Shown here piece after piece: positions 1 to 64,000 of a DNA stretch of 64,000 nt. The notes beneath the pieces were generated by a model. It searched no databases. It was given only the letters and a program-made list of their open reading frames with translations, and was not told the origin of the DNA. Every line of letters begins with the position of its first letter. Position 1 is the stretch's first letter. The stretch covers positions 1 to 64,000 of the forward strand of contig LQXN01000052.1 of NCBI GenBank assembly GCA_001648575.1, given 5' to 3'. The position numbers were made by a program, and so were the translations under genes. This stretch comes from Sutcliffiella horikoshii DSM 8719. GTDB taxonomy: Bacteria; Bacillota; Bacilli; Bacillales; Bacillaceae_I.

Positions 1-384
1 ACAAAGCTGTTCTACAATATGGGTGACCTTACGAGTAGATACACCGTTTATCACCATTTCTACCATAGAGAGGACGAAGGCTTGGTCACAACGTGAGTAT
101 TTTTCAAAAACGGAAGGTGAAAATTCCCCATTTCGAGTGCGAGGTACTTTAAGCTTTAGTTTCCCGATACTCATAGTGAAATCACGTTCATAGTAGCCAT
201 TACGATAATCTAGACGCTCAGAAGAGCGCTCATAAGCAGCAGCATGTAAGTATTCATCTCTTTCTTTTTCCATATATTCATTTAGCACCAAAACAATGGC
301 AGATCTAATTACTGCTTCCATATTAGAATTAATTACTGCATCTTTTAAAAGGTCGATATCTAGGTTAAACTGTAATTGAGTCAT
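1..384 (-). CDS. IS256 family (mutator-type) transposase, N-terminal part
   Basis: A DDE transposase that moves the surrounding element; only the first 128 residues are in the window and the frame runs off the left edge. The protein begins MTQLQFNLDIDLLKDAV and contains NGYYERDFTMSIGKLKLKVP and RNGEFSPSVFEKYSR, typical of the N-terminal part of IS256/mutator transposases. The start at 384 follows a GAAGAGGAATAAG ribosome binding site. No stop or frameshift is seen in the visible part. The catalytic DDE residues lie outside, so activity cannot be judged. Confidence 0.88.
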   Translation of the reverse strand, partial: MTQLQFNLDIDLLKDAVINSNMEAVIRSAIVLVLNEYMEKERDEYLHAAAYERSSERLDYRNGYYERDFTMSIGKLKLKVPRTRNGEFSPSVFEKYSRCDQAFVLSMVEMVINGVSTRKVTHIVEQLC

Positions 385-482
385 TCTTATTCCTCTTCTC
401 ATTGTTTATCGTCGTTGAAAACAGTGTTGACAAGAAGGAATAAAATGACTCTTTCTTTTTACACAATTATATGGACTTAATC
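1..482 (-). mobile_element. IS256-type insertion sequence, 5' end only
   Basis: This is the transposase start plus the outer terminus of an insertion sequence; the rest lies before the window. Between the transposase start codon and position 482 the + strand ends in ACACAATTATATGGACTTAA followed by TC. Its reverse complement starts GATTAAGTCCATATAATTG, very like the terminal inverted repeat of IS256 (GATAAAGTCCGTATAATTGTG, from memory). The element lies 51 bases beyond the stop codon of the neighbouring dehydrogenase gene. The target duplication cannot be checked because the other end is not visible. Confidence 0.8.
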
Positions 483-533
483 TTTTCACCTCCCACGACT
501 ACTTGCCCAACCAGCTACCAAAGATGCTTTATT

Positions 534-1430
534 TTAGTTCTTCTCCACGGCATGTCCGCCGAATTCGTTTCGCAGTGCTGCGACTACTTTCCCAGAGAAA
601 GTGTCCGGCTCAAGGGAGCGGTATCTCATCATAAGGGACAGGGCGATTACTGGTGCTGCTGCTTGGAGCTCAAGTGCTGTCTCTACTGTCCATTTACCCT
701 CCCCGGATGAATGCATAACCCCTTTGATTCCTTCTAATCTCGCATCCTTGCTGAATGCATTTTCAGTAAGTTCCATCAGCCATGAGCGCACGACCGATCC
801 GTTGTTCCAAACTCTTGCAACCTTCTCGTAATCGAAATCAAAATCACTTTTCTCAAGGATGTCGAAGCCTTCTGCAATTGCTTGCATCATCCCGTATTCC
901 ACACCATTGTGGACCATTTTCAAGAAGTGGCCGCTGCCGGATTTTCCAGCATACAAGTATCCGTTCTCCACACAAATATCTTGGAATAGGGTTTCAACAT
1001 GCTTGAACGCCTCTTCATTACCGCCGACCATCGTGCATGCACCATTTCGGGCGCCTTCCATTCCGCCGCTTGTCCCAACATCAAGATAATGAACACCTTT
1101 AGCCGCAAGCTCTTCTGCACGTTTCAGTGTATCCTTATAATTGGAGTTCCCACCGTCGATGATGATGTCACCTTCTGTTACGAACCTGCTGATCTCTTTA
1201 AGTACGTTTTCAGTGATATCCCCAGCAGGCACCATCATCCAGACTACTTTAGGAGATTCCAACTTGCCTAGTGCCTCCTCAATCGAATAAGCACCGACCG
1301 CTCCTGCCTGTTCACTTTTGACAACGTTTTCACTATCAACATCAAAAGCTACTACCTCATGCTTGTTATCTATTAAATTCAAAGTCAAATTATAGCCCAT
1401 TTTGCCTAAACCAATCATTGCTAATTTCAT
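534..1430 (-). CDS. yqeC: 6-phosphogluconate dehydrogenase, short (YqeC/GndB-like) form
   Basis: Oxidatively decarboxylates 6-phosphogluconate to ribulose 5-phosphate. This is the ~300-residue form (298 aa) rather than the ~470-residue GndA form; family knowledge suggests NAD preference for this class. The Rossmann motif GLGKMGYN is at residues 7-14. The substrate-binding stretch DVGTSGGMEGARNG and the catalytic region SGHFLKMVHNGVEYGMMQA are intact. A divergent RpiR-type regulator starts 171 bases away, and such pairs are usually regulator and target. An IS256-like element ends about 50 bases past the stop, and no clear terminator remains between them. Confidence 0.9.
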   Translation of the reverse strand: MKLAMIGLGKMGYNLTLNLIDNKHEVVAFDVDSENVVKSEQAGAVGAYSIEEALGKLESPKVVWMMVPAGDITENVLKEISRFVTEGDIIIDGGNSNYKDTLKRAEELAAKGVHYLDVGTSGGMEGARNGACTMVGGNEEAFKHVETLFQDICVENGYLYAGKSGSGHFLKMVHNGVEYGMMQAIAEGFDILEKSDFDFDYEKVARVWNNGSVVRSWLMELTENAFSKDARLEGIKGVMHSSGEGKWTVETALELQAAAPVIALSLMMRYRSLEPDTFSGKVVAALRNEFGGHAVEKN

Positions 1431-1601
1431 AAATTGTAAAACTCCTTCATATGTATTCCTTATTGAGGAAAAATATTTTTTAACATGTTCCTATTATGAA
1501 AAAAAATTCCCCAAAATGCAAGCGTTATCAAAAAATAGTTTCTTTTTATAAAAAATCTCTTTATGATAGATAGTAGATTACTATTTCTGGAGGGTCGCAC
1601 C

Positions 1602-2459
1602 ATGAACAGGCAAGAAACGCAATACTGCATGATGCGCATACGTTCCCACTATCCACAGTTCAGGGGGAAGGAGCAAGTCATTGCGGATTATATCCTCAAT
1701 AATCCACAGAAAATTGTCCACAGCACCATCAACCAGGTTGCCGATGACCTCGGTGTAGCGGATTCCACTGTTTTCCGTTTTTGCCAACGAATTGGTTTTA
1801 AAGGCTACCAGGCGATGAAAATCGCACTTGCAACGGAAATTGTCGAACCCATTCAAGATATCCATGAAAACATCCTGGAGAATGACAGTGAAAAAACGAT
1901 TGCGGAAAAAGTATTCCGTTCTAATATAAGAACTCTTGAAGATACGTTAAAAATCCTTGATGACCAAGCTTTTCATGAAGTGATCAGTGCCATCCTCGGA
2001 GCGCGAAAAGTCGAATTGTTCGGTAGTGGCGGATCCAATGTCATTGCGATGGATGCATATCACAAGCTTATCCGTACAGGGATTTCCGTCAACGTCCAGT
2101 CTGACACGCATATGCAGCTCATGTCGGCCAGCCAGCTGACAAACGAGGATGTTGCCATCATCATTTCGCACACAGGCGCATCCAAGGATATGATGCATAT
2201 TCTTGAGGTCGTGAAGGCGAATGGAGTCAAGACAATCGGAATCACAAACTTTGCAAAATCCCCTCTTAGCCAGGGCGTGGATATTGCCCTCTACACGATG
2301 TCTGAGGAAACCGATTACAGATCAGAAGCACTTTCCTCCCGCATTGCCCAGCTTGCCATGATCGATGCCATCTATGTAAATGTCCTCATGGCCATGAAAG
2401 ATGCCGGAAAAGAGGCACTCCAAAAGGTTCGTGCTGCGATATCGGTAAAACGGATTTAA
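1602..2459 (+). CDS. MurR/RpiR family transcriptional regulator
   Basis: A sugar-phosphate-responsive DNA-binding regulator. An N-terminal helix-turn-helix (about residues 15-75, with STINQVADDLGVADSTVFRF) is followed by a SIS domain (about 125-260, with VELFGSGGSNVIAMDAYHKL and ISHTGASKDMMHI) that binds phosphosugars. The frame is open from 1563, but the ATG at 1602 has a TGGAGGG site 7 bases upstream, so I choose it (285 aa). It is divergent from the 6-phosphogluconate dehydrogenase gene and, by inference, controls it in response to a pentose-phosphate intermediate. It is followed by an unusual duplicated terminator. Confidence 0.9.
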   Translation: MNRQETQYCMMRIRSHYPQFRGKEQVIADYILNNPQKIVHSTINQVADDLGVADSTVFRFCQRIGFKGYQAMKIALATEIVEPIQDIHENILENDSEKTIAEKVFRSNIRTLEDTLKILDDQAFHEVISAILGARKVELFGSGGSNVIAMDAYHKLIRTGISVNVQSDTHMQLMSASQLTNEDVAIIISHTGASKDMMHILEVVKANGVKTIGITNFAKSPLSQGVDIALYTMSEETDYRSEALSSRIAQLAMIDAIYVNVLMAMKDAGKEALQKVRAAISVKRI

Positions 2460-2468
2460 AATCAAAAA

Positions 2469-2500
2469 ACACAGTAATCACCAAAAAGTGACTACTGTGT
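2469..2500. terminator. Hairpin, left copy of a duplicated terminator
   Basis: A 32-base hairpin (ACACAGTAATCACC / GTGACTACTGTGT) preceded by AAAAAA. It can terminate leftward transcription from the convergent DUF1646 gene, but it has no T-tract on its right. An identical copy lies at 2927-2958. Confidence 0.85.
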
Positions 2501-2926
2501 CAGTGTGTAGACAAGCTTAGTTGAATTCCTAGTTGATCGCAGTGGAAAGAGCGAATACTCCTGCGGCAGGAAGGGACAAGGGGGACCCCATAGGCGAAGC
2601 AAGGCCACAGATAAACCCAGTAACTTTTCAATAATATGATTTTTAGCTGTTGATTGGAGCAATAGGCGAAGACTCCTGCGGGGGGATAGCGACATTCTTG
2701 AGACCCCGCAACGAAGTGAGGAGGCTCAAGGTCGCCCCGCGGAAAGCGAAGCCGGTTGTGGAAATCAACAGCGGTATTAAACAGAGTACTACAATCACGT
2801 ACTTTTACAGTGGCCTTGGCGAAGCCGATGAGGCTTACGGACCGCCTGCCGGTAAGCGAAGCTCCTGCAACGGAGATCAACTGTTCCAACAAATTACCTA
2901 ACTAATCTATAGTTTGTCAACGTCTG
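2501..2926 (+). mobile_element. MITE-like element lodged between two copies of a terminator hairpin
   Basis: A non-coding 426-base insert between two identical 32-base hairpins. The left end reads CAGTGTGTAGACAAG. The right end, reverse-complemented, reads CAGACGTTGACAAACTATAG, so the ends are imperfect inverted repeats. Both ends recur, with different flanks, at 20889-21098. Inside are the two halves of a GC-rich foldback (GTTGATCGCAGTGG... at 2532 onward and ...CGGAGATCAAC ending near 2881), split by a second foldback repeat at 2645-2772. No protein-coding potential is evident. Confidence 0.7.
2645..2772 (+). repeat. GC-rich intergenic foldback repeat, type A copy 1 (nested)
   Basis: About 128 bases running from AGCTGTTGATTGGAGC to GGAAATCAACAGC, so the ends pair (GCTGTTGATT with AATCAACAGC). 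It shares the core GAGACCCCGCAACGAAGTGA, then GGAGGCTCAAGGTCGCCCCG, with the copies at 11874, 36716 and 40190. It is inserted inside another foldback element. Confidence 0.85.
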
Positions 2927-2958
2927 ACACAGTAATCACCAAAAAGTGACTACTGTGT
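2927..2958 (+). terminator. Rho-independent terminator, right copy of the duplicated hairpin
   Basis: Identical 32-base hairpin to 2469-2500, here followed by TTTTTTATT. It is the functional rightward terminator for the RpiR-type gene, now about 430 bases further from that gene than the first hairpin. Confidence 0.88.
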
Positions 2959-2981
2959 TTTTTATTCGGCTCAATAAGTCA

Positions 2982-3989
2982 TTATAAGAAAATAAAATAG
3001 TAAATCACCATTGCACCAAGCCCAATGGGAACCCCATGCCTTGCCCATTCTTTACTTGTTATTCCAAGTTTTCCTGCTGCAATGATGTTTGGGATATTCC
3101 CCGGCACCAACATCCCCCCACTGATCATGAGGCCGAGCAAAATCACCCGGATGACTGCCGGATCTAGTTCTGCGCTGATTTCCGCAGCTGCCATGGTCGC
3201 ATTATCCAAAATGGCCGAGGACATATTGAACCAGTATAAAACAGAAGGGTCAAACCCTAAGAAATATGTTGAAACAAATGGTTCAAATCCCGCACCAAGA
3301 AAGGTCAATCCCATTACAAAAAAGTATATTTTCAAGCCTCTGATAAAAATGTCTTCGTAGCTTTCCCTATCTTTCACACTACGCTCGGAATGATTTCCCT
3401 TAGGTGCTTTAACCATATAAGCAGCAAGTAAACCAAATAGGAATAGAGCTAAAAGGACATCCTTGCCAATCAACCTTAGCAAGTAGAAGAAATCTCCGTT
3501 CAACTTACTGATTGTCACGATCGATAATGGCTCTCCGATCGGTGTCAGTGCTGCACCTAGACCGATCGAAAAACACGCCAGGACAGTAAGCCGTATTTGT
3601 TCTTTTTTTTCCAGACTAAGCCCTGACACAATGAATACTAAAAGAAGGGCAGCGATGATAGCGGTAATGACACTTGAAATCAAACCGAGAAATACCACAA
3701 GTAAAAAGATGAACAACTTGAATGAAATCCTTCTTTTCAAAAAATGGAGGATCAAGCTGAATGGCATCTGCATCCATCTAAATACCAGACCCGCGACTAA
3801 GACGGCAAGTGATATCAATATGGGGTCGGTTGCGGCCATGAAGAATAGCTTTTCATGGTAGACCCCACTTACCATACTCGCAAGAATCCCCATGCTCAGC
3901 AAAAAAACTTCCATGTTTTCTTCTATTTTTTTAACAAGTAATGGTCCCATTAATACGATCAGAAAAATAGATATCAATCCGAACTCCAT
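2982..3989 (-). CDS. DUF1646 family membrane protein, putative cation transporter
   Basis: A polytopic membrane protein of 335 residues with about nine to ten hydrophobic segments spread over its length, matching the DUF1646 permease-like family in length and composition. Conserved stretches include ALTPIGEPLSIVTISKLNGD in the middle and MVPGNIPNIIAAGKL near the end, which resemble the discontinuous-helix motifs of ion-transporter superfamily members. The substrate is unknown. A GTG at 3998 is possible, but the ATG at 3989 sits better behind GCGGGAGTG. It is convergent with the RpiR-type gene and upstream of it lies a CPA-type antiporter gene on the same strand. Confidence 0.75.
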   Translation of the reverse strand: MEFGLISIFLIVLMGPLLVKKIEENMEVFLLSMGILASMVSGVYHEKLFFMAATDPILISLAVLVAGLVFRWMQMPFSLILHFLKRRISFKLFIFLLVVFLGLISSVITAIIAALLLVFIVSGLSLEKKEQIRLTVLACFSIGLGAALTPIGEPLSIVTISKLNGDFFYLLRLIGKDVLLALFLFGLLAAYMVKAPKGNHSERSVKDRESYEDIFIRGLKIYFFVMGLTFLGAGFEPFVSTYFLGFDPSVLYWFNMSSAILDNATMAAAEISAELDPAVIRVILLGLMISGGMLVPGNIPNIIAAGKLGITSKEWARHGVPIGLGAMVIYYFIFL

Positions 3990-4070
3990 TTTCCACACTC
4001 CCGCTGTCTGAAGAAATTCTTTAGATAACGGTTCATGTATATGCAGTTATTGGACAAACATGCATGATGT

Positions 4071-5567
4071 TCATTGAGGGTCGAATGAAACGACCGGTCT
4101 TTTAGCATCCAGCATTGCTACAAGTTCTTTTTTACTTGGTTTTGAAACAAGAATATACAATACATCCCCAGCCAGTATTTGCGTGTTTCCTTGCGGTGTG
4201 ATCAAATCATTATGGCGTATGATGGCATTGATCAGAACATCCTTAGGAAATGTTATATCTACAAGCCTTTCCCCCACGATTGGTGTGGCACTGCTGACTT
4301 CATACTCCATGATCTCCGCATTCGCCTGTCCGATGGAAACAAGCTCAAGTGTGTGAGGCGGTTCAGATCTCGTCGGTCCTGTGAGTCCAAGCTTTTCCGC
4401 TAAGATGGAGATAGTGGAGCCTTGGATAAGGCAGGAAGTCAATACTACGAAAAAGACCACATTAAAGACAAGCTGGCTGTTTTCCACTCCTGCTATCATC
4501 GGGAAGGTGGCCAGGACAATCGGTACCGCTCCTCTCAATCCAGCCCACGAAAGGAATACTTTTTCCTTCACCCCGAAACCCATGCCAAGGGTAGATAAAA
4601 ATACAGCGATCGGCCGGGCGACGACGATGAGTATAATGGCAAGTAATAATCCCTTCCAGATAATATCAAATGTAAATAGTTGAGTCGGGAATACAAGTAA
4701 TCCTAAAATTGTAAACATCATGATTTGGGCCATCCAAGCGAACCCTTCATTGAAGCGGAAGATGGATTGACGGTAAGTCAGTTCTGAGTTTCCTACTAAT
4801 AATGCCGCTACATATACTGCCAGCAAACCACTTGCGCCTACCAAGGCAGTGGCACTATAGGTCAACAATGCAAATGCAAGGGCGAATACAGGGTAGAGCC
4901 CACTGGAATCCAGATTGATTTTATTGATCGCGAAGGTGGCTAGCTTCCCTAATAAAACCCCGATCCCCAAACCGACACCCATTTGCCAAAAGAAGGTGCC
5001 TATTAAAGCAAAGTAAGAAGAACCTTCTGTAACCATCAGCTCGATTATGGATATGGTTAAAAACATTGCCATGGGATCATTGGAACCTGATTCCGCTTCA
5101 AGCGTGGCTCCAAGTTTGGCTTTAATGTTCTGCCCCTTTAATACCGCAAAAACTGCCGCCGCATCTGTCGACCCGACAATGGCTCCGAATAAAAAGCCTT
5201 CCATCCAGGAAACCCCTAAAATCAGCTTGGCAGCAACAGCTACCACTACAGTAGTAAGAATGACCCCTAATGTGGCAAGAGAAAGAGAAGGCTTGGCAAC
5301 AGCCTTGACCGTCGACCATTTTGTCTGAAGTCCCCCTTCAAATAAAATGATGATAAGGGCAAAAACACCCACAAGCTGTGCCATTTTTGCATTATCAAAA
5401 GAAATGAAACCAAGTCCATCACTTCCTGTAATCATTCCCACCGCAATAAAAAGAATAAGCGCGGGCATTCCAAGCCTCGTCGAAAACTTCGTCGTAATGA
5501 CCCCGATAATAAGTAATAGTGCACTTAACAAAATAAAGTGATCTATATTTAAATCCGATCCTATCAT
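4071..5567 (-). CDS. K+(Na+)/H+ antiporter, CPA1/NhaP2 type with TrkA-C domain
   Basis: A 498-residue cation/proton antiporter. Residues 1-385 form about twelve to thirteen membrane helices with the ion-binding stretch GSTDAAAVFAVLKG and GATLEAESGSNDPMAMFLT, and SWAGLRGAVPIVLATFPMI later. Residues ~405-490 form a cytosolic TrkA-C (RCK-C) domain that usually binds a nucleotide ligand and gates transport. This architecture matches NhaP2/CvrA-like K+/H+ antiporters, which export K+ to control turgor and cytoplasmic pH. AAAGGAG lies 11 bases before the start. No c-di-AMP riboswitch is recognisable upstream. Confidence 0.87.
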   Translation of the reverse strand: MIGSDLNIDHFILLSALLLIIGVITTKFSTRLGMPALILFIAVGMITGSDGLGFISFDNAKMAQLVGVFALIIILFEGGLQTKWSTVKAVAKPSLSLATLGVILTTVVVAVAAKLILGVSWMEGFLFGAIVGSTDAAAVFAVLKGQNIKAKLGATLEAESGSNDPMAMFLTISIIELMVTEGSSYFALIGTFFWQMGVGLGIGVLLGKLATFAINKINLDSSGLYPVFALAFALLTYSATALVGASGLLAVYVAALLVGNSELTYRQSIFRFNEGFAWMAQIMMFTILGLLVFPTQLFTFDIIWKGLLLAIILIVVARPIAVFLSTLGMGFGVKEKVFLSWAGLRGAVPIVLATFPMIAGVENSQLVFNVVFFVVLTSCLIQGSTISILAEKLGLTGPTRSEPPHTLELVSIGQANAEIMEYEVSSATPIVGERLVDITFPKDVLINAIIRHNDLITPQGNTQILAGDVLYILVSKPSKKELVAMLDAKRPVVSFDPQ

Positions 5568-5905
5568 TTTTCATTTTGCTCCTTTCAAACAGCCAACCAT
5601 AATATGTTTCTTCTCTGTCTATGTTCGTTTCATATGTCTAACGATTAGTATGACTATTAGCATTAGCATTATCCCGATTCCTGGAGGATTCAAAAAAATC
5701 GATATGACCGGTGCCCCCACCGATACAACCGGCCATTATGTAAAATATTTGACCCACATCACCTTCAAAGGCCCGCTCAGCAGGTAGAATGACTTCAAAC
5801 CTCAAGCTGAAACTACACCTAAATGTCTTAAAAAGACTTTATAAGGCTTTTTTTCAAATATATTAAAATTTTACAAAAAAGGAAGAGATTAATGCAGAAT
5901 TCATT
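5568..5905. other. 338-base gap with a possible gene remnant
   Basis: The gap lies upstream of the antiporter gene and downstream of a small gene on the same strand. On the + strand, 5650-5787 is a 45-codon open frame with protein-like composition (MTISISIIPIPGGFKKIDMT... and ...HITFKGPLSR at the end) but no ribosome binding site and no family I recognise. 5709-5738 can fold through GACCGGTG/CACCGATA and CCGGCC. It could be the tail of a decayed gene or chance. Confidence 0.3.
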
Positions 5906-6235
5906 TTAGGAGAGGTAGTTCGATTGGAATTTTCTAGGGAAGAGGTGAATAATTGCAACACAAATAAACTCCTCTATTTTATCTATTTGCGAAAGGGGAA
6001 GTTGCTTTGTAATGGGCGGGGATTGAGAAAAGCTTGTCCATGTATCTTTTTTATTTAGTTTTTGGGATAAAGTAGCGTAGACATCAGATTTCGAAATTGA
6101 TGAAATTACTTCATTACCCGTTTTGCCTTCATCTGTAAAGGCCTGTCCTGTGGTATCAAGATGATTGTTTACATTTGGGATACCTTGCATACTGATCAGC
6201 ATCAGAACGATCCATATAACACACCAACATCTCAT
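5906..6235 (-). CDS. Small secreted hypothetical protein
   Basis: A 109-residue protein of unknown function. The N-terminus (MRCWCVIWIVLMLISMQG) is a hydrophobic segment that looks like a signal peptide or anchor; the rest is polar, with a basic C-terminus. The gene is probably real because AAAGGAGTGATG lies four bases before the ATG. It has no similarity I recognise, and its neighbours (antiporter and cupin genes) give no functional hint. Confidence 0.5.
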   Translation of the reverse strand: MRCWCVIWIVLMLISMQGIPNVNNHLDTTGQAFTDEGKTGNEVISSISKSDVYATLSQKLNKKDTWTSFSQSPPITKQLPLSQIDKIEEFICVAIIHLFPRKFQSNYLS

Positions 6236-6311
6236 TTTTCATCACTCCTTTCTACTTGTACATACCTTTCCATTTTATTATATCATGTCATCATTCATAG
6301 TATATTCCATA

Positions 6312-6343
6312 AAAATAGGAACCTTATAGTTATAAAGGTTCCT
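6312..6343 (-). terminator. Terminator of the cupin gene
   Basis: Hairpin AGGAACCTTTATAAC / TATAAGGTTCCT followed on the minus strand by ATTTTT, just after the cupin stop codon. Confidence 0.85.
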
Positions 6344-6350
6344 GTCATCC

Positions 6351-6866
6351 CTACCGATATCCTTTAAGTTTGGCCAGCCTTGATAACCCTCCAAATAATA
6401 CCTTTTGCACAATCCGTGGTGGACCTTCGATATATCCATCAATGTATTCCCACGCCAATCCTAGCCATAACGGGTTTTTTGGTATCCCCTTTTTATTCAG
6501 CTTGCCCTCACCTTCCAATTTGTGAATCAGCTCAAACATTTTCCAGTGGTTCCCGGGTGGTCTGATTTCGTGTAGAGCAATTAATCGTTTTTCACTTACA
6601 TTCCAAAACTGGTGGACTTGATTAGGTTGGATGGTAACACTTTCCCCCTGAGCTACCATCATTTCTTCCCCATCAATTACAAAACCCATCTGCCCCTCTT
6701 GTACTGTAAAGGTTTCTTGGAGAATGGGATGACTATGGGGGCCATTCATTGACCCCTGTTGGATGATCATATGCTCCACCAACAGGAATTTGCCATTATT
6801 GTCTTCACCTCTCTCAAGCATCTTCACTGTTCTGCCATCATCATGAACGAGGAAATCTTTGCTCAT
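6351..6866 (-). CDS. Cupin domain-containing protein
   Basis: A 171-residue protein with a single cupin beta-barrel at about residues 20-110. The motif HMIIQQGSMNGPHSHPILQE supplies metal-ligand histidines, and later come GESVTIQPNQVHQFWN and LIALHEIRPPG. The C-terminal ~60 residues are helical and outside the barrel, similar to cupins annotated as possible dioxygenase-like or isomerase-like proteins; the substrate is unknown. A GTG nine bases earlier is possible, but the ATG at 6866 follows AAGAGGTGAAGCTT at normal spacing. It is a single-gene unit with its own terminator. Confidence 0.8.
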   Translation of the reverse strand: MSKDFLVHDDGRTVKMLERGEDNNGKFLLVEHMIIQQGSMNGPHSHPILQETFTVQEGQMGFVIDGEEMMVAQGESVTIQPNQVHQFWNVSEKRLIALHEIRPPGNHWKMFELIHKLEGEGKLNKKGIPKNPLWLGLAWEYIDGYIEGPPRIVQKVLFGGLSRLAKLKGYR

Positions 6867-7065
6867 AAGCTTCACCTCTTTACTTTAGATAAACGGGAAT
6901 AATAAGAAATGGTCACCTTAATACATTCTATGCATAGTTTGTTTACACATTTATTTTATCAGAATATTCAGTTGGAAATCATGTTAGGTTAATATTCATT
7001 TCAGTCCTTTTAATATAAATGCTTTTCATCGTTATCCGTTAAATGAAATCAACATTTTACTATAA

Positions 7066-7101
7066 AACAAAAGAAGCTCACCAGTTAGTAAGCTTCTTTT
7101 G
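7066..7101 (-). terminator. Terminator after minJ
   Basis: Hairpin AAGAAGCTTAC / GTGAGCTTCTT followed by TTGTTTT on the minus strand. Confidence 0.85.
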
Positions 7102-7119
7102 CATATTAGAAATATAAAA

Positions 7120-8316
7120 CTATACCGCTTTCGTCTGGTTCCACTTCTTCCCGACCTGAACGAATAACAGCCCCAATTCATAATGATCATTCTCGTAAAG
7201 TGCACATTGCGCAAAACGTGTTTCGCCGTTCTTGTCAATGACCTGTAGCTTGCAGAAAGCCCGGTTCTGTTGAAGTGCTTCATAAAAGTTGGATACTGAA
7301 TTCACCGATATATTGTTTACTTTAGAGATGATTTCTCCTATTTGAAGGTTCATTTTTTCAGCAGGAGTTTCCGGAATGACCCCAAGAATCACAAGTCCAT
7401 TATCTCGGAGGACAAACAACGGTTTCCGCTTATCGTCCTGATTTTTGGCTCTGAAATTCAGCCATTCCCGTCCGACCACTGCAAGGACCGCAGCAAGGAT
7501 GGCGCTATTTTCCCACCAAAAGCTGGCAATACTTATTGTCAGCACAAGCACTCCCAGAAAAAGGAGCTGACGGCCTGCTGCAGGAATTACCTCCCTTGGC
7601 AGGCTCGATTTCAATCGCTGATAATAACCCATGCTGAATGGCACAAGCCATAAAGATACAGTATGTTCTCCCATTTGAAGGACCGGCCACCACTCGAAAC
7701 TTGTCTCCATCCCCCCAGTTCCAACGGGTACGAATAGAAACAACGGAAGGATCCACACACGTTGAACAACATGTGAGCCGACCGGCAAGCCTCGTTTACT
7801 TTTTTGAAGCTGTGGTGAGGTTTGGTATGGGGCTTGCTTCAGGACAAAAAATCCTTCTGCAAGAATAAGGATACCCATTAACAAGGCTAAGGAAGGCAAG
7901 TGTGTATCTCCCAGCGAATCAAATAAACGCTGAATGAGGGGGACCCCCGTTTCAAACCTCGGTAATAGGACAACTCCCAATAATGTAAATCCAAATATGT
8001 AAGCTGTAGAAAGCCATCTTGGCTTAATGAAAAGTGTAAAAAGAATGGTAAATAAACTGATCAGTACAACTGTCCCAAAAGGGAGGATGAATCCCAAGCC
8101 CAGGGTCAAGACAGATAGAGCAAGTCCCGCCAAAAGGCTTTTACAAGCTTTCTGAAACTCTGTCAGGCCGTACTCCACTCTTATATGAAAATCATAGCGT
8201 TCTCTTTTAACGCGAAAATAACCTAATACTATTGCAACGGCTAAGGTCACATATAGGACAGGGTGGATGAAAAGGCGTCCCACTCCTATCAGCAACTCCC
8301 AAAACCATGATTCCAT
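7120..8316 (-). CDS. minJ: Cell division topology protein MinJ (PDZ membrane protein)
   Basis: A 398-residue polytopic membrane protein with about eight hydrophobic segments in residues 1-290 and a C-terminal PDZ domain (about 300-385, with GLVILGVIPETPAEKMNLQI and GEIISKVNNISVNS). In Bacillus, MinJ links DivIVA at poles and septa to MinCD and so blocks division next to a finished septum. Position beside ctpB supports the call. The ATG at 8316 is preceded by an in-frame GTG, so the start is uncertain by one codon. B. subtilis has swrA between minJ and ctpB; here only about 90 bases separate the two, holding a terminator. Confidence 0.88.
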   Translation of the reverse strand: MESWFWELLIGVGRLFIHPVLYVTLAVAIVLGYFRVKRERYDFHIRVEYGLTEFQKACKSLLAGLALSVLTLGLGFILPFGTVVLISLFTILFTLFIKPRWLSTAYIFGFTLLGVVLLPRFETGVPLIQRLFDSLGDTHLPSLALLMGILILAEGFFVLKQAPYQTSPQLQKSKRGLPVGSHVVQRVWILPLFLFVPVGTGGMETSFEWWPVLQMGEHTVSLWLVPFSMGYYQRLKSSLPREVIPAAGRQLLFLGVLVLTISIASFWWENSAILAAVLAVVGREWLNFRAKNQDDKRKPLFVLRDNGLVILGVIPETPAEKMNLQIGEIISKVNNISVNSVSNFYEALQQNRAFCKLQVIDKNGETRFAQCALYENDHYELGLLFVQVGKKWNQTKAV

Positions 8317-8364
8317 CACCCGATCACCGCCTAAAGGTAAAAACTTATTCTTTTATTTTACCAC

Positions 8365-8399
8365 AAAAAAGCCAGCTCCCACCATTAGGGAAGCTGACT
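8365..8399 (-). terminator. Terminator after ctpB
   Basis: Hairpin AGTCAGCTTCCC / GGGAGCTGGC followed by TTTTTT on the minus strand, between ctpB and minJ; minJ therefore probably has its own promoter. Confidence 0.87.
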
Positions 8400-8407
8400 C
8401 GGATAAA

Positions 8408-9886
8408 TTATTTGAACAATGTGTTGATTGCCTCTTTCAACTGCACATCGTTTTCTTTAGCACGAACCGCTTCAAGCAATTGTGCCTGCAGCTGTTCAGC
8501 GGTCTTGGTGTCGATTTTTCCGGATGTGGATAGATCATTCTCAGCTTGGAAGGATTTCACGGCAGCTTCCGTTTCCTTGCTGAAATATCCATCTTCTCGT
8601 CCTGGATCAAAACCAAGCCCTTTTAGCATTACTTGTACGTTTTTCACCTTTTCACTATTAGTATCAAGAGCAAGTTCTTCATCTTCTTCTATATTTATTG
8701 GGTTTGCATAGAAGTAGTCCGGCTGTTTGACTGGTACAGTTGGTTCCACACCGTCTTTGTGAATCCAGTTCCCATCAGGCGTCAACCACTTGTAGAGTGT
8801 CAATTTAAGGTTGCTCCCATCCCCAAGCTCCAGTGCTTGCTGGACGGTGCCTTTACCGAAGGAAGCGTCACCTATCACATCATAGTTCCCTGCTTCTTTC
8901 AATGCACCAGCAAGGATTTCCGATGCAGAGGCACTTCCTTTATCAATCAACGTCACAATTTCATAAGGTTTCTTTTCTGTCATCGAAGAGAAGAAACGTT
9001 GTTTTTCACCGTTGCGCTGTTCAATTTGTACATAAGGCTTTTCCTTTGTAACTAGCTCAGCCGCAATGATTTGCACCTGATCTAACAGTCCACCCGGGTT
9101 TCCGCGGACATCGACAACCAATCCCTCGATGTTTTGTTCCTCAAGTGCTGCCAATTGTTCTTGAAAGTCCTTACCAGTGTCTTGAGAGAAGGAGGTGATT
9201 TGAATGTAACCCACCTTTTTACCGTCTTGTTCAATGGTTTCGGAATAGACTGTCTCAATTGGGATAGTGTCACGTGTCACATCCACATTAAATGATTCCT
9301 GGACACCTGGACGTTGAATTTCCAAGGTAACGACAGACCCCTTTTTCCCACGGATTTTAAGAACAGCCTGATATAAGTCCAAGCCTTCAATGTCCTCATC
9401 ATCCACCTTCAGGATCTGATCATTAGGTTGCAGCCCAGCCTTTTCTGCAGGGGAACCTCGGAAAGGAGATATGATGGTCACCTTTCCATTTTGCATGCCT
9501 ACCTCAGCCCCGATCCCTTCAAAAGAAGATTCTAGAGACTGTGTGAATTGTTCTGCTGTATCTTTATCCATGTACACGGAGTAAGGATCCTCCAGTGTAT
9601 TGACCATCCCTTGGATCGCGCCTTCAATCAGCTTTTCTGAATCCGTTTCCTCCACATATCGGGAAAAAATGATTTCATAAGCCTGTTGGATTTTATCCAT
9701 TTGCTCTTCTGTGTTTTTAGGCTTTTCTTGTGGTGCTGCCTGTCCTGAGTTATCAGTCAAAGGGTTCTGCACAGAAGGAACGGCCGCTGCCTGTCCATGT
9801 CCGAACCATTGTAAACCTGCATACATTCCCGCTGCCCCAACTAGAACTGATACAACCATTAATACTGTAACAATTTTGCGATTCAT
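8408..9886 (-). CDS. ctpB: Carboxy-terminal processing serine protease CtpB (S41)
   Basis: A 492-residue exported protease. Residues 8-28 are a signal anchor. A PDZ domain occupies about 105-185 (GIGAEVGMQNGKVTIISPF, then SPAEKAGLQPNDQILKVDDE). The S41 catalytic domain has Ser in KGSASASEILAGAL and Lys in FGKGTVQQ. A C-terminal peptidoglycan-binding domain at about 410-460 contains VQVMLKGLGFDPG and GYFSKETEAAVKSFQ. In Bacillus, CtpB cleaves SpoIVFA to help trigger sigma-K during sporulation. GAGGAGG precedes the start, and the gene is intact. Confidence 0.92.
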   Translation of the reverse strand: MNRKIVTVLMVVSVLVGAAGMYAGLQWFGHGQAAAVPSVQNPLTDNSGQAAPQEKPKNTEEQMDKIQQAYEIIFSRYVEETDSEKLIEGAIQGMVNTLEDPYSVYMDKDTAEQFTQSLESSFEGIGAEVGMQNGKVTIISPFRGSPAEKAGLQPNDQILKVDDEDIEGLDLYQAVLKIRGKKGSVVTLEIQRPGVQESFNVDVTRDTIPIETVYSETIEQDGKKVGYIQITSFSQDTGKDFQEQLAALEEQNIEGLVVDVRGNPGGLLDQVQIIAAELVTKEKPYVQIEQRNGEKQRFFSSMTEKKPYEIVTLIDKGSASASEILAGALKEAGNYDVIGDASFGKGTVQQALELGDGSNLKLTLYKWLTPDGNWIHKDGVEPTVPVKQPDYFYANPINIEEDEELALDTNSEKVKNVQVMLKGLGFDPGREDGYFSKETEAAVKSFQAENDLSTSGKIDTKTAEQLQAQLLEAVRAKENDVQLKEAINTLFK

Positions 9887-10051
9887 GAAAGCTCCTCCTC
9901 ATCCTATACCCCGTACCGAACGTTAGATATGACGCAATTGTACCATAGCCGGGCATTGGTTGAAAATTATTAAAACTTATGTATCGGCCACAGAATGTGG
10001 GACCACTCTTGGATAGCTTGTCCCGCCTGTCATTTCATCCGCTCTTGAAGC

Positions 10052-10085
10052 AAAAGGCATCACACTAAGGAGTGTAATGCCTTTT
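10052..10085 (-). terminator. Terminator after motB
   Basis: Near-perfect hairpin AAAAGGCATTACACT / AGTGTGATGCCTTTT; T-rich on both sides, so it may work in both directions. Confidence 0.87.
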
Positions 10086-10143
10086 ATACATAAAGTATAT
10101 GTGCAGATGTGATAAATTATGTGTCGGAATTTCCCAACCTACA

Positions 10144-10911
10144 TTAGATATCGCCTTGTTTCCGAGGTAAAATCAGGATTTCCACGCGTCTGTTTTGCGC
10201 TTTTCCTTGTTCCGTGTCATTCGGTGCAATCGGGTTGTGTTCTCCAAAGCCTTTTGCACTGAACCACTTTGGATCTAAACTCTCATTGCCAAGGAGAATT
10301 TTCATGAAATTAACGGCTCTCATGACACTAAGCTCCCAGTTGGATTCAAAATTGGCGTTTCCAATGGGAACATTATCTGTATGTCCACTGATGATAATAT
10401 TTCTTGGCGGATTGATTTCCAGCAACTGCGAAATCTCGTTTGCAATTACTAAATCCTCCTGCCGAACCCGATCACTGCCTGAACTGAATAACACGTTATC
10501 ACGTATCAGTAATAACAGTCCTTCCTCTGACAAAGTCGTCTCAAGCATATCGTCCAAATCATTATTGGTAATATAGGAGTCAATTTTCTCCTGTAAGGAT
10601 TTTAGTTCCTGCATATCCGCTACTTGATCGTATTCTTGATCGGGTTCATTATTCTGGTCTTCCTCTTCTTCCTCGAAAGTTACTGCATTATCTTGATTAA
10701 TAGGATTTGGATACTCCATCATGCCTGTACCTTTCGTGAAAACCTCATTGAACACTTCGGAAAGCGCCTGGAATTTTTTCGCATCAATGGAACTCATCGA
10801 ATACAGCACTATAAATAATGCTAACAGCAAGGTCAATAAATCCGCATATGGAATCAGCCAGCTTTCATCGATGTGTTCTTCGTGATCCTCTTTTTTCCGC
10901 CGCCTACTCAT
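10144..10911 (-). CDS. motB: Flagellar stator protein MotB
   Basis: A 255-residue stator subunit that anchors MotA to peptidoglycan. A single membrane helix at about residues 18-40 carries PYADLLTLLLALFIVL, with the proton-binding Asp at residue 24. A long acidic linker follows (EEEEEDQNNEPDQEYDQ), then an OmpA-like peptidoglycan-binding domain (IIISGHTDNVPIG, later AKGFGEHNPIAPNDTEQGKA and NRRVEILI). The start overlaps the motA stop by 8 bases, so the two are translationally coupled. A hairpin terminator follows. Confidence 0.95.
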   Translation of the reverse strand: MSRRRKKEDHEEHIDESWLIPYADLLTLLLALFIVLYSMSSIDAKKFQALSEVFNEVFTKGTGMMEYPNPINQDNAVTFEEEEEDQNNEPDQEYDQVADMQELKSLQEKIDSYITNNDLDDMLETTLSEEGLLLLIRDNVLFSSGSDRVRQEDLVIANEISQLLEINPPRNIIISGHTDNVPIGNANFESNWELSVMRAVNFMKILLGNESLDPKWFSAKGFGEHNPIAPNDTEQGKAQNRRVEILILPRKQGDI

Positions 10912-11698
10912 CTATCACTTCATCACTTTTCTCAAGGAATTTCTTTCTTTCACTTTTCGGCAGATACGCACTGAGCTTACGTTCGATGTTACGAGGAGAT
11001 TCTCCTTGTTGAATGGAAAGGATGCCCTCGATCATTAAATACATTAATTCTGCCTCATTCTTGGATTTTCTTTTTAGCTTATTAGCAAAAGGATGCCATA
11101 GGACATATCCTGTAAAAATCCCAAGCAATGTTGCTACGAAGGCTGCACTGATGGCATGGCCCAACCCGTCCACATCATTCATGAACTGAAGGGCTGCCAC
11201 AAGTCCTATAACTGCCCCCAGCACTCCAAGCGTCGGTGCGTACGTACCGGCTTGTGTGAAAATAAGGGCACCAGCCTTATGTCTCTCTTCCATTGCAGCG
11301 ATTTCTTCTTCTAAAATATCTCTAATAAATTCAGAATTTTGCCCATCAATCACTAAGGTAATACCACTTCTGAAAAACTCATCATCAATTTCTCTTACCG
11401 GGCCTTCCAATGCAAGCAGCCCTTCTTTTCTAGCCACCTGTGCTAAATCAGAAAAACTCCGGAACAACTCCACCCGATCGATCAATTTATCTTCTTTGAA
11501 CAAAACACCAAAAAGTTTTGGTAGCCTTTTAATTTCCGATGTCGGAAAAGCGATCAATACTGCACCAGCAGTACCAAGTAAAATAATTAGTAATGCTGCT
11601 GGATTTGCAAGTGCCACAATGCTGACACCTTTCATCACCATTCCAACACCTACTGCAACAAAGCCGACTATGAGTCCGATTAACGTAGTCCTATCCAT
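10904..11698 (-). CDS. motA: Flagellar stator protein MotA
   Basis: The ion-channel stator subunit, 264 residues with four membrane helices and a cytosolic loop. Signature stretches are KGVSIVALANPAALLII, FTQAGTYAPTLGVLGAVIGL and AFVATLLGIFTGYVLWHPFA, which match proton-type MotA of Bacillus much better than MotP. The frame is open for 32 codons upstream, but the ATG at 11698 follows AGGGGAATATTTG and gives the normal N-terminus MDRTTLIGLIVGFVAVG. In B. subtilis motAB lies elsewhere, so its place between ctpB and the ftsEX group is a local rearrangement. Confidence 0.95.
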   Translation of the reverse strand: MDRTTLIGLIVGFVAVGVGMVMKGVSIVALANPAALLIILLGTAGAVLIAFPTSEIKRLPKLFGVLFKEDKLIDRVELFRSFSDLAQVARKEGLLALEGPVREIDDEFFRSGITLVIDGQNSEFIRDILEEEIAAMEERHKAGALIFTQAGTYAPTLGVLGAVIGLVAALQFMNDVDGLGHAISAAFVATLLGIFTGYVLWHPFANKLKRKSKNEAELMYLMIEGILSIQQGESPRNIERKLSAYLPKSERKKFLEKSDEVIDE

Positions 11699-11818
11699 CA
11701 AATATTCCCCTATCTTTCCTAAACTAAAATTACATCCTAACTTATATTTCGACAATAGTTGAAAATTGTAAAGGGAAAGAGATTTGATTTTCATGTTATA
11801 GGCTCGGTTTGAAGTTAA

Positions 11819-11847
11819 TAAAAACCGGGCATAAACCGCCCGGTCCT
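11819..11847 (-). terminator. Strong hairpin with T-tract upstream of motA
   Basis: Hairpin ACCGGGCGG / CCGCCCGGT-type (GGACCGGGCGGTTTATGCCC plus GGTTTTTATT on the minus strand). It is a second barrier against readthrough from the M23 gene into motA. Confidence 0.8.
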
Positions 11848-11873
11848 TTAATACTTCATGATTAGTTTTGCGC

Positions 11874-12002
11874 AGCTGTTCCTTTCCGCGAATGGCTTGC
11901 TTTCCGAGGGGCGACCTTGAGCCTCCTCGCTGCGCTGCGGGTTCTCAAGATTGTAGCTACTCCCCCGCTGGAGTCTTCACCATTTGCTCCAATCCACAGC
12001 TA
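11874..12002 (-). repeat. GC-rich intergenic foldback repeat, type A copy 2
   Basis: Minus-strand copy running from AGCTGTGGATTGGAGCAAAT to GGAAAGGAACAGCTG, with the shared core GAGGAGGCTCAAGGTCGCCC. It lies in the 11699-12155 gap between two terminators; the rest of the gap is AT-rich with no gene. Confidence 0.85.
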
Positions 12003-12103
12003 AGATATCTGAAATAAGTGAAGTTACGGCTTATTTGAGTCTCTTAAAGTAGTAAGGTTTTACATTTTTCTTTATATGTACTTACTGACTTCGAAAAAAA
12101 CCT

Positions 12104-12148
12104 AAAAAAACACAACCCCGCATTGAATCATCAGCGAGGTTGTGTTGG
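12104..12148 (-). terminator. Terminator after the M23 peptidase gene
   Basis: Hairpin AACACAACCTCGCTGATGAT / ATGCGGGGTTGTGTT followed by a T-tract on the minus strand. Confidence 0.88.
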
Positions 12149-12155
12149 TTTAAAA

Positions 12156-13499
12156 TTAGAAGTTGATATAAGACGCAGGGTTTACTGCATTGGACTTGGA
12201 ACCGTTCCATCCGCCTTTGTGTAGTTCAAAGTGCAAGTGAGGACCAGTTGAAAATCCTGTGTTCCCCATGTTACCGATGAATTGGCCTTTAGATACGGAA
12301 TCTCCCGCACTTACTCCCATGCTATCTAGGTGAGCATAAACAGTTGTCCAAGTTTGGCCATCGATGTAGTGAGTTACGAATACCACATTACCGTAAGAAC
12401 TTGAGTAGTAAGCTTGGAAAACTGTACCGCTTCCCGCTGCAACTACTGGTACATTACCAGATCTTCCGTTTTTCCCGATGTCGATACCATAGTGCTGGGA
12501 GCCCCAACGTGTACCGAATCCAGATGTTACGCTACCAGTCGTCGGTCTTGTCCAAGATCCGGATGAAACCGGTGGTGGCGGTGAAGATACTTGAGTCGGT
12601 GGTGGCGCCGGCTTTCCTGCAGCTTTTGCGGCAGCAGCTGCTGCTTCCTGCTCTTTACGTTGTTGCTCTTCAAGGCGCTTTCTTTCCGCCTCTTGTCTTG
12701 CACGCTCTTCTGCTTCACGCTTAGCACGCTCTTCCGCTGCTTTGATTTCCGCACGGATTGCTCTTTCTTGAGCGGCAAGGACTTCTGCTTCATTGTCAAG
12801 TTGATGAATTTCGTGCATTGTTGCTTGTTCTTTTTTCTTCAACTCAGCTAAAAGCTTGTCTTTTTCAGCAATTTGATTCTTTAATTGTACTTCCATTTTT
12901 TCAAGGTCTACCAGTTGCTGCTCCAAGGAGGCAAGCTGCTCACGCATTTCCAGCTCTTTTTGTTCTAGTTCCTCCATGTCTTCTTTATGAGCTTGTAGAA
13001 TATCACGATCAGCTTGAACAATTGTTGCTACCGCGCCAACGCGGTCAAGAAAATCTCCAAAGCTTTGTGCACCTAACAATACGTCTAAATAGTTTACGGC
13101 TCCTCCACCTTGCTGGAAGGAACGAGCGCGATCTTCTAGAAGCTCATTTCTTTTGGCAATACGCTCTTTTAGTACTTCAATCTCTTGTTTCAGTACTTCA
13201 ATCTCTTTACGAGTTGTATCAATTTCTTCTTTTTTGGCACTGATTTTATTTTTCGTATCTGCTACAGCTTTATCAAGGCGTTCAACTTCTGCTTTGATTT
13301 CTTTTTGCTCAGCTTGCAGCTTATTCACTTCGCCTTGTTTCTCAGTCTTAGTAGACTCATTTGATGACTGTTGATCTCTTACTTCGTTAAGTCGTTGTTG
13401 CATTTCATTCGCAAACGCTTTTTCGGATACACCTGTAGCGAAGAAACCGGAAAAGCCTATGACAGCTGCAATAGCGATTGTACCAATCTTTCTTCTCAT
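12156..13499 (-). CDS. Secreted coiled-coil M23 metallopeptidase, likely FtsEX-activated hydrolase
   Basis: A 447-residue exported murein hydrolase. A signal peptide occupies residues 1-31 (cleavage near EKAFANE). A long charged coiled coil fills about 32-290. After a Pro/Ser linker, a LytM/M23 zinc endopeptidase domain (about 325-447) carries the HYGIDIG and PHLHFEL zinc motifs and is intact. Coiled coil plus LytM is the layout of EnvC-like FtsEX-dependent hydrolases, and the gene follows ftsX directly. In B. subtilis that role belongs to CwlO, which has an NlpC/P60 catalytic domain instead. I infer FtsEX-controlled cross-bridge cleavage during wall growth. Confidence 0.87.
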   Translation of the reverse strand: MRRKIGTIAIAAVIGFSGFFATGVSEKAFANEMQQRLNEVRDQQSSNESTKTEKQGEVNKLQAEQKEIKAEVERLDKAVADTKNKISAKKEEIDTTRKEIEVLKQEIEVLKERIAKRNELLEDRARSFQQGGGAVNYLDVLLGAQSFGDFLDRVGAVATIVQADRDILQAHKEDMEELEQKELEMREQLASLEQQLVDLEKMEVQLKNQIAEKDKLLAELKKKEQATMHEIHQLDNEAEVLAAQERAIRAEIKAAEERAKREAEERARQEAERKRLEEQQRKEQEAAAAAAKAAGKPAPPPTQVSSPPPPVSSGSWTRPTTGSVTSGFGTRWGSQHYGIDIGKNGRSGNVPVVAAGSGTVFQAYYSSSYGNVVFVTHYIDGQTWTTVYAHLDSMGVSAGDSVSKGQFIGNMGNTGFSTGPHLHFELHKGGWNGSKSNAVNPASYINF

Positions 13500-13614
13500 T
13501 CCTTACTTCCCCCTAAACTCTTATGTACCTTGACAGGAACATATTGGATGCTCCCATCAGGTTTGTCTGTTTTAAAAAACGGGTAATTCTACCATAATCA
13601 AAGTTAGCAATCTC

Positions 13615-14508
13615 TTAAACTTTCAGGAATTTACGGACGGACATCATACTTCCCCACATACCGATAAACGCTCCGATCGCCACCAGGATGGCAATAACCT
13701 GGAATGCAAATGGGTAGAATGGAAGCAGTTGTATAAATGTGCCTTGAATTCTCGGTTGCACTAAATCTATTAAATAGTAGTAAGACGTGAGGATAATCCC
13801 AATCGGTACGATTGAACCGAGCACTCCCAGCCACAATCCTTCTAGGAAGAATGGCCAACGGATGAAACCGTTTGTCGCACCAACCAATTTCATGATTTCA
13901 ATTTCTTTTCTTCTGGCAAAAATAGTGATTTTAATAGTGTTGGAGATTAAGAACATCGCGGTGAATACCAGTCCTAAAATAAGGGCCAACCCTACGTTTC
14001 TCGCTATCTCAAATACTCTAAATAATCTTTCCACTGTTTCTGCACCATATATGACTTTGTATGTGTATTCAAGTTCGTCAATTTTCTCAGCCGCTATAAT
14101 CGTATCTGCCGGATTTGCAGTCTTTACGATAAATACATCATATAAAGGATTATTTTGTTCAAACAGTTCAAATGCTCCGCCTTCTTCACCGAAGCTGTCG
14201 ACAAGGCCTCTCAATTCATCTTCCTTTGATGAAAATTCAACGGATTCCACTTCAGGGATGTTTTGAACTTGTTCCCTTAGCTCCTGTTGATTTTCTTCGT
14301 TTGCTGTCAGGTCTATATGAACTCTAATTTCCACATCGTTTTCTATTTCAGAAGCGACGTTATTGAGATTCATCATTAATACCAGGAAAACTCCAACCAA
14401 TAAAAGTGTGACAGTTACGGCACTGACAGATGCAAAAGTCATCCAGCCGTTCCGGGCTAAGCTTTTAAAACTTTCTTTAAAATGGCGCAACAGAGTTCTA
14501 GGCTTCAT
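13615..14508 (-). CDS. ftsX: Cell division ABC transporter permease FtsX
   Basis: The membrane half of FtsEX, which uses ATP hydrolysis to switch on extracellular murein hydrolases rather than to transport. It has 297 residues: a first helix near residues 20-45, an extracellular loop (about 50-155) that binds the hydrolase coiled coil, then three helices with ARRKEIEIMKLVGATNGFI and PFFLEGLWLGVLGSIVPIG. The ATG at 14508 follows GAGGGGGACTACGGTT and overlaps the ftsE stop by 11 bases, showing translational coupling. Confidence 0.93.
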   Translation of the reverse strand: MKPRTLLRHFKESFKSLARNGWMTFASVSAVTVTLLLVGVFLVLMMNLNNVASEIENDVEIRVHIDLTANEENQQELREQVQNIPEVESVEFSSKEDELRGLVDSFGEEGGAFELFEQNNPLYDVFIVKTANPADTIIAAEKIDELEYTYKVIYGAETVERLFRVFEIARNVGLALILGLVFTAMFLISNTIKITIFARRKEIEIMKLVGATNGFIRWPFFLEGLWLGVLGSIVPIGIILTSYYYLIDLVQPRIQGTFIQLLPFYPFAFQVIAILVAIGAFIGMWGSMMSVRKFLKV

Positions 14509-15184
14509 AACCGTAGTCCCCCTCTGCTTGGTCACGCACTATCTTCCCGTTTTCAATTGCGATTACACGCTTTTTGATGGTGTTCACAATCTCACGGTTA
14601 TGCGTGGCCATTACTATCGTTGTGCCTCTTTGGTTTATTTCTTCAAAGATGCTCATGATTTCCCATGAGGTATCTGGATCAAGGTTACCTGTAGGCTCAT
14701 CTGCAATCATTACTTTTGGGTTGTTGACTATGGAGCGTGCAATGGAAATACGTTGCTGTTCTCCACCTGATAGTTCGTTTGGAAGATGGCGGGCCTTGTG
14801 TTTCAGTTTTACGAGGTCAAGTACTTCCATGACTCGTTTTTTAATATTTTTGGGACTTTCTTCGATTACTTCTAGGGCAAATGCAACATTTTCATATACT
14901 GTCATCTGTTCGAGAAGTTTGAAATCCTGGAACACAACCCCGATATTTCTTCTAAGGATTGGTACCTTGCTTTCCTTCAGCTTGGAAAGGTTAATCCCAT
15001 CTATGACGATACTTCCGCTTGTAGGCTTTTCTTCCCGGTACATCATTTTGATGAACGTGGATTTACCAGCCCCACTGGGTCCTACTACATAGACGAATTC
15101 GCCTGTTTTTATGTTTATATTAATACCGTCCACAGCTTGTACACCGTTTGGATATTTTTTAAAGACATCTTGCATTTCAATCAT
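14498..15184 (-). CDS. ftsE: Cell division ATP-binding protein FtsE
   Basis: The ATPase of the FtsEX complex, 228 residues. It has Walker A GPSGAGKST, Q-loop VFQDFKLL, signature LSGGEQQR, Walker B VMIADEPTG and the switch His in MATHNRE. It is first in the ftsE-ftsX-M23 set; the 392-base gap upstream should contain the promoter. In B. subtilis cccB lies directly upstream, whereas here two Vpr-like protease genes intervene. Confidence 0.95.
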   Translation of the reverse strand: MIEMQDVFKKYPNGVQAVDGININIKTGEFVYVVGPSGAGKSTFIKMMYREEKPTSGSIVIDGINLSKLKESKVPILRRNIGVVFQDFKLLEQMTVYENVAFALEVIEESPKNIKKRVMEVLDLVKLKHKARHLPNELSGGEQQRISIARSIVNNPKVMIADEPTGNLDPDTSWEIMSIFEEINQRGTTIVMATHNREIVNTIKKRVIAIENGKIVRDQAEGDYGYEA

Positions 15185-15486
15185 TTAATCACCTATCTGG
15201 GTAAAAGATTTGAATCTCATATCACTCCCCGGTTTCGACAACACAGAGAGTAGAGTATTCATTAAACACTGGCGGAATAGGGATAGAACACTTGCTAAGA
15301 AAACGCAATATGTATATTTATCTAATTTTTCCGCATAAATTCACTTTATCATTATAGCATCTATTTCGACAAAATAAGAGTTTTTATTATTACAGTTTCT
15401 TTTCAATTGTGTGAGGAGACTGGTAACATAGGTATAAATTTCCTGTGCATTGTAATATGTCGAAGAATATTGTCGGTTTGGAGAGA
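15185..15486. other. Intergenic stretch upstream of ftsE
   Basis: About 300 AT-rich bases between ftsE and the protease terminator. It should hold the ftsE promoter, but I see no motif strong enough to place it and no coding potential. Confidence 0.4.
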
Positions 15487-15527
15487 AAAAAAACACCTTC
15501 GGGGGTCAGACCCCCGAAGGTGTTTTT
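15487..15527 (-). terminator. Terminator after the first Vpr-like protease gene
   Basis: Perfect hairpin AAACACCTTCGGGGGTC / GACCCCCGAAGGTGTTT flanked by A- and T-tracts. Confidence 0.93.
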
Positions 15528-15576
15528 GAAGTTTTATAGAATACTATAAAGTTATCCCAAATCTACTTCAGTGATT

Positions 15577-17988
15577 TTATTTGATTTCCAGTACGTCTGT
15601 TGCTGCGACCGCGCGATCAAGGTTGCCTTTTTTGGCGTAGACTGCTAGGCGGTATTTTCCAGCCGGGAGTACTGTACCGTCTACTAGGGTACCATCCCAG
15701 TCATGGTAGTTGTAGCCTTTTCCAAGTTTGGAATCGTATAATGCATCACCGATATATGCAGTTAGATTCTCATTGTATACCCAAACCTCGAACTCATCTG
15801 CCCCACCAGGTAGGTATGAGTAAACCTCAAAGTTATTACCACCTAATGCTGTAAATCCTACCGTAGTGACACGAGGGTAATCAGGCTCTCCAACAAATAG
15901 AATAGTAGGAACTTGGATTTCGGTGTTACCTTCTGAAACCACTAAATGCCCCTCATAGTAACCAGGTGCAAGTTTTGATGCATCCACCTGTACATTTACA
16001 TTCACTTTTTGTGTCTTGCCAGGGTTTACTTTCAGATTCTTGCTTGTTGTTACTTTTACATGCTTTCCAACTTCATTCTTAAAGACGAATTCCATGTTAT
16101 ATTTCTTTGCTTTTTTTGATAGGTTTTGAATCTCGAATTGCTGACGTTCTACTTGCTTGCCTTTCTTCTTATCGAACACCCCGAAAGAGTAGCTCCCAGG
16201 ATTCACAAGCGTTTCAGCTTGCAATGCATCAACCACGCGGATGCTTCCTGCACCTTGTGTATTGTGTGCATATTCTTCACCAGTAGCTGGGTTGATCATT
16301 TTTTCTGCTGTGTTCATTAGAGCAGATTTCACTTCATAAACGCCCCAATCAGGGTTTGCTTGAAGGATTACTGCTGCAGCACCAGCCACGTGTGGGGACG
16401 CCATACTTGTACCTTGTTTCGCACCGTAACCATGAGGGTTAGCAGGATCGAAAGTAGGTACCGTACTTACAATGTTCACACCAGGAGCCGAAACATCTGG
16501 CTTGATCATCCAAGTGTCCACAACAGGACCGCGGGAAGAGAAGTCTGCCATTGTCTCACCGACTCTTTCAGAAAACGCAATGTCGAAGCTTACTGTTACG
16601 TCTGCTGCTTTTGCTTTTAATGCTTCTCCATCAGCTTGGCTCAGCATGATAGTCGGTACATCCATACCAGGAATTAATGGCATTGCACCAGCAACGTTAT
16701 TATAAAGAATAGCACCAACTGCCCCGGCTTTTTTCGCTTCTGTAGCTTTGTCTACGAAAGGAATCCCAGCTCCGCGGCTGATTAAAGCGATTTTACCTGT
16801 TAAATCTTTACCTGCAAATTCTTCAGATGCTCCAAATCCTACATCCACTAATTCAAAGTCTTGACCATTAAGAGCCAATAATTCTTCCTCGGATGGGAAG
16901 CCTTGAACCGCTGAAGATGCATAGGATACACCGTCAGAAGACGTTGTTGCTGCTGTGAATACATTGTAAGGAAGCTGAGTAGCCCCTACAGAAATCGCTT
17001 CACGGGAAGTTCCCGGAGAACCAACCGTCCAGTTATTTGGACCAGAGTTACCATTTGAAGTTACTGCCACTACTCCCTCAGCCATTGCCTGGTCTAGTGC
17101 TATGGAAGTTGCCCAGTCAGGAGCGTTTAAAGAGTTACCTAATGAAAGGTTCATTACATCTGCACCATCAAGTACTGCGCGCTCGATAGCTGCCACTACG
17201 TTCTCTGTAGATCCGCTTCCACCAGGACCTAAAACACGGTAAGCAAGTAATGTAGCATCAGGCGCTACCCCTTTAATTTGTCCGTTAGCTGCAACTGTTC
17301 CTGCAACGTGGGAACCGTGAGTCGTTTCAGCTCCACGAGGGTCACCTCTAGGCGTTTCTTGTGGATCTGCATCGTTATCAACAAAATCCCATCCTAAGTA
17401 TTCTCCAAAGTTCGGGGCCAAATCAGGATGTGTGTAATCTACACCAGTATCAATGATCGCTACTGTTACACCTGCACCAGTGTATCCAAGGTCCCAAGCT
17501 TCGTTAGAACCGATGAACGGCGCAGAATCGAACATTGCCGGGCTGAATTCTTCTTCAGAAACAACCTCAGTAGTCGTGTATTCCACGTTTGGATATACAG
17601 CTTTTACACCAGGAGTCGCTAGTAGACTAGGAATCTCGTTTGCAGGAATCTCAAGAGAGAATCCGGAGAATACATGGTCATACTCACGCTCTACTTTGCT
17701 TTTGGAAGTACGTGTTGACACTTCTTTTTTCACTTTATCACGAGCACTTTTCAGATTCTGCTTGGACTGCTTCTTCCCATTGTGCTTCGCTTCAACAATT
17801 GATTGTTCTTGTAATTCGACAATAACCTTGACTGCTTTGGAGGATGATAAATCAAAATCCCCTTGTAACGTAGCCAACTCAAGGTTTTCTTTACCTGTGT
17901 TGGCAGATACACCATTTGCCGAAAATGTACTGAAAACAAGTACCAGAACCAGCAAAGGCATGAATGCTGCGATTAACTTCTGCTTCAA
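15577..17988 (-). CDS. Vpr-like secreted subtilisin family (S8) serine protease
   Basis: An 803-residue exported protease of the Vpr type. It has a signal peptide (1-30), an I9 propeptide/inhibitor (about 52-140), and an S8 catalytic domain with Asp in AIIDTGVDYTHPDL (near 180), His in HGSHVAGTVAANG and Ser in GTSMASPHVAGAA. A PA domain is inserted between His and Ser (GKDLTGKIALISRGAGIPF), and C-terminal beta domains end in a FlgD-like Ig fold. All catalytic residues are present. It starts with TTG behind GGGGAG. It is a tandem paralogue of the next gene. Extracellular protein degradation and nutrient supply are the expected roles. Confidence 0.92.
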   Translation of the reverse strand: MKQKLIAAFMPLLVLVLVFSTFSANGVSANTGKENLELATLQGDFDLSSSKAVKVIVELQEQSIVEAKHNGKKQSKQNLKSARDKVKKEVSTRTSKSKVEREYDHVFSGFSLEIPANEIPSLLATPGVKAVYPNVEYTTTEVVSEEEFSPAMFDSAPFIGSNEAWDLGYTGAGVTVAIIDTGVDYTHPDLAPNFGEYLGWDFVDNDADPQETPRGDPRGAETTHGSHVAGTVAANGQIKGVAPDATLLAYRVLGPGGSGSTENVVAAIERAVLDGADVMNLSLGNSLNAPDWATSIALDQAMAEGVVAVTSNGNSGPNNWTVGSPGTSREAISVGATQLPYNVFTAATTSSDGVSYASSAVQGFPSEEELLALNGQDFELVDVGFGASEEFAGKDLTGKIALISRGAGIPFVDKATEAKKAGAVGAILYNNVAGAMPLIPGMDVPTIMLSQADGEALKAKAADVTVSFDIAFSERVGETMADFSSRGPVVDTWMIKPDVSAPGVNIVSTVPTFDPANPHGYGAKQGTSMASPHVAGAAAVILQANPDWGVYEVKSALMNTAEKMINPATGEEYAHNTQGAGSIRVVDALQAETLVNPGSYSFGVFDKKKGKQVERQQFEIQNLSKKAKKYNMEFVFKNEVGKHVKVTTSKNLKVNPGKTQKVNVNVQVDASKLAPGYYEGHLVVSEGNTEIQVPTILFVGEPDYPRVTTVGFTALGGNNFEVYSYLPGGADEFEVWVYNENLTAYIGDALYDSKLGKGYNYHDWDGTLVDGTVLPAGKYRLAVYAKKGNLDRAVAATDVLEIK

Positions 17989-18197
17989 ATCATCCCACTC
18001 CCCTTTTTATATCTTACGGCTTATGTAAAAAATTCTAGACATATACTTAAGTACCATTTACTTACGTTAGTCCAAAATCTTTACAATCCAAATTATATTT
18101 TTAAGAATCGAAATTTTCAATATCCTTTACCTTATTAAATGAACAATTTCGACAATTCAGTTATTTAGCGCTACTTTTATACTATATTTTCCCATAT

Positions 18198-18237
18198 AAA
18201 AGCCCACCTAAAATACTAGGTTTTAGGGGGGCTTGTT
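18198..18237 (-). terminator. Terminator after the second Vpr-like protease gene
   Basis: Hairpin AAGCCCCCCTAAAACC / GGTTTTAGGTGGGCTT-type ending in TTTTATATG on the minus strand. Confidence 0.8.
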
Positions 18238-18249
18238 ACTAAGGACTTA

Positions 18250-20691
18250 TTATCTGATTTGAATTAACTCTGAAGCAAGATACGCAGATGTTCTATCTCC
18301 TTTTATAGCTATTATCGCTACCCGATAATATCCTCTCGGAAGAACATTTCCATTAAAGTTTCGATAAATATAACCTTTTTGGGTTACATTTGTTTCAAAA
18401 ATTGGTGATCCTACGTATCGGTTAGGGTCAAACGTTCCATTAGCATCAGATCTGTAAATTTCAACCGCAAATATGTCCGCTCCACCAGGTAGGTAAGCAT
18501 ATGTTTCAAATTGGTTGTTGCCTAACGCCGTAACCCCTAAATCAGTCATAGGAGGATAATCCGGCTCATCCACAAATAGGATAGTTGGGACATTGGTAAC
18601 TACTCCGCTGTCAGAAGTGAGGACCAAATTGCCTTCGTAGTAGCCGGCTGCCATATTTTGAGTGTTGATAGAAACACTAACATTGACTGCTTGAGTAGCT
18701 CCAGGATTAACTTTCACACTAGAACTTGTCACTACGCGAAGATCACTTGATACCTCTTTATTCAATTCAAATTTCACAGAGTACTTCTGGGCTTTTTTAG
18801 AAATATTTTTAATTGAGAACTGTTGACGCTCTACTTGTTGCCCGGCTTTCTTTTCAAAGTAACCGAAAGAATAGGTACCAGGTGTCACAAGTGATTGAGT
18901 TTCTAATGCATCTACTATTCGAATGCTTCCAGTACCTTGTGTGTTGTGAGGGTACACTTTTCCTGTTGCAGGATCAATAAGTTTTTCGGAAGTATTCATC
19001 AACGCAGCTTTTACATCATATACTCCCCAGCCCGGGTTTGCTTGCAGTAGAACCGCTGCAGCTCCAGCTACGTGCGGAGATGCCATACTTGTTCCTTGGA
19101 AAGCTGCATAACCATGAGGGTCTTCTGGATTATGAGTTGGGATTGTACTAGTGATGTTTACACCAGGTGCTGATACATCAGGCTTGATCATCCAAGTGTC
19201 CACAACTGGACCGCGAGAGGAGAAGTCAGCAATTGTTTCCCCTACTTCACCTGAGAACTCAATATTAAAGCTTACTGTCACTTGATTAACTTTTGCTAGC
19301 AACGCTTGTCCGTCTGCTTGTGATAACATAATAGTTGGAACAGCCATTCCCGGAATTAAAGGCATCACTCCAGCGGCGTTATTGTAGAGGATTGCTCCTT
19401 CTGCACCGGCTTTAGCAGCTTCTGTTGCTTTGTCAACAAAAGGAATGCCAGCTCCACGGCTGATTAATGCAATCTTTCCGGTCAAATCTTTCCCTGCAAA
19501 ATCAGCTGGTGCACCAAAACCGACATCAACCAGTTCAAAATCCTTTCCGTTTAATGCTAACAGTGCTTCATCAGAAGGAAACCCTTGAACATCTGATGAA
19601 CTGTAGGATACACCATCAGAAGACGTTGTTTCTGCTGTGAAAACATTGTATGGAAGCATAGTCGCTCCTACAGAGATTGCTTCACGGGATGTTCCCGGTG
19701 AACCTACTGTCCAGTTATCAGGACCTGCATTTCCGTTGGAAGTAACGGCAACCACGCCATCTGCCATTGCATGATCCAATGCGATGGAAGTAGCCCAGTC
19801 TGCATTATTTAAAGAATTTCCTAATGAGAGGTTCATGACATCTGCTCCGTCAAGAACAGCACGCTCGATTGCAGCAACTACATTCTCAGTAGAACCACTT
19901 CCACCAGGGCCAAGCACACGGTATGCAAGCAACGTTGCATCTGGTGCCACCCCTTTAATCAATCCGTTGGCAGCAACCGTTCCAGCCACGTGGCTTCCGT
20001 GGTTGGTAGATGCCCCACGAGGGTCACCAACAGGAGTCTCTTGCGGGTCATTATCGTTATCTACAAAATCCCATCCTTTGTAATCCCCAAATGCATGTGC
20101 CAGATCCGGGTGAGTATAGTCAACACCAGTATCGATGATGGCAACCGTCACACCTTCCCCGGTATAACCCATCTCCCATGCAGTATCAGAACCGATAAAC
20201 GGTGCGGAGTGCATCATTTCAGGAGAATAGGCATCTTTCTCAATGATGATTTCTTCTAATGTTGTTGCCGTATATTCCACATTCGGATATACAGCTTTCA
20301 CACCAGGAATGGTTAATAGGTTGGGAATTTCAGAACCAATTACTTCTAAAGAGAAACCAGAGAAGACATGGTCATATTCTTGATTTACCTTACCTGATTT
20401 TGCTTTTTTCCCCACTTCTGCTTTTACTGCATCTCTAGCTTTCTTTAACTTATTCTTCGTTTGATTCTTTCCTTTTTCCTTCGCTTCGATCATGGATGGC
20501 TCCTCAATCTCAACGATGACTGTCGTAAATTTATTCGATTTAATTTCTTGGATATCCCCAAAATATTTGGCAAACTGCTGAACCTCAGTTGAAGTTTGAT
20601 TTCCATTTGCCTGAGCACTGAATGAAAATGTACTCAAAATCAATACTACTGCTGCGAATACCATACATAACGAACGCCATTTTCTTATCAA
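18250..20691 (-). CDS. vpr: Vpr-like secreted subtilisin family (S8) serine protease, paralogue
   Basis: An 813-residue exported protease with the same layout as its neighbour: signal peptide (1-28), I9 propeptide, S8 domain with AIIDTGVDYTHPDLAHAF, HGSHVAGTVAANG and GTSMASPHVAGAA, an inserted PA domain, and C-terminal beta domains. The catalytic and PA regions are nearly the same in sequence as the first copy, while the C-terminal ~150 residues and the propeptide differ more. That fits tandem duplication followed by divergence. A TTG start follows AGGGGAGAGATTTTATT. Each copy has its own terminator, so they are separately transcribed. Confidence 0.92.
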   Translation of the reverse strand: MIRKWRSLCMVFAAVVLILSTFSFSAQANGNQTSTEVQQFAKYFGDIQEIKSNKFTTVIVEIEEPSMIEAKEKGKNQTKNKLKKARDAVKAEVGKKAKSGKVNQEYDHVFSGFSLEVIGSEIPNLLTIPGVKAVYPNVEYTATTLEEIIIEKDAYSPEMMHSAPFIGSDTAWEMGYTGEGVTVAIIDTGVDYTHPDLAHAFGDYKGWDFVDNDNDPQETPVGDPRGASTNHGSHVAGTVAANGLIKGVAPDATLLAYRVLGPGGSGSTENVVAAIERAVLDGADVMNLSLGNSLNNADWATSIALDHAMADGVVAVTSNGNAGPDNWTVGSPGTSREAISVGATMLPYNVFTAETTSSDGVSYSSSDVQGFPSDEALLALNGKDFELVDVGFGAPADFAGKDLTGKIALISRGAGIPFVDKATEAAKAGAEGAILYNNAAGVMPLIPGMAVPTIMLSQADGQALLAKVNQVTVSFNIEFSGEVGETIADFSSRGPVVDTWMIKPDVSAPGVNITSTIPTHNPEDPHGYAAFQGTSMASPHVAGAAAVLLQANPGWGVYDVKAALMNTSEKLIDPATGKVYPHNTQGTGSIRIVDALETQSLVTPGTYSFGYFEKKAGQQVERQQFSIKNISKKAQKYSVKFELNKEVSSDLRVVTSSSVKVNPGATQAVNVSVSINTQNMAAGYYEGNLVLTSDSGVVTNVPTILFVDEPDYPPMTDLGVTALGNNQFETYAYLPGGADIFAVEIYRSDANGTFDPNRYVGSPIFETNVTQKGYIYRNFNGNVLPRGYYRVAIIAIKGDRTSAYLASELIQIR

Positions 20692-20865
20692 AATAAAATC
20701 TCTCCCCTAAGTTTTATTGTAAGAAATTTCAGTTATTTTTATGTATCTCCCTCCCCGCAACTTGTCCATTCACACACTACACACTTTTTATTATAAATTG
20801 TCTGTTCCCTCATTTCAATATTAAGAACAAATTATTTCTTTATTAGGAACGGACGGGCGATAAAA

Positions 20866-20888
20866 AGGACCCTCATGATGAGAGTCCT
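20866..20888 (-). terminator. Terminator, outer copy of a duplicated hairpin
   Basis: On the minus strand AGGACTCTCATCATGAGGGT then CCTTTTTATC: a hairpin with its T-tract. A near-identical hairpin without T-tract is at 21099-21122, next to cccB. Confidence 0.85.
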
Positions 20889-21098
20889 CCAGACTGTTGA
20901 CGAACTATAAAATATGTTAGTTATTACTTAGGATAGTTGATCTCCGTTACAGGAGCTTCGCTTTCCAGCGGGCGGTCCGTAAGCCTCCTCACTCCGTTGC
21001 GGGGTCTTACCTGTCCCTTCCTCCCGCAGGAGTCTAAGCTCCTTCCACTACAATCAACAGGAGATTAATAATTCAAAAATTATCTTGTCTACACATTG
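20889..21098 (-). mobile_element. MITE-like element, second copy between duplicated terminator hairpins
   Basis: A 210-base non-coding insert, opposite in orientation to the one at 2501. Read on the minus strand it begins CAATGTGTAGACAAG and ends ATAGTTCGTCAACAGTCTGG, matching both ends of the first element although the flanks differ. The interior is a single uninterrupted foldback from CTGTTGATTGTAGTGGAAGG to CGTAACGGAGATCAAC-type sequence, with the conserved core GACCCCGCAACGGAGTGAGG. The rest of the 20692-21132 gap (20692-20865) is AT-rich and should hold the protease promoter. Confidence 0.72.
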
Positions 21099-21122
21099 AA
21101 GGACCCTCTTAATGAGAGTCCT
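21099..21122 (-). terminator. Hairpin next to cccB, inner copy without T-tract
   Basis: On the minus strand AGGACTCTCATTAAGAGGGT then CCTTCAATG: the stem matches 20866-20888 apart from two loop bases, but no T-run follows, so it is probably a poor terminator. Confidence 0.8.
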
Positions 21123-21132
21123 CAAATGTACA

Positions 21133-21471
21133 TTATTTATGTTGTGCTAACCAGTCAGCTAAAACTGTCGCATCCTCTTCTGGAACAAGTCCACCTGGCA
21201 TGCTTCCTTTACCATTATTGATGATGTCTTCAATTTCACCCTGATCATATTTGCTTCCTACTTTTTGAAGGTTCGGCCCGCTTGCACCTTCCATATTATT
21301 ACCATGACAGCCGATACAGCTTTGGTACAATTGCTGTGCCTCTTCATTTTCTACCATTGTGAATTCGCCACCGCCGCCTGTTGTTTCCTGATCTTCATCA
21401 GCGCCGCCACCACAGGCTGCAAGCGTAAGTAGTGATGAACCTAGAACAAATGCCATAAAATACTTTTTCAT
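21133..21471 (-). CDS. cccB: Membrane-anchored cytochrome c-551 (CccB)
   Basis: A 112-residue lipoprotein cytochrome that carries electrons on the outer face of the membrane, as in Bacillus cytochrome c-551. The signal peptide ends in the lipobox LAAC, followed by a Gly/Asp/Glu-rich spacer. The haem c motif is CIGCH, and the distal Met is likely in GSMPGGLVPEE. The ATG at 21471 follows GGGGGACCTACCT; an in-frame TTG 15 bases earlier falls inside that site and is less likely. It lies upstream of the protease pair and is followed by the modified terminator region. Confidence 0.92.
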   Translation of the reverse strand: MKKYFMAFVLGSSLLTLAACGGGADEDQETTGGGGEFTMVENEEAQQLYQSCIGCHGNNMEGASGPNLQKVGSKYDQGEIEDIINNGKGSMPGGLVPEEDATVLADWLAQHK

Positions 21472-21531
21472 AGGTAGGTCCCCCAATTTTGTGATGTAAT
21501 AATTACCAAGATTGATTATATTATATCCTAT

Positions 21532-22401
21532 TTACTCTCTTTTAAAACCCTCACCCAATACCTCGGATGCGTTCGTTACCACCACAAATGCAGACGGGTC
21601 AATGGTCCGGACCACTTGTTTCAATTTTGTGAATTCAGTTTGATCGACCACACACATCAATACAGGCAACTCATTTTCTGTGTAGCCCCCGTATGCTGCA
21701 AGCTTTGTCACACCACGGTCGATTTTCGTAAGGATGGCTTCCTTGACTTCATCTTCCTTCTTCGTGATAATGATCGCCATTTTGGAATAGCCAAGTCCTA
21801 CCTGGACAAAATCGATTGTCTTACTGGTGACGAAAAGTCCGATGAGTGCGTACATCCCTAATTCCAAATCGAACACGATTGCTGCAGAAATCACGATCAA
21901 ACCATCGATCATAGCCACACAAGCACCAAGCGTCAGCCCGGTATATTTATGGATGATCTGCGCTGCAAGATCTGTCCCTCCAGTAGAAGCCCGGCCGCGA
22001 AACACCAACCCAAGCCCGAGTCCTACACCAATTCCCCCAAACAAGGAGCCAAGTAACGGATTGTCTGTAGCCGGAGCCAAGTCGCTCGTCCAAAGCACTA
22101 TTAGCGGTAAGGTAATGGTCCCCACCAACGTTTTAAGTCCAAATTGTCTCCCCAGTAAAATTACCCCAGCCAAAAACAGCGGAATGTTAAAACATAACTG
22201 AACGATCCCCGGTTCCCAATCAAGCAGGGATTTCAATATGGTACTGATTCCACTGACTCCCCCTGAGGCAACCTGATTTGGCAGCAAGAACAGGTTGAAC
22301 GCAAGCGCCACAATCGCCGAACCCAACACCACATATGTATATTCTTTCACCCGTTGATACACAGGATTTACTTGATACCCATTTCTATTTTTACGACTCA
22401 A
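21532..22401 (-). CDS. yvjA: YitT family membrane protein (YvjA)
   Basis: A 289-residue membrane protein with five or six helices (about residues 20-190, containing NLFLLPNQVASGGVSGISTI and FRGRASTGGTDLAAQIIHKY) and a cytosolic C-terminal DUF2179 domain (GVTKLAAYGGYTENELPVLM). The function is unknown. The frame is open to 22557, but the upstream part is non-conserved and overlaps a repeat array. The TTG at 22401 has GGAGGGCTTAAAG before it, so I choose it. Position next to cccB and prfB agrees with B. subtilis yvjA. Confidence 0.85.
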   Translation of the reverse strand: MSRKNRNGYQVNPVYQRVKEYTYVVLGSAIVALAFNLFLLPNQVASGGVSGISTILKSLLDWEPGIVQLCFNIPLFLAGVILLGRQFGLKTLVGTITLPLIVLWTSDLAPATDNPLLGSLFGGIGVGLGLGLVFRGRASTGGTDLAAQIIHKYTGLTLGACVAMIDGLIVISAAIVFDLELGMYALIGLFVTSKTIDFVQVGLGYSKMAIIITKKEDEVKEAILTKIDRGVTKLAAYGGYTENELPVLMCVVDQTEFTKLKQVVRTIDPSAFVVVTNASEVLGEGFKRE

Positions 22402-22567
22402 CTTTAAGCCCTCCAAAATCTTTCTAAAATACACACAACGAGCAAGAGTATAGCACGCGATGACGAGGGTGTAAATGGTATTGGTATAACGTGGTAAAGC
22501 GTTAGCGAGACTGAGAATCTTCCGCTGTTCTTCTTTGAAGGTCGGAGAAAGAAGCATTCCGCTACTG

Positions 22568-22767
22568 TGAAGGGATTTTCTTGACTTGTGACGGGATTCT
22601 TGTTGATTATGACGGGATTTTCACCTCTTGTGAAGGGATTCCGCCCTCTTATGACGGGATTATAACGACCCCTGCATGGCAAAACCCGTTTACCAATGAA
22701 AATTCCTTATTTATGAAGGGATTGACCATTCTTATGACGGGATTACCGGTAGTTGTGACGGGATTAT
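22568..22767. repeat. 21-bp periodic repeat array
   Basis: Eight copies of a ten-base motif TGACGGGATT (or TGAAGGGATT) start at 22568, 22589, 22610, 22631, 22652, 22714, 22735 and 22756. The step is exactly 21 bases within each block, and the blocks are separated by 62 bases. The ~11 bases between motifs vary. The array lies between yvjA and prfB; the rest of the gap holds only the prfB terminator. Confidence 0.9.
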
Positions 22768-22863
22768 TCAAAAGACTCTTCCAGGACAACTATTTCTACA
22801 AGAATTATTGTTAGAATGTCCTTCCATAACGGCTCTATACTTATTCGATCTCACCTTCCATAT

Positions 22864-22902
22864 AAAAAAACACCTCCAGCCATCCCAGACCAAAGGTGTT
22901 TC
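22864..22902 (-). terminator. Terminator after prfB
   Basis: Hairpin AAACACCTTTGG / CTGGAGGTGTTT followed by a T-run on the minus strand. Confidence 0.87.
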
Positions 22903-22912
22903 AAGTCATCTC

Positions 22913-24011
22913 TTACAGTTTCGATCTCAAATACGCATCAATGAACGGATCCAAGTCCCCGTCCATGACTGCTTGTGTATTGCCGACCTCCGTATTTGTA
23001 CGGTGGTCCTTTACCATGGAGTATGGGTGGAACACATAGGAACGAATCTGGGAGCCCCAGCCGATTTCCTTTTGCTCGCCGCGGATCTCATCCAGTTCCG
23101 CCTGCTGTTCATCCAACTTTCTTTGGTAAAGCTTAGCTTGCAACATTTTCATCGCACGTTCACGGTTCTTGATCTGAGAACGCTCTGTCTGACATGTTAC
23201 AACAACATTTGTTGGAAGGTGGGTGATACGGACTGCGGAATCAGTCGTATTAATGTGCTGTCCACCCGCTCCACTTGCGCGATACGTATCTATTTTCAAA
23301 TCTTCTGTACGGATGTCGATCTCAATGCTGTCATCAAATTCCGGCATTATCTCACAAGAAACAAAGCTCGTGTGACGACGGCCTGAAGAATCAAACGGAG
23401 AGATACGCACAAGACGGTGCACTCCTTTTTCCGCCTTCAAATAACCATACGCATTGTGACCCTTGATCAGCAACGTAACACTCTTGATACCCGCTTCGTC
23501 TCCTGGCAGATAATCAAGCGTCTCCACCTTGAAGCCTTTGCGTTCTGCCCAGCGCGTGTACATGCGCAATAGCAGGGAACCCCAATCCTGGGACTCGGTA
23601 CCGCCAGCGCCCGGGTGCAATTCAAGGATCGCATTATTTTTATCATGCTCGCCGCTCAACAATAACTGAAGCTCAAATTTATTGAAATCTTCCGCTACCG
23701 TTTTCACTTCACTGCCAAGCTCTGCCTGCAACTCCGCATCCGGTTCCTCTTTCACCAAATCATAGGTCAGCTGCAGGTTTTCATAGTTTTCACTCAACTC
23801 GTGAAATTGCCCGACAGGTTCTTTCAATACATTTGCTTCATTGATGACCACTTGCGCCGCACTCTGGTTGTTCCAAAACTCCGGATTGGACATCTCGTTA
23901 TCAAGTTCGGCAATTCGACGTTCTTTTGCCTCTAAGTCAAAGAGACCCCCTAAACTCGACTAATCGCTTAGCCATTTTTTCCAACTCGTGACGAATCTCT
24001 ACTAATTCCAT
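22913..24011 (-). CDS. prfB: Peptide chain release factor 2 with programmed +1 frameshift
   Basis: RF2 recognises UGA and UAA and triggers peptide release. The gene is in two frames. Frame 1 runs from the ATG at 24011 through 24 codons to an in-frame TGA at 23939-23937. The slip site CTT-TGA-C is preceded by AGGGGG (23951-23946), the internal Shine-Dalgarno that promotes the +1 shift. Frame 2 continues from GAC at 23938 to the stop at 22913, giving 365 residues in all. The GGQ catalytic loop is in [26 protein letters not shown] precedes the start. Low RF2 causes more shifting, so synthesis is autoregulated. Confidence 0.96.
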
Positions 24012-24324
24012 TCATTTCACCTCATAAAATTTTCACTAACCGATTTTTAACCCCAGTCAAAACAAACAGGGCAACTAATAGTCTATAATATCGTATTTCA
24101 CTAAAATAAAAAAGTACCTGCGTCTTTTAACACTTATCTATGCTTAGTTGCGGGTCGTCTTTTACTGAAAAAGTTAATCCCAAACTGAACAGCTGTATCC
24201 ATAGCCAGACATATCTTTTCATTCCCACTTATTCAAACGTTGGTTTTTAAAAAAGTGCCACCTGATCTAAAACAAGCAAAAAGCGGGGCCGATACATACA
24301 GCCCCACTCCCCACAAAGCAACCG
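24012..24324. other. 313-base gap between secA and prfB
   Basis: It contains the secA terminator near 24278-24308 and AT-rich sequence that should hold a promoter for prfB. I see no gene and no other repeat. Confidence 0.5.
24278..24308 (-). terminator. Terminator after secA
   Basis: Hairpin AGTGGGGC / GCCCCGCT followed by TTTTTG on the minus strand. Confidence 0.85.
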
Positions 24325-26835
24325 TTACTTTCCGCAACAGTTTTTATATTTCTTTCCGCTTCCGCAGATGCAAGCATCATTACGGCCAACGTCCATTACT
24401 TTTTTCATCGGCTTTTTCTTTGGAGGCTCGCCGCCGCTCTCTTTGGGAACGACCGCTTGTCCTTTTGCCACTTCTTCACGTTGAAGGTTGTTGCGGATCT
24501 GTGCCTTCATGACATATTTCGCTACATCTTCCTCGATAGCGGCAATCATATTTTCAAACATCGCAAATCCTTCGAACTGGTACTCACGAAGTGGATCGAT
24601 CTGACCGTATGCACGCAGGTGGATACCCTGGCGAAGCTGATCCATTGCGTCGATGTGATCCATCCACTTGCTATCAACTGCACGGAGCACAACAACTTTC
24701 TCAAATTCACGCATCTGTTCGTTGGATAGCTCTTGCTCTTTCTCATCATAGCGGGCTTTCACCTTCTCAACGATAAGCTCAGACATTTCCTCTGGCTCTT
24801 TCCCGCGCAGGTCGTTAAGGGTTACAGCTCCCTCTTCCAACAGGTTAGCATCTACATAATCCACGATGCCTTGCAGGTTCCAATCCTCCGGAACCTCCTC
24901 TTTTGGTGTGTAGAGTCCGACTTGACGCTCAATTGTCGCGACAAGCATTCTTTCCACCACTTCACGCAGGTTCTCGGAATCCAACACTTCAAAACGTTGC
25001 TTGTAGATGACTTCACGCTGCTGACGAAGAACATCGTCATATTGCAGAAGCTGCTTACGAGCATCGAAGTTGTTACCCTCCACACGTTTTTGGGCAGATT
25101 CCACTGCACGGGAAACCATTTTACTTTGGATCGGTTGGGTATCATCCATACCTAAACGTTCCATCATCGTTTTCATATTATCTGAACCGAAGCGGCGCAT
25201 CAATTCATCTTCCATGGAAAGGTAGAATTGGGTCACACCAGGGTCTCCTTGACGTCCGGAACGTCCACGAAGCTGGTTATCGATACGGCGGGATTCATGA
25301 CGCTCTGTACCGAGGACAGCAAGACCGCCAACTTCCTTCACACCTTCGCCAAGCTTGATGTCCGTACCACGGCCGGCCATGTTCGTCGCAATTGTAACAG
25401 ATCCCTTTTGACCCGCTCCAAGGATGATATCCGCTTCACGCGCATGGTTTTTCGCATTTAACACGTCATGCTTGATGCCACGCTTAGTCAAAAGCTTGGA
25501 TATTACCTCAGAGGTCTCAATCGCAACCGTACCGACAAGTACAGGTTGTCCGTTTTTATTACGCTCTGCAATATCGTCCGCAACAGCATTGAACTTGCCT
25601 TCAATCGTTTTGAAAATAAGATCAGCACGATCATCACGTACGATTTCCTGGTTTGTCGGTATCGCGATAACACTCATATTATAGATGTTACGGAACTCTT
25701 CTTCCTCTGTCTTCGCCGTACCGGTCATCCCGGCAAGCTTTTCGTACATACGGAAGTAGTTTTGGAATGTGATCGTTGCAAGCGTCATGCTTTCGTTCTG
25801 AATATCAAGGCCTTCCTTTGCCTCGATCGCTTGGTGAAGTCCATCGGAATAACGGCGTCCTTTCATCAGACGACCAGTAAATTGGTCAACGATGACAACC
25901 TCGCCTTCCTGCACCACATAATCCACATCATGCTGCATCGTCACATGCGCCTTCAACGCTTGGTTGATATGATGGTTCAATGTAACATTGCTGATATCAA
26001 AAAGGTTTTCAATGCCAAAAGCCTTCTCAGATTTTGTGATACCGTCCTCTGTCAGCTGTACGCCTTTCGTTTTCACGTCATATGTGTAATCCACATCTTT
26101 CACCAATGTACGTGCAAATGCATTTGCTTGGATATACAAGGCTGCTGACTTCTGGGCACTACCGGAAATGATCAATGGTGTACGTGCTTCATCGATAAGG
26201 ATGGAGTCGACCTCATCTATTACCGCATAGTGAAGGGGACGTTGCACCATTTGCTCTTTATAAAGAACCATGTTGTCACGCAAATAGTCAAAGCCGAATT
26301 CATTGTTGGTACCATATGTGATATCCGCTTTGTAGGCTTCAATTTTTTCATCACGGGACAATCCGTTCAGGTTCAATCCGACTGTAAGGCCAAGGAACTC
26401 ATAAAGCTGCCCCATTTCCGTCGCGTCACGGCTTGCCAAGTATTCATTGACCGTTACAACGTGAACGCCCTTGCCAGTAATTGCGTTCAGGTAAACAGGC
26501 ATCGTTGCCGTCAATGTTTTACCTTCCCCAGTTTTCATCTCGGAAATATTCCCTTCATGCAAGGAAACACCACCCATAAGCTGCACTTTATAAGGATAAA
26601 GACCAAGTACACGCTTGGACGCTTCGCGAACGACCGCAAATGCCTCCATCATCATATCCTCCAGCTTTTCACCCTTTTGATAACGACCTTGGAATTCAAC
26701 CGTTTTCCCGCGCAACTGATCATCCGTCAGCCGTGCCACATCTCCACTGAGTGAATCTATTTGATCCGCCATTTTCTCTAGACGCTTTAATTGACGCTTA
26801 TTCATATCAAAAACTTTATTCAATAAACCAAGCAT
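24325..26835 (-). CDS. secA: Preprotein translocase ATPase SecA
   Basis: The motor of the Sec export pathway, 836 residues. It has Walker [12 protein letters not shown] (near 100), the DEVD Walker B in [20 protein letters not shown], a preprotein cross-linking domain, the second motor domain ([33 protein letters not shown]), helical scaffold and wing domains, and a C-terminal SecB-type zinc tail [13 protein letters not shown]. It is complete. It follows the frameshifted membrane gene and hpf, as in B. subtilis apart from that insertion. Confidence 0.98.
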
Positions 26836-27002
26836 ACAAACGCTCCTCTGTAACTATAGTCTTATAGCCTAAATAATATATAAATTTTAACACTTATTGG
26901 GTTTGGTAACAACTCAAACCCCCATGTGACAACTAAAAAGAATAACTATTTTTAAAAATAGCCCTCTAATTAAATTTAGTAATTAACCTTTATATTTGCA
27001 TT

Positions 27003-27101
27003 TACTTGTTGATCTTCGTTCCAGACGCTTCGCTTATCTGCGGGGTCTGCGCTCCTTCCACTGCGACCAACTAATGATTTAATATTTGAAACTTGTCTAC
27101 A
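27003..27101 (-). mobile_element. Truncated MITE-like element copy
   Basis: On the minus strand it begins AGTGTAGACAAG, matching the left end of the elements at 2501 and 20889. It continues into a shortened foldback (GTTGGTCGCAGTGGAAGGAG to CGAAGATCAAC) lacking much of the middle. The left end abuts a hairpin at 27102-27128. The right end is not clear. It fills part of the 26836-27150 gap; 26836-27002 is AT-rich and should contain the secA promoter. Confidence 0.6.
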
Positions 27102-27128
27102 CTACTATAACTGTTACCAGTTATGTAG
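27102..27128 (-). terminator. Hairpin without T-tract after the frameshifted membrane gene
   Basis: CTACATAACTG / CAGTTATAGTAG with a four-base loop and one bulge. It is directly followed by the MITE end AGTGTAGACAAG instead of a T-run, repeating the arrangement at the other two elements. Confidence 0.6.
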
Positions 27129-27150
27129 CTACGTTCTTTCTTTGTTTCTT

Positions 27151-28037
27151 CTAGTCTAAACGCGATCCCCAATATTTAAAAACTTCATTTTTCTGAGCAA
27201 AAAAACGATCATGCCCTGAAAATTGAAACTCCTGACCACAATCCGAATTTGTAACCTGTAATACTTGGTACTCAATTCCCCCATCCGTGCCACCAACAAA
27301 CCCATGAAAAATACAAGAGTTGTCAATTTCTGTTCTATTACCTTGTTTATCTACATAGTAATAACGATCGTTTACAATGCCTGAACCCCTCAGTTCACTT
27401 GAAGTAAGATAAATAGCGTAATTTTCAATATCAGAGCCTTTCAAAGTTGGCAATTTCTCAACAGTTAGAGGAATAATTGAGAACTCATCCTCTTTTTTTA
27501 TTTCCTTTTCGTTTGTAATATTGTAATAACAACGATAGAACCCTCATATCCCTCAGGAATGAGAAAAAGATAATTTGAATTTGTTTCTTCTATACTTGTA
27601 TCTGTTTGGAGATCAACGCCCCAAAACGCCAATGCAGCAAATGGAATTACACTAAGTAATTTCAAAAAAAGCAACTTATTATTTTTATTATTCGGTGTAT
27701 CCTTTACTACCTTTATCCCCTCATCTATAAAAAAGAACAATAAAGCACAAATTATTGAAAAGAATGCAAATGCTTCTATCATAAACACCGTTATGTAAGC
27801 CATTAACATATATATAAATCCCGCAACATAAACCCTGGTCTTCAATAACCTCTTCGTTAATAATTCAGACAAAAACGATACAGGTACCCCATATAAATAG
27901 TTTCCTATTAAAGATAAAAATAAAACAAGTATACCCAAGCCAATCCCTTCACCTTGTTCCCAGATATTAATAAATAGCAAACCGATCGCCAAAATAACAC
28001 TTGAAAACAGCGCCGCTATCAATTTCCTCAATAACAT
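27151..28037 (-). pseudogene. Membrane protein gene split by a one-base deletion (DUF6843-like tail)
   Basis: Two frames together make one protein. The first (28037-27498) has about five hydrophobic segments and reads into NYLFLIPEGYEGSIVV, then hits an unrelated end (ITILQTKRK). The second frame (to 27151) would continue YYNITNEKEIKKEDEFSIIP and includes NDRYYYVDKQGNRTEI and CIFHGFVGGTDGG. Restoring one T in GTTGTTATTAC (about 27528-27532) joins them as ...EGSIVVYYNITNE.... The IPEGYEG motif plus YYYVD recalls DUF6843 domains of Bacillus membrane proteins (from memory). It may be a real mutation or a sequencing error. Function unknown. Confidence 0.7.
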
Positions 28038-28165
28038 GATTTCTCTCCCCTTCTTACAAGAGAACCAAAATTCTCCAGTACCACTTACAGTTATATTATC
28101 ACAATCGTATTATCAGATGATTATTTTCCGACAAATGTTTTCATCATTTCCCGAGAAATTACGAC

Positions 28166-28194
28166 AAAAAAAGAGACCCCTAAGGGCCTCTTTT
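28166..28194 (-). terminator. Terminator after hpf
   Basis: Hairpin AAGAGGCCC / GGGGTCTCTT with TTTTT following on the minus strand. Confidence 0.87.
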
Positions 28195-28197
28195 GTT

Positions 28198-28758
28198 TCA
28201 ATAAGATTCGATTAATCCATATTTCCCATCGTTCCGTTTATATACAACATTTGTCTCGTTTGTAGCAGCGTTCAGGAATACGAAGAAATTATGTCCCAGC
28301 AGGTTCATCTGCAGGATAGCTTCCTCACTGTCCATCGGCTTCAGGTTGTAGCGTTTCGTACGAACCAAATCTGCTTCGTCCTCTTCGTCCTCCACTGCTA
28401 CATGTGCTGGTGCGCCGTTATCGATCACTTCGTTAAATAAATATTTAGGTGAACCTGTATCGCGAAGCTTACGGTTTACCTTTGTTTTGTGTTTTCTAAT
28501 TTGTCGTTCTAGTTTATCTACGACAAGGTCTATCGCTGCATAGAGGTCATCATGATTTTCTTCTGCACGTAACACTAGGCCTGTCATAGGAATGGTCACT
28601 TCAATTTTTTGTTGGTTGTTGTAGACTTTCAGATTCACTTTGCATTCTGCGTTATCTGTGGAATCAAAATAGCGTTCAATCTTTCCGATCTTGTTTTCAA
28701 CATAATCTCGGATTGCTGGAGTTACCTCAATGTTTTCACCGCGTACGTTGTACTTCAT
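28198..28758 (-). CDS. hpf: Ribosome hibernation promoting factor, long form
   Basis: Binds the 30S decoding region and pairs ribosomes into inactive 100S dimers in stationary phase or stress. The protein has 186 residues: an N-terminal S30AE domain (about 1-100, MKYNVRGENIEVTPAIRDYV) and a C-terminal dimerisation domain (about 125-183, with TKRYNLKPMDSEEAILQMNL and NETNVVYKRNDGKYGLIE). The ATG at 28758 follows AAAGGAGGAGTTCGTTT, so the longer frame from 28791 is not used. A perfect sigma-B-type promoter lies about 120 bases upstream. B. subtilis yvyD is the homologue. Confidence 0.95.
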   Translation of the reverse strand: MKYNVRGENIEVTPAIRDYVENKIGKIERYFDSTDNAECKVNLKVYNNQQKIEVTIPMTGLVLRAEENHDDLYAAIDLVVDKLERQIRKHKTKVNRKLRDTGSPKYLFNEVIDNGAPAHVAVEDEEDEADLVRTKRYNLKPMDSEEAILQMNLLGHNFFVFLNAATNETNVVYKRNDGKYGLIESY

Positions 28759-28880
28759 AAACGAACTCCTCCTTTTGTTCCTGTTTGGCACTGCCTATCA
28801 TCCAAACATTCTGCCTACAAATTCCCTTCCACAAATGCAAGGGTTAAGCTTTATTAAGCTTATGTAAACATATTTCTACA

Positions 28881-28906
28881 ATACCCAACAGAATTCCTGC
28901 TTAAAC
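28881..28906 (-). promoter_or_regulatory. Sigma-B type promoter of hpf
   Basis: On the minus strand GTTTAA, 14 bases, GGGTAT: an exact match to the general-stress sigma-B consensus. It fits the known stress control of the B. subtilis homologue. Confidence 0.82.
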
Positions 28907-29025
28907 GTAAAAGAAATGTTAAGAATTTGTGAAGGTGTGTGGTTTGCATGTTCTTGTGGGGTGAAACAAGTATATGCGATGGGATGGGAAAAGTTTCTTA
29001 AAATCTATGGGTCACATTCAACTCT

Positions 29026-29152
29026 CTGTTACCTTCCGTTTCGGGTGTTCGCTTTCCGCGGGGCGTGTGCTTGAGCCTCCTCACTGCGTTGCGGGGTCTC
29101 AAGCTACCGCTACCTCCCGCAGGAGTCGAACACCCTACACTACAGGTAACAG
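29026..29152 (-). repeat. GC-rich intergenic foldback repeat, divergent copy
   Basis: On the minus strand it starts CTGTTACCTGTAG and ends GGAAGGTAACAG, so the terminal stem is kept although four bases on each side differ from the other copies. The core GAGACCCCGCAACGCAGTGA, then GGAGGCTCAAG, is shared. The inner stem GGGTGTTCG / CGAACACCC is also self-complementary. It occupies the gap between the gene at 29224 and hpf. Confidence 0.83.
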
Positions 29153-29195
29153 AGGAGATTTCCCTAACCTTATTTTCTCCATTTTAAAAATATAA

Positions 29196-29226
29196 TAAAA
29201 AACCCTCCATAGTTGGTGGAGGGTTA
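29196..29226 (-). terminator. Terminator at the end of the fliD-fliS-fliT set
   Basis: Hairpin AACCCTCCACC / TATGGAGGGTT followed by TTTTTATTA on the minus strand; it overlaps the last stop codon. Confidence 0.87.
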
Positions 29227-29610
29227 GTGGGCGATGTGGGGGAGGATATGATGTTGGATTTGGTTTTTCCAGTTTTCGTATGCTGGTTGGATAAAGGTAC
29301 GCAGTGCTTCTTTTTCCGGTATGGTATTTTGATCAAAATGGCCGATTTGTTCGAGTTCCTCTAATAAATCTCCAAATTGGGCAATTACCTGAAGGGCTTT
29401 TTCGTTCTTTTCAAAAAGAATCACGAGATTCACGTGTGCTTCCGCAATTTTTCCTATTGCGTCGTAACTGTCGAGCACCACTTGTCGTGTTACTGGTGTG
29501 GAGGCGTTTCGGTTCTCATCACTCAAATAGTCAAAAGCTTCTTCTACCGTTTCCAGTAGGGCATTATATTTCTTTAGTAACAAAAATTCATCTTCTTTCA
29601 AAGCAGCCAT
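29224..29610 (-). CDS. Hypothetical helical protein at the end of the fliDST operon
   Basis: A 128-residue, mostly helical acidic protein (MAALKEDEFLLLKKYNALLE) with no domain I recognise. It starts nine bases after the fliT stop behind AGGTGTAAAGG and is followed by the operon terminator, so it is co-transcribed with the flagellar genes. A filament-cap or export-chaperone role is possible from position only. B. subtilis has no counterpart I recall at this place. Confidence 0.65.
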   Translation of the reverse strand: MAALKEDEFLLLKKYNALLETVEEAFDYLSDENRNASTPVTRQVVLDSYDAIGKIAEAHVNLVILFEKNEKALQVIAQFGDLLEELEQIGHFDQNTIPEKEALRTFIQPAYENWKNQIQHHILPHIAH

Positions 29611-29619
29611 CCTTTACAC

Positions 29620-29973
29620 CTAGTTTCTCTTATCATAATACATCCCATCTGCCGTCGGAGTGCTATATGCTTGCCCATAAACTTTTGCTGTCTTTTTTGA
29701 CTGCTGGATTTGTCCCCACTCCTGCTTTAATTGTTTGTGAAAACTCTCAAGCTTCGGGGTTACCTGCTGACTCGCTAATGCCACCTTTTTACCGATTACC
29801 ATTTCCGCTTCGGAAAAAGGGGGTGCAAGGCGAGCGAGTAAAGTATCCCTAATCTGCAACGCCTTATCTATTTCTTCCAAGAAAGCGTCCCTGCTATCTT
29901 CGGCAGGTAGCGGGCCTTCCAGTAATGTCAAAAGATGAGTGGTGACTTTATCTAAGTTTTCAATCACGTTCAT
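29620..29973 (-). CDS. fliT: Flagellar protein FliT-like chaperone
   Basis: A 117-residue helical protein in the fliT position. It starts at the ATG 29973, which overlaps the fliS stop (TAATG); the longer upstream frame is inside fliS. Sequence such as VTTHLLTLLEGPLPAED and KALQIRDTLLARLAPPFSEA fits the poorly conserved FliT family, which keeps the filament cap protein FliD unfolded for export. The assignment rests mainly on position and length. Confidence 0.75.
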   Translation of the reverse strand: MNVIENLDKVTTHLLTLLEGPLPAEDSRDAFLEEIDKALQIRDTLLARLAPPFSEAEMVIGKKVALASQQVTPKLESFHKQLKQEWGQIQQSKKTAKVYGQAYSTPTADGMYYDKRN

Positions 29974-30374
29974 TATGCCTGCCCAGCCTGAGCAAAAGCC
30001 TGCTGCCGGTTTGCTTGAATAACCTGCTTCCATGCATCGCGGAATTCCATCATAAGGCCTTCCACTTCCTCCACGACCGCCGTGTCATTCTTCAGGTTAG
30101 CATCAATCAGACGGCGGTTCATATAGTCATACATCGTCATCATCGATTTCCCGACATCTTGGCTGGTATCAAGGGTGACCATCAGTTCTTGAATGATTTT
30201 CTGCGCTTTGAGGAGGTTGATGTTTTTCATTTCTATATTCTTGTCTTCCATTGCTTTTTTCGACAGCTTCATGAATTTCAGAGAGCCGTTGTAAAGCATA
30301 AGAGTCAACTCACCAGGGGTAGCAGTGTTAACCGAGTTTTGTTGATAGGCTTGATAGGGATTATTGATTGCCAT
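29973..30374 (-). CDS. fliS: Flagellin export chaperone FliS
   Basis: Binds the C-terminus of flagellin in the cytosol and prevents early polymerisation; in Bacillus it also works with FliW. It has 133 residues as a four-helix bundle, with the N-terminal cap NPYQAYQQNSVNTATPGELT and LMLYNGSLKFMKLSKKAMED. It overlaps fliT by one base and follows fliD by 20 bases, so it is co-transcribed. Confidence 0.95.
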   Translation of the reverse strand: MAINNPYQAYQQNSVNTATPGELTLMLYNGSLKFMKLSKKAMEDKNIEMKNINLLKAQKIIQELMVTLDTSQDVGKSMMTMYDYMNRRLIDANLKNDTAVVEEVEGLMMEFRDAWKQVIQANRQQAFAQAGQA

Positions 30375-30394
30375 GATAATTCTCTCCTTTTACA

Positions 30395-32149
30395 TCAGCC
30401 ATTGAAAAATTGACTCATTAATTGCATCGATTGCTGATTTGATAGCCCGATTGCTTTTTCCATTGCGGTGAACTGTTTCCAATAACGTGCCTCGACTGTC
30501 TGCATTCTGCGTTCGAAGGCGGAAATGCGCTGATCAACATTTAATAATTCTCTTCCCATTGTGAACTGCTGTGCAGTACGGGTTGGCGTCCCTGCCCTTG
30601 CTTCAATGGATTGGATGGTCGCCGTTACATTTTCTCGTAACTTCCAAGCAAGACCCTGGGAAGATCTATCTGTCCCATTTGCAGTAAATAACTCCATTAC
30701 AGAACTTGAATCTTTCTCAATTGCTGCTCTTAACTTATCTTCATCTATAATAAGCTTTCCCTTGTCCAAATAATTAGCGCCAGTGGAAATACCGATTTGT
30801 GAAAGCTGATTATATGCTCCTGTTATCCCCGAAATAGGCTCATAAAAGCTCATTCGCATCTTACCTAATCCAGATGAAAGGATGGAATCATTTCTTAAAA
30901 GCCCACTCATCGCCTTCTCTTCCCACTGTTCAATCTGTTTTTCTGAAAGGGATTCCCGCTCATCATTGGAAAGAGGCTTGTAATCACGATACAACGGTTC
31001 ACCTAGTTTACCATTGATTTTTCCGATTAGCTCATTGTATTTTGTAATATAGTCTTTAATGGCTTGGAATGTCTTATCTGTATCATTCTTAATCGTTATA
31101 ACAGATTCGCCTTCCATATCACCATTCAAGGTGAATGTCACACCATTTAACGTGAAAGAATTTGAATTCCGCTCGGTTGCAACGCCGTTGATCTTGAATG
31201 TAGCTGCTGTTCCACCCTGTTCAATGTTGTTTTCGTCTAGTTTCATCACATTCGTCATAAAAGCACCAGTTACTTGGATTTCATGAGAAGCGTCTGAAGA
31301 CCTGAATGTACCTGCATCTTTTCTAGTCATCATGATGGTCCCTTTTACTTCATCAAAAAAGGCCGTAACACCAACATTGGATGAACTTATTCTATTCATC
31401 ACTTCATTCATAGTGGCGGAACCATCGAACTTAAATCCCTGTTCCACCTTCGCACCTTGTTGATTGAAGGTTGTAATGGAAAAATCAAAACTGAATGTAT
31501 CATATTCTAATGCTTCGACTTCACTGCCTGCTGCCAATGGTTCATTGAAATTAAGTTTTCCTGTTTTTTCGTCAAGCGTTGCGAAGGTACCGTTTATATC
31601 TTCCGGAACATTCGAAGTGGTATAGACGGGAATATCCACAGATCCTACCGAAATGCTCATTCCTTCTTTCCAGGCAACCGCCCCGGACAATTGCAACGAA
31701 CTTGTCTCCCCATCAATCACAAATGCTTCTTGTGTATGTTGGGTGAGAGTAAAGTTTTGAAACTTGTCCCTTTGCTCCCAAAGGCTTTTATTCGGATCAA
31801 ATGAACTGCCTTCTTCTAAAAGGTTTGTTGAAGTTCTGTATGCTGCTGTAGCTGCCTTAACATCTGAAATTGTGTAATTTGCATTAGCAGCTGAAGAGGA
31901 AGCAAGAGCAGATACAGCCGGGTTACTAGATGTCACCTGTTTTTGCGAGTAACTTCTCTGCAAGGTCATATCGAAGGATAAATTTCGAAAGTCGTTTAAA
32001 AGCCTATTTGACTCCCTATATGCATCCCTCTTCCATTCCAACAATTGCTTCTGCTGTGTCAATTTATTTATCGGCATACGCTGGGCCTTCATCAGATCGC
32101 TTACCATCTGATTAATATCCAACCCACTTTGAAACCCAGTTAAGCGCAT
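30395..32149 (-). CDS. fliD: Flagellar filament cap protein FliD
   Basis: The hook-associated protein 2 that caps the growing filament, 584 residues. The N-terminal FliD_N domain has MRLTGFQSGLDINQMVSDLM. The variable D2/D3 part is in the middle, and the C-terminal FliD_C domain contains VMELFTANGTDRSSQGLAW and helical ends for polymerisation. The ATG at 32149 follows GGTGGTGAAGGAT; the four upstream codons fall in the binding site. It lies between flaG and fliS in one operon. Confidence 0.95.
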   Translation of the reverse strand: MRLTGFQSGLDINQMVSDLMKAQRMPINKLTQQKQLLEWKRDAYRESNRLLNDFRNLSFDMTLQRSYSQKQVTSSNPAVSALASSSAANANYTISDVKAATAAYRTSTNLLEEGSSFDPNKSLWEQRDKFQNFTLTQHTQEAFVIDGETSSLQLSGAVAWKEGMSISVGSVDIPVYTTSNVPEDINGTFATLDEKTGKLNFNEPLAAGSEVEALEYDTFSFDFSITTFNQQGAKVEQGFKFDGSATMNEVMNRISSSNVGVTAFFDEVKGTIMMTRKDAGTFRSSDASHEIQVTGAFMTNVMKLDENNIEQGGTAATFKINGVATERNSNSFTLNGVTFTLNGDMEGESVITIKNDTDKTFQAIKDYITKYNELIGKINGKLGEPLYRDYKPLSNDERESLSEKQIEQWEEKAMSGLLRNDSILSSGLGKMRMSFYEPISGITGAYNQLSQIGISTGANYLDKGKLIIDEDKLRAAIEKDSSSVMELFTANGTDRSSQGLAWKLRENVTATIQSIEARAGTPTRTAQQFTMGRELLNVDQRISAFERRMQTVEARYWKQFTAMEKAIGLSNQQSMQLMSQFFNG

Positions 32150-32161
32150 ATCCTTCACCAC

Positions 32162-32509
32162 CTATATCTTTTTATCAACAAACAACCCCATATATTCGGT
32201 CATTGCCGCATACATATCTAAAAATTTCTTCGACGGTATTTCGCGAACCACCTCATCGGTCTCGACATCAACAACCGTCACATAATATTCATTCAAATCA
32301 TCGTGTAACTCAAAGCGCACAGCTACATTCATCGGCTTCATGAAACCATTCATGCCTGCCACGATGGTTTCCATCTGTATTCTGCTCTGTTCAGGATGAG
32401 CTTGCTTCGCTTCCTTAATTGAAACATCTACTTTTGTTGAAACTTTTCCTAGTGATTGCGTTCTAGTTGTGGGATCAAAGGTGCCGCTTCCAATTCGCGA
32501 AATGTGCAT
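32162..32509 (-). CDS. flaG: FlaG family flagellar protein
   Basis: A 115-residue FlaG-type protein (B. subtilis YvyC). The C-terminal conserved part contains VAVRFELHDDLNEYYVTVVD and VREIPSKKFLDMYAAMTEYM. FlaG proteins affect filament length; the mechanism is unknown. It is first in flaG-fliD-fliS-fliT-(29224), with CGGAGGGG before the ATG and a likely sigma-D promoter upstream. Confidence 0.9.
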   Translation of the reverse strand: MHISRIGSGTFDPTTRTQSLGKVSTKVDVSIKEAKQAHPEQSRIQMETIVAGMNGFMKPMNVAVRFELHDDLNEYYVTVVDVETDEVVREIPSKKFLDMYAAMTEYMGLFVDKKI

Positions 32510-32545
32510 ACAGGTCCCCTCCGTGAAATGTTTACTCTATTAGTA

Positions 32546-32571
32546 ATATCGGTAGGCCAAAAAAGATATTA
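32546..32571 (-). promoter_or_regulatory. Probable sigma-D promoter of flaG-fliD-fliS-fliT
   Basis: On the minus strand TAAT, 14 bases, ACCGATAT, one mismatch in each box from the sigma-D consensus TAAA/GCCGATAT. It starts 37 bases upstream of flaG. Confidence 0.6.
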
Positions 32572-32644
32572 AGAGGTTTGGGGAATTTATATAATTGAGA
32601 TAGTTTTGGAGCTTCGTAGGGTATAATAATATGGAGGAATAAAA

Positions 32645-33637
32645 TTGACTCCAATCGATGATCTATTAAAGATAATTCCAAGTAAAATCGTCTCACTATT
32701 TACAGGTAAACTACTGGGGGATGCCAATTTGAACCTTCAAAAAGGTAAAAGACCTCGTTTCTACTTTTCACATTCTATCAATGATAAAGAGTGGACTTTT
32801 TATTGTTATGAAAGGCTGAAATCCTTCTTACCACTACCTTCCCCTAAATTTTCGAGAATTTCAGATGCTCGTGTTCTACAAGGGTATACTGAAAAATACT
32901 ATGTACAGTCTAAAACATGTGTGGCAAATGATTTACTTAAAGAAATTTGGTATCCGAACAACAAAAAGACCATACCAATTTCCCTTCTAGAAAAAACCCT
33001 CAATACAGAAGCTCTTGCATGGTGGTACCAGGACGATGGCCATCTTAAAAAGAAGGAAAATACCGTACAGAAAATAATTCTATCTACAGATTCGTTTTCA
33101 AAAGGTGAGAACCTGCATCTAATAAATATTTTAAGAAATAACTTCCAACTTGAATTTTCATTAGATGGTCAAAACCGCCTAGTCCTCTATAACATGCCTC
33201 AAATAAGATACTTTTTATTTTTAGTGGACCCGCATATTCATCCATGTATGAGCAGAAAAAAATCTAGTATAGTACACCCAGTTTCTCCTCAGCCATTATA
33301 TAAGCGCACAACAATATATCTACCAACCTCTATAGTTCTTAATCACCCGACAAAAGATATCAATTCATTCCTAGAATATCTACCTAATATTGAAAAGAAT
33401 TTCCTAACAAGGCACGACCTCGCTCTATTCTATAAAACATCAGACTTTAAAAGTGTCATTGCTATAAACAAAGCAAATACACTAGGCTATCAAATCCGAA
33501 TAAACCAATCAGCACTTCAAAAAATGTATTTCATTCAGAATTTACTCGGGTTAACCAATAGTCAAATAACATTTCTTTGTTACTTAAATCAAACTAAAAA
33601 GAATTATTCTGTCTATGGAAAATACAAAGATAATTAG
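32645..33637 (+). CDS. Free-standing LAGLIDADG homing endonuclease
   Basis: A 330-residue DNA endonuclease of the two-motif LAGLIDADG type (PF03161-like). Motif 1 is FTGKLLGDANL (about residues 19-29), and motif 2 is ALAWWYQDDGHL (near 127-138), each ending in the acidic residue that binds metal at the active site. KIILSTDSFSKGEN after motif 2 is typical of the family. The rest is basic and probably contacts DNA. It starts with TTG behind GGAGG, with TATAAT just upstream (32622-32627). It sits alone between flaG and hag, convergent with hag. Since hag has two ORF-less group I introns, it is the likely mobility enzyme of one of them, acting from outside the intron. Confidence 0.87.
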   Translation: MTPIDDLLKIIPSKIVSLFTGKLLGDANLNLQKGKRPRFYFSHSINDKEWTFYCYERLKSFLPLPSPKFSRISDARVLQGYTEKYYVQSKTCVANDLLKEIWYPNNKKTIPISLLEKTLNTEALAWWYQDDGHLKKKENTVQKIILSTDSFSKGENLHLINILRNNFQLEFSLDGQNRLVLYNMPQIRYFLFLVDPHIHPCMSRKKSSIVHPVSPQPLYKRTTIYLPTSIVLNHPTKDINSFLEYLPNIEKNFLTRHDLALFYKTSDFKSVIAINKANTLGYQIRINQSALQKMYFIQNLLGLTNSQITFLCYLNQTKKNYSVYGKYKDN

Positions 33638-33693
33638 CGAGTGCAATACCTTAGCATAATAGAAAATAGGAGTCCTTTCCATCATATATATAA

Positions 33694-33727
33694 CAAAAGA
33701 GACCCTAGTAAACCTAGAGTCCCTTTT
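33694..33727. terminator. Terminator between hag and the endonuclease gene
   Basis: Hairpin GGGACTCTAGG / CCTAGGGTCTC with TTTTGTT on the minus strand and CCTTTT on the plus strand; it ends hag and can also serve the convergent endonuclease gene. Confidence 0.85.
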
Positions 33728-33737
33728 AGATCTGTTA

Positions 33738-35220
33738 TTAACGAAGAAGTTGTAATACACCCTGAGGCTGCTGGTTTGCTTGAGCCAACATTGCTTGAGA
33801 TGCTTGTGCAAGAATAGAATTCTTAGTTTGTTCCATCATTTCTTTCGCCATCGTGCGAACATTTACTTTCATAAATGACTAGACTATATCTTCACCCTCA
33901 CTTAATTGTAGGGGTCGGGCACTTCGGATTCACAGTGCTGATGGACACCGTTTCACCTATGGATTTCATCACCATAGCTTTGCCTTAGATGGTTTATCCT
34001 AGTCGTTGAACCTTCTCCATCCTTTCAGAACAGGAGCTTGGCTGCTGATTGCCAAATCTTTTCTTTTTTCAAAGCCCTCACGCTTGTCGTTTCCAACTAC
34101 GTTGTGGCAAGAAAAGCTCTAATGGGTTTCCAGCAATTCACCCGATAGTAATCGCTAACCGTTACCAGTTAGGACGACTGTGCTTGTTGCTGCTTATGCA
34201 GCTAAAGCATAATCAACGTCACGAACACGTGATTCTGCCGCAGTGAGATTTTCAGATGCATTATTTAAATTATTTATTGTATGCTCTAGTCTATTTTGGT
34301 AAGCACCTAATAAAGAACGACCAGCAGAAACTGTTTCTATCTGTTCATTTATTGTTTCAATTAATGCTGTTGCAGTTGCTTCATCTGCTACATCAGTGGA
34401 AGAAAGAGTTCCTACTGCAGTTTCGATATCAGTTAAGTCAATCCCAGCTGTAGTAAAGTCTAACTCCATTTGTTGTTCGTTATTTGCCCCAACTTGAAAC
34501 TTGACTGCACCATTTCCATCACCTGATGTTCCGTCTAATAAGTTCTGAGTATTAAACTGTGTTGTATCTTTAATTCTGGTTATTTCTTTTCCTAATTCAG
34601 CTAACTCATTTCCAATAGCTTCTCTATCTTTGTCAACGTTAGTATCATTAGAACCTTGAACAGCAAGTTCGCGCATTCTTTGAAGGATATCATGAACTTC
34701 ATTAAGCGCTCCTTCAGCTGTTTGAATCATAGAAATCAATTATGTTATCGCAAAGGCTTTTTATCCTCTGCTTCTTTATGTTTCCATAAAGTTCAGGTCA
34801 TATCTTCACCCCATTAGGGTGCCCCGCGCTCGTGGGTGGGTTATCGGTACGGTTCCTCACCACCTGACCGTCACACCTTCCTAGTTACTTGCTTACCGAT
34901 TCACTAGGCTCGGCTCGGTATTGCCCACCATCCACATAATAGCTGGTTTGGGGTTCCACCGAATTCACGGAGTTATCATTTAAGCATTACTGCTTAAAGC
35001 GGCATTTCTATTTACCGTCTTGTGCGTTTCGGGAAGCTTGATCTAATCCACGAACTTGAGCTCTCATTTTTTCAGAAATAGCTAGTCCAGCAGCATCGTC
35101 CCCAGCTTTATTAATACGTAAACCTGAAGATAATTTCTCCATAGACTTCATTTGCGCATTAGTTGCAGTACCTAACTGACGGTGTGTGTTCAACGCAGCA
35201 ATATTGTTATTAATTCTCAT
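33738..35220 (-). CDS. hag: Flagellin gene interrupted by two group I introns (three exons)
   Basis: The filament protein gene. Exon 1 is 35220-35014 (69 aa, [16 protein letters not shown] to ASRNAQDG). Exon 2 is 34736-34212 (175 aa, [18 protein letters not shown] to [10 protein letters not shown]). Exon 3 is 33851-33738 (37 aa, [14 protein letters not shown] to [10 protein letters not shown]). Joined, they give a normal short Bacillus flagellin of 281 aa with intact D0/D1 termini. Unspliced, exon 1 ends two codons into the intron (GK-stop) and exon 2 reads into YALAA-stop. Both junctions fall between codons. The leader has a sigma-D promoter, a CsrA-binding hairpin and AAGGAGG. Confidence 0.93.
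33852..34211 (-). ncRNA. Group I intron 2 of hag (360 nt)
   Basis: The intron lies between GTTGAT and ATGGCG, so it follows a U and ends in G as group I introns do. The core has canonical elements in order: AATTGCTGGAAACCC (P), GGCAATCAGCAGCCAAGC (Q), GTTCAACGACTAGG (R) and GAAGATATAGTC (S), with GACTA/TAGTC forming P7. A possible internal guide is GTTAGCG, which can pair with exon CGTTGAT across G-U. No ORF of note is inside. The set resembles the IA-type introns of phages. Confidence 0.9.
34737..35013 (-). ncRNA. Group I intron 1 of hag (277 nt)
   Basis: The intron begins after GACGGT and ends ...CATAATTG before ATTTCT. The exon end AAGACGGU pairs with GCCGCTTT a few bases into the intron (P1, with the conserved U-G at the splice site). 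The hairpin TTAAGCA / TGCTTAA follows as P2. Core elements seen are GGCAATACCGAGCCGAGCC (Q region) and GGTGAAGATATGACC (S), with GGTCA/TGACC as P7. It has no ORF. Its Q region looks like tRNA-Leu-type introns rather than intron 2, so the two introns seem unrelated. Confidence 0.9.
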
Positions 35221-35229
35221 TACAATTTT

Positions 35230-35271
35230 CCTCCTTGAGTTCTCGCCGATTTCACGTCCCTGTGTAATCGG
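35230..35271 (-). promoter_or_regulatory. CsrA-binding region in the hag leader
   Basis: 35271-35246 folds as CCGATT-CAC / GTG-AATCGG with AGGGA in the apical loop, the ideal CsrA target. A second GGA lies in the ribosome binding site AAGGAGG (35236-35230). This matches the two-site CsrA repression known for B. subtilis hag, relieved by FliW. Confidence 0.8.
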
Positions 35272-35333
35272 TGTTGGATTTGCAAACAGATCAAAAGTCG
35301 GCCGCCTTTTAATTCTATTTGCTTACATGTTTT

Positions 35334-35359
35334 ATATCGACCATACACGATAACTTTTA
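35334..35359 (-). promoter_or_regulatory. Sigma-D promoter of hag
   Basis: On the minus strand TAAA, 14 bases, GTCGATAT, one mismatch from the consensus GCCGATAT, about 115 bases upstream of the hag start. Confidence 0.8.
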
Positions 35360-35391
35360 ATAGGTTTTGAGAGAATTTTTTATAAATTGTT

Positions 35392-35619
35392 TTATTTTTT
35401 TAGTTGGTTGCTCAAAGCTTGCAGAAGATCGATTGAGGAGTGCGACGCTGCGTTGTTTTCTTCCTGGATGGAAAGATAGATTTCTTTTCTATGTATCTCA
35501 ATATTCTTTGGTGCTTGGATACCGAGCTTCACTTGATCGCCATTTATAGAAACAACAGTAATTTCAATGTCATCACCGATTTTAATCGCTTCATCTTTTT
35601 TACGGGTTAAAACTAGCAT
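35392..35619 (-). CDS. csrA: Carbon storage regulator CsrA, translational repressor
   Basis: A 75-residue RNA-binding dimer that blocks translation of hag mRNA. It has the canonical [20 protein letters not shown] and [19 protein letters not shown] with the RNA-binding Arg. GGAAGGGGGACACCAT precedes the ATG. It lies between fliW and hag. FliW, when not bound to flagellin, sequesters CsrA, so hag is translated only as flagellin is exported. Confidence 0.96.
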
Positions 35620-35634
35620 ATGGTGTCCCCCTTC

Positions 35635-36072
35635 CTATTTTGCTACTGATTCTGGAAACAGATTATGCTTCGTTTGATAAGGACTGCCTGTTAGAATCAC
35701 TTGTTTGCCTAGCTTCTTTTTCGTATTCACCACAACAGGAGCCTGCAGGTTGGCAGTTGTTAGGTGGAATGGGTCTGCCATTGTCAGAACAGTATAGACA
35801 GTCACATCTTCAGGAGAATCCAGCTCCAGAATATCCACAGCCTGATTCTCGAGATTAAAATCATAGTCTTGGAAGAAAGCAAAAGGATTTGTTAAAACAA
35901 ACCCAAGCCCTGGTGTCTTTACCGACTGTAAAATATAAAATGTACCTTCCTCCGTAAAAGGAATCACCGCGAACTCCTTTTCCTCTATAAATCCTGGCAC
36001 GCCATTCGGAAAATTTATCACTTCTTCTTCCTGCAACTCTATCAATCCATGATACTTCGTTTCTGTTTTCAT
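35635..36072 (-). CDS. fliW: Flagellar assembly factor FliW, CsrA antagonist
   Basis: A 145-residue beta-barrel protein that binds either flagellin or CsrA. Conserved stretches are INFPNGVPGFIEEKEFAVIP, SPEDVTVYTVLTMADPFHLT and NLQAPVVVNTKKKLGKQVIL. It is 15 bases from csrA and just downstream of the yviE-like gene in the flgM-to-hag series; the three-part FliW-CsrA-flagellin homeostasis circuit is complete here. Confidence 0.95.
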   Translation of the reverse strand: MKTETKYHGLIELQEEEVINFPNGVPGFIEEKEFAVIPFTEEGTFYILQSVKTPGLGFVLTNPFAFFQDYDFNLENQAVDILELDSPEDVTVYTVLTMADPFHLTTANLQAPVVVNTKKKLGKQVILTGSPYQTKHNLFPESVAK

Positions 36073-36084
36073 CTTCTCACAACC

Positions 36085-36678
36085 TTATATTTTTTGTTCG
36101 TAGCCGCCTGTACCGACATACCGCAGATTCTCAAAATCTATATCCAGCGAGGAGTAATTAGCCATGTTGACTTGCGTTGCTCCAGGTGTGTATTCATGCA
36201 CCGGTTTGTTCACCACAATGTCAATGACAGGTTTACGCTCCTGCCACTGTATATCCACTGAACCTGGCTCATAATCAATTTTCACACTAAAATGCGATGG
36301 AATCCAGCCAATATTAAATTCCTTGGGAGGACCTTCACTATTCCGCTTTGCCTGACGTACAATTGCTCCGCCACCATGCTCGATTCTCATCATTTCATTT
36401 CCGTCCTGTGCAACCCTGGCAAGCCCCTCAAGCCAATCCCGCCTTCCAAGCTGAGCCGCTTCCTCAACCCTCCTGGCCACACTTTTCAAATCCATATCCT
36501 CCCTGGCCTGCGTCTGATCAATCGTCAACCTACCCGGCGTCCGCTGCATCACCAACTCCGCCTTAGGCTGCTCGATGCTGAGTTCTGCCTTAGACTGCTG
36601 TATTTTCTGTACTGGCTTCTGAATCTGTAGCTCGGTTTGTGCAAAGGTAGACTGCAAACGTATCTGTGGAAATAACAT
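36085..36678 (-). CDS. yviE: DUF6470 family protein (YviE-like)
   Basis: A 197-residue protein of unknown function encoded in the flagellar late operon between flgL and fliW. It starts MLFPQIRLQSTFAQTELQ, followed by a Gln/Lys-rich region with repeated PKAEL motifs, and a C-terminal part with RPVHEY-like residues (KPVHEYTPGATQVNMANYSS). AAGGAAGTTGGTGATTAC precedes the ATG. Position and length match B. subtilis yviE. Confidence 0.82.
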   Translation of the reverse strand: MLFPQIRLQSTFAQTELQIQKPVQKIQQSKAELSIEQPKAELVMQRTPGRLTIDQTQAREDMDLKSVARRVEEAAQLGRRDWLEGLARVAQDGNEMMRIEHGGGAIVRQAKRNSEGPPKEFNIGWIPSHFSVKIDYEPGSVDIQWQERKPVIDIVVNKPVHEYTPGATQVNMANYSSLDIDFENLRYVGTGGYEQKI

Positions 36679-36715
36679 GTAATCACCAACTTCCTTAAAG
36701 GGTTTTAGATATCTT

Positions 36716-36843
36716 AGCTGTGGATTGGAGCAAATGGCGTAGACTCCAGCGGGAGAGTAGCGGCAATGTTGAGACCCCGCAACTAAGTGAGGAGGCTCAA
36801 GGTCGCCCCGCGGAAAGCGAAGCCATTTGCGGAAAGGAACAGC
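36716..36843 (+). repeat. GC-rich intergenic foldback repeat, type A copy 3
   Basis: Runs from AGCTGTGGATTGGAGCAAAT to GCGGAAAGGAACAGC with the core GAGACCCCGCAACTAAGTGA, then GGAGGCTCAAGG. It lies between flgL and the yviE-like gene, inside the flagellar transcription unit, so the mRNA would carry it as a long hairpin. Confidence 0.85.
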
Positions 36844-36922
36844 GGTGCATTGCTAATTCCAAAAAAAAACTGCCCCAGAAACAACTGCCATCAAACAGCT
36901 CCCTCCAAGACAGTTCCTCACC

Positions 36923-37801
36923 CTACCTTAAAAAATCCAACAACGAAGGCTGAATCACCCGCGCTCCCACACCAAGCGAAGCACGGTGCACACTCTCCTG
37001 CATCGTCAAATCCGTAATAACTTTCTCAATATCCGCATCCTCATTATCCGATAGAATCCGCGTAGCCACCACTTCTTGATACCCAATGCGGTTGTCCACC
37101 ATTTCCAATCGATTATAACGGGCACCCAACTCAGAACGCTCAGCCGAAATGGTATCCGCAGCTTTATCAAAGCGTCCCATCAAATCCTTCAGTGCATCCG
37201 TATCACTTGTTTCAAGTGCAGCCTGAAGCCCGTTCCAGATCTCCATCATGTCCTTATTAAAAACATTATCTGCATTGATGTTGGATTGCAGCTTGATCCC
37301 ACGGGATACCTCCACCTCAAACGGGGAGTTTTCCGTGCTGACAGATGTTGGATCATTCGCATCCGTGATCCGTGGCTTATCAATTGCAGTACCATTGAAA
37401 ATGTACTTTCCGGCCACTTGAGTATTGGCAACCTGGACAAAATCGTGTTTTAACTGTTCGATTTCTTTTGCCATTGCTTGGCGGTCTTCCGGGGAGTAAG
37501 TATCATTGGATCCTTGTACCACCAATTCACGGGCACGGTGCATCACGCTTTGTACGTGGTCCAATGCTGCCTCAGAGTTCTCCATCCACGCATAAGATTC
37601 ACTCAGATTACGTTTGTATTGCTCAAGCTCCGTCAAGTTTGTACGGTAGTACATCCCCTTCATCGCAACTACCGGATCATCGGATGGCCGGGAGATTTTC
37701 TTACCTGTAGAAAGCTGTTCCATCAGCTTGCCCATTTTTCCATAGCTTGTACTTAATTGCCGCAGAGAGTTCTGCGTCAGCATGCTTTGTGTGACACGCA
37801 T
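36923..37801 (-). CDS. flgL: Hook-filament junction protein FlgL (HAP3)
   Basis: A 292-residue flagellin-like junction protein with MRVTQSMLTQNSLRQLSTSY at the N-terminus, KLMEQLSTGKKISRPSDDPV, and ARELVVQGSNDTYSPEDRQA in the coiled part. The C-terminus ends GARVIQPSLLDFLR. It is 10 bases downstream of flgK, in order with B. subtilis. Confidence 0.96.
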   Translation of the reverse strand: MRVTQSMLTQNSLRQLSTSYGKMGKLMEQLSTGKKISRPSDDPVVAMKGMYYRTNLTELEQYKRNLSESYAWMENSEAALDHVQSVMHRARELVVQGSNDTYSPEDRQAMAKEIEQLKHDFVQVANTQVAGKYIFNGTAIDKPRITDANDPTSVSTENSPFEVEVSRGIKLQSNINADNVFNKDMMEIWNGLQAALETSDTDALKDLMGRFDKAADTISAERSELGARYNRLEMVDNRIGYQEVVATRILSDNEDADIEKVITDLTMQESVHRASLGVGARVIQPSLLDFLR

Positions 37802-37811
37802 TTATCTACAC

Positions 37812-39674
37812 CTACCTTCCGCCTATTCCCAATCCGTTTATGATTCTATCTAAAAGCTCATCCGTTAATGTGATCATTCTTGCAGATGCATTGTATGCAT
37901 GCTGGAATTGGATCATATTGGTCATTTCTTCGTCCAAGGAGACACCGCTTACCGATTGTCGGCGCTGGTCCACTGATAGTCTCAATGTTTCACTGTTGTA
38001 AGCGAGTCGGTTCGCTTCCTGGGCATCTACCGCCAATCCGCCAATGACACTTTCGTAATAGTTTTGGAATGTCGTAGAAACTCCGTTCAACTGAAGTGTT
38101 CTCGCTTTTACCTCTGCCAATGCAATCGCATTGCTTCCGTCACCTACACGGCCACCGACCTCTCCTACCTTCGGGATATCAACCGCAATGAAATTCCCTT
38201 TTGATACATCTTCCAAGCGGACTCGGCTTAAGTCAAAATTGACAGAAGGATTTCCATCGGCATCCACAAACTCTCCTGACAACCCTTCACCAAGCTCTTC
38301 CAAGCTTGCAAAACTTCCGGAAGTCATCAATTCCTCTTTCGGAGACTTGGCTGCATCATATACCGTGTATGTAAATTGTTGAACCCCGTTGGCATCTACA
38401 GTCGACTGCACCGTAATCGAAACATTTTCCGCTCCATTATATCCATGAAAATCACCTGATGTTATGATGCCTTTGTTGTAGCCGGAAGCCGCGATATTGT
38501 CCAGCGATTGGACGATATCGGATGATACAGTGAAAAGCTTTGCCGCATTTTTTATATTCCCTGCAGCTATATCTGTATTTTTAAAATCAAAGAACTTGAA
38601 CGCTGTGTGCTCTCCTGATTCCATGCTCGAGATACTCCAGCCTGATTCATGGACCCTGTTGATCTCCTGGGCAAAATTGAATGCGACCGTATCCAGATGG
38701 TTCAACATATCAGGATATAGTCCTTTTTCGGTATTCCCTTCCATAAACCCGTAAGAATCAATCAGGCCGCGCAGTTTACCAGAAGCCTGCATGCTGCCGA
38801 CCCCAAAGCTTGCATCCCCAAGCTTGAAACCATCCACCAGTCCTGTGTCTGCACGGTATTCTAATGAAAGACTGTTAACTCTATTACTTGTTGCATCAAC
38901 AAGTGTACCTATTTTACGGCCAGAATCATCCACCATCTCGATAGTGATTTTCCCTTCTGCCAAACTGCTTGGATTTCCACTGCTTCCAACTGTTGTCGTC
39001 TTGATGTTAACCAGCTGGGATAGTTCATCCACCAAGCGGTCCCGTTCATCATAAAGGTCATTTGCGAGATATCCATGGGGCTCGATTTCACCAATTTGCT
39101 TATTTATATTATTTATCTGCTGACTGATTGCATTTACCTGCTTTAACGTAACATCCATTTCATTTTTGATGTCCTGCTGAACAGATGATAAGGAATCAGA
39201 TAAGAACTTGAATGTTTCCGCCACCGCAAGTCCGCGCTGTCTTACAACCGAACGTGCACCTGCGTTTGTAGGGTTGACCGCCAGATCTTGAAACGCCTGC
39301 CAGAAACGGTCCAATGTAGTGGAAAGACCTGTTTCGGAAGGCTCGTTCATGATCTCTTCCATCTTTTGTAGGGAGTCCGCTCGCGCTTCCCAATAGCCAA
39401 GCTTATTATTTTCGCCACGATACTGGATATCCAGGAAACTCTCCCGCACACGCTGGATACTGCCTGCTTCTACCCCTGTCCCCATTTGTCCAGGTATTTG
39501 CGGACGGTTCATGGAAGCTGGTGGGTATGGTTCAGTCTGGACAAAATTGACCCGTTGTCTTGTATACCCCGGGGTATTGGCGTTGGCAATATTATGCCCA
39601 ACCGTTTGAAGGGCAGTTTGCTGGGTAACCAGGCCTCGCCTTGCTACTTCGAGACTATGAAAAGTTGAACGCAT
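37812..39674 (-). CDS. flgK: Hook-filament junction protein FlgK (HAP1)
   Basis: A 620-residue junction protein. The N-terminal rod/hook motif is TVGHNIANANTPGYTRQRV, and the C-terminus carries GVSLDEEMTNMIQFQHAYNA and ARMITLTDELLDRIINGLG, as expected for FlgK. The middle is variable. TAGGAGGAACACCG precedes the ATG. It follows flgN closely. Confidence 0.97.
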   Translation of the reverse strand: MRSTFHSLEVARRGLVTQQTALQTVGHNIANANTPGYTRQRVNFVQTEPYPPASMNRPQIPGQMGTGVEAGSIQRVRESFLDIQYRGENNKLGYWEARADSLQKMEEIMNEPSETGLSTTLDRFWQAFQDLAVNPTNAGARSVVRQRGLAVAETFKFLSDSLSSVQQDIKNEMDVTLKQVNAISQQINNINKQIGEIEPHGYLANDLYDERDRLVDELSQLVNIKTTTVGSSGNPSSLAEGKITIEMVDDSGRKIGTLVDATSNRVNSLSLEYRADTGLVDGFKLGDASFGVGSMQASGKLRGLIDSYGFMEGNTEKGLYPDMLNHLDTVAFNFAQEINRVHESGWSISSMESGEHTAFKFFDFKNTDIAAGNIKNAAKLFTVSSDIVQSLDNIAASGYNKGIITSGDFHGYNGAENVSITVQSTVDANGVQQFTYTVYDAAKSPKEELMTSGSFASLEELGEGLSGEFVDADGNPSVNFDLSRVRLEDVSKGNFIAVDIPKVGEVGGRVGDGSNAIALAEVKARTLQLNGVSTTFQNYYESVIGGLAVDAQEANRLAYNSETLRLSVDQRRQSVSGVSLDEEMTNMIQFQHAYNASARMITLTDELLDRIINGLGIGGR

Positions 39675-39685
39675 CGGTGTTCCTC

Positions 39686-40150
39686 CTAAGCTTTTGAATC
39701 GAACAGGGAGCGCGCAGGTGTACTCACGCTTTTCTTCGTGTTCACAGGTTTTTCGTAATTTACCGCATTAGGTTGCGGGTTAAGGGTATTTATCGTCATC
39801 GTGACAAATTGCAGGGACTGTTCAAGCAACAGCTTGTTAATTTCGTTCTGTTTTTGGATCTTGGCGATGGTTTCTGCCAATCTATCTTTCAAGTTAAGCA
39901 GTTCTTTCTTTTCCATCGGAGAACATGTTTCAATTAGCGTAGAAACCGTTTTTCCGTTGGATGCTTCCGCACGTTGTTTTTCTAGCTGAACAATCGCCCG
40001 TGTGTATTGCTTTTCTTCTCTCGTAATCTGCTGTAACTCCTCGACCTTGTTCGCTTTTACGATTTCTTCTTTCCGCACTGTCAATTCATAAAGGTAAGCA
40101 TGCAAAGTGAGCATCTTTTCTAAAATGGAAATAATCGTTGAAATGGACAT
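39686..40150 (-). CDS. flgN: Flagellar export chaperone FlgN
   Basis: A 154-residue helical chaperone for FlgK and FlgL (B. subtilis YvyG). It has a long coiled-coil bundle (MSISTIISILEKMLTLHAYL, then NKLLLEQSLQFVTMTINTL) with a basic, disordered tail. It is 11 bases upstream of flgK. A GC-rich foldback repeat separates it from flgM. Confidence 0.9.
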   Translation of the reverse strand: MSISTIISILEKMLTLHAYLYELTVRKEEIVKANKVEELQQITREEKQYTRAIVQLEKQRAEASNGKTVSTLIETCSPMEKKELLNLKDRLAETIAKIQKQNEINKLLLEQSLQFVTMTINTLNPQPNAVNYEKPVNTKKSVSTPARSLFDSKA

Positions 40151-40189
40151 AAGTTCTCCTTATTTGAAGGCTCTGTTAGCTGATCATCT

Positions 40190-40317
40190 AGCTGTTGATT
40201 GGAGCACAAGGCGAAGACTCCGGCGGGAGGCAGCGCTAGGTCGAGACCCCGCAGGCTTGCCGAGGAGGCTCGAGCAGCGCCCCGCGGAAAGCGAAGCCTA
40301 GTGCGGAAATCAACAGC
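40190..40317 (+). repeat. GC-rich intergenic foldback repeat, type A copy 4
   Basis: Runs from AGCTGTTGATTGGAGCACAA to GTGCGGAAATCAACAGC; the ends pair for about 20 bases with one or two mismatches. The core is GAGACCCCGCAGGCTTGCCG, then AGGAGGCTCGAG. It lies between flgM and flgN within the operon. Confidence 0.87.
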
Positions 40318-40331
40318 GGCGTAAACAGTAC

Positions 40332-40595
40332 CTATTTATTAAAATAAAAATCGATCATCTTACTTGCGACAGTCTTCGGATCTACCTTGTAAGTACCATT
40401 CTCCACAGAAACCTTAAGCTTTGCGATCTGCTCTTGACGTGCCTCTGTAAATTGAGAACGTTCCTGCATTTCCTTCGCCTTATTTGAGATTTCCACCTGG
40501 TCGCTCTTTGCTTGATTCGGTGTCTGCATTTGCTGCTGTTTCATGTGATTTTTATAGGGGTTGACTCCTGAAGAACCAATATTATTTATCTTCAT
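40332..40595 (-). CDS. flgM: Anti-sigma-D factor FlgM
   Basis: An 87-residue anti-sigma factor, holding sigma-D until the hook-basal body is complete. The C-terminal binding helix region has VSVENGTYKVDPKTVASKMI, and the N-terminus MKINNIGSSGVNPYKNHMKQ is typical. A very good sigma-D promoter lies directly upstream, so FlgM is in its own feedback loop. Confidence 0.94.
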   Translation of the reverse strand: MKINNIGSSGVNPYKNHMKQQQMQTPNQAKSDQVEISNKAKEMQERSQFTEARQEQIAKLKVSVENGTYKVDPKTVASKMIDFYFNK

Positions 40596-40633
40596 TGTTA
40601 TCCCTTCCTTTTCGAACAGTTTGTCTATTTATT

Positions 40634-40660
40634 AATATCGGCACAGTTTCCCGGATGTTT
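40634..40660 (-). promoter_or_regulatory. Sigma-D promoter of flgM
   Basis: On the minus strand TAAA, 15 bases, GCCGATAT: an exact match to the sigma-D consensus, 39 bases from the flgM start and overlapping the end of the yvyF gene by two bases. Confidence 0.88.
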
Positions 40661-41075
40661 ATAGGAATTTCTTATCAATTGCATGGTAGGTTCTTCCTCC
40701 GCTCAGACTTTCGCGTCGTCTTTCTTCTTCACGATCCAATTGGGAAAGCTGTCCTTCGATATCTTTTTTACAACTTATACATAGCTTATCCTCTCTTATC
40801 ATCCTACCACATCGGTCGCACGGATAACCTAAATTAGGAAATTGGGTAAGGTGAATACGGCCTTTACGGATGAACTTAAGGATAAGAGATTCCGCCACCC
40901 CGGTTTCTTCGACAACTTGATCCAGTCTTGCCGTCCTGTTTTCCCGTTGCCGGATGTATTTATATACAGTCTGATACTGTGCCTCTTCATCTTTATAACA
41001 CGCTTCACATACTTCCCTGAAGGCATTCTTCACATAAATCTGACCACAATTCGGACAATTATCTAGTTGGGACAT
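40659..41075 (-). CDS. yvyF: YvyF/TIGR03826 family flagellar-operon protein
   Basis: A 138-residue protein with two zinc-ribbon-like CXXC pairs at the ends (CPNCGQIYVKNAFREVCEAC and CDRCGRMIREDKLCISC) around a helix-turn-helix-like middle (RLDQVVEETGVAESLILKFI), found between comF and flgM in Bacillus. It is thought to help regulate flgM-operon genes, but its role is not settled. Its last bases contain the -35 box of the flgM promoter. Confidence 0.85.
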   Translation of the reverse strand: MSQLDNCPNCGQIYVKNAFREVCEACYKDEEAQYQTVYKYIRQRENRTARLDQVVEETGVAESLILKFIRKGRIHLTQFPNLGYPCDRCGRMIREDKLCISCKKDIEGQLSQLDREEERRRESLSGGRTYHAIDKKFL

Positions 41076-41136
41076 GAGGCAACTTCCTTTCGAGCAAAAG
41101 TTTCTTACTTTTTATATCGAAAGGATATGCAAAAAG

Positions 41137-41853
41137 TTAACTGCGAATTAAGGTAAGCGAGGAAATATCTCTTGCCCCCGCCTTTTTCAATACCTTTGCC
41201 GCCATCCTGATTGTTGTTCCAGTGGTATAAATGTCATCGATAAGGAGCACATTTTCGCCACTGACCATTTGGGGTTCTGTGACATAAAAGAAATTCTCTT
41301 GCTGCAACCTGTCCCGCCTGACTTTTTTGGATTGCTTGACGGAGTCTTTTTTATTAAGGGGCTCATCTACTTTAAGTGGTGCCAACAGTCCCGCTAAAAG
41401 TAGGGACTGGTTGAAGCCGCGTTCATAAAGGCGTTCTGCTCCCAGTGGAATGGGTACGAGGGTAAGCTGTTCTTTCTTAAAATATTTTTCATAGGTTTCC
41501 CGAAAATGTTTATGAAAGGCTTGTGCAAGGATCGCATCCCCTCTGAATTTATATAGAGCAAAAACTTCCTTCATATGTTCATTATACGAAAACACAGAAC
41601 GGTTCATTTTAAATAAATCGGCTGTTTCAGTCTCACTTTCCCACCTATGGCAATCAAAACATATATCCCCATGATGATTCTCCACGGGAACCTCGTCCCA
41701 TTCCCTGCCACAAATCCTGCAGAGTTTTCCGCAGATTTTCTGAAAAGCATTGTCACACGAAACACAAATCGGGTCAGACTTACTCAAACCAAGCAGATCC
41801 CCCCAGCCATAAGATGAAGCCAATTCCTCGTGACAAACCAAGCAATTACCCAT
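41137..41853 (-). CDS. comFC: Late competence protein ComFC, phosphoribosyltransferase-like
   Basis: A 238-residue cytosolic protein needed for DNA uptake and integration. The N-terminus has zinc-binding CXXC pairs (CLVCHEEL, CVSCDNAF, CGKLCRICG and CFDCHRW), and the C-terminal phosphoribosyltransferase fold has ENVLLIDDIYTTGTTIRMA. It overlaps comFA by eight bases, so the two are coupled. B. subtilis has comFB between them; here it is absent. Confidence 0.93.
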   Translation of the reverse strand: MGNCLVCHEELASSYGWGDLLGLSKSDPICVSCDNAFQKICGKLCRICGREWDEVPVENHHGDICFDCHRWESETETADLFKMNRSVFSYNEHMKEVFALYKFRGDAILAQAFHKHFRETYEKYFKKEQLTLVPIPLGAERLYERGFNQSLLLAGLLAPLKVDEPLNKKDSVKQSKKVRRDRLQQENFFYVTEPQMVSGENVLLIDDIYTTGTTIRMAAKVLKKAGARDISSLTLIRS

Positions 41854-43342
41854 CCTGAAATCCCCCCTTTTCTGCTCGATAGTTCATACGTCTAATCTGA
41901 TCGATTGCATTGATTATTTCACGAGTCCTTCCATAATGAAAAAAACGAACATCCCCGTCAGGATGCTGATTGCTGCGTCCTGCCCTTCCTGCTATTTGCA
42001 CGAGGGCACTTTCTGTAAACAGATTGTCCTCCGCTCCAAGTACACCAACCTGAACGTTGGCAACCGTAACACCACGCTCCAAAATCGTTGTCGTCACCAA
42101 AATTCTTGTCTTTCCTGCCCGGAAATCGGCCACCTTCTCCTTGCGTTTTCTATCCTTGGCATGAACACCTGCCACAAGTTCTCCAAATTGCATTTTAAGG
42201 ATTGCTGTAATTTTTTCGAGCAGCTCAATATTTGGCACAAACAGAAAAATGGGTCTGTTTGCCGAATGATGCTTTTGGACCCAATAAAGCACATTTCCGG
42301 GAAGCTTGCTCTTCTTCACCCTTTTCTCCCAGTTCCCACACCACTCCATGGCCGGGACAGGCAATGGTTTCCGGTGATATCTCGCAGGAATGATGAAAGT
42401 GGACAGCCTGCCTGAACGTGCTTCACGCTGCATTTTCTTAGAAGGGGTTGCGCTCAGATAGATTTTTGTTCCATCTTCTGTCTGAGCTTGATTTGCTGCA
42501 TATTCCAAAGCCGGATCAATTGAATATGGGAAAGCATCCACTTCATCAATAATGAGGGTGTCAAAGGCACGGTAATAACGAAGAAGCTGGTGGGTGGTTG
42601 CGATAGTGAGAGGAGAATTTTTCATACGATCTTCACTGCCTCCGTACAGGGTGGCAACCTCCATATCCGGAAACACCTTATGGAGACGCGGGGACAGTTC
42701 CAGTACGACATCAGTTCGAGGCGTTGCGATACAAACATGCTTTCCTTGAGACAAGGCGGATTCTATACCCTTGAAAAGAACCTCGGTTTTCCCGGCACCA
42801 CATACGGCCCATACTAGTAAGGACGTGTTGTTTTGGATTGCTTCGAGCACTTTGTCTGATGCCAGCTTTTGACCTTTGGACAAGGTGCCATTCCAGGTGA
42901 GTTTATAGTTGTAGGCTCTTGGTGAAGGCTTTGGGCCGCTCCAGCTTATGAGCGGTGTGCATTCGCTCACTCTCCCCATCATGATGCAGTGCCGGCAATA
43001 GGTGCATTCCTGATTACAACGGGAACAATGAAATGACGCAAAAAGGTTTACATTTATGTTTCCACATCTTTGACAGGTCTGTCCGACCTTGGTTGCAGTC
43101 AGACCGTAATCATATTTTAAAAATCCATATTGGTAATGAGATTGAATGGTTTCTGAAGGGAATGGAATTTCATCTATGAGAAGTCGTTTGCCATGAAGGT
43201 AATGCTGAAGATCTTGGTTGAAGGGGAACGTGGTGTCGTGCTGCGGATGGGGGATGAATGGGAAATCAGAGATTTTTTTTGAGTGTTCACTTTCTTGATT
43301 GGTCGGAATCAATATTTTATTTTCATTTGTGCAGAATAGCAT
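41846..43342 (-). CDS. comFA: Late competence helicase ComFA
   Basis: A 498-residue DEAD-type ATPase on the inner membrane face that pulls transforming single-stranded DNA. Residues ~90-140 hold a four-Cys zinc finger region (CQRCGN, CSRCNQECTYCRHC). Walker A is VCGAGKTE, the DEAD-type box is TLIIDEVDAFP, SATPS is motif III and QIAGRAGRS is motif VI. GGAGGAAAGCA precedes the ATG. A weak ComK half-box (AAAA-N5-TTTT) is near 43365-43377, unusually close to the start. Confidence 0.94.
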   Translation of the reverse strand: MLFCTNENKILIPTNQESEHSKKISDFPFIPHPQHDTTFPFNQDLQHYLHGKRLLIDEIPFPSETIQSHYQYGFLKYDYGLTATKVGQTCQRCGNINVNLFASFHCSRCNQECTYCRHCIMMGRVSECTPLISWSGPKPSPRAYNYKLTWNGTLSKGQKLASDKVLEAIQNNTSLLVWAVCGAGKTEVLFKGIESALSQGKHVCIATPRTDVVLELSPRLHKVFPDMEVATLYGGSEDRMKNSPLTIATTHQLLRYYRAFDTLIIDEVDAFPYSIDPALEYAANQAQTEDGTKIYLSATPSKKMQREARSGRLSTFIIPARYHRKPLPVPAMEWCGNWEKRVKKSKLPGNVLYWVQKHHSANRPIFLFVPNIELLEKITAILKMQFGELVAGVHAKDRKRKEKVADFRAGKTRILVTTTILERGVTVANVQVGVLGAEDNLFTESALVQIAGRAGRSNQHPDGDVRFFHYGRTREIINAIDQIRRMNYRAEKGGFQDG

Positions 43343-43413
43343 TGCTTTCCTCCTTAAATTTTTTAAAATGCTGTTTTCGTATATTTTGTTGCTTTTTCGT
43401 ATTAACCGGCCTT

Positions 43414-43451
43414 AAAAAAGACACCACAAAGCAAACCTGCTCATGATGTCT
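43414..43451 (-). terminator. Terminator after degV
   Basis: Hairpin AGACATCA / TGGTGTCT followed by TTTTTT on the minus strand. Confidence 0.82.
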
Positions 43452-43487
43452 AATTTTGTCGTTATGGGTACAAAGTATTTTTTTGTA

Positions 43488-44330
43488 TTATCGCTTGTAC
43501 CAGCCAAGTCCCAAGGCACCTTCGCCGAGATGTGTGCCAATTACCGGGCCAAAGTAACTAAGATAAAACTCAATATGCGGGTACTTTTGCTCTAGTTCTT
43601 TTTTCATCTCTTCCGCTTCAGCTTCACGGTTTGCGTGGATTACCACTGCACGCATCGGCACCTGCTGGGAAGCATCTTCATCAAATAGATCGTGGATACG
43701 CTTCACCGCTTTTTTACGTGTGCGGATCTTTTCGAATGGAACAATTTTCGTATCGACAAAATGCAAGAGCGGTTTCACCTGCAGAAGGCTTCCGACGATG
43801 GCCTGCGCACTGCTGAGGCGCCCCCCGCGCTGAAGGTGGGAAAGATCATCCACCATAAAGTAGGCACGATCGGATTCCTTTATCACGTTTAGGCGTTCGA
43901 TGATTTGTTCAGGAGTTTTTCCTTCTGCTGCCATTTCCGCTGCTTCCAATACGTAGAATCCTTGGATCATACAGCTGATTTCAGAATCATAAGTGAGCAC
44001 TTGGATATCATCAACCATATCCCCTGCTGCAAGAGCACCCTGATAGGTTCCGCTGATGCCGCTGGAAAGATGGATACTTACCACTGCGTCATAATCCTTT
44101 GCAAGCTTTTCATAAAGTGCGACAAACTCACCGATTGCCGGCTGGGAAGTAGAAGGCAGGTCACGGCTATTTTTGACTTCTTCGTAGAATTGATCTACTT
44201 TGATTTCAACTTCTTCTTGGTACGATTCGTTCCCGAAAATAAAATTCAGCGGGATCATATGTATGTCATGCTTTGCGCGTATTTCTGCTGGGATGTAGGC
44301 AGTACTGTCTGTAACAATCGCCGTTTTCAT
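43488..44330 (-). CDS. DegV family fatty-acid-binding protein (YviA)
   Basis: A 280-residue DegV/FakB-type protein that binds a fatty acid for phosphorylation by a FakA kinase. MKTAIVTDSTAYIPAEIRAK is at the start, SQPAIGEFVALYEKLA follows, and SIHLSSGISGTYQGALAA carries the binding serine. RGGRLSSAQAIVGSLLQVKP is also conserved, and GTHLGEGALGLGW is at the end. It sits between comFA and degU as in B. subtilis yviA. Confidence 0.92.
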   Translation of the reverse strand: MKTAIVTDSTAYIPAEIRAKHDIHMIPLNFIFGNESYQEEVEIKVDQFYEEVKNSRDLPSTSQPAIGEFVALYEKLAKDYDAVVSIHLSSGISGTYQGALAAGDMVDDIQVLTYDSEISCMIQGFYVLEAAEMAAEGKTPEQIIERLNVIKESDRAYFMVDDLSHLQRGGRLSSAQAIVGSLLQVKPLLHFVDTKIVPFEKIRTRKKAVKRIHDLFDEDASQQVPMRAVVIHANREAEAEEMKKELEQKYPHIEFYLSYFGPVIGTHLGEGALGLGWYKR

Positions 44331-44450
44331 AAATAGTAGACCTTCCTTATACTAAGTATTTCTGTTATCTATTTTGATTGTACATGAAATGGGGATAAGT
44401 TTCACCTTTTGTTTGAATTTTGTTGGGGTAGGTATGAGCGCTTTAAATTT

Positions 44451-44540
44451 TATAAGCCAAGTTTTCGATATATAAGCCAAGTTTTAATTTTATAAGCCAA
44501 CTTTTGATTTTATAAGCCACTTTCAAGCATATAAATGCCA
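44451..44540. repeat. 20-bp periodic repeat array
   Basis: TATAAGCCAA occurs at 44451, 44471 and 44491, with TATAAGCCAC at 44511 and a weaker ATAAATGCCA at 44531. The step is exactly 20 bases, and the intervening ten bases are T-rich but variable. It is in the degU-degV gap, where I see nothing else except the degU terminator. Confidence 0.9.
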
Positions 44541-44610
44541 TTCGACGCCACCAGACAAATTTCGCCCGTCCTGTCCCCTGCCCCCTCCACACAACCCAAA
44601 AATCCCCACA

Positions 44611-44643
44611 AAAAAAACCTTGGAGAATAATATCCCCAAGGTT
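44611..44643 (-). terminator. Terminator after degU
   Basis: Hairpin AACCTTGGGG / TCCAAGGTT followed by TTTTTT on the minus strand; the degU stop codon overlaps its stem. Confidence 0.88.
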
Positions 44644-45361
44644 ATCTAACCTCTACCCAGCCATTCTTGATTGCCACAACAACAGCCTGTGTACGGTCAT
44701 TTACATTCATTTTTTGAAGGATGTTACTTACATGGTTCTTAACCGTCTTCTCACTGATGAACAGCGCTTCACCAATCGCCTTGTTGCTCTTACCGTCTGC
44801 GAGCAACTGAAGCACTTCGCACTCACGGCGTGTCAGCAAGTGAAGTGGACGGCGAATCTCGATTTGTTGGTATGTAGTAGCTGTGGAACCGCCACCCGTA
44901 CCACGTCTATTACCGCTTCCCACTCCGTTTTCAGTTAGTCGGCGGTATTCTCTTACCAGATTGTGCGTCACTTTTGGGTGAAGATAGGATCCGCCGTCTG
45001 CAACGACCTTGACTGCATCCACTAATGCATCCGCGTCCATTTCCTTCAGCAAGTATCCTCTTGCACCTGTTTGCAATGCGTGTGTTACATAGTTTTCGTC
45101 ATCATGAATGGATAGTACGATGACCTTCGCTTCCGGGTTGGCTTCGACAAGTTTCCTTGTAGCCTCCACACCGTTCATTTTCGGCATGTTGATGTCCATG
45201 ATGAACACGTCCGGCTCATGCTTTTCCATCAGTTCAAGCGCCTCTGCACCGTCGTCCCCTTCCGCTACCACGTGGAAGTTCGCTTCAAAATCCAGAATGC
45301 GTTTAACTCCTTCACGGAAAAGTTGATGATCATCAATAATAACGATTTTTGTCGTATCCAT
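44642..45361 (-). CDS. degU: Two-component response regulator DegU
   Basis: A 239-residue NarL/FixJ-type regulator of exoprotease, competence and motility genes. The receiver domain has the phospho-accepting Asp in [20 protein letters not shown], and the LuxR-type helix-turn-helix has [20 protein letters not shown] and [20 protein letters not shown]. The linker between them carries a Gly/Ser/Thr-rich stretch ([20 protein letters not shown]) that makes the protein about ten residues longer than B. subtilis DegU. The ATG at 45361 is nine bases after GGAGG. Confidence 0.95.
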
Positions 45362-45386
45362 TCCTCTCATCCTCCCAAATACATCT

Positions 45387-46529
45387 TTAGCTTAATGGAA
45401 TCTTGATGAAGACGGTGGTTCCCTTACCTGCTGAAGACTGGATGTCCAAGTCCCCGCTGATAAGCTCCACCCGCTCCCTCATTCCGATTAATCCAAACGA
45501 CTTTTCTTTTTTTTCTGTCGTATCAAATCCTACACCGTCATCTTTGACAATGACAATTATATGGGTAGGTTTCACTTCCAATTTTACATAAATGGAGCTT
45601 GCTTCCGCATGCTTGATCGCATTGGTGAGCGATTCCTGCACTAGCCGGAACACAGCAACTTCCAGATTGGAGGAAATGCGATGCTCCACTCCAAGGTTCA
45701 TGAATTCAATCCGGGGATACCCGTTATGATAATCCTCGATAGTCGAAATATATTTTTTTAATGTCGGCACCAGACCAAGATCGTCGAGTGCCATCGGGCG
45801 AAGGTCATAAATGATTCTTCGTACTTCATATAAGGCGGAGCGCACCATCACTTTCAAGGAGCGGATCTCTGATAAAGCCTCTCCAGGGCCCCGCTCCCGG
45901 AAAGTGCGATCAATCAAATCGGAACGCATCATCACATTTGCCAGCATCTGCGCTGGACCGTCATGGATTTCCCGCGAAAGACGCCTGCGCTCTTCTTCCT
46001 GTGCCTCCATGATCTTAAAGCCGAACTCCCGTTTTTCGGAAGCATCTGCAATCATCTGCCCCACCTGCTGAAGATCTCCGGTAACGTAATTAAGTACAAC
46101 TGAGACCTGACTGACAAGCCGGTCCGCCTTGGTGATAGTCTCCTCAAGGTTCAGCAGCCTTCGCTCAATTTCATTTCTGCGATTGCGTAGCTGTACTTCC
46201 TTTTGCGAAATCGTATGTAGCTCCAGTTGTAGTTCGTGTGCGTGATCATACGCTTGTCTAATTTGCTCTTCGGTATAATTTTTAAATTGCCTGCTTACTT
46301 CAGAAAGTCGGTTTCGTGCTATCCGGACCTGAATTTCCAGCTTGTCTTGTTTATGGATCAGCTCGGTCACTTCAAGCTTTACCGCGTTCAGTTCTTTGGC
46401 GAGATTCTCAAATTCCTTTCGGGAACTTTCTCCAATCTCGAATATTTCGCTCTTGCTCACTTCCACCGTTTTAACCATTTGTTCAATAATCATATCTAAT
46501 TGTTTAGAGTTTATAACTTTCCGAGACAT
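45387..46529 (-). CDS. degS: Sensor histidine kinase DegS
   Basis: A 380-residue cytosolic kinase/phosphatase. The first ~180 residues are a coiled-coil sensor. The HisKA_3 dimerisation domain has the phospho-accepting His in [20 protein letters not shown], and the HATPase part has [17 protein letters not shown] and KDDGVGFD. degU starts 25 bases downstream of it. It is oriented away from yvyE. Confidence 0.95.
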
Positions 46530-46886
46530 AGGACATCCTCCAAAAGACCCGGTATTCTTAAAAGAATATCAGGAATACTTCTTAATCAATATAGTACATT
46601 GTACCCAAATCCAAGAAAGACATTATATGCTATATCATTCCAATTCTTCCAAACGTTTGTGGGGGTACCTGTCGAAAATTGTCCATATTATATTATATCG
46701 GACTAAAGTTTTACTTGTATAACAATATTATTACAATCGGGTTAAGATTTGTCGTTTTTTGACGTACAAAAGGAGTTATGTACTAGAATTCATTTGATGT
46801 CCTACTTATTTGCACTTATAATAGAAATGGTATGGGTCTTTCTTTGTCCATACAAAGCGCCAGTCAATTAAAGGGGAGTTGTCAGA
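46530..46886. other. Divergent promoter region of degS and yvyE
   Basis: About 357 AT-rich bases with no gene. It holds the yvyE promoter at 46794-46822 and should hold the degS promoter, which I cannot place with confidence. Confidence 0.5.
46794..46822 (+). promoter_or_regulatory. Sigma-A type promoter of yvyE
   Basis: TTGATG, 17 bases, TATAAT, about 65 bases upstream of the yvyE start; perfect -10 and spacing. Confidence 0.75.
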
Positions 46887-47522
46887 TTGCTATCTCACTA
46901 CTATACCGTAAAAGGACAGGGTGATCATGAAATAGTCATACAGAAATCCCGATTCATTAGCCATATCGCCCGTGCCACAACTGAAGCGGAAGCCCAAAGC
47001 TTCATACTAGAGATAAAGAAGAAGCACTGGGATGCCACTCACAACTGCTCCGCCTACATAATCGGCGAACATAACCAAATCCAAAAAGCCAACGATGATG
47101 GAGAGCCGAGCGGCACAGCAGGAGTACCCATTCTTGAAGTTCTAAAGAAAAGGGACTTAAAAGACACGGTAGTGGTCATTACCCGTTACTTCGGCGGTAT
47201 TAAACTTGGTGCAGGCGGGCTGATCCGCGCGTATGGGAAAGCCACCTCCGAAGGAATAAACGCCACAGGAATGGTAGAACGGAAATTAGTGCAAATTATG
47301 CATACAAACGTAGAATACACACTCTTAGGAAAGCTGGAAAACGAATTGCGTTCGTCTTCATTATTCTTACTAAAAAACATCCACTACCTGGAAGCTGTGA
47401 CATTTGACGTTTATGTCGAAGAAGATAAAATAGAAAGCTATCAAGCCTGGATCACAGAAATGACAAATGGAAAAGCAGAAACCACTTCTGGTGACCGGCT
47501 ATATCTTGAACAGGACGTATAA
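46887..47522 (+). CDS. yvyE: YigZ/IMPACT family protein (YvyE)
   Basis: A 211-residue UPF0029-type protein; the family is linked to translation regulation and proline-related metabolism, with the function unsettled. It has the conserved KKHWDATHNCSAYIIG, DDGEPSGTAGVPILEVL, and VVITRYFGGIKLGAGGLIRA. The start is TTG behind AAGGGGAG. It is upstream of the LCP gene by 30 bases on the same strand. Confidence 0.92.
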   Translation: MLSHYYTVKGQGDHEIVIQKSRFISHIARATTEAEAQSFILEIKKKHWDATHNCSAYIIGEHNQIQKANDDGEPSGTAGVPILEVLKKRDLKDTVVVITRYFGGIKLGAGGLIRAYGKATSEGINATGMVERKLVQIMHTNVEYTLLGKLENELRSSSLFLLKNIHYLEAVTFDVYVEEDKIESYQAWITEMTNGKAETTSGDRLYLEQDV

Positions 47523-47552
47523 AGGTAAATTTTTTATAGAGGAGACAAGACA

Positions 47553-48566
47553 TTGGTTAATTCTAGATTAGAAAAAAAGAAGAAGAAAGGGAAAAGATTA
47601 AAACGAGTGCTTTATATCTTTCTTACCCTTTTCCTCGCTGTCGTTGCTTATGGAGGTTATGTGTTTTACGAGACATACCAAGCTGCCAATGGTGCTTTTA
47701 CAGAATTAGATCGTGACAAATCTAAGTATCGTGAAACCGAGATTGAAATTAACAAAGATCCATTCTCCGTATTGATCATGGGAATTGAAGATTACTCTAC
47801 TGGAGGAGAGAATGGACGTACAGATACCCTCATGGTAGCAACATTGAATCCAAAGGACAAAACAATGAAGCTTCTGAGTATACCCCGGGATACCCAGGTA
47901 TATTATGAACATCTTGGCTATTACTCTAAAATTAACCATGCCAATGCTTATGGCGGAAAAGAAATGACAATTGATAAAGTAGAGGAACTTCTTGAAGTAC
48001 CAATTGATTATTATACTACCGTTAACTTTGACGGATTTAAGAATGTCATTGACATTGTCGGCGGTGTGGAAGTAGAGGTTCCATTTGATTTTAGTGAAAA
48101 ATCGGACGTGGATAGTTCGAGAATCTATTTCACCGAAGGACTTATGAAGCTCAACGGGGAAGAAGCATTGGCTTATGCCAGAATGAGGAAAGTGGACCCT
48201 CGTGGTGACTTCGGCCGTAACGATAGACAGAAACAAATCATTCAATCGGCATTAAGTGAAATTCTATCCCCCGGAAACCTGTTAAAGGTTGACGACATTG
48301 CAAGGGAAATGGGGAACAATGTACAAACAAACATCAGAGTCTCTGAGGGTATTGGATTGAGTCGACTTTATGCAGGCTTTAATGCATCCAATATTGAAAA
48401 TGTCTCCCTTGACGGTGCAGACGATACCAGTACCGGAGTTTATTATTTTATACCTTACGAAGAGAGTATTTTTGAAGTCCGAAGCGCCTTGAAACAACAT
48501 TTAGGGCTTGAAAGTGCAACAGTTCAAACAGACCAAACAGAAGATTCGATCGATTCCAATGAATAA
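47553..48566 (+). CDS. tagU: LytR-CpsA-Psr family glycopolymer transferase (TagU-like)
   Basis: A 337-residue membrane-anchored enzyme that transfers wall teichoic or other anionic polymers from undecaprenyl carriers to peptidoglycan. A basic N-terminus precedes one membrane helix (about 20-42). The LCP domain follows, with FSVLIMGIEDY, GRTDTLMVATLNP, LLSIPRDTQVY, EALAYARMRK and RNDRQKQIIQSAL. It starts with TTG behind GAGGAG. It matches the LytR/TagU position next to yvyE. The terminal ~50 residues are acidic. Confidence 0.92.
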   Translation: MVNSRLEKKKKKGKRLKRVLYIFLTLFLAVVAYGGYVFYETYQAANGAFTELDRDKSKYRETEIEINKDPFSVLIMGIEDYSTGGENGRTDTLMVATLNPKDKTMKLLSIPRDTQVYYEHLGYYSKINHANAYGGKEMTIDKVEELLEVPIDYYTTVNFDGFKNVIDIVGGVEVEVPFDFSEKSDVDSSRIYFTEGLMKLNGEEALAYARMRKVDPRGDFGRNDRQKQIIQSALSEILSPGNLLKVDDIAREMGNNVQTNIRVSEGIGLSRLYAGFNASNIENVSLDGADDTSTGVYYFIPYEESIFEVRSALKQHLGLESATVQTDQTEDSIDSNE

Positions 48567-48567
48567 T

Positions 48568-48608
48568 AAAAGACCTTGGAGCTTATTATAGCTCCAAGGT
48601 CTTTTTTC
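48568..48608. terminator. Bidirectional terminator between tagU and the sugar transferase gene
   Basis: Hairpin AAAGACCTTGGAGC / GCTCCAAGGTCTTT with A-tract and T-tract; it serves both convergent genes. Confidence 0.92.
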
Positions 48609-48609
48609 T

Positions 48610-49974
48610 TTATGATGTCTTTTCTGTTTGCGCTTGCGCTGGCTCTTTAACACCTTCAGACTTAGTCTTATCCACCATAACGAGTACGGTTCTCAGGATG
48701 ATGACGATATCAAACATCACAGAGAAGTTTCGAATGTAGTGAAGATCAAAACGAAGCTTGTCCTCCACACTTGTCGTATATTTCCCCATGATTTGAGCAT
48801 AACCGGTTATACCCGGCTTAACGGAATTACGATATTGGTATGAGCTAATATCCTTTTTAAACTGTTCAATGAAGAAGCTTCTCTCCGGTCTAGGGCCGAC
48901 AATGGACATGTCTCCCCTCAACACATTGAAAATCTGAGGCAGCTCGTCTATACGTGTCGCTCTCAGGAAATTCCCCACCCTAGTGATTCGCGGATCCTTA
49001 TCTGTTGCCAGCATTGGTCCTGTTGTACCTTCCGCATTCTCAATCATGGTACGCAGCTTAAGAATTTGAAACTCCTTGTTATCCTTACCCAAGCGAGCCT
49101 GGGAATAGAAAATAGAACCCTTTGGCTCCTGAATTTTGATCAGTAGGACTCCAAGTAAAAAGAACGGAAGAATGAACGGTAAAACAAGAACAGAAACGAC
49201 AAGGTCGAACGTTCTCTTCAAGATTTGCTGATCAATGGAAAGACCAAATTTCTTCACAGACAACGCCATAGTATCCTCAAACGGTGTGATATCTGATTTG
49301 GATAATAACAAATCGTAGAAAGATGGAACAAGGTATAGGTTTTTCTTATTTTTAAAAGAATAATAGATTAATGAGCTCTTCTTCTCATCCGTATCCTTCG
49401 GACCTAGGATGACCGAGTCCGCCTTCTTGATCGCCTTGAATGTCTCTTCAAGTGGAGTATGGTACTCCACATAATTAATATTTACTTTCGTTGCAAACGT
49501 ATCCTTAATTTGATAACTCAGCCTATGCTTGTCCTGCGGCTTCGCAATAAGCAGGATGTTTTCCGGATAAGTTGTTTTCTTGAAATAAATGAACACCATT
49601 TTCCAAATGGTCAATAACACAACCGAGAATACAAAAGAAAGTAAAATGACCGATCTCGGCAAACCAAATGCACGGAAGAAGAATGAAATTGCCATCGTTG
49701 CCACCGTGATGGAAAAGGTACTTACTAAAATACTACCTATATAATCAAAAAATCGCTTTCTGCGAGATGGGTTTACTTCATAAACAGAGAGAAAGAACGC
49801 ACTGATCAGCAGTACCCATGGAAGTACTTGTACAAACGAATCCCAGTTCTTGGCATCATATGTTTCGTAACGAACGTAGAATGCAATAAGATAAGATAAA
49901 GTAATTATCCCTAAATCAATTAAAATAAAACCCAAACGGCGTCCTTTTTCATCTAATAGGTTGCCCATTTTCAT
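48610..49974 (-). CDS. Undecaprenyl-phosphate sugar phosphotransferase (WcaJ/TuaA type)
   Basis: A 454-residue polyprenyl glycosylphosphotransferase that starts a polysaccharide repeat unit by moving a sugar-1-phosphate to undecaprenyl phosphate. There are four N-terminal membrane helices, a soluble middle part and a fifth helix near 270. The catalytic core has KRTFDLVVSVLVLPFILP, FQILKLRTMIENAE, RATRIDELPQIFNVLRGDMS and VGPRPERSFF, then KPGITGYAQIMG. It sits with UDP-glucose dehydrogenase and GalU, pointing to teichuronic-acid-like or exopolysaccharide synthesis. Confidence 0.9.
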   Translation of the reverse strand: MKMGNLLDEKGRRLGFILIDLGIITLSYLIAFYVRYETYDAKNWDSFVQVLPWVLLISAFFLSVYEVNPSRRKRFFDYIGSILVSTFSITVATMAISFFFRAFGLPRSVILLSFVFSVVLLTIWKMVFIYFKKTTYPENILLIAKPQDKHRLSYQIKDTFATKVNINYVEYHTPLEETFKAIKKADSVILGPKDTDEKKSSLIYYSFKNKKNLYLVPSFYDLLLSKSDITPFEDTMALSVKKFGLSIDQQILKRTFDLVVSVLVLPFILPFFLLGVLLIKIQEPKGSIFYSQARLGKDNKEFQILKLRTMIENAEGTTGPMLATDKDPRITRVGNFLRATRIDELPQIFNVLRGDMSIVGPRPERSFFIEQFKKDISSYQYRNSVKPGITGYAQIMGKYTTSVEDKLRFDLHYIRNFSVMFDIVIILRTVLVMVDKTKSEGVKEPAQAQTEKTS

Positions 49975-50062
49975 ATCTCCTTTAACTTACATATACTATC
50001 AATCTCAACTTCTACTAGTATAACGAATTTTGTCAAAAGTTGAAATGGTTTAATTTTCCTAC

Positions 50063-50115
50063 AAAAAAGCCCTTGTTTATAAAAGAGAAACACTCTATTA
50101 CACAAACAAAGGGCT
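50063..50115 (-). terminator. Terminator after the UDP-glucose dehydrogenase gene
   Basis: Hairpin AGCCCTTTGTTT / AAACAAGGGCT with a long loop, followed by TTTTTT on the minus strand. Confidence 0.83.
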
Positions 50116-50136
50116 AAAGTAATATAAATTAAAAAA

Positions 50137-51447
50137 TTATTGGTTAACTTGAGGGCGACCAATTGAATGATAAATCAAGCCAGCTTCCTCAGCATAACTC
50201 AAATCAAAACAGTTTCTACCATCTATCAAAATTGGATTGTTCAATTGTTGTTTCACCTTATTTAAATCCATTTCCATAACTTCTTTCCAATCAGTCAGAA
50301 TGACAGCTACATCTGTCCCCTCTATCGTTGAATGGAGGTCAGTACTATAAGAGATGCGATCAGCAAAATGGTGTTTCGCCTCTTCTACAGCGATGGGGTC
50401 GAACGCTTTGATTTCTGCTCCGAGCTCCAACAATGCAGGTATTATATCCAGAGATGGTGCATCCCTCATATCATCTGTATTAGGCTTGAAAGCAAGTCCC
50501 AACACAGCTATCTTTTTACCAGCCAAGCTTGGGAAAATTTCTTTTAGTTTTTTTACAACTTGCATCTTTTGCTGCTGATTTGTTTCGATAACTGCTTTAA
50601 TTAATTTGAAATCATAATCTACTTGCTCAGCGATATGAACGAGCGCTTGAGTATCTTTAGGGAAACAAGAGCCGCCATAACCAATCCCTGCTTGCAGGAA
50701 TTTTGCGCCGATTCTGGTGTCAAGTCCCATTCCCTCTGCTACCTTGGTAACATCAGCCCCTACCTTCTCACAGATATTTGCGATATCATTGATAAATGAT
50801 ATTTTAGTAGCCAAGAATGCATTTGAAGCGTATTTGATCATCTCAGCACTCTCAACATTCGTGCTGATGATTGTAGTATTAAACGGTTCATGAATCTCTT
50901 TAATAATGGTCGCAGCTTTTTCACTACTAGCTCCAATTACTGCTCTTTCCATATTCATTGTGTCATAAAGGGCTGATCCCTCTCTCAGGAATTCAGGGTT
51001 GGAAACTACATCGAAGTCTATCTCTTCATTTAAATTTTCTTTTATGATAGAAGCGACCAATTTACCAGTACCCACTGGAACCGTACTTTTGTTGACCACA
51101 ACTTTATAACCGTTCAGGTTTTCCCCGATTGTTTTTGCTACATTTTTAACATAAGTCAAATCCGCTTCACCTGAAGGAGCCATTGGTGTTCCCACACCAA
51201 TATAAATCACTTCAGAGTCACGAATCGCACTTGGGATGTCCGTTGTGAAAGTTAGCCTTTTCTCTTCGATATTCCTCTTTACCACTTCTTCTAAACCAGG
51301 CTCATAAATAGGAATCTCACCGGTTAAAAGTTTGTTGATTTTCGTCTCATCGATATCACAGCAGATTACTTGATGGCCAACTTCTGCAAAACAAGTTCCA
51401 GAAACAAGCCCAACATAACCTGTACCCATTACAGCAATTTTCTTCAT
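50137..51447 (-). CDS. tuaD: UDP-glucose 6-dehydrogenase
   Basis: A 436-residue NAD-dependent enzyme that makes UDP-glucuronate from UDP-glucose. It has the Rossmann motif GTGYVGLVSG at residues 7-16, the catalytic Cys in GYGGSCFPKD, and VLGLAFKPNTDDMRDAPSLD in the C-terminal domain. The neighbouring galU supplies its substrate. UDP-glucuronate is the acidic sugar donor for teichuronic acid in B. subtilis (TuaD), but the exact polymer here is not shown. Confidence 0.94.
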   Translation of the reverse strand: MKKIAVMGTGYVGLVSGTCFAEVGHQVICCDIDETKINKLLTGEIPIYEPGLEEVVKRNIEEKRLTFTTDIPSAIRDSEVIYIGVGTPMAPSGEADLTYVKNVAKTIGENLNGYKVVVNKSTVPVGTGKLVASIIKENLNEEIDFDVVSNPEFLREGSALYDTMNMERAVIGASSEKAATIIKEIHEPFNTTIISTNVESAEMIKYASNAFLATKISFINDIANICEKVGADVTKVAEGMGLDTRIGAKFLQAGIGYGGSCFPKDTQALVHIAEQVDYDFKLIKAVIETNQQQKMQVVKKLKEIFPSLAGKKIAVLGLAFKPNTDDMRDAPSLDIIPALLELGAEIKAFDPIAVEEAKHHFADRISYSTDLHSTIEGTDVAVILTDWKEVMEMDLNKVKQQLNNPILIDGRNCFDLSYAEEAGLIYHSIGRPQVNQ

Positions 51448-51459
51448 ATTGTAAAACTC

Positions 51460-52353
51460 CTAACTTTGTGCTAAATTAAACTGTTTTTCATAAAGTTCTT
51501 TAATATATTCTTGCACTTCAACTGATAAATCATCTCGCTGGAGTGCAAAATCCACTGTTGCCTTTATAAATCCAAATTTATCTCCTACATCATATCGCTG
51601 ACCAGCAAAATTGTATGCTAAGACAGATTGGAATTGATTTAATACTTTGATAGCGTCTGTAAGCTGAATTTCATTACCAGCACCTGGAGGAAGATTTTCT
51701 AGAATGTTAAATATCTCAGGAGTTAAAACATAACGTCCCATAATCGCATAGTTGGAAGGTGCATCCTCTAAAGCTGGTTTTTCCACGAATGTTTCTGCTC
51801 TAATAAGGTTAGGGGCAATTTCATCCCCCTTCGGTGCTACAACACCATATTTAGATACATCCTCATCTGCAACCTCTTGAACACCTACAACAGATGATTC
51901 ATAGTTTTCAAACACATCAATCAATTGTTTCAAACAAGGCGTATCTGATTGTACAATGTCATCTCCTAACAATACCGCAAAAGGTTCGTTGCCGATGAAT
52001 TTGCGGGCACACCATATAGCATGACCCAATCCATTCGCTTCTTTTTGACGAATGTAATGTATGTTTGTCATGCTGGAAATGTCTTGGATTTCTTTAAGTA
52101 ATTTTGTTTTGTTCTTTTTATCTAAGGTTTCTTCGAGCTCAAAAGAGATATCAAAGTGATCCTCTATTGCCCTTTTACCTCTACCTGTTACAACAATAAT
52201 ATCTTCGATTCCTGAAGCAATTGCTTCCTCTATAATATATTGAATAGTTGGTTTATCTACAATCGGGAGCATTTCCTTTGGTTGTGCTTTGGTAGCAGGT
52301 AAGAATCTGGTACCTAAACCAGCAGCAGGAATTATTGCTTTTTTTACACGCAT
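51460..52353 (-). CDS. galU: UTP-glucose-1-phosphate uridylyltransferase
   Basis: A 297-residue enzyme that makes UDP-glucose from UTP and glucose-1-phosphate (GtaB in B. subtilis). The nucleotidyltransferase signature is [20 protein letters not shown], and [14 protein letters not shown] and LLGDDIVQS follow. [20 protein letters not shown] is the sugar-binding stretch. It is 12 bases upstream of the dehydrogenase gene, forming an operon. Confidence 0.95.
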
Positions 52354-52509
52354 CGACTATTTCCCCTTTCGTTTATTAGTCTTCGCAGTAGGTTATGTCG
52401 AAAAGTCAGACATCTTGTCTTAGTCCATATTACATTATAATATGAATAACTATAAATATCTAGGAAATTCATCCATCTATTTATGTTTTTGAATTTTTGA
52501 TACCCATAC

Positions 52510-52542
52510 AAAAAAGAGCCATTCCACAGTGGAAGGCTCTCA
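52510..52542 (-). terminator. Terminator after the repeat-containing glucosaminidase gene
   Basis: Hairpin GAGAGCCTTCCAC / GTGGAATGGCTC followed by TTTTTT on the minus strand. Confidence 0.88.
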
Positions 52543-52546
52543 TTCT

Positions 52547-55500
52547 TTATTTATATTTGACAATATCAAAGTTTAACGCAGGGTTATCTAGTAAATCATA
52601 TAGACTCTTAATACGTGAGACTTGCTTCACTGCCCATCCCATATCGGTTGCATATTGAGGTAAGAAACCTGTAGAAGTAGGATATCCATGATTCCATCTC
52701 ATTTTATAAAGAGTATTTTGCCCTCTTGCGAAATAGCTGTTTGAAACAAATGATGCTCCCCCAATAATAGCTTGTTGAGGGGTAAACCAGCCGGCTTCAT
52801 AAGCATATATAGCTCCAAGTCTGTAAGGATCACTATCAGCAGCACCTATCCCGAACATATTGTAGGTTACCTTTATATCTCTCAAGCTGGAACGGTTACT
52901 ACTCGTTACCAATACAAGCTGACCATTACTATTTCTGCCAACCTCAATTCCCGTTGCTAAACCAGAAGAACCATTACCAGTTTCCAATAATGCATGAGAA
53001 ATCAAATAGATTTCATTTACAGAATGCGTCCTTCCAGCATCGATAAAGGATTGACCTAAACCTTGAAGAATTCCCTTTCCAGCAAGAATATTATTCAATT
53101 GTGAAGCAGAGACACCCACACTTTGATTCAGTACCAAATGTTGAAAAACATCATTCTTATTAGGATCCAAATACTGCAAGGCATCATTAGGCTTAGCATT
53201 TCTCCAAGTGGAATAATTTATTTCATACCACTTATTACTTCCGCTAACAGTTGTACCTGTCACTTCTCTTACAATTGCCAATTGTGTATTAGCTGAAATG
53301 CTTCCGTATATATGGCTCGAGGTATTTGCAGTTTCTCTTACATTAGAAGTACTTGTAACTATCGCAACACGGGAAATAGCTGCTAGCTGACTATGGACAT
53401 ACAACGTTTTCCCTTCAAACTTAATTTCGTACCATTTATTGCTTCCATTCCAAGTAGCGCCTGTTACCTCTCTTTCGATTGTCACAGGAGTACCTTTATT
53501 GACACCTTTATATATGGTATCACTGTTTAAATTAGGGGCGGTTCTTATATTGACTCCATCATCATTTATTATTCCACTCTCAATTACATTTACAAGAGAA
53601 CTATGAATGTATGCATTTGCACTTCTGTAAAGATCTGTTTGAGGTGGTGGATTAAGAGTTAACTGCCTGTTTAGAGCCTCTGCAAGAGTAAGATTATACG
53701 TAGTATACGTTGTCGATTTCCTATCCGGTGTTGCTCCGCTTTGTGCTAATGATAACAAGCCTCTTGCTGTTTCTTTAATCTGGTTGTTTATAGGTGGAGT
53801 ATTAATAATGACCGTATATCTGTCAATTGCTGTCGCAAAGTCACCTTCTTGATGCTTACCTTTTGCCCAGTACAACAAGGAATGAGCACTTTCGTTAATG
53901 CCTGTAAGAAACCTGTTGTCATTAGGATAAAATTGATGGCCCTCAAGATATAATGCAAGTTTGGCAGAAGACGCTGATTGAGATTGTGCAAGATTATAGA
54001 TTATATTTGCTGGCCTCTTACCCTGCTTTGCTTCTGTTAGCTTGCTCTCTGCTGAAGTTTTAATATTCCCAGCCAACTTTGGAGCCGTTAAAATAAATTC
54101 ATAACGACCTATGGCTACATCATAACGTCCATCATGGTGCTGGTCTATAGCCCAATTTAATAATGATTGGGCATTTCTATTTATACCATCTATAAATCGT
54201 GAATCATTAGGGTATAGTGTATATCCTTCGATAAACTTTTCCAATCTTGGGGAAGAAGATGATTGACTGTTGGCAATATCCAATAGTTGCTTTGCCGTCG
54301 GTAACCCTAAGCCCTGCTTTGCATAATTTAAGAATAACTCTGTACTTAAACGGATAGACTCAGGCAATTTAGGTGCTGTTAAAATAAATTCATAACGACC
54401 CATGGCAACATCTATTTCACCACTTTGGTGCTGGGATTTCGCCCAGTTTAACAATGAATTCGCACTTGATGCAATACCACTAATAAAGCGATTATCATTA
54501 GGATAAAAACTATGTCCTTCTATATGGAGGGTTAACCTCATAGTCGAAGCTGATTGATTCAATGCATCTTGATAAATGACATCAGCTGGTCTTTTCCCTT
54601 GATTAGCTTCTTCTAATTTAGATATTGTATTTTGTCTTAGTTCTTGAGCCAACCCTGGTGATGATAGTAAAAATTCATATCTTCCTATCGCCACATCATA
54701 TCTTCCTGCATGATGTTGATCAATTGACCATTGCAACAAAGATTGTGCATTTTTGTTTATACCCGATGTAAACCTAGAATCTCTTGGATATAAATAATAT
54801 CCTTCGATGAATCTTTCCAACCTTGGAGATGAAGAGGCGCCTTTATTAGCATACTCGACTAATTGATTTGCTGTTGGGATAACTTTTTTCTGGTTAGCAT
54901 AAAATAGCTTCGCACTTGCTTCATTCATTATCACTTCTTGCAAATGAGGGGCTGTGAGAATAAATTCATAACGTCCTGCTGCTGTAACGAAATCCCCATT
55001 ATTATGTTGACCGGTCGCCCACGTCATTAAAGAACGTGCGCTAGAGTTAATTCCATCTATGAATCTCACATCTTGAGGGTATTTCTCTAAACCTTCAATA
55101 TAATAGGTTAATCTCATGGAAGAAGAAGATTGAGAAGCAGCATATTCTAACCATTCTTCTGCAGTTTGAGGTGTCGAATTAGCTGACTGTAAACTAGTCA
55201 AGTTAGTTTGTGAAGAAGTGCTTTTAGATTCTTTAATTCTTACACTTTCTTCATTGTTAATGGAATTAGTTGTTTCTTCTTTTTCAACTATTTTTTCTAC
55301 AGTCTGCTTCTGTTCTTCAGTAGTTTTTTCATTATCTATATCAATAGATTCTCCAATAGACTCATCAATAGATTCTTCTACTTCATGTTCTTCTATTACC
55401 TTTTCGGTAACATCAGATTCTTCCTCAAGCTCATTAACTGTGTCATCTTTCACATCAGCTTCATTTGCTTCACTGGATACCTGTTCTAGCTGGTCATAGG

Positions 55501-55624
55501 TTCCAAGCAGTTCCTCAATCTCTGAATCTAGTTGACTATGTTCAACCTTTTCTTGTGCATGAACATTCTGGTTAAAAGACAAGCCTGCAAGTAACAACGG
55601 AACAGCTAATAATCTCTTTTTCAT
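52547..55624 (-). CDS. Secreted glucosaminidase (GH73, LytD-like) with five ~96-residue repeats and two SH3 domains
   Basis: A 1025-residue wall hydrolase. After a signal peptide (1-24) and an acidic Glu/Ser-rich linker (to about 150), five units of ~96 residues (about 155-640) share RYEFILTAP, YPNDNRF and SLLNWA-type motifs. Then come two SH3b domains (NIRTAPNLNSDTIYKG; NVRETANTSSHIYGS) and a C-terminal glucosaminidase domain with the likely catalytic Glu in SHALLETGNG. The enzyme cuts N-acetylglucosaminyl bonds in peptidoglycan, probably in cell separation. The repeats are of unknown function and also occur in the next gene, suggesting wall or polymer binding. Confidence 0.85.
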   Translation of the reverse strand: MKKRLLAVPLLLAGLSFNQNVHAQEKVEHSQLDSEIEELLGTYDQLEQVSSEANEADVKDDTVNELEEESDVTEKVIEEHEVEESIDESIGESIDIDNEKTTEEQKQTVEKIVEKEETTNSINNEESVRIKESKSTSSQTNLTSLQSANSTPQTAEEWLEYAASQSSSSMRLTYYIEGLEKYPQDVRFIDGINSSARSLMTWATGQHNNGDFVTAAGRYEFILTAPHLQEVIMNEASAKLFYANQKKVIPTANQLVEYANKGASSSPRLERFIEGYYLYPRDSRFTSGINKNAQSLLQWSIDQHHAGRYDVAIGRYEFLLSSPGLAQELRQNTISKLEEANQGKRPADVIYQDALNQSASTMRLTLHIEGHSFYPNDNRFISGIASSANSLLNWAKSQHQSGEIDVAMGRYEFILTAPKLPESIRLSTELFLNYAKQGLGLPTAKQLLDIANSQSSSSPRLEKFIEGYTLYPNDSRFIDGINRNAQSLLNWAIDQHHDGRYDVAIGRYEFILTAPKLAGNIKTSAESKLTEAKQGKRPANIIYNLAQSQSASSAKLALYLEGHQFYPNDNRFLTGINESAHSLLYWAKGKHQEGDFATAIDRYTVIINTPPINNQIKETARGLLSLAQSGATPDRKSTTYTTYNLTLAEALNRQLTLNPPPQTDLYRSANAYIHSSLVNVIESGIINDDGVNIRTAPNLNSDTIYKGVNKGTPVTIEREVTGATWNGSNKWYEIKFEGKTLYVHSQLAAISRVAIVTSTSNVRETANTSSHIYGSISANTQLAIVREVTGTTVSGSNKWYEINYSTWRNAKPNDALQYLDPNKNDVFQHLVLNQSVGVSASQLNNILAGKGILQGLGQSFIDAGRTHSVNEIYLISHALLETGNGSSGLATGIEVGRNSNGQLVLVTSSNRSSLRDIKVTYNMFGIGAADSDPYRLGAIYAYEAGWFTPQQAIIGGASFVSNSYFARGQNTLYKMRWNHGYPTSTGFLPQYATDMGWAVKQVSRIKSLYDLLDNPALNFDIVKYK

Positions 55625-55840
55625 AGACTTCTTTTAAGTTACCTCCCTGAAATAATGTAATAAAGATAAAGTAGATTGTAATTAAGATTTAATATAGTAA
55701 AACCACTTTAATCTTCTACAACTAAATAATAGTTTAATAGTAAACTTATGTAAATACAATTTATTGCATTTTTCTTCAAAAATCGTCATTATTCACTTTT
55801 TTCCTACTATCACCCTATCTTTTCGTGACTAAAGTAGGAA

Positions 55841-55874
55841 AACAAAAAGAGTTGGGAAAGTCCCAACTCTTTTG
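55841..55874 (-). terminator. Terminator after the carboxypeptidase gene
   Basis: Hairpin AAAAGAGTTGGGA / TCCCAACTCTTTTT on the minus strand, ending in TTTTTGTTTT. Confidence 0.9.
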
Positions 55875-55881
55875 CTTTTAG

Positions 55882-58800
55882 CTATCTACGGCTTCTATAT
55901 GCTTCATCGGCCACTATAAGACCAACAGAACTATTCTTATTCCAGATAGAGTCCCAATTACTTACTGGGACCGGCCTATTCCCAACGTATGGAGAAATCT
56001 CAGGTGTCAATCCTGGCATCCCTAATTCCAAGGTAAACCAAGTAGGCAAGTCACCACCACTTGTAAATAAAGTTTCATCTATAATTCTATAACCTGTTTT
56101 TTGAGATACTATTCTTTCAATATGACCAGGTAGTCTAGCGTATAGAACCTCTCCAGAAGAATGGTAATCTACTAACGTTTTAAAATTTCGTGTTAGAATA
56201 AAGTTATACATTGCCCTTGTTTCAGTTTCACTTAAAGGGGATGGCCCTTTATAATGACTTGAACTAGGTCTTCCTGGATTATTTGTAACAGTTTTCCAAA
56301 GAGATGGATAATTTCTGTTCAAATCCACCCCTCTTGCGTTTGCTTTCCAGCTAGTGAAATTTTTACTGCCACCGTTAATTTGAATAGCAGTTTTGGCCAA
56401 TGAACTACTATTAAGAGCATCAGGACCCAGTTGAACTAAAGTAACCCCATCAGGATTATTCATAGGAACAAACCATATGCTAGTTCTATCCAGCACTTCT
56501 CGTACATTAAATCCCCCAAAATTATTTCCTCTCACATATGCAAAAGCGTATTCATCTAGCATTTTCATTATTACACTCGTTGTCATATGTTCACGGGCAT
56601 GGGCAGAAGCATTGAAAAGCACTTCTGTTTCTCCACTTCCTAACCTTACAGCATAAAGATCCTTGCCATCTAATGATTTTCCAATTGTTACTGTTTTAAC
56701 TAAATGGGGATACATTTCTTCCAGAGCTTTAATGTCTTTCACCATTTGTGCATAAGTATAATTTTGCACTTTAGGGTTTACGACTCTACTATTTGTTGCA
56801 AAACTTTTTCGGTTAATTGCATAAGTTAAGTGATGACGGGCTAGGTTCTTAAGTGTTTGTGGAACAGCAGGAGCATCGATTATCTTTTGGTATCTATCTC
56901 TTGCTACTTCATATTCTCCTTTTAAATGTTGTGCTTCCGCCCATTTAAATAAGTTCTTGGCACTCTCTGCAATTCCATCTTTAAAGCGATTGTCTTTTGG
57001 GTACAATACATAACCTTCAATGTACAGGTTAAATGTTGCAGATAGGGTGGACTGAGCTTTAGCCATTTCAATAATTTGATTTGCTGACGGAATTTTCTTT
57101 CCTGCTTTAGCATAAGCCAATTTTATATCTGTTTCTTGTTTTATAGTCTGTTCTAGAGTAGGGGCAGATAGTATCAGATTATATCGATCAATCGCTGTTG
57201 CATAATCACCTGATTGGTGTTGAGAAGTGGCCCAATTTAATAATGATTTAGCACTTGTGTTTATACCTTCTCTAAATCTGCTATCACTAGAATAATGTTT
57301 ATGCCCTTCCATATATAATTGTAACCTCTTAGAAGATGCGGTTTCTTTGATTGCATATTCGTAAATTACATTTGCTGGCCGTTTACCGATCTTTGCATCA
57401 TTTAACTGATTCCTTGTTTTTTGTATGAGGCCGCTTTCTAGGACAGGTGCAGTAAGAATAAATTCATAACGACCTATTGCAATTTCATACTCTGCCTCAT
57501 TATGCTTTGAAATTGCCCAATTCAATAATGAACGGGCTGTTGAATTTATCTTATCTTTAAATCTCTTATCATCTGGATATAGTCGATAACCTTCAATTAG
57601 CCTTTCCAGTCTTGGGGAAGATGAAGACTCCTTTTCAGCTAAATCAAGAATTTCGTCTGCAGATGGGATAATGATGTTATCTTTTGCGTAATTTAACTTC
57701 ATCGTCGTTTCTTGTTCAATTTCTTTTTTTAATACTGGGGATGAAAGGATAAATTCATACCTTCCAATTGCAATATCAAAGTCTCCAGCACGATGTTGTT
57801 CAAACGCCCAATTCAATAAGGATTGAGCATTCCTATTTATTCCACTTTCAAAACGATTATCATCGGGATAAAGCCAGTACCCTTCAATGAACTTTTCTAG
57901 CCTTGGTGTTGATGAAATTTCTTTACTTGCCAGATTAACCATTTCATTTGCCGTTGGTATTTTACTATCTTGTGAAGAATAATGTAGTAGGACTTCAACA
58001 AGATTCATAGTACTACTATCTAACTTTGGTGCTGACAAGATAAATTGGTATCTACCGGATGCTATCTCATAATCCCCATTGTGGTGTTGCTGTCTTGCCC
58101 ATGTGATTAAAGAACGAGCACTTGTATTTATTCCCTCCACAAAGCGATTATCATTAGGATAGAAATGGTTTCCTTCTTTGTGTAAAGTTAATCGCATTGT
58201 TGAAGTTGTTTGTTGTAAAGCCTTTTCATATATGACATTAGCTGGCCGTTTTCCGATATTAGCCTCAGCAAGCTTATTTTCAATACTTGCTCTGAGATCG
58301 TCAGGCAAAGTTGGCGTGGGTAAAAGGAATTCATATCTTCCAATTGCAACATCGTACCGACCATCATAATGTTGGTCCATTGCCCAATTAAAAAGGGATT
58401 GAGCATTTCTAGAAATTCCTAGGGTAAATCGATTGTCTTTTGAATATAAATAATACCCTTCAATATATTTTTCTAAGCGCGGAGAGGAGGATGCTTGACT
58501 TTCGGCAATATTCACCAATTGACTAGCGGAAGGAATAACCTTGTTTTGCTCTGCATAATTTAACTTGGTCTCAGTTTCATTCCTTAAAAGTTTTTGCAAG
58601 CCCGTTGCTGATAATATAAATTCATAGCGACCAATCGCCACATCATAACTTTTACTTTGATGCTGTTCAGTTGCCCATTTTAATAAAGATACAGCACTTG
58701 TATTTATTCCCGTTATAAACCGTTCATCCTCAGGGAATAGATTATACCCTTCCAAATAATAAGTTAATCTTAAAGTTGAGGTGTCCTGTGATTGTGCGTA

Positions 58801-59184
58801 CTCTAACCACTCATCAGCAGATTTAGGGTTTTTATCCTCTGTTAGCTTTTCATTTTTTTGCATGTTCTGAGTATGTACGGTTTCTTTCTCTTTTTCCATT
58901 TCTATTGATTCTAATTCTGCCTTTGTTTTATCTTGATTTAATTCTGTCTCTATCTCATGTTCAGGTTTTATTTCTTCTTGATTTGATTCAGTTTCTATTT
59001 TTGGTTCAGGATTTGTTTCTATGTGAGGATCTTCTTCGACTTTATCTTCTATGTAGTCTTCTTCTGTAGGAACTTCTATTGCTTCATCTTCCTTATTTTG
59101 GGAATTATTACTTGCGTTTGCATAAGCTGCGCTTGGACTAAGAACCATAATTAATGCCATTAGTGAGATGATTAATTTTTTCAT
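55882..59184 (-). CDS. Secreted M14 zinc carboxypeptidase with seven ~96-residue repeats
   Basis: A 1100-residue exported protein. It has a signal peptide (about 1-24), an acidic linker rich in Glu/Lys/Thr (to about 125), seven units of ~96 residues (about 128-790) of the same type as in the neighbouring glucosaminidase, and a C-terminal M14 domain. The zinc ligands are in ASAHAREHM and VDYHSSGEV, the substrate-binding Arg in GVDLNRNYPSLW, and the catalytic Glu in GLTPEISPY; all are present. Such domains often trim peptidoglycan peptides or proteins. The start at 59184 follows GGGGAAATC; the frame open upstream is ignored. It is 89 bases from the glycosyltransferase fusion gene. Confidence 0.83.
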   Translation of the reverse strand: MKKLIISLMALIMVLSPSAAYANASNNSQNKEDEAIEVPTEEDYIEDKVEEDPHIETNPEPKIETESNQEEIKPEHEIETELNQDKTKAELESIEMEKEKETVHTQNMQKNEKLTEDKNPKSADEWLEYAQSQDTSTLRLTYYLEGYNLFPEDERFITGINTSAVSLLKWATEQHQSKSYDVAIGRYEFILSATGLQKLLRNETETKLNYAEQNKVIPSASQLVNIAESQASSSPRLEKYIEGYYLYSKDNRFTLGISRNAQSLFNWAMDQHYDGRYDVAIGRYEFLLPTPTLPDDLRASIENKLAEANIGKRPANVIYEKALQQTTSTMRLTLHKEGNHFYPNDNRFVEGINTSARSLITWARQQHHNGDYEIASGRYQFILSAPKLDSSTMNLVEVLLHYSSQDSKIPTANEMVNLASKEISSTPRLEKFIEGYWLYPDDNRFESGINRNAQSLLNWAFEQHRAGDFDIAIGRYEFILSSPVLKKEIEQETTMKLNYAKDNIIIPSADEILDLAEKESSSSPRLERLIEGYRLYPDDKRFKDKINSTARSLLNWAISKHNEAEYEIAIGRYEFILTAPVLESGLIQKTRNQLNDAKIGKRPANVIYEYAIKETASSKRLQLYMEGHKHYSSDSRFREGINTSAKSLLNWATSQHQSGDYATAIDRYNLILSAPTLEQTIKQETDIKLAYAKAGKKIPSANQIIEMAKAQSTLSATFNLYIEGYVLYPKDNRFKDGIAESAKNLFKWAEAQHLKGEYEVARDRYQKIIDAPAVPQTLKNLARHHLTYAINRKSFATNSRVVNPKVQNYTYAQMVKDIKALEEMYPHLVKTVTIGKSLDGKDLYAVRLGSGETEVLFNASAHAREHMTTSVIMKMLDEYAFAYVRGNNFGGFNVREVLDRTSIWFVPMNNPDGVTLVQLGPDALNSSSLAKTAIQINGGSKNFTSWKANARGVDLNRNYPSLWKTVTNNPGRPSSSHYKGPSPLSETETRAMYNFILTRNFKTLVDYHSSGEVLYARLPGHIERIVSQKTGYRIIDETLFTSGGDLPTWFTLELGMPGLTPEISPYVGNRPVPVSNWDSIWNKNSSVGLIVADEAYRSRR

Positions 59185-59273
59185 GATTTCCCCATTCTTT
59201 TTAATATTCAGATTTAAAAAAGCATTACGATAGATAGGAGGGTGAAATGTCACCCCCCCTTATAATTTAAGCC

Positions 59274-62200
59274 TTAAGAGACTACTAACTCTTTTACTCT
59301 ATCATTTTCCATGATATTATTTTGCGAGTTTCTCAATATACGAGAAGCATGCATAGAATAGCCAAAATATTGTTCTATATAATTATGAGCTATATTTACT
59401 TGTGTTTGGTAGTAAGTTGGATTATCCATTAATTCTTTTACTTTCTTCTTCACTTCATGAGGTTCAGCATAGATGGCCGCTTCACCAAAGAGTGACTTGT
59501 AAGAGTATGGAATAATCACAGGTACACCAACTGCCATCGCTTCAATAATCACTCTTCCGAATGATTCCACCCAGTCTGGATGAGTAAAATAAACGAATAC
59601 ATCAATGTCAGCTAGAAATTCTTTTGGTTGACATTGCCCGAACTCTATTACATTCCAGTTTTTAGGCAGATAACCTAATACATTAGTCGGCGCTTCTGCT
59701 CCTCCAAGGATGCAAATTTCAAAGTTATCTTCTTCGGGGTAAATATTTAATAAGTCATTTGAAGACGACGGCCATTTGACAGCTTGCCCCCTTGAATGCC
59801 TTCCAATCTTTATGACAGACCGGTTTGGTTCATAGTTCTTTCTTTTCCACCATTGGACATCAATAATATTAGACCAATTTTCTTCGGATAGATTTATATG
59901 TGTTAAATCTCCACTATGGTATTCATGCAATGCTTCTCTTACTAGAGGGCCAATAGGATACCAAGTTGCTTTCTTTCCAAAATATTCTTGAAGATGATTT
60001 TCACTTCTCGATAATTGATATCGAAGTTTTGCATTTTCCCCGTAATCGCTCATTGGAGGTTGGTTTATTACAACAATAACTTCTTGAGCTTTAATATTGG
60101 GAACATAACGTTGTTTTTCTTGTAATATCGGAGGGTATCTCAATATTAATAAATCACAAGATACTTGTTCTCCATATACAATCATTTGTACTTTATCTCC
60201 GTCCATCTCATTACGGATTTTAGAGTTTATTTTTTTCTTAGGTGTATAATCATACCTTGCCATTTGAACAAGACCTGTTCTAAGGCCAAGGTTCTTATGT
60301 GCTTTGATTTCTTCTAAATTAGACATATTTGAGCCGCCATCCAATCTGAAGTCTGACACTATAATCACATCAAAATGACGCCTTCCATCAACCTTTTCTT
60401 CTTTCTTTGGCCACATAGGTTCAGGAATCGGGAAAGGTCTTTTTGTCTGTGGGAACTCATAGTATAAATCTTCAGCAATTGAATGATAGTATGTTTGAGC
60501 TTCAAAATACTCTTTTCTTGCACCCATAAAATAACCCGGAAAGCCAAATGCAGAGTTACCTGTTAACGATCCGTCTGACTGTCTTTGGAAGGAAAGAGGA
60601 CCCGTTGAGATTTCCACTATACAATCAGCACCGAATACTTTTTTCATGCGTTTAATATATTCTGAATCAGCCCCAAATCTGACACAGTCCCAAAAGCCTA
60701 TTGCCTCTGTTACCGGCTTTCTTCGGAACATGAATGAAGACATGTTGCTGAAAATGTATTCTCCAGGTTTTCCTCTTCTGAAGAATTTAAGATCATTAGT
60801 TGTTCTTGCCTGTTGGGAAGTACAACCCATCAGATGTGGATTATCCAACAGAAAGGATACTTGAGTAGCAACTTTTTCCGGGTGTGACCAATCATCTGCA
60901 TCATTTATGGTTACAAAATCTCCACTTGCAACTTTCAAGGCATGATTCCTGGCTACGTATGCTCCACCGTTCTTCTCTGGTTGAATTAATTTCACCCGTG
61001 TATCCGCGGCAACAAACTCTTTAATTATTTGCACAGTATTATCTGTACTACAATCGTCTACTATAATTACCTCAAGATTTCCCCAGGTCTGTGCAAGTAT
61101 GGAACGCATAGAGGTTTGAATAACATCTTCTGCATTGTAGACTGGTATAATTACAGACACTTTAAATGGGTGTTGTTTCATTGTCAGGCTTTGTTTTACA
61201 TTTAATTGATCATAATAATTTTTAGATGCAGTCAGATTTGTATCAATTTTTATTGCTGAAATACCTACTGTTTCCAAAGATCGATTAATCCATGCCATCC
61301 GTTTATCCAGATTGGTTTCTAGATTAGCACAAGCTAAATATAAGTCTGGATGTACACCTGATTGGAGGGCAGTTTCAATTACTTGTTTAGCTTCTTCAAT
61401 GCTTCCTAGAATTTCAAGGTTTTCTGCTCTTAATATGGCAATCTTCCTTAAGCGGTCTAAGTCCTTTTCTCCGTCCTCCACAATCAGTAAATATTCGAGA
61501 GACTTGTACGCATCTTGGGGAGTATTCTGATTAGCGTGCCAAACGGATAATTCCCAAGCCGCCTCTCTTTTCATAGCTATATTACTTGTATTTAAAAGTA
61601 AGCGATTGATGTCTTCATAGGCCTTTTCAACAAACCCAAGATTACATAGCTTATATTTTAATTGGGCAAGTTTCTTGATGTTTTTTCTATCTTCCTTTGT
61701 CTTGGCATTATCAGAAGGATTGCTTGTTTTAACCTCTAGAGATTTTTCATCTTTCCTTCTGTTACTCATTGTTGCTTTCACAAGTCTACTTGCTCTTCTA
61801 AATGGCCCCATTAATCTCCAAGATCTGCTTCTCTTTATTTTCTTCATTTCCTTTTTACATAAACTTAGCTCTTTACTAAGCTTCTTCTCATTATAATTCA
61901 GTTGTTTTATTTCAGTGTTTTTCTTCTCAAGGATTCCAGTTATTTTTTGGAGTTCTTTTTCTAATTCCTTGTTCTTTTTGTCTTGCTTTATCATTATTTC
62001 CTTTTGTTCTTGTAGAACATAATCTGTCCCCCGATGGAACAGAGACATATTCGCCATTACTTGATTATTCTCCCATAATTCAGTGTTTAGTTTAGAGTTT
62101 TCTATTTCCAAAGCCTTTAATCTATCAACACTCTTTTCACCCGAATCTTCCATTTTATCTACCGCTGGCGTTGGCATATCAAGTTTCATTTTTAATGTTT

Positions 62201-63353
62201 CATTTTCTTGTTTCAGGGAATAGTACCTTTGACTTAAACTTGAAAGCTGTGCAAGCGCAATACTTCTTTCATTCAGCTCATTGCTATTAGTGGTTTTAAC
62301 AAACCAATCATGTGCATTTTGAAAATTTCTTCCCTCTTGGGCTGAAAAAGCTTCTAATGACACATCAGTTTTCTCACTTACTGAATACAACTCAGCTAAT
62401 GCTAATAAAGTAAAGGCCACATAATCATAAGGTTTGGACCTCTCCAATTCTTTTTCCATTTTTCCAGTCATATCAATTTGCTCTTCAAGTCTAGGTATTA
62501 CGCATTCACGTAAAATTGTATTTGCTATATCTTGTCTATCGCAGAAGCGGGCAAATACAATTTTCTGCAAATCTGTCCAAAAGCCGATGTTATTTTTAGA
62601 CTTCTGAGCATTCTTAGCTTGTTTACTAGTCATAAACCAATCCAGCAAGTCAGAATACCATTTTTTACAGATTGAAACTTCTTCACTAGTCAAAAAATTT
62701 AAATGTTCAAGTATTTTTATCGCTTCACACACATAAATTAGTCTTCGTGACTCCACTAAACCCGCATAACGTTGTTTGTCTGCTCCCTTAATTATTTGAG
62801 CGTATTCAAAGTTGGGATTTTGTCTAGTGACAGGGTCCATAATCCAAACCCTCAACAAATTCCTTGCTTTAATGGCATAGGTACGCTCTCCCGTTAAATA
62901 GGCTGTTATTGCCAATAGAAAAGTAGAATCAGAAAAAGTATCCAATCTATTAAGGTCACTATTTTCTGAATAACATTCTGGGTTCACATCGCCATCTTTC
63001 CTAATATAGGGGAAACCATCGCTAGAATCGGGATTGGGCCACCAGTACTTTGCAAAAGATACATAATCGTTTTTAGATATACCTTCAGGAACTTCAAGTT
63101 TTTCTATGACGCTTAGGTCATTTAGATGCAGCAAGAGATTTGCCTGTTTCCGCAATCCTTCAATGGCGCCCATAAGAGGATTATTTCTACGACGAACAAT
63201 TTCTTGTATACCAGCTATGTGATCCCCTTTTATCAACAAAGTATCCGGTATGTTCTCTGGATGTACTTCTGGTAAGTTAACAGGAAGCCAACTCTTTCCG
63301 TATGGTTCACCCAGACATAAATCAAGCAATAATGCATTTTCTACCTTTAACAT
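59274..63353 (-). CDS. Fusion protein: alginate-lyase-like domain, coiled coil, GT2 and GT-B glycosyltransferase domains
   Basis: A 1359-residue cytosolic protein with no signal peptide. Residues 30-330 look like the alginate lyase family (PF05426) with DYVSFAKYWWPNPDSSDGFP and IRKDGDVNPE. The usual NNHG catalytic motif reads NNIG (254-257), so the His is replaced. Residues 365-515 are coiled coil, ending in SRSWRLMGPFRRASRLVK. Residues 560-720 are TPR-like helices. A GT2 domain (728-960) has SVIIPVYNAED and the metal motif NDADD. A GT-B domain (993-1350) has GRHSRGQAVKWPS and IIEAMAVGVPVIIP. I infer assembly or modification of a surface glycan. AGGGGGAGCAATT precedes the ATG. Confidence 0.82.
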   Translation of the reverse strand: MLKVENALLLDLCLGEPYGKSWLPVNLPEVHPENIPDTLLIKGDHIAGIQEIVRRRNNPLMGAIEGLRKQANLLLHLNDLSVIEKLEVPEGISKNDYVSFAKYWWPNPDSSDGFPYIRKDGDVNPECYSENSDLNRLDTFSDSTFLLAITAYLTGERTYAIKARNLLRVWIMDPVTRQNPNFEYAQIIKGADKQRYAGLVESRRLIYVCEAIKILEHLNFLTSEEVSICKKWYSDLLDWFMTSKQAKNAQKSKNNIGFWTDLQKIVFARFCDRQDIANTILRECVIPRLEEQIDMTGKMEKELERSKPYDYVAFTLLALAELYSVSEKTDVSLEAFSAQEGRNFQNAHDWFVKTTNSNELNERSIALAQLSSLSQRYYSLKQENETLKMKLDMPTPAVDKMEDSGEKSVDRLKALEIENSKLNTELWENNQVMANMSLFHRGTDYVLQEQKEIMIKQDKKNKELEKELQKITGILEKKNTEIKQLNYNEKKLSKELSLCKKEMKKIKRSRSWRLMGPFRRASRLVKATMSNRRKDEKSLEVKTSNPSDNAKTKEDRKNIKKLAQLKYKLCNLGFVEKAYEDINRLLLNTSNIAMKREAAWELSVWHANQNTPQDAYKSLEYLLIVEDGEKDLDRLRKIAILRAENLEILGSIEEAKQVIETALQSGVHPDLYLACANLETNLDKRMAWINRSLETVGISAIKIDTNLTASKNYYDQLNVKQSLTMKQHPFKVSVIIPVYNAEDVIQTSMRSILAQTWGNLEVIIVDDCSTDNTVQIIKEFVAADTRVKLIQPEKNGGAYVARNHALKVASGDFVTINDADDWSHPEKVATQVSFLLDNPHLMGCTSQQARTTNDLKFFRRGKPGEYIFSNMSSFMFRRKPVTEAIGFWDCVRFGADSEYIKRMKKVFGADCIVEISTGPLSFQRQSDGSLTGNSAFGFPGYFMGARKEYFEAQTYYHSIAEDLYYEFPQTKRPFPIPEPMWPKKEEKVDGRRHFDVIIVSDFRLDGGSNMSNLEEIKAHKNLGLRTGLVQMARYDYTPKKKINSKIRNEMDGDKVQMIVYGEQVSCDLLILRYPPILQEKQRYVPNIKAQEVIVVINQPPMSDYGENAKLRYQLSRSENHLQEYFGKKATWYPIGPLVREALHEYHSGDLTHINLSEENWSNIIDVQWWKRKNYEPNRSVIKIGRHSRGQAVKWPSSSNDLLNIYPEEDNFEICILGGAEAPTNVLGYLPKNWNVIEFGQCQPKEFLADIDVFVYFTHPDWVESFGRVIIEAMAVGVPVIIPYSYKSLFGEAAIYAEPHEVKKKVKELMDNPTYYQTQVNIAHNYIEQYFGYSMHASRILRNSQNNIMENDRVKELVVS

Positions 63354-63384
63354 AATTGCTCCCCCTTTAGTAGAATTTAAAGAT

Positions 63385-63999
63385 TTAATCCTTCTGGCCC
63401 GCTTTTACGAGGTGCTCTATATTTCTCATTTGGCTAATTCTTTTAGCATGCATTGAATAACCAAATTTTCTCTCTACATAACTTAATGCTTTCTCAACTT
63501 GATAATCATAAAGCGAATTGTCTTCCATAAGTTCCTTAATTCTATCTTGTACTTCGCCTGGTTCAGAATAGATTGCAGCTTCCTCAAAAAGCTCTTTATA
63601 ACTAGGGGGGATAATAACAGGAACCCCCGCTGCCATCGCCTCTATAATTACCCTGCCAAACGATTCGACCCAGTCATGGTGAGTAAAATAAACAAAGACA
63701 TCAAGAGTAGCTAGAAATTCTTTAGGGTGAACGCTCCCAAACTCATGTACAATCCAGTTAGCTGGCAATGAACCTAAAACCTTCTTTGGTACTTCTCCAC
63801 CGCCAAGAATATGAACCTCAAATTCAGACGATTCAGGATATACTTGTAAAAGTTGTTTAGGGTCAGATGGCCATTTCATCTCATGCCCTCTGGAATGACG
63901 GCCGATTTTTATAGGACCTTCACTTCTCACTCTACTTTTTCTCGTCCATTCATTTAAATGGATTATATTAAACCAATTCTCCTCCGAAAGGCTTATTTG
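63385..63999 (-). CDS. Glycosyltransferase GT-B domain protein, C-terminal part
   Basis: The C-terminal 204 residues of a second glycosyltransferase whose start lies beyond the window's right edge. It reads QISLSEENWFNIIHLNEWTR, then GRHSRGHEMKWPSDPKQLLQ, and IIEAMAAGVPVIIPPSYKELF, so it is closely similar to residues 1150-1350 of the neighbouring fusion protein, with the same EX7E-type nucleotide-sugar site. The stop at 63385 is 31 bases upstream of the fusion gene's start. It may be a paralogue with the same domain order, which cannot be seen here. Confidence 0.8.
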   Translation of the reverse strand, partial: QISLSEENWFNIIHLNEWTRKSRVRSEGPIKIGRHSRGHEMKWPSDPKQLLQVYPESSEFEVHILGGGEVPKKVLGSLPANWIVHEFGSVHPKEFLATLDVFVYFTHHDWVESFGRVIIEAMAAGVPVIIPPSYKELFEEAAIYSEPGEVQDRIKELMEDNSLYDYQVEKALSYVERKFGYSMHAKRISQMRNIEHLVKAGQKD

Positions 64000-64000
64000 A

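Follow-up and report, generated by a model that had tools for sequence, protein, structure and literature searches.

The flagellin gene and its two introns

The window analysed here (64,000 nucleotides of contig LQXN01000052.1 from Sutcliffiella horikoshii DSM 8719) carries on its minus strand a flagellin gene, hag, that is split by two group I introns, together with a neighbouring gene for a putative homing endonuclease. The features are as follows.

35220-33738, minus strand: hag, split by two group I introns
35014..35220, minus strand: hag exon 1, residues 1-69, with a Flagellin_N match; the 5' exon ends in ..GACGGT
34737..35013, minus strand: group I intron 1 (RF00028), 277 nt, after residue 69, ending in G
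35000..35009, minus strand: guide of intron 1, AGAAAU then GCCG, as read from the sequence
34212..34736, minus strand: hag exon 2, residues 70-244, from the sequence and a domain match
33852..34211, minus strand: group I intron 2 (RF00028), 360 nt, after residue 244 (GAT), ending in G
34176..34178, minus strand: internal guide of intron 2, GUC, pairing with the 5' exon end GAU, with U.G at the splice site
33738..33851, minus strand: hag exon 3 including the stop, residues 245-281 (MAKEMMEQ...LQLLR), from the sequence
32645-33637, plus strand: free-standing LAGLIDADG homing endonuclease gene (putative; PF03161), 330 aa, TTG start

Removal of 35013-34737 and 34211-33852 from the minus strand leaves an 846-nt coding sequence for a flagellin of 281 residues. 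The coordinates of hag, the intron lengths, the rule that each intron follows a U and ends in G, the insertion of both between codons and the length of the spliced product had all been given in a preliminary description of this locus, and all were reproduced exactly. That description placed the end of the unspliced reading after 71 codons; translation in fact ends after 70, the 69 of exon 1 and a lysine. Joining exon 1 straight to exon 3 (exon skipping) would also keep hag in frame. The thermophilic setting suggested earlier for such introns does not fit the host, Sutcliffiella, S. horikoshii being a mesophile.

A covariance-model search bears out the earlier assignment of both introns to group I, as the Rfam model RF00028 is matched over its full length and above its gathering score of 50 by intron 2 (85.9 bits, E 1.8e-20, 33860-34210) and by intron 1 (59.3 bits, E 1.6e-12, 34774-35023). 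Elsewhere in the genome (G000:C67:62728-62991, locus L006) there is a third and weaker group I match of 39.8 bits, below the cut-off, which by our own reading lies inside an apparent ribonucleotide reductase gene together with an open frame resembling an HNH-type endonuclease.

In intron 1, the AGAAAU of the guide pairs with AUUUCU, the hexamer that opens exon 2 (34736-34731), forming P10, and GCCG pairs with CGGU at the 5' exon end to form P1, again as read from the sequence. Both AGAAATGCCG and ATTTCT are present in 7/7 distinct intron-1 alleles, with identical junctions in all, these alleles coming from loci already collected rather than from a dedicated intron-1 search.

For intron 2, 102 distinct junctions were gathered through a motif at the 3' end, so that the search itself determines this end and the ATGGC that follows. 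The 5' end could be placed in 98 of them (of the other four, one is masked and three come from two relic junctions), and in 98/98 it falls directly after GAT, 344-380 nt upstream of the 3' end, with the guide AGTCGTCC near the 5' end of every one. The helix begun by GAU and GUC continues into the intron, where the columns of the P1 extension (3-6/38-41) covary, and among 34 relatives both-sided changes occur in 34 of 89 predicted pairs; the covarying helices also include P2, P9 and others. All 98 placed alleles have an in-frame stop within the intron, 5-8 residues from its start and before the core, an arrangement that fits the idea that ribosome stalling lets an intron fold, as outlined in a review (PMC3984707).

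At the sequence level, then, both introns have a group I core, exact boundaries, a restored reading frame and identical sites in other genera, and they sit, probably as invaders, in the most conserved codons of flagellin. The preliminary description had allowed for a second intact hag elsewhere in the genome. A search with Flagellin_N across the assembly (67 contigs, 99.99% complete, 3.79% contamination) found no second flagellin gene; there are three matches, two of which are hag exons and the third a separate open frame of 292 aa (36923-37801) that we read as flgL-like. We infer that both introns self-splice in the cell. Since a single flagellin gene was found and each intron brings an early in-frame stop, motility should need the splicing of both.

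An endonuclease gene convergent to hag

The nearby endonuclease noted in the preliminary description is real. Its gene (32645-33637) lies between hag and flaG, is convergent to hag, and matches LAGLIDADG_2 (PF03161) at E 5.5e-29. A profile built from 15 sequences of the family matches I-SceI (1r7m) at E 3.5e-21, and we consider the product a putative I-SceI-like LAGLIDADG homing endonuclease. As in I-SceI, both LAGLIDADG motifs are present; however, I-SceI is intron-encoded, according to its PDB name, whereas the neighbour of hag is free-standing and about its last third extends beyond the match. Intron 2 itself has no endonuclease gene: its longest stop-to-stop stretch is 110 codons (98 introns of 344-380 nt), and it is too short because such an enzyme needs about 300-330 aa.

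An open frame of 280 residues or longer is present at 57 of 67 loci, and of the 50 distinct proteins that these give, 49 retain both LAGLIDADG acids; the sole exception is L098, in which the first motif is lost. In the 14 closest pairs dN/dS is 0.10-0.30. These sequence comparisons indicate purifying selection on an endonuclease whose catalytic motifs are intact. A phage origin was also considered and finds no support in a search of phage records, where the only two matching records belong to one phage and share 25% identity.

Linkage of the endonuclease to intron 2 across Bacillales

Among 397 genomes drawn from the order Bacillales, 380 of which have a match to the flagellin C-terminus, a relative of the endonuclease is found in 31 (E 0.001) and the junction of intron 2 with exon 3 in 66 (pattern with at most 3 mismatches), while the same pattern read backwards gives zero matches in the 397. 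Both are present in 25 genomes, the endonuclease only in 6, the intron only in 41 and neither in 325, an odds ratio of 33 (Fisher p 1.4e-16). By genus, intron 2 occurs in 18 of the 23 genera with the endonuclease and in 15 of the 112 others (p 1.7e-9; table 18, 5, 15, 97, with rows counted by hand), and counting in this way lessens the effect of shared ancestry without removing it. The position of the gene is as consistent as its presence: in 25/25 genomes with both, the endonuclease shares a contig with a junction and lies 123-2724 nt downstream of it, and in 24 it is convergent to the split hag. The one gene of the 25 on the hag strand is at L186 (G291). Thus there is a linkage, both statistical and positional, between this endonuclease family and intron 2, which suggests that the two spread together.

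Where the endonuclease is uninterrupted (a match of 240 residues or more that is free of stops, in a list of 19 genomes made by hand), 18/19 genomes carry the intron-2 junction, among them G339, whose several hag copies are described below. Retrieval by the endonuclease in a second genome set, which overlaps the first in its genomes and is not an independent test, yielded 50 loci in Sutcliffiella, Anoxybacillus, Rossellomorea, Neobacillus, Mesobacillus, Metabacillus, Halobacillus, Planococcus, Sporosarcina and others. Of these loci, 41 have the intron-2 junction in hag, in three the site in hag is empty (L092, L100, L101), and six are without such a site in the stretch fetched (L061, L087, L098, L103, L107, L108); detailed inspection covered 49 of the 50, and L108 was assessed in a first look only. 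L092 is an exception to the pattern in that an uninterrupted endonuclease accompanies an unoccupied site coding DMAKEMM.

The six genomes scored as endonuclease only are of several kinds. G028 holds a fragment and G045 a weak match of 23% identity; G116 and G200 have broken copies adjoining unoccupied hag sites; G052 was scored intron-negative though its hag, missed by the pattern, is split at the same place, and its endonuclease contains a stop; and in G386 the copy is intact, with an unoccupied hag 9 kb away that codes MAKEVM at the site. The 66 junction-positive genomes, for their part, include G097 and G257, in which the motif has no upstream flagellin exon. At these two loci (L202 and L198, respectively) the tail of intron 2 and the start of exon 3 appear to be relics of a lost hag copy.

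Two further observations concern individual loci. At L179 (G339:C11:230500-237500) there are three tandem hag copies: two are occupied by intron 2 and by a third intron discussed below, and one of these also by intron 1, while the copy nearest the endonuclease, whose gene is intact and adjoins it, is unoccupied at the intron-2 site (MAKELM). At L180 (G116), L181 (G200) and L100, broken endonuclease genes stand beside unoccupied sites coding DMAKEMM; in our own reading, broken enzymes by empty sites are the traces to be expected of a homing cycle that runs from gain through decay to loss.

With four host markers taken into account, intron and endonuclease distances are modestly correlated (partial r 0.22-0.36, permutation p 0.0005-0.03, 20-26 loci). 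Under two of these markers, intron and host distances are correlated just as strongly or more so once the endonuclease is given (0.30, 0.34).

The exon footprint at the intron-2 site

The first 18 nt of exon 3, ATGGCGAAAGAAATGATG, are nearly fixed among intron-2 alleles. We compared 43 such alleles from endonuclease loci with hag genes that lack intron 2, using as controls 40 hags chosen by N-terminal similarity from genomes without the endonuclease or the intron-2 junction; 39 of the 40 served for the footprint, L328 having no match to the site pattern. The letters of the footprint other than ATGGC are independent of the motif by which the introns were found. Codon -3 is GAC in 42/43 alleles with intron 2 against 24/39 without (p 3e-5), codon +2 is GCG in 43/43 against 16/39 (p 3e-10), and codon +3 is AAA in 43/43 against 25/39, where the remainder are six AAG and eight that do not code for lysine. 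Codon -1 is GAT in 43/43 against 18/39, a fixation that the P1 pairing leads one to expect. P1 as drawn spares codons -3, +2 and +3, which makes a recognition site or co-conversion the simpler cause for these, although some splicing need could account for part of the frozen exon codons. The intron-2 allele of G052, outside the counted set, has GCC at +2.

A related comparison was dropped. It had seemed that empty sites with altered amino acids occurred only beside an intact endonuclease (4/39 alleles), but the sample was biased towards MAKEMM because 20 of the comparison loci owed their selection to a best C-terminal match. In the fairer control the site is changed in 14/40 hags (counted by hand), against which altered unoccupied sites beside an intact endonuclease, at 4/5 alleles (a figure that includes L092, absent from the first comparison), do not differ significantly (p 0.14); nor do they per genome (3/4, p 0.28).

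Proposed mobilisation of intron 2 in trans and alternative explanations

We think it likely that hag carries two introns, both of which must splice for flagellin to be made, and that intron 2 is mobilised in trans by the adjacent I-SceI-like endonuclease. The introns would be selfish ribozymes, kept nearly neutral through splicing. In this collaborative homing the endonuclease would cleave an intron-less hag at the insertion point of intron 2 or close to it, and as the break is repaired on the donor template, intron 2 would be copied along with adjoining exon sequence and the gene for the endonuclease. Once the local hag alleles are occupied the endonuclease would decay, and intron 2 may persist alone. 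Of these steps, the cleavage site and homing itself are what we infer from the arrangement of genes and alleles. Weighing against this reading are the 41 of 66 intron-2 genomes in which the enzyme is missing, the empty site at L092 beside an uninterrupted endonuclease, the non-significant contrast for altered empty sites and the modest distance correlations.

Several other explanations may be considered. The endonuclease might home only for itself into the gap after hag, hitch-hiking beside intron 2 while its target lies elsewhere. Its position outside the intron at a varying distance of 123-2724 nt, the high correlation between endonuclease and host distances (0.52-0.73) and the broken copies found by unoccupied DMAKEMM sites (G116, G200, L100) are all compatible with this. 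However, a target in the gap between hag and flaG gives no cause for the occupancy of a single codon boundary in 18/19 genomes with an uninterrupted enzyme, and it leaves the frozen codons at the intron-2 site without one, so that we consider self-homing of this kind unlikely. The protein might instead be a maturase that aids the splicing of intron 2. Against this, 41 of the 66 intron-2 genomes have no relative of it at E 0.001, which means that intron 2 persists without the enzyme, and both catalytic acids are kept in 49/50 full-length proteins when a pure maturase would need neither; we regard a maturase role as very improbable.

The remaining alternatives concern the introns rather than the enzyme. 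Temperature-dependent ribozyme activity that may serve regulation has been described in thermophiles (Hayakawa and Ishizuka 2012, as reported in PMC4853749), and the introns could on this model be a host regulatory device, for example one in which temperature-dependent splicing sets the level of flagellin. Their occurrence is patchy within genera, however, with the intron-2 junction in only 6 of the 15 genomes of the window's own genus (its own genome included), and the hallmarks of a mobile element account for the distribution without any role for the host. A regulatory device thus seems to us decidedly unlikely as the primary explanation, while a secondary regulatory effect alongside mobility is possible. 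That the introns have lost the ability to splice, leaving hag a dead gene, is scarcely credible: the group I core and guides are present, the exons join into one open frame, the surrounding flagellar genes are open frames by our own reading, and the genome search gave no other flagellin gene. Mobilisation of intron 2 by the neighbouring endonuclease is therefore the explanation that we prefer.

A third intron in the flagellin genes of relatives

The hag genes of relatives may contain a further group I intron, located 14 codons upstream of the stop; this third intron is absent from the hag of the window. The search pattern is positive in 76 genomes, some of them through 3-mismatch matches outside hag. 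From 81 candidate junctions, five were dropped for want of a guide or exon motif, leaving 76 distinct alleles, where the search motif itself fixes the start of the 3' exon. All 76 have GCT at the end of the 5' exon, and the 3' exon consists of 14 residues and a stop. A 5' site after ATGCCT (with the pairing AUGCCU/GGGCGU) had been a candidate and is ruled out by the wider set, which keeps GCT throughout. Pairing in the P1 extension fits the GCT site, with a mean of -7.6 kcal/mol against -5.5 with swapped partners (69 distinct arm pairs; 0/200 shuffles as low). Example loci are L013 (1300-1850), L062, L275 and L285.

The first codons of this intron re-encode the flagellin C-terminus that it interrupts (73/76 alleles), and reading on from the exon without splicing yields, in the same number, a tail of exactly 14 residues before a stop, the last five of them identical to those of the spliced product. 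Endings specific to a lineage appear in both copies, as LLQ (L143, L254, L283), LLG (L285) or AVLQLLR (L275-L281). LLQ lineages also account for the three exceptions (L121, L256, L282), in which the intronic tail is lost or unlike. Between the intron and exon copies of the tail, DNA identity averages 68% over the 73 alleles and protein identity 83%. Where one of the last seven codons differs from the majority codon, the change is synonymous in 211 cases and not in 13 for the intron copy, and in 142 and 12 for the exon copy; these counts are pooled over related alleles. Because the copies are alike and their departures mostly synonymous, both look translated. Consequently, the unspliced and the spliced message would both encode a full-length flagellin, possibly as two C-terminal forms.

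The preliminary description had thought two introns with a nearby endonuclease unusual. Its lead to the endonuclease held, the family being tied to intron 2 across Bacillales, whereas the occupation of two sites is less unusual than it supposed, as relatives have two or three hag sites occupied, with all three in G009. In this genome, a Sutcliffiella relative with its introns at locus L008, no relative of the endonuclease was found.

Relation to known introns and implications

Group I introns are known from the flagellin genes of thermophilic Bacillus, and those of Geobacillus stearothermophilus and thermophilic Bacillus studied by Hayakawa and Ishizuka (2009, 2012) are reported to be self-splicing (PMC3984707, PMC4853749). 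As far as these two sources describe them, and leaving insertion sites out of the comparison, the present introns differ in their Sutcliffiella host, in occupying two sites of one gene, and in the free-standing endonuclease family that is associated with one of them across the order. The introns in Bacillus recA and nrdE (PMC3984707, as far as it is drawn on here) are also group I introns in protein genes, although the host genes differ from hag.

Collaborative homing, in which a free-standing endonuclease targets the insertion site of an intron, has been described for cyanophage psbA (Zeng et al. 2009, cited in PMC3984707). On that account of it, the likeness lies in an ORF-less group I intron and a separate endonuclease gene that are thought to converge on one site; unlike the phage case, the putative hag pair resides in bacterial chromosomes and in a motility gene, with an I-SceI-type gene that is convergent and downstream. 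The third hag intron may be likened to the intron of a Clostridium tetani surface-layer gene, for which alternative splicing is reported (PMC3919590), in that a ribozyme intron gives rise to variants of a surface protein. From what that source relates, however, the C. tetani intron belongs to group II, whereas the third hag intron is of group I and mimics the exon that it interrupts. Within the portions of the open-access literature available to us, we found no report that joins flagellin introns with an endonuclease.

Taken over the order as a whole, we are inclined to believe, with some reservation, that hag is a lasting hot spot of group I intron insertion in Bacillales and houses two strategies not reported before, the two being proposed jointly. 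One would be that of the ORF-less intron at 244|245, moved by a convergent I-SceI-like gene; the other, that of the third intron, which would keep flagellin complete whether spliced or not.

Should the endonuclease prove to cut the intron-2 site, then collaborative homing as described for phages is at work in bacterial chromosomes too, and in a gene under strong selection. The states found in nature, namely intron with enzyme, intron alone and broken enzyme by an empty site, make such a homing cycle testable. The intron at the third site would be a clear example of how a ribozyme intron can hedge against the failure of splicing, and it offers a natural experiment on whether group I splicing may be used for two forms of a protein in bacteria.
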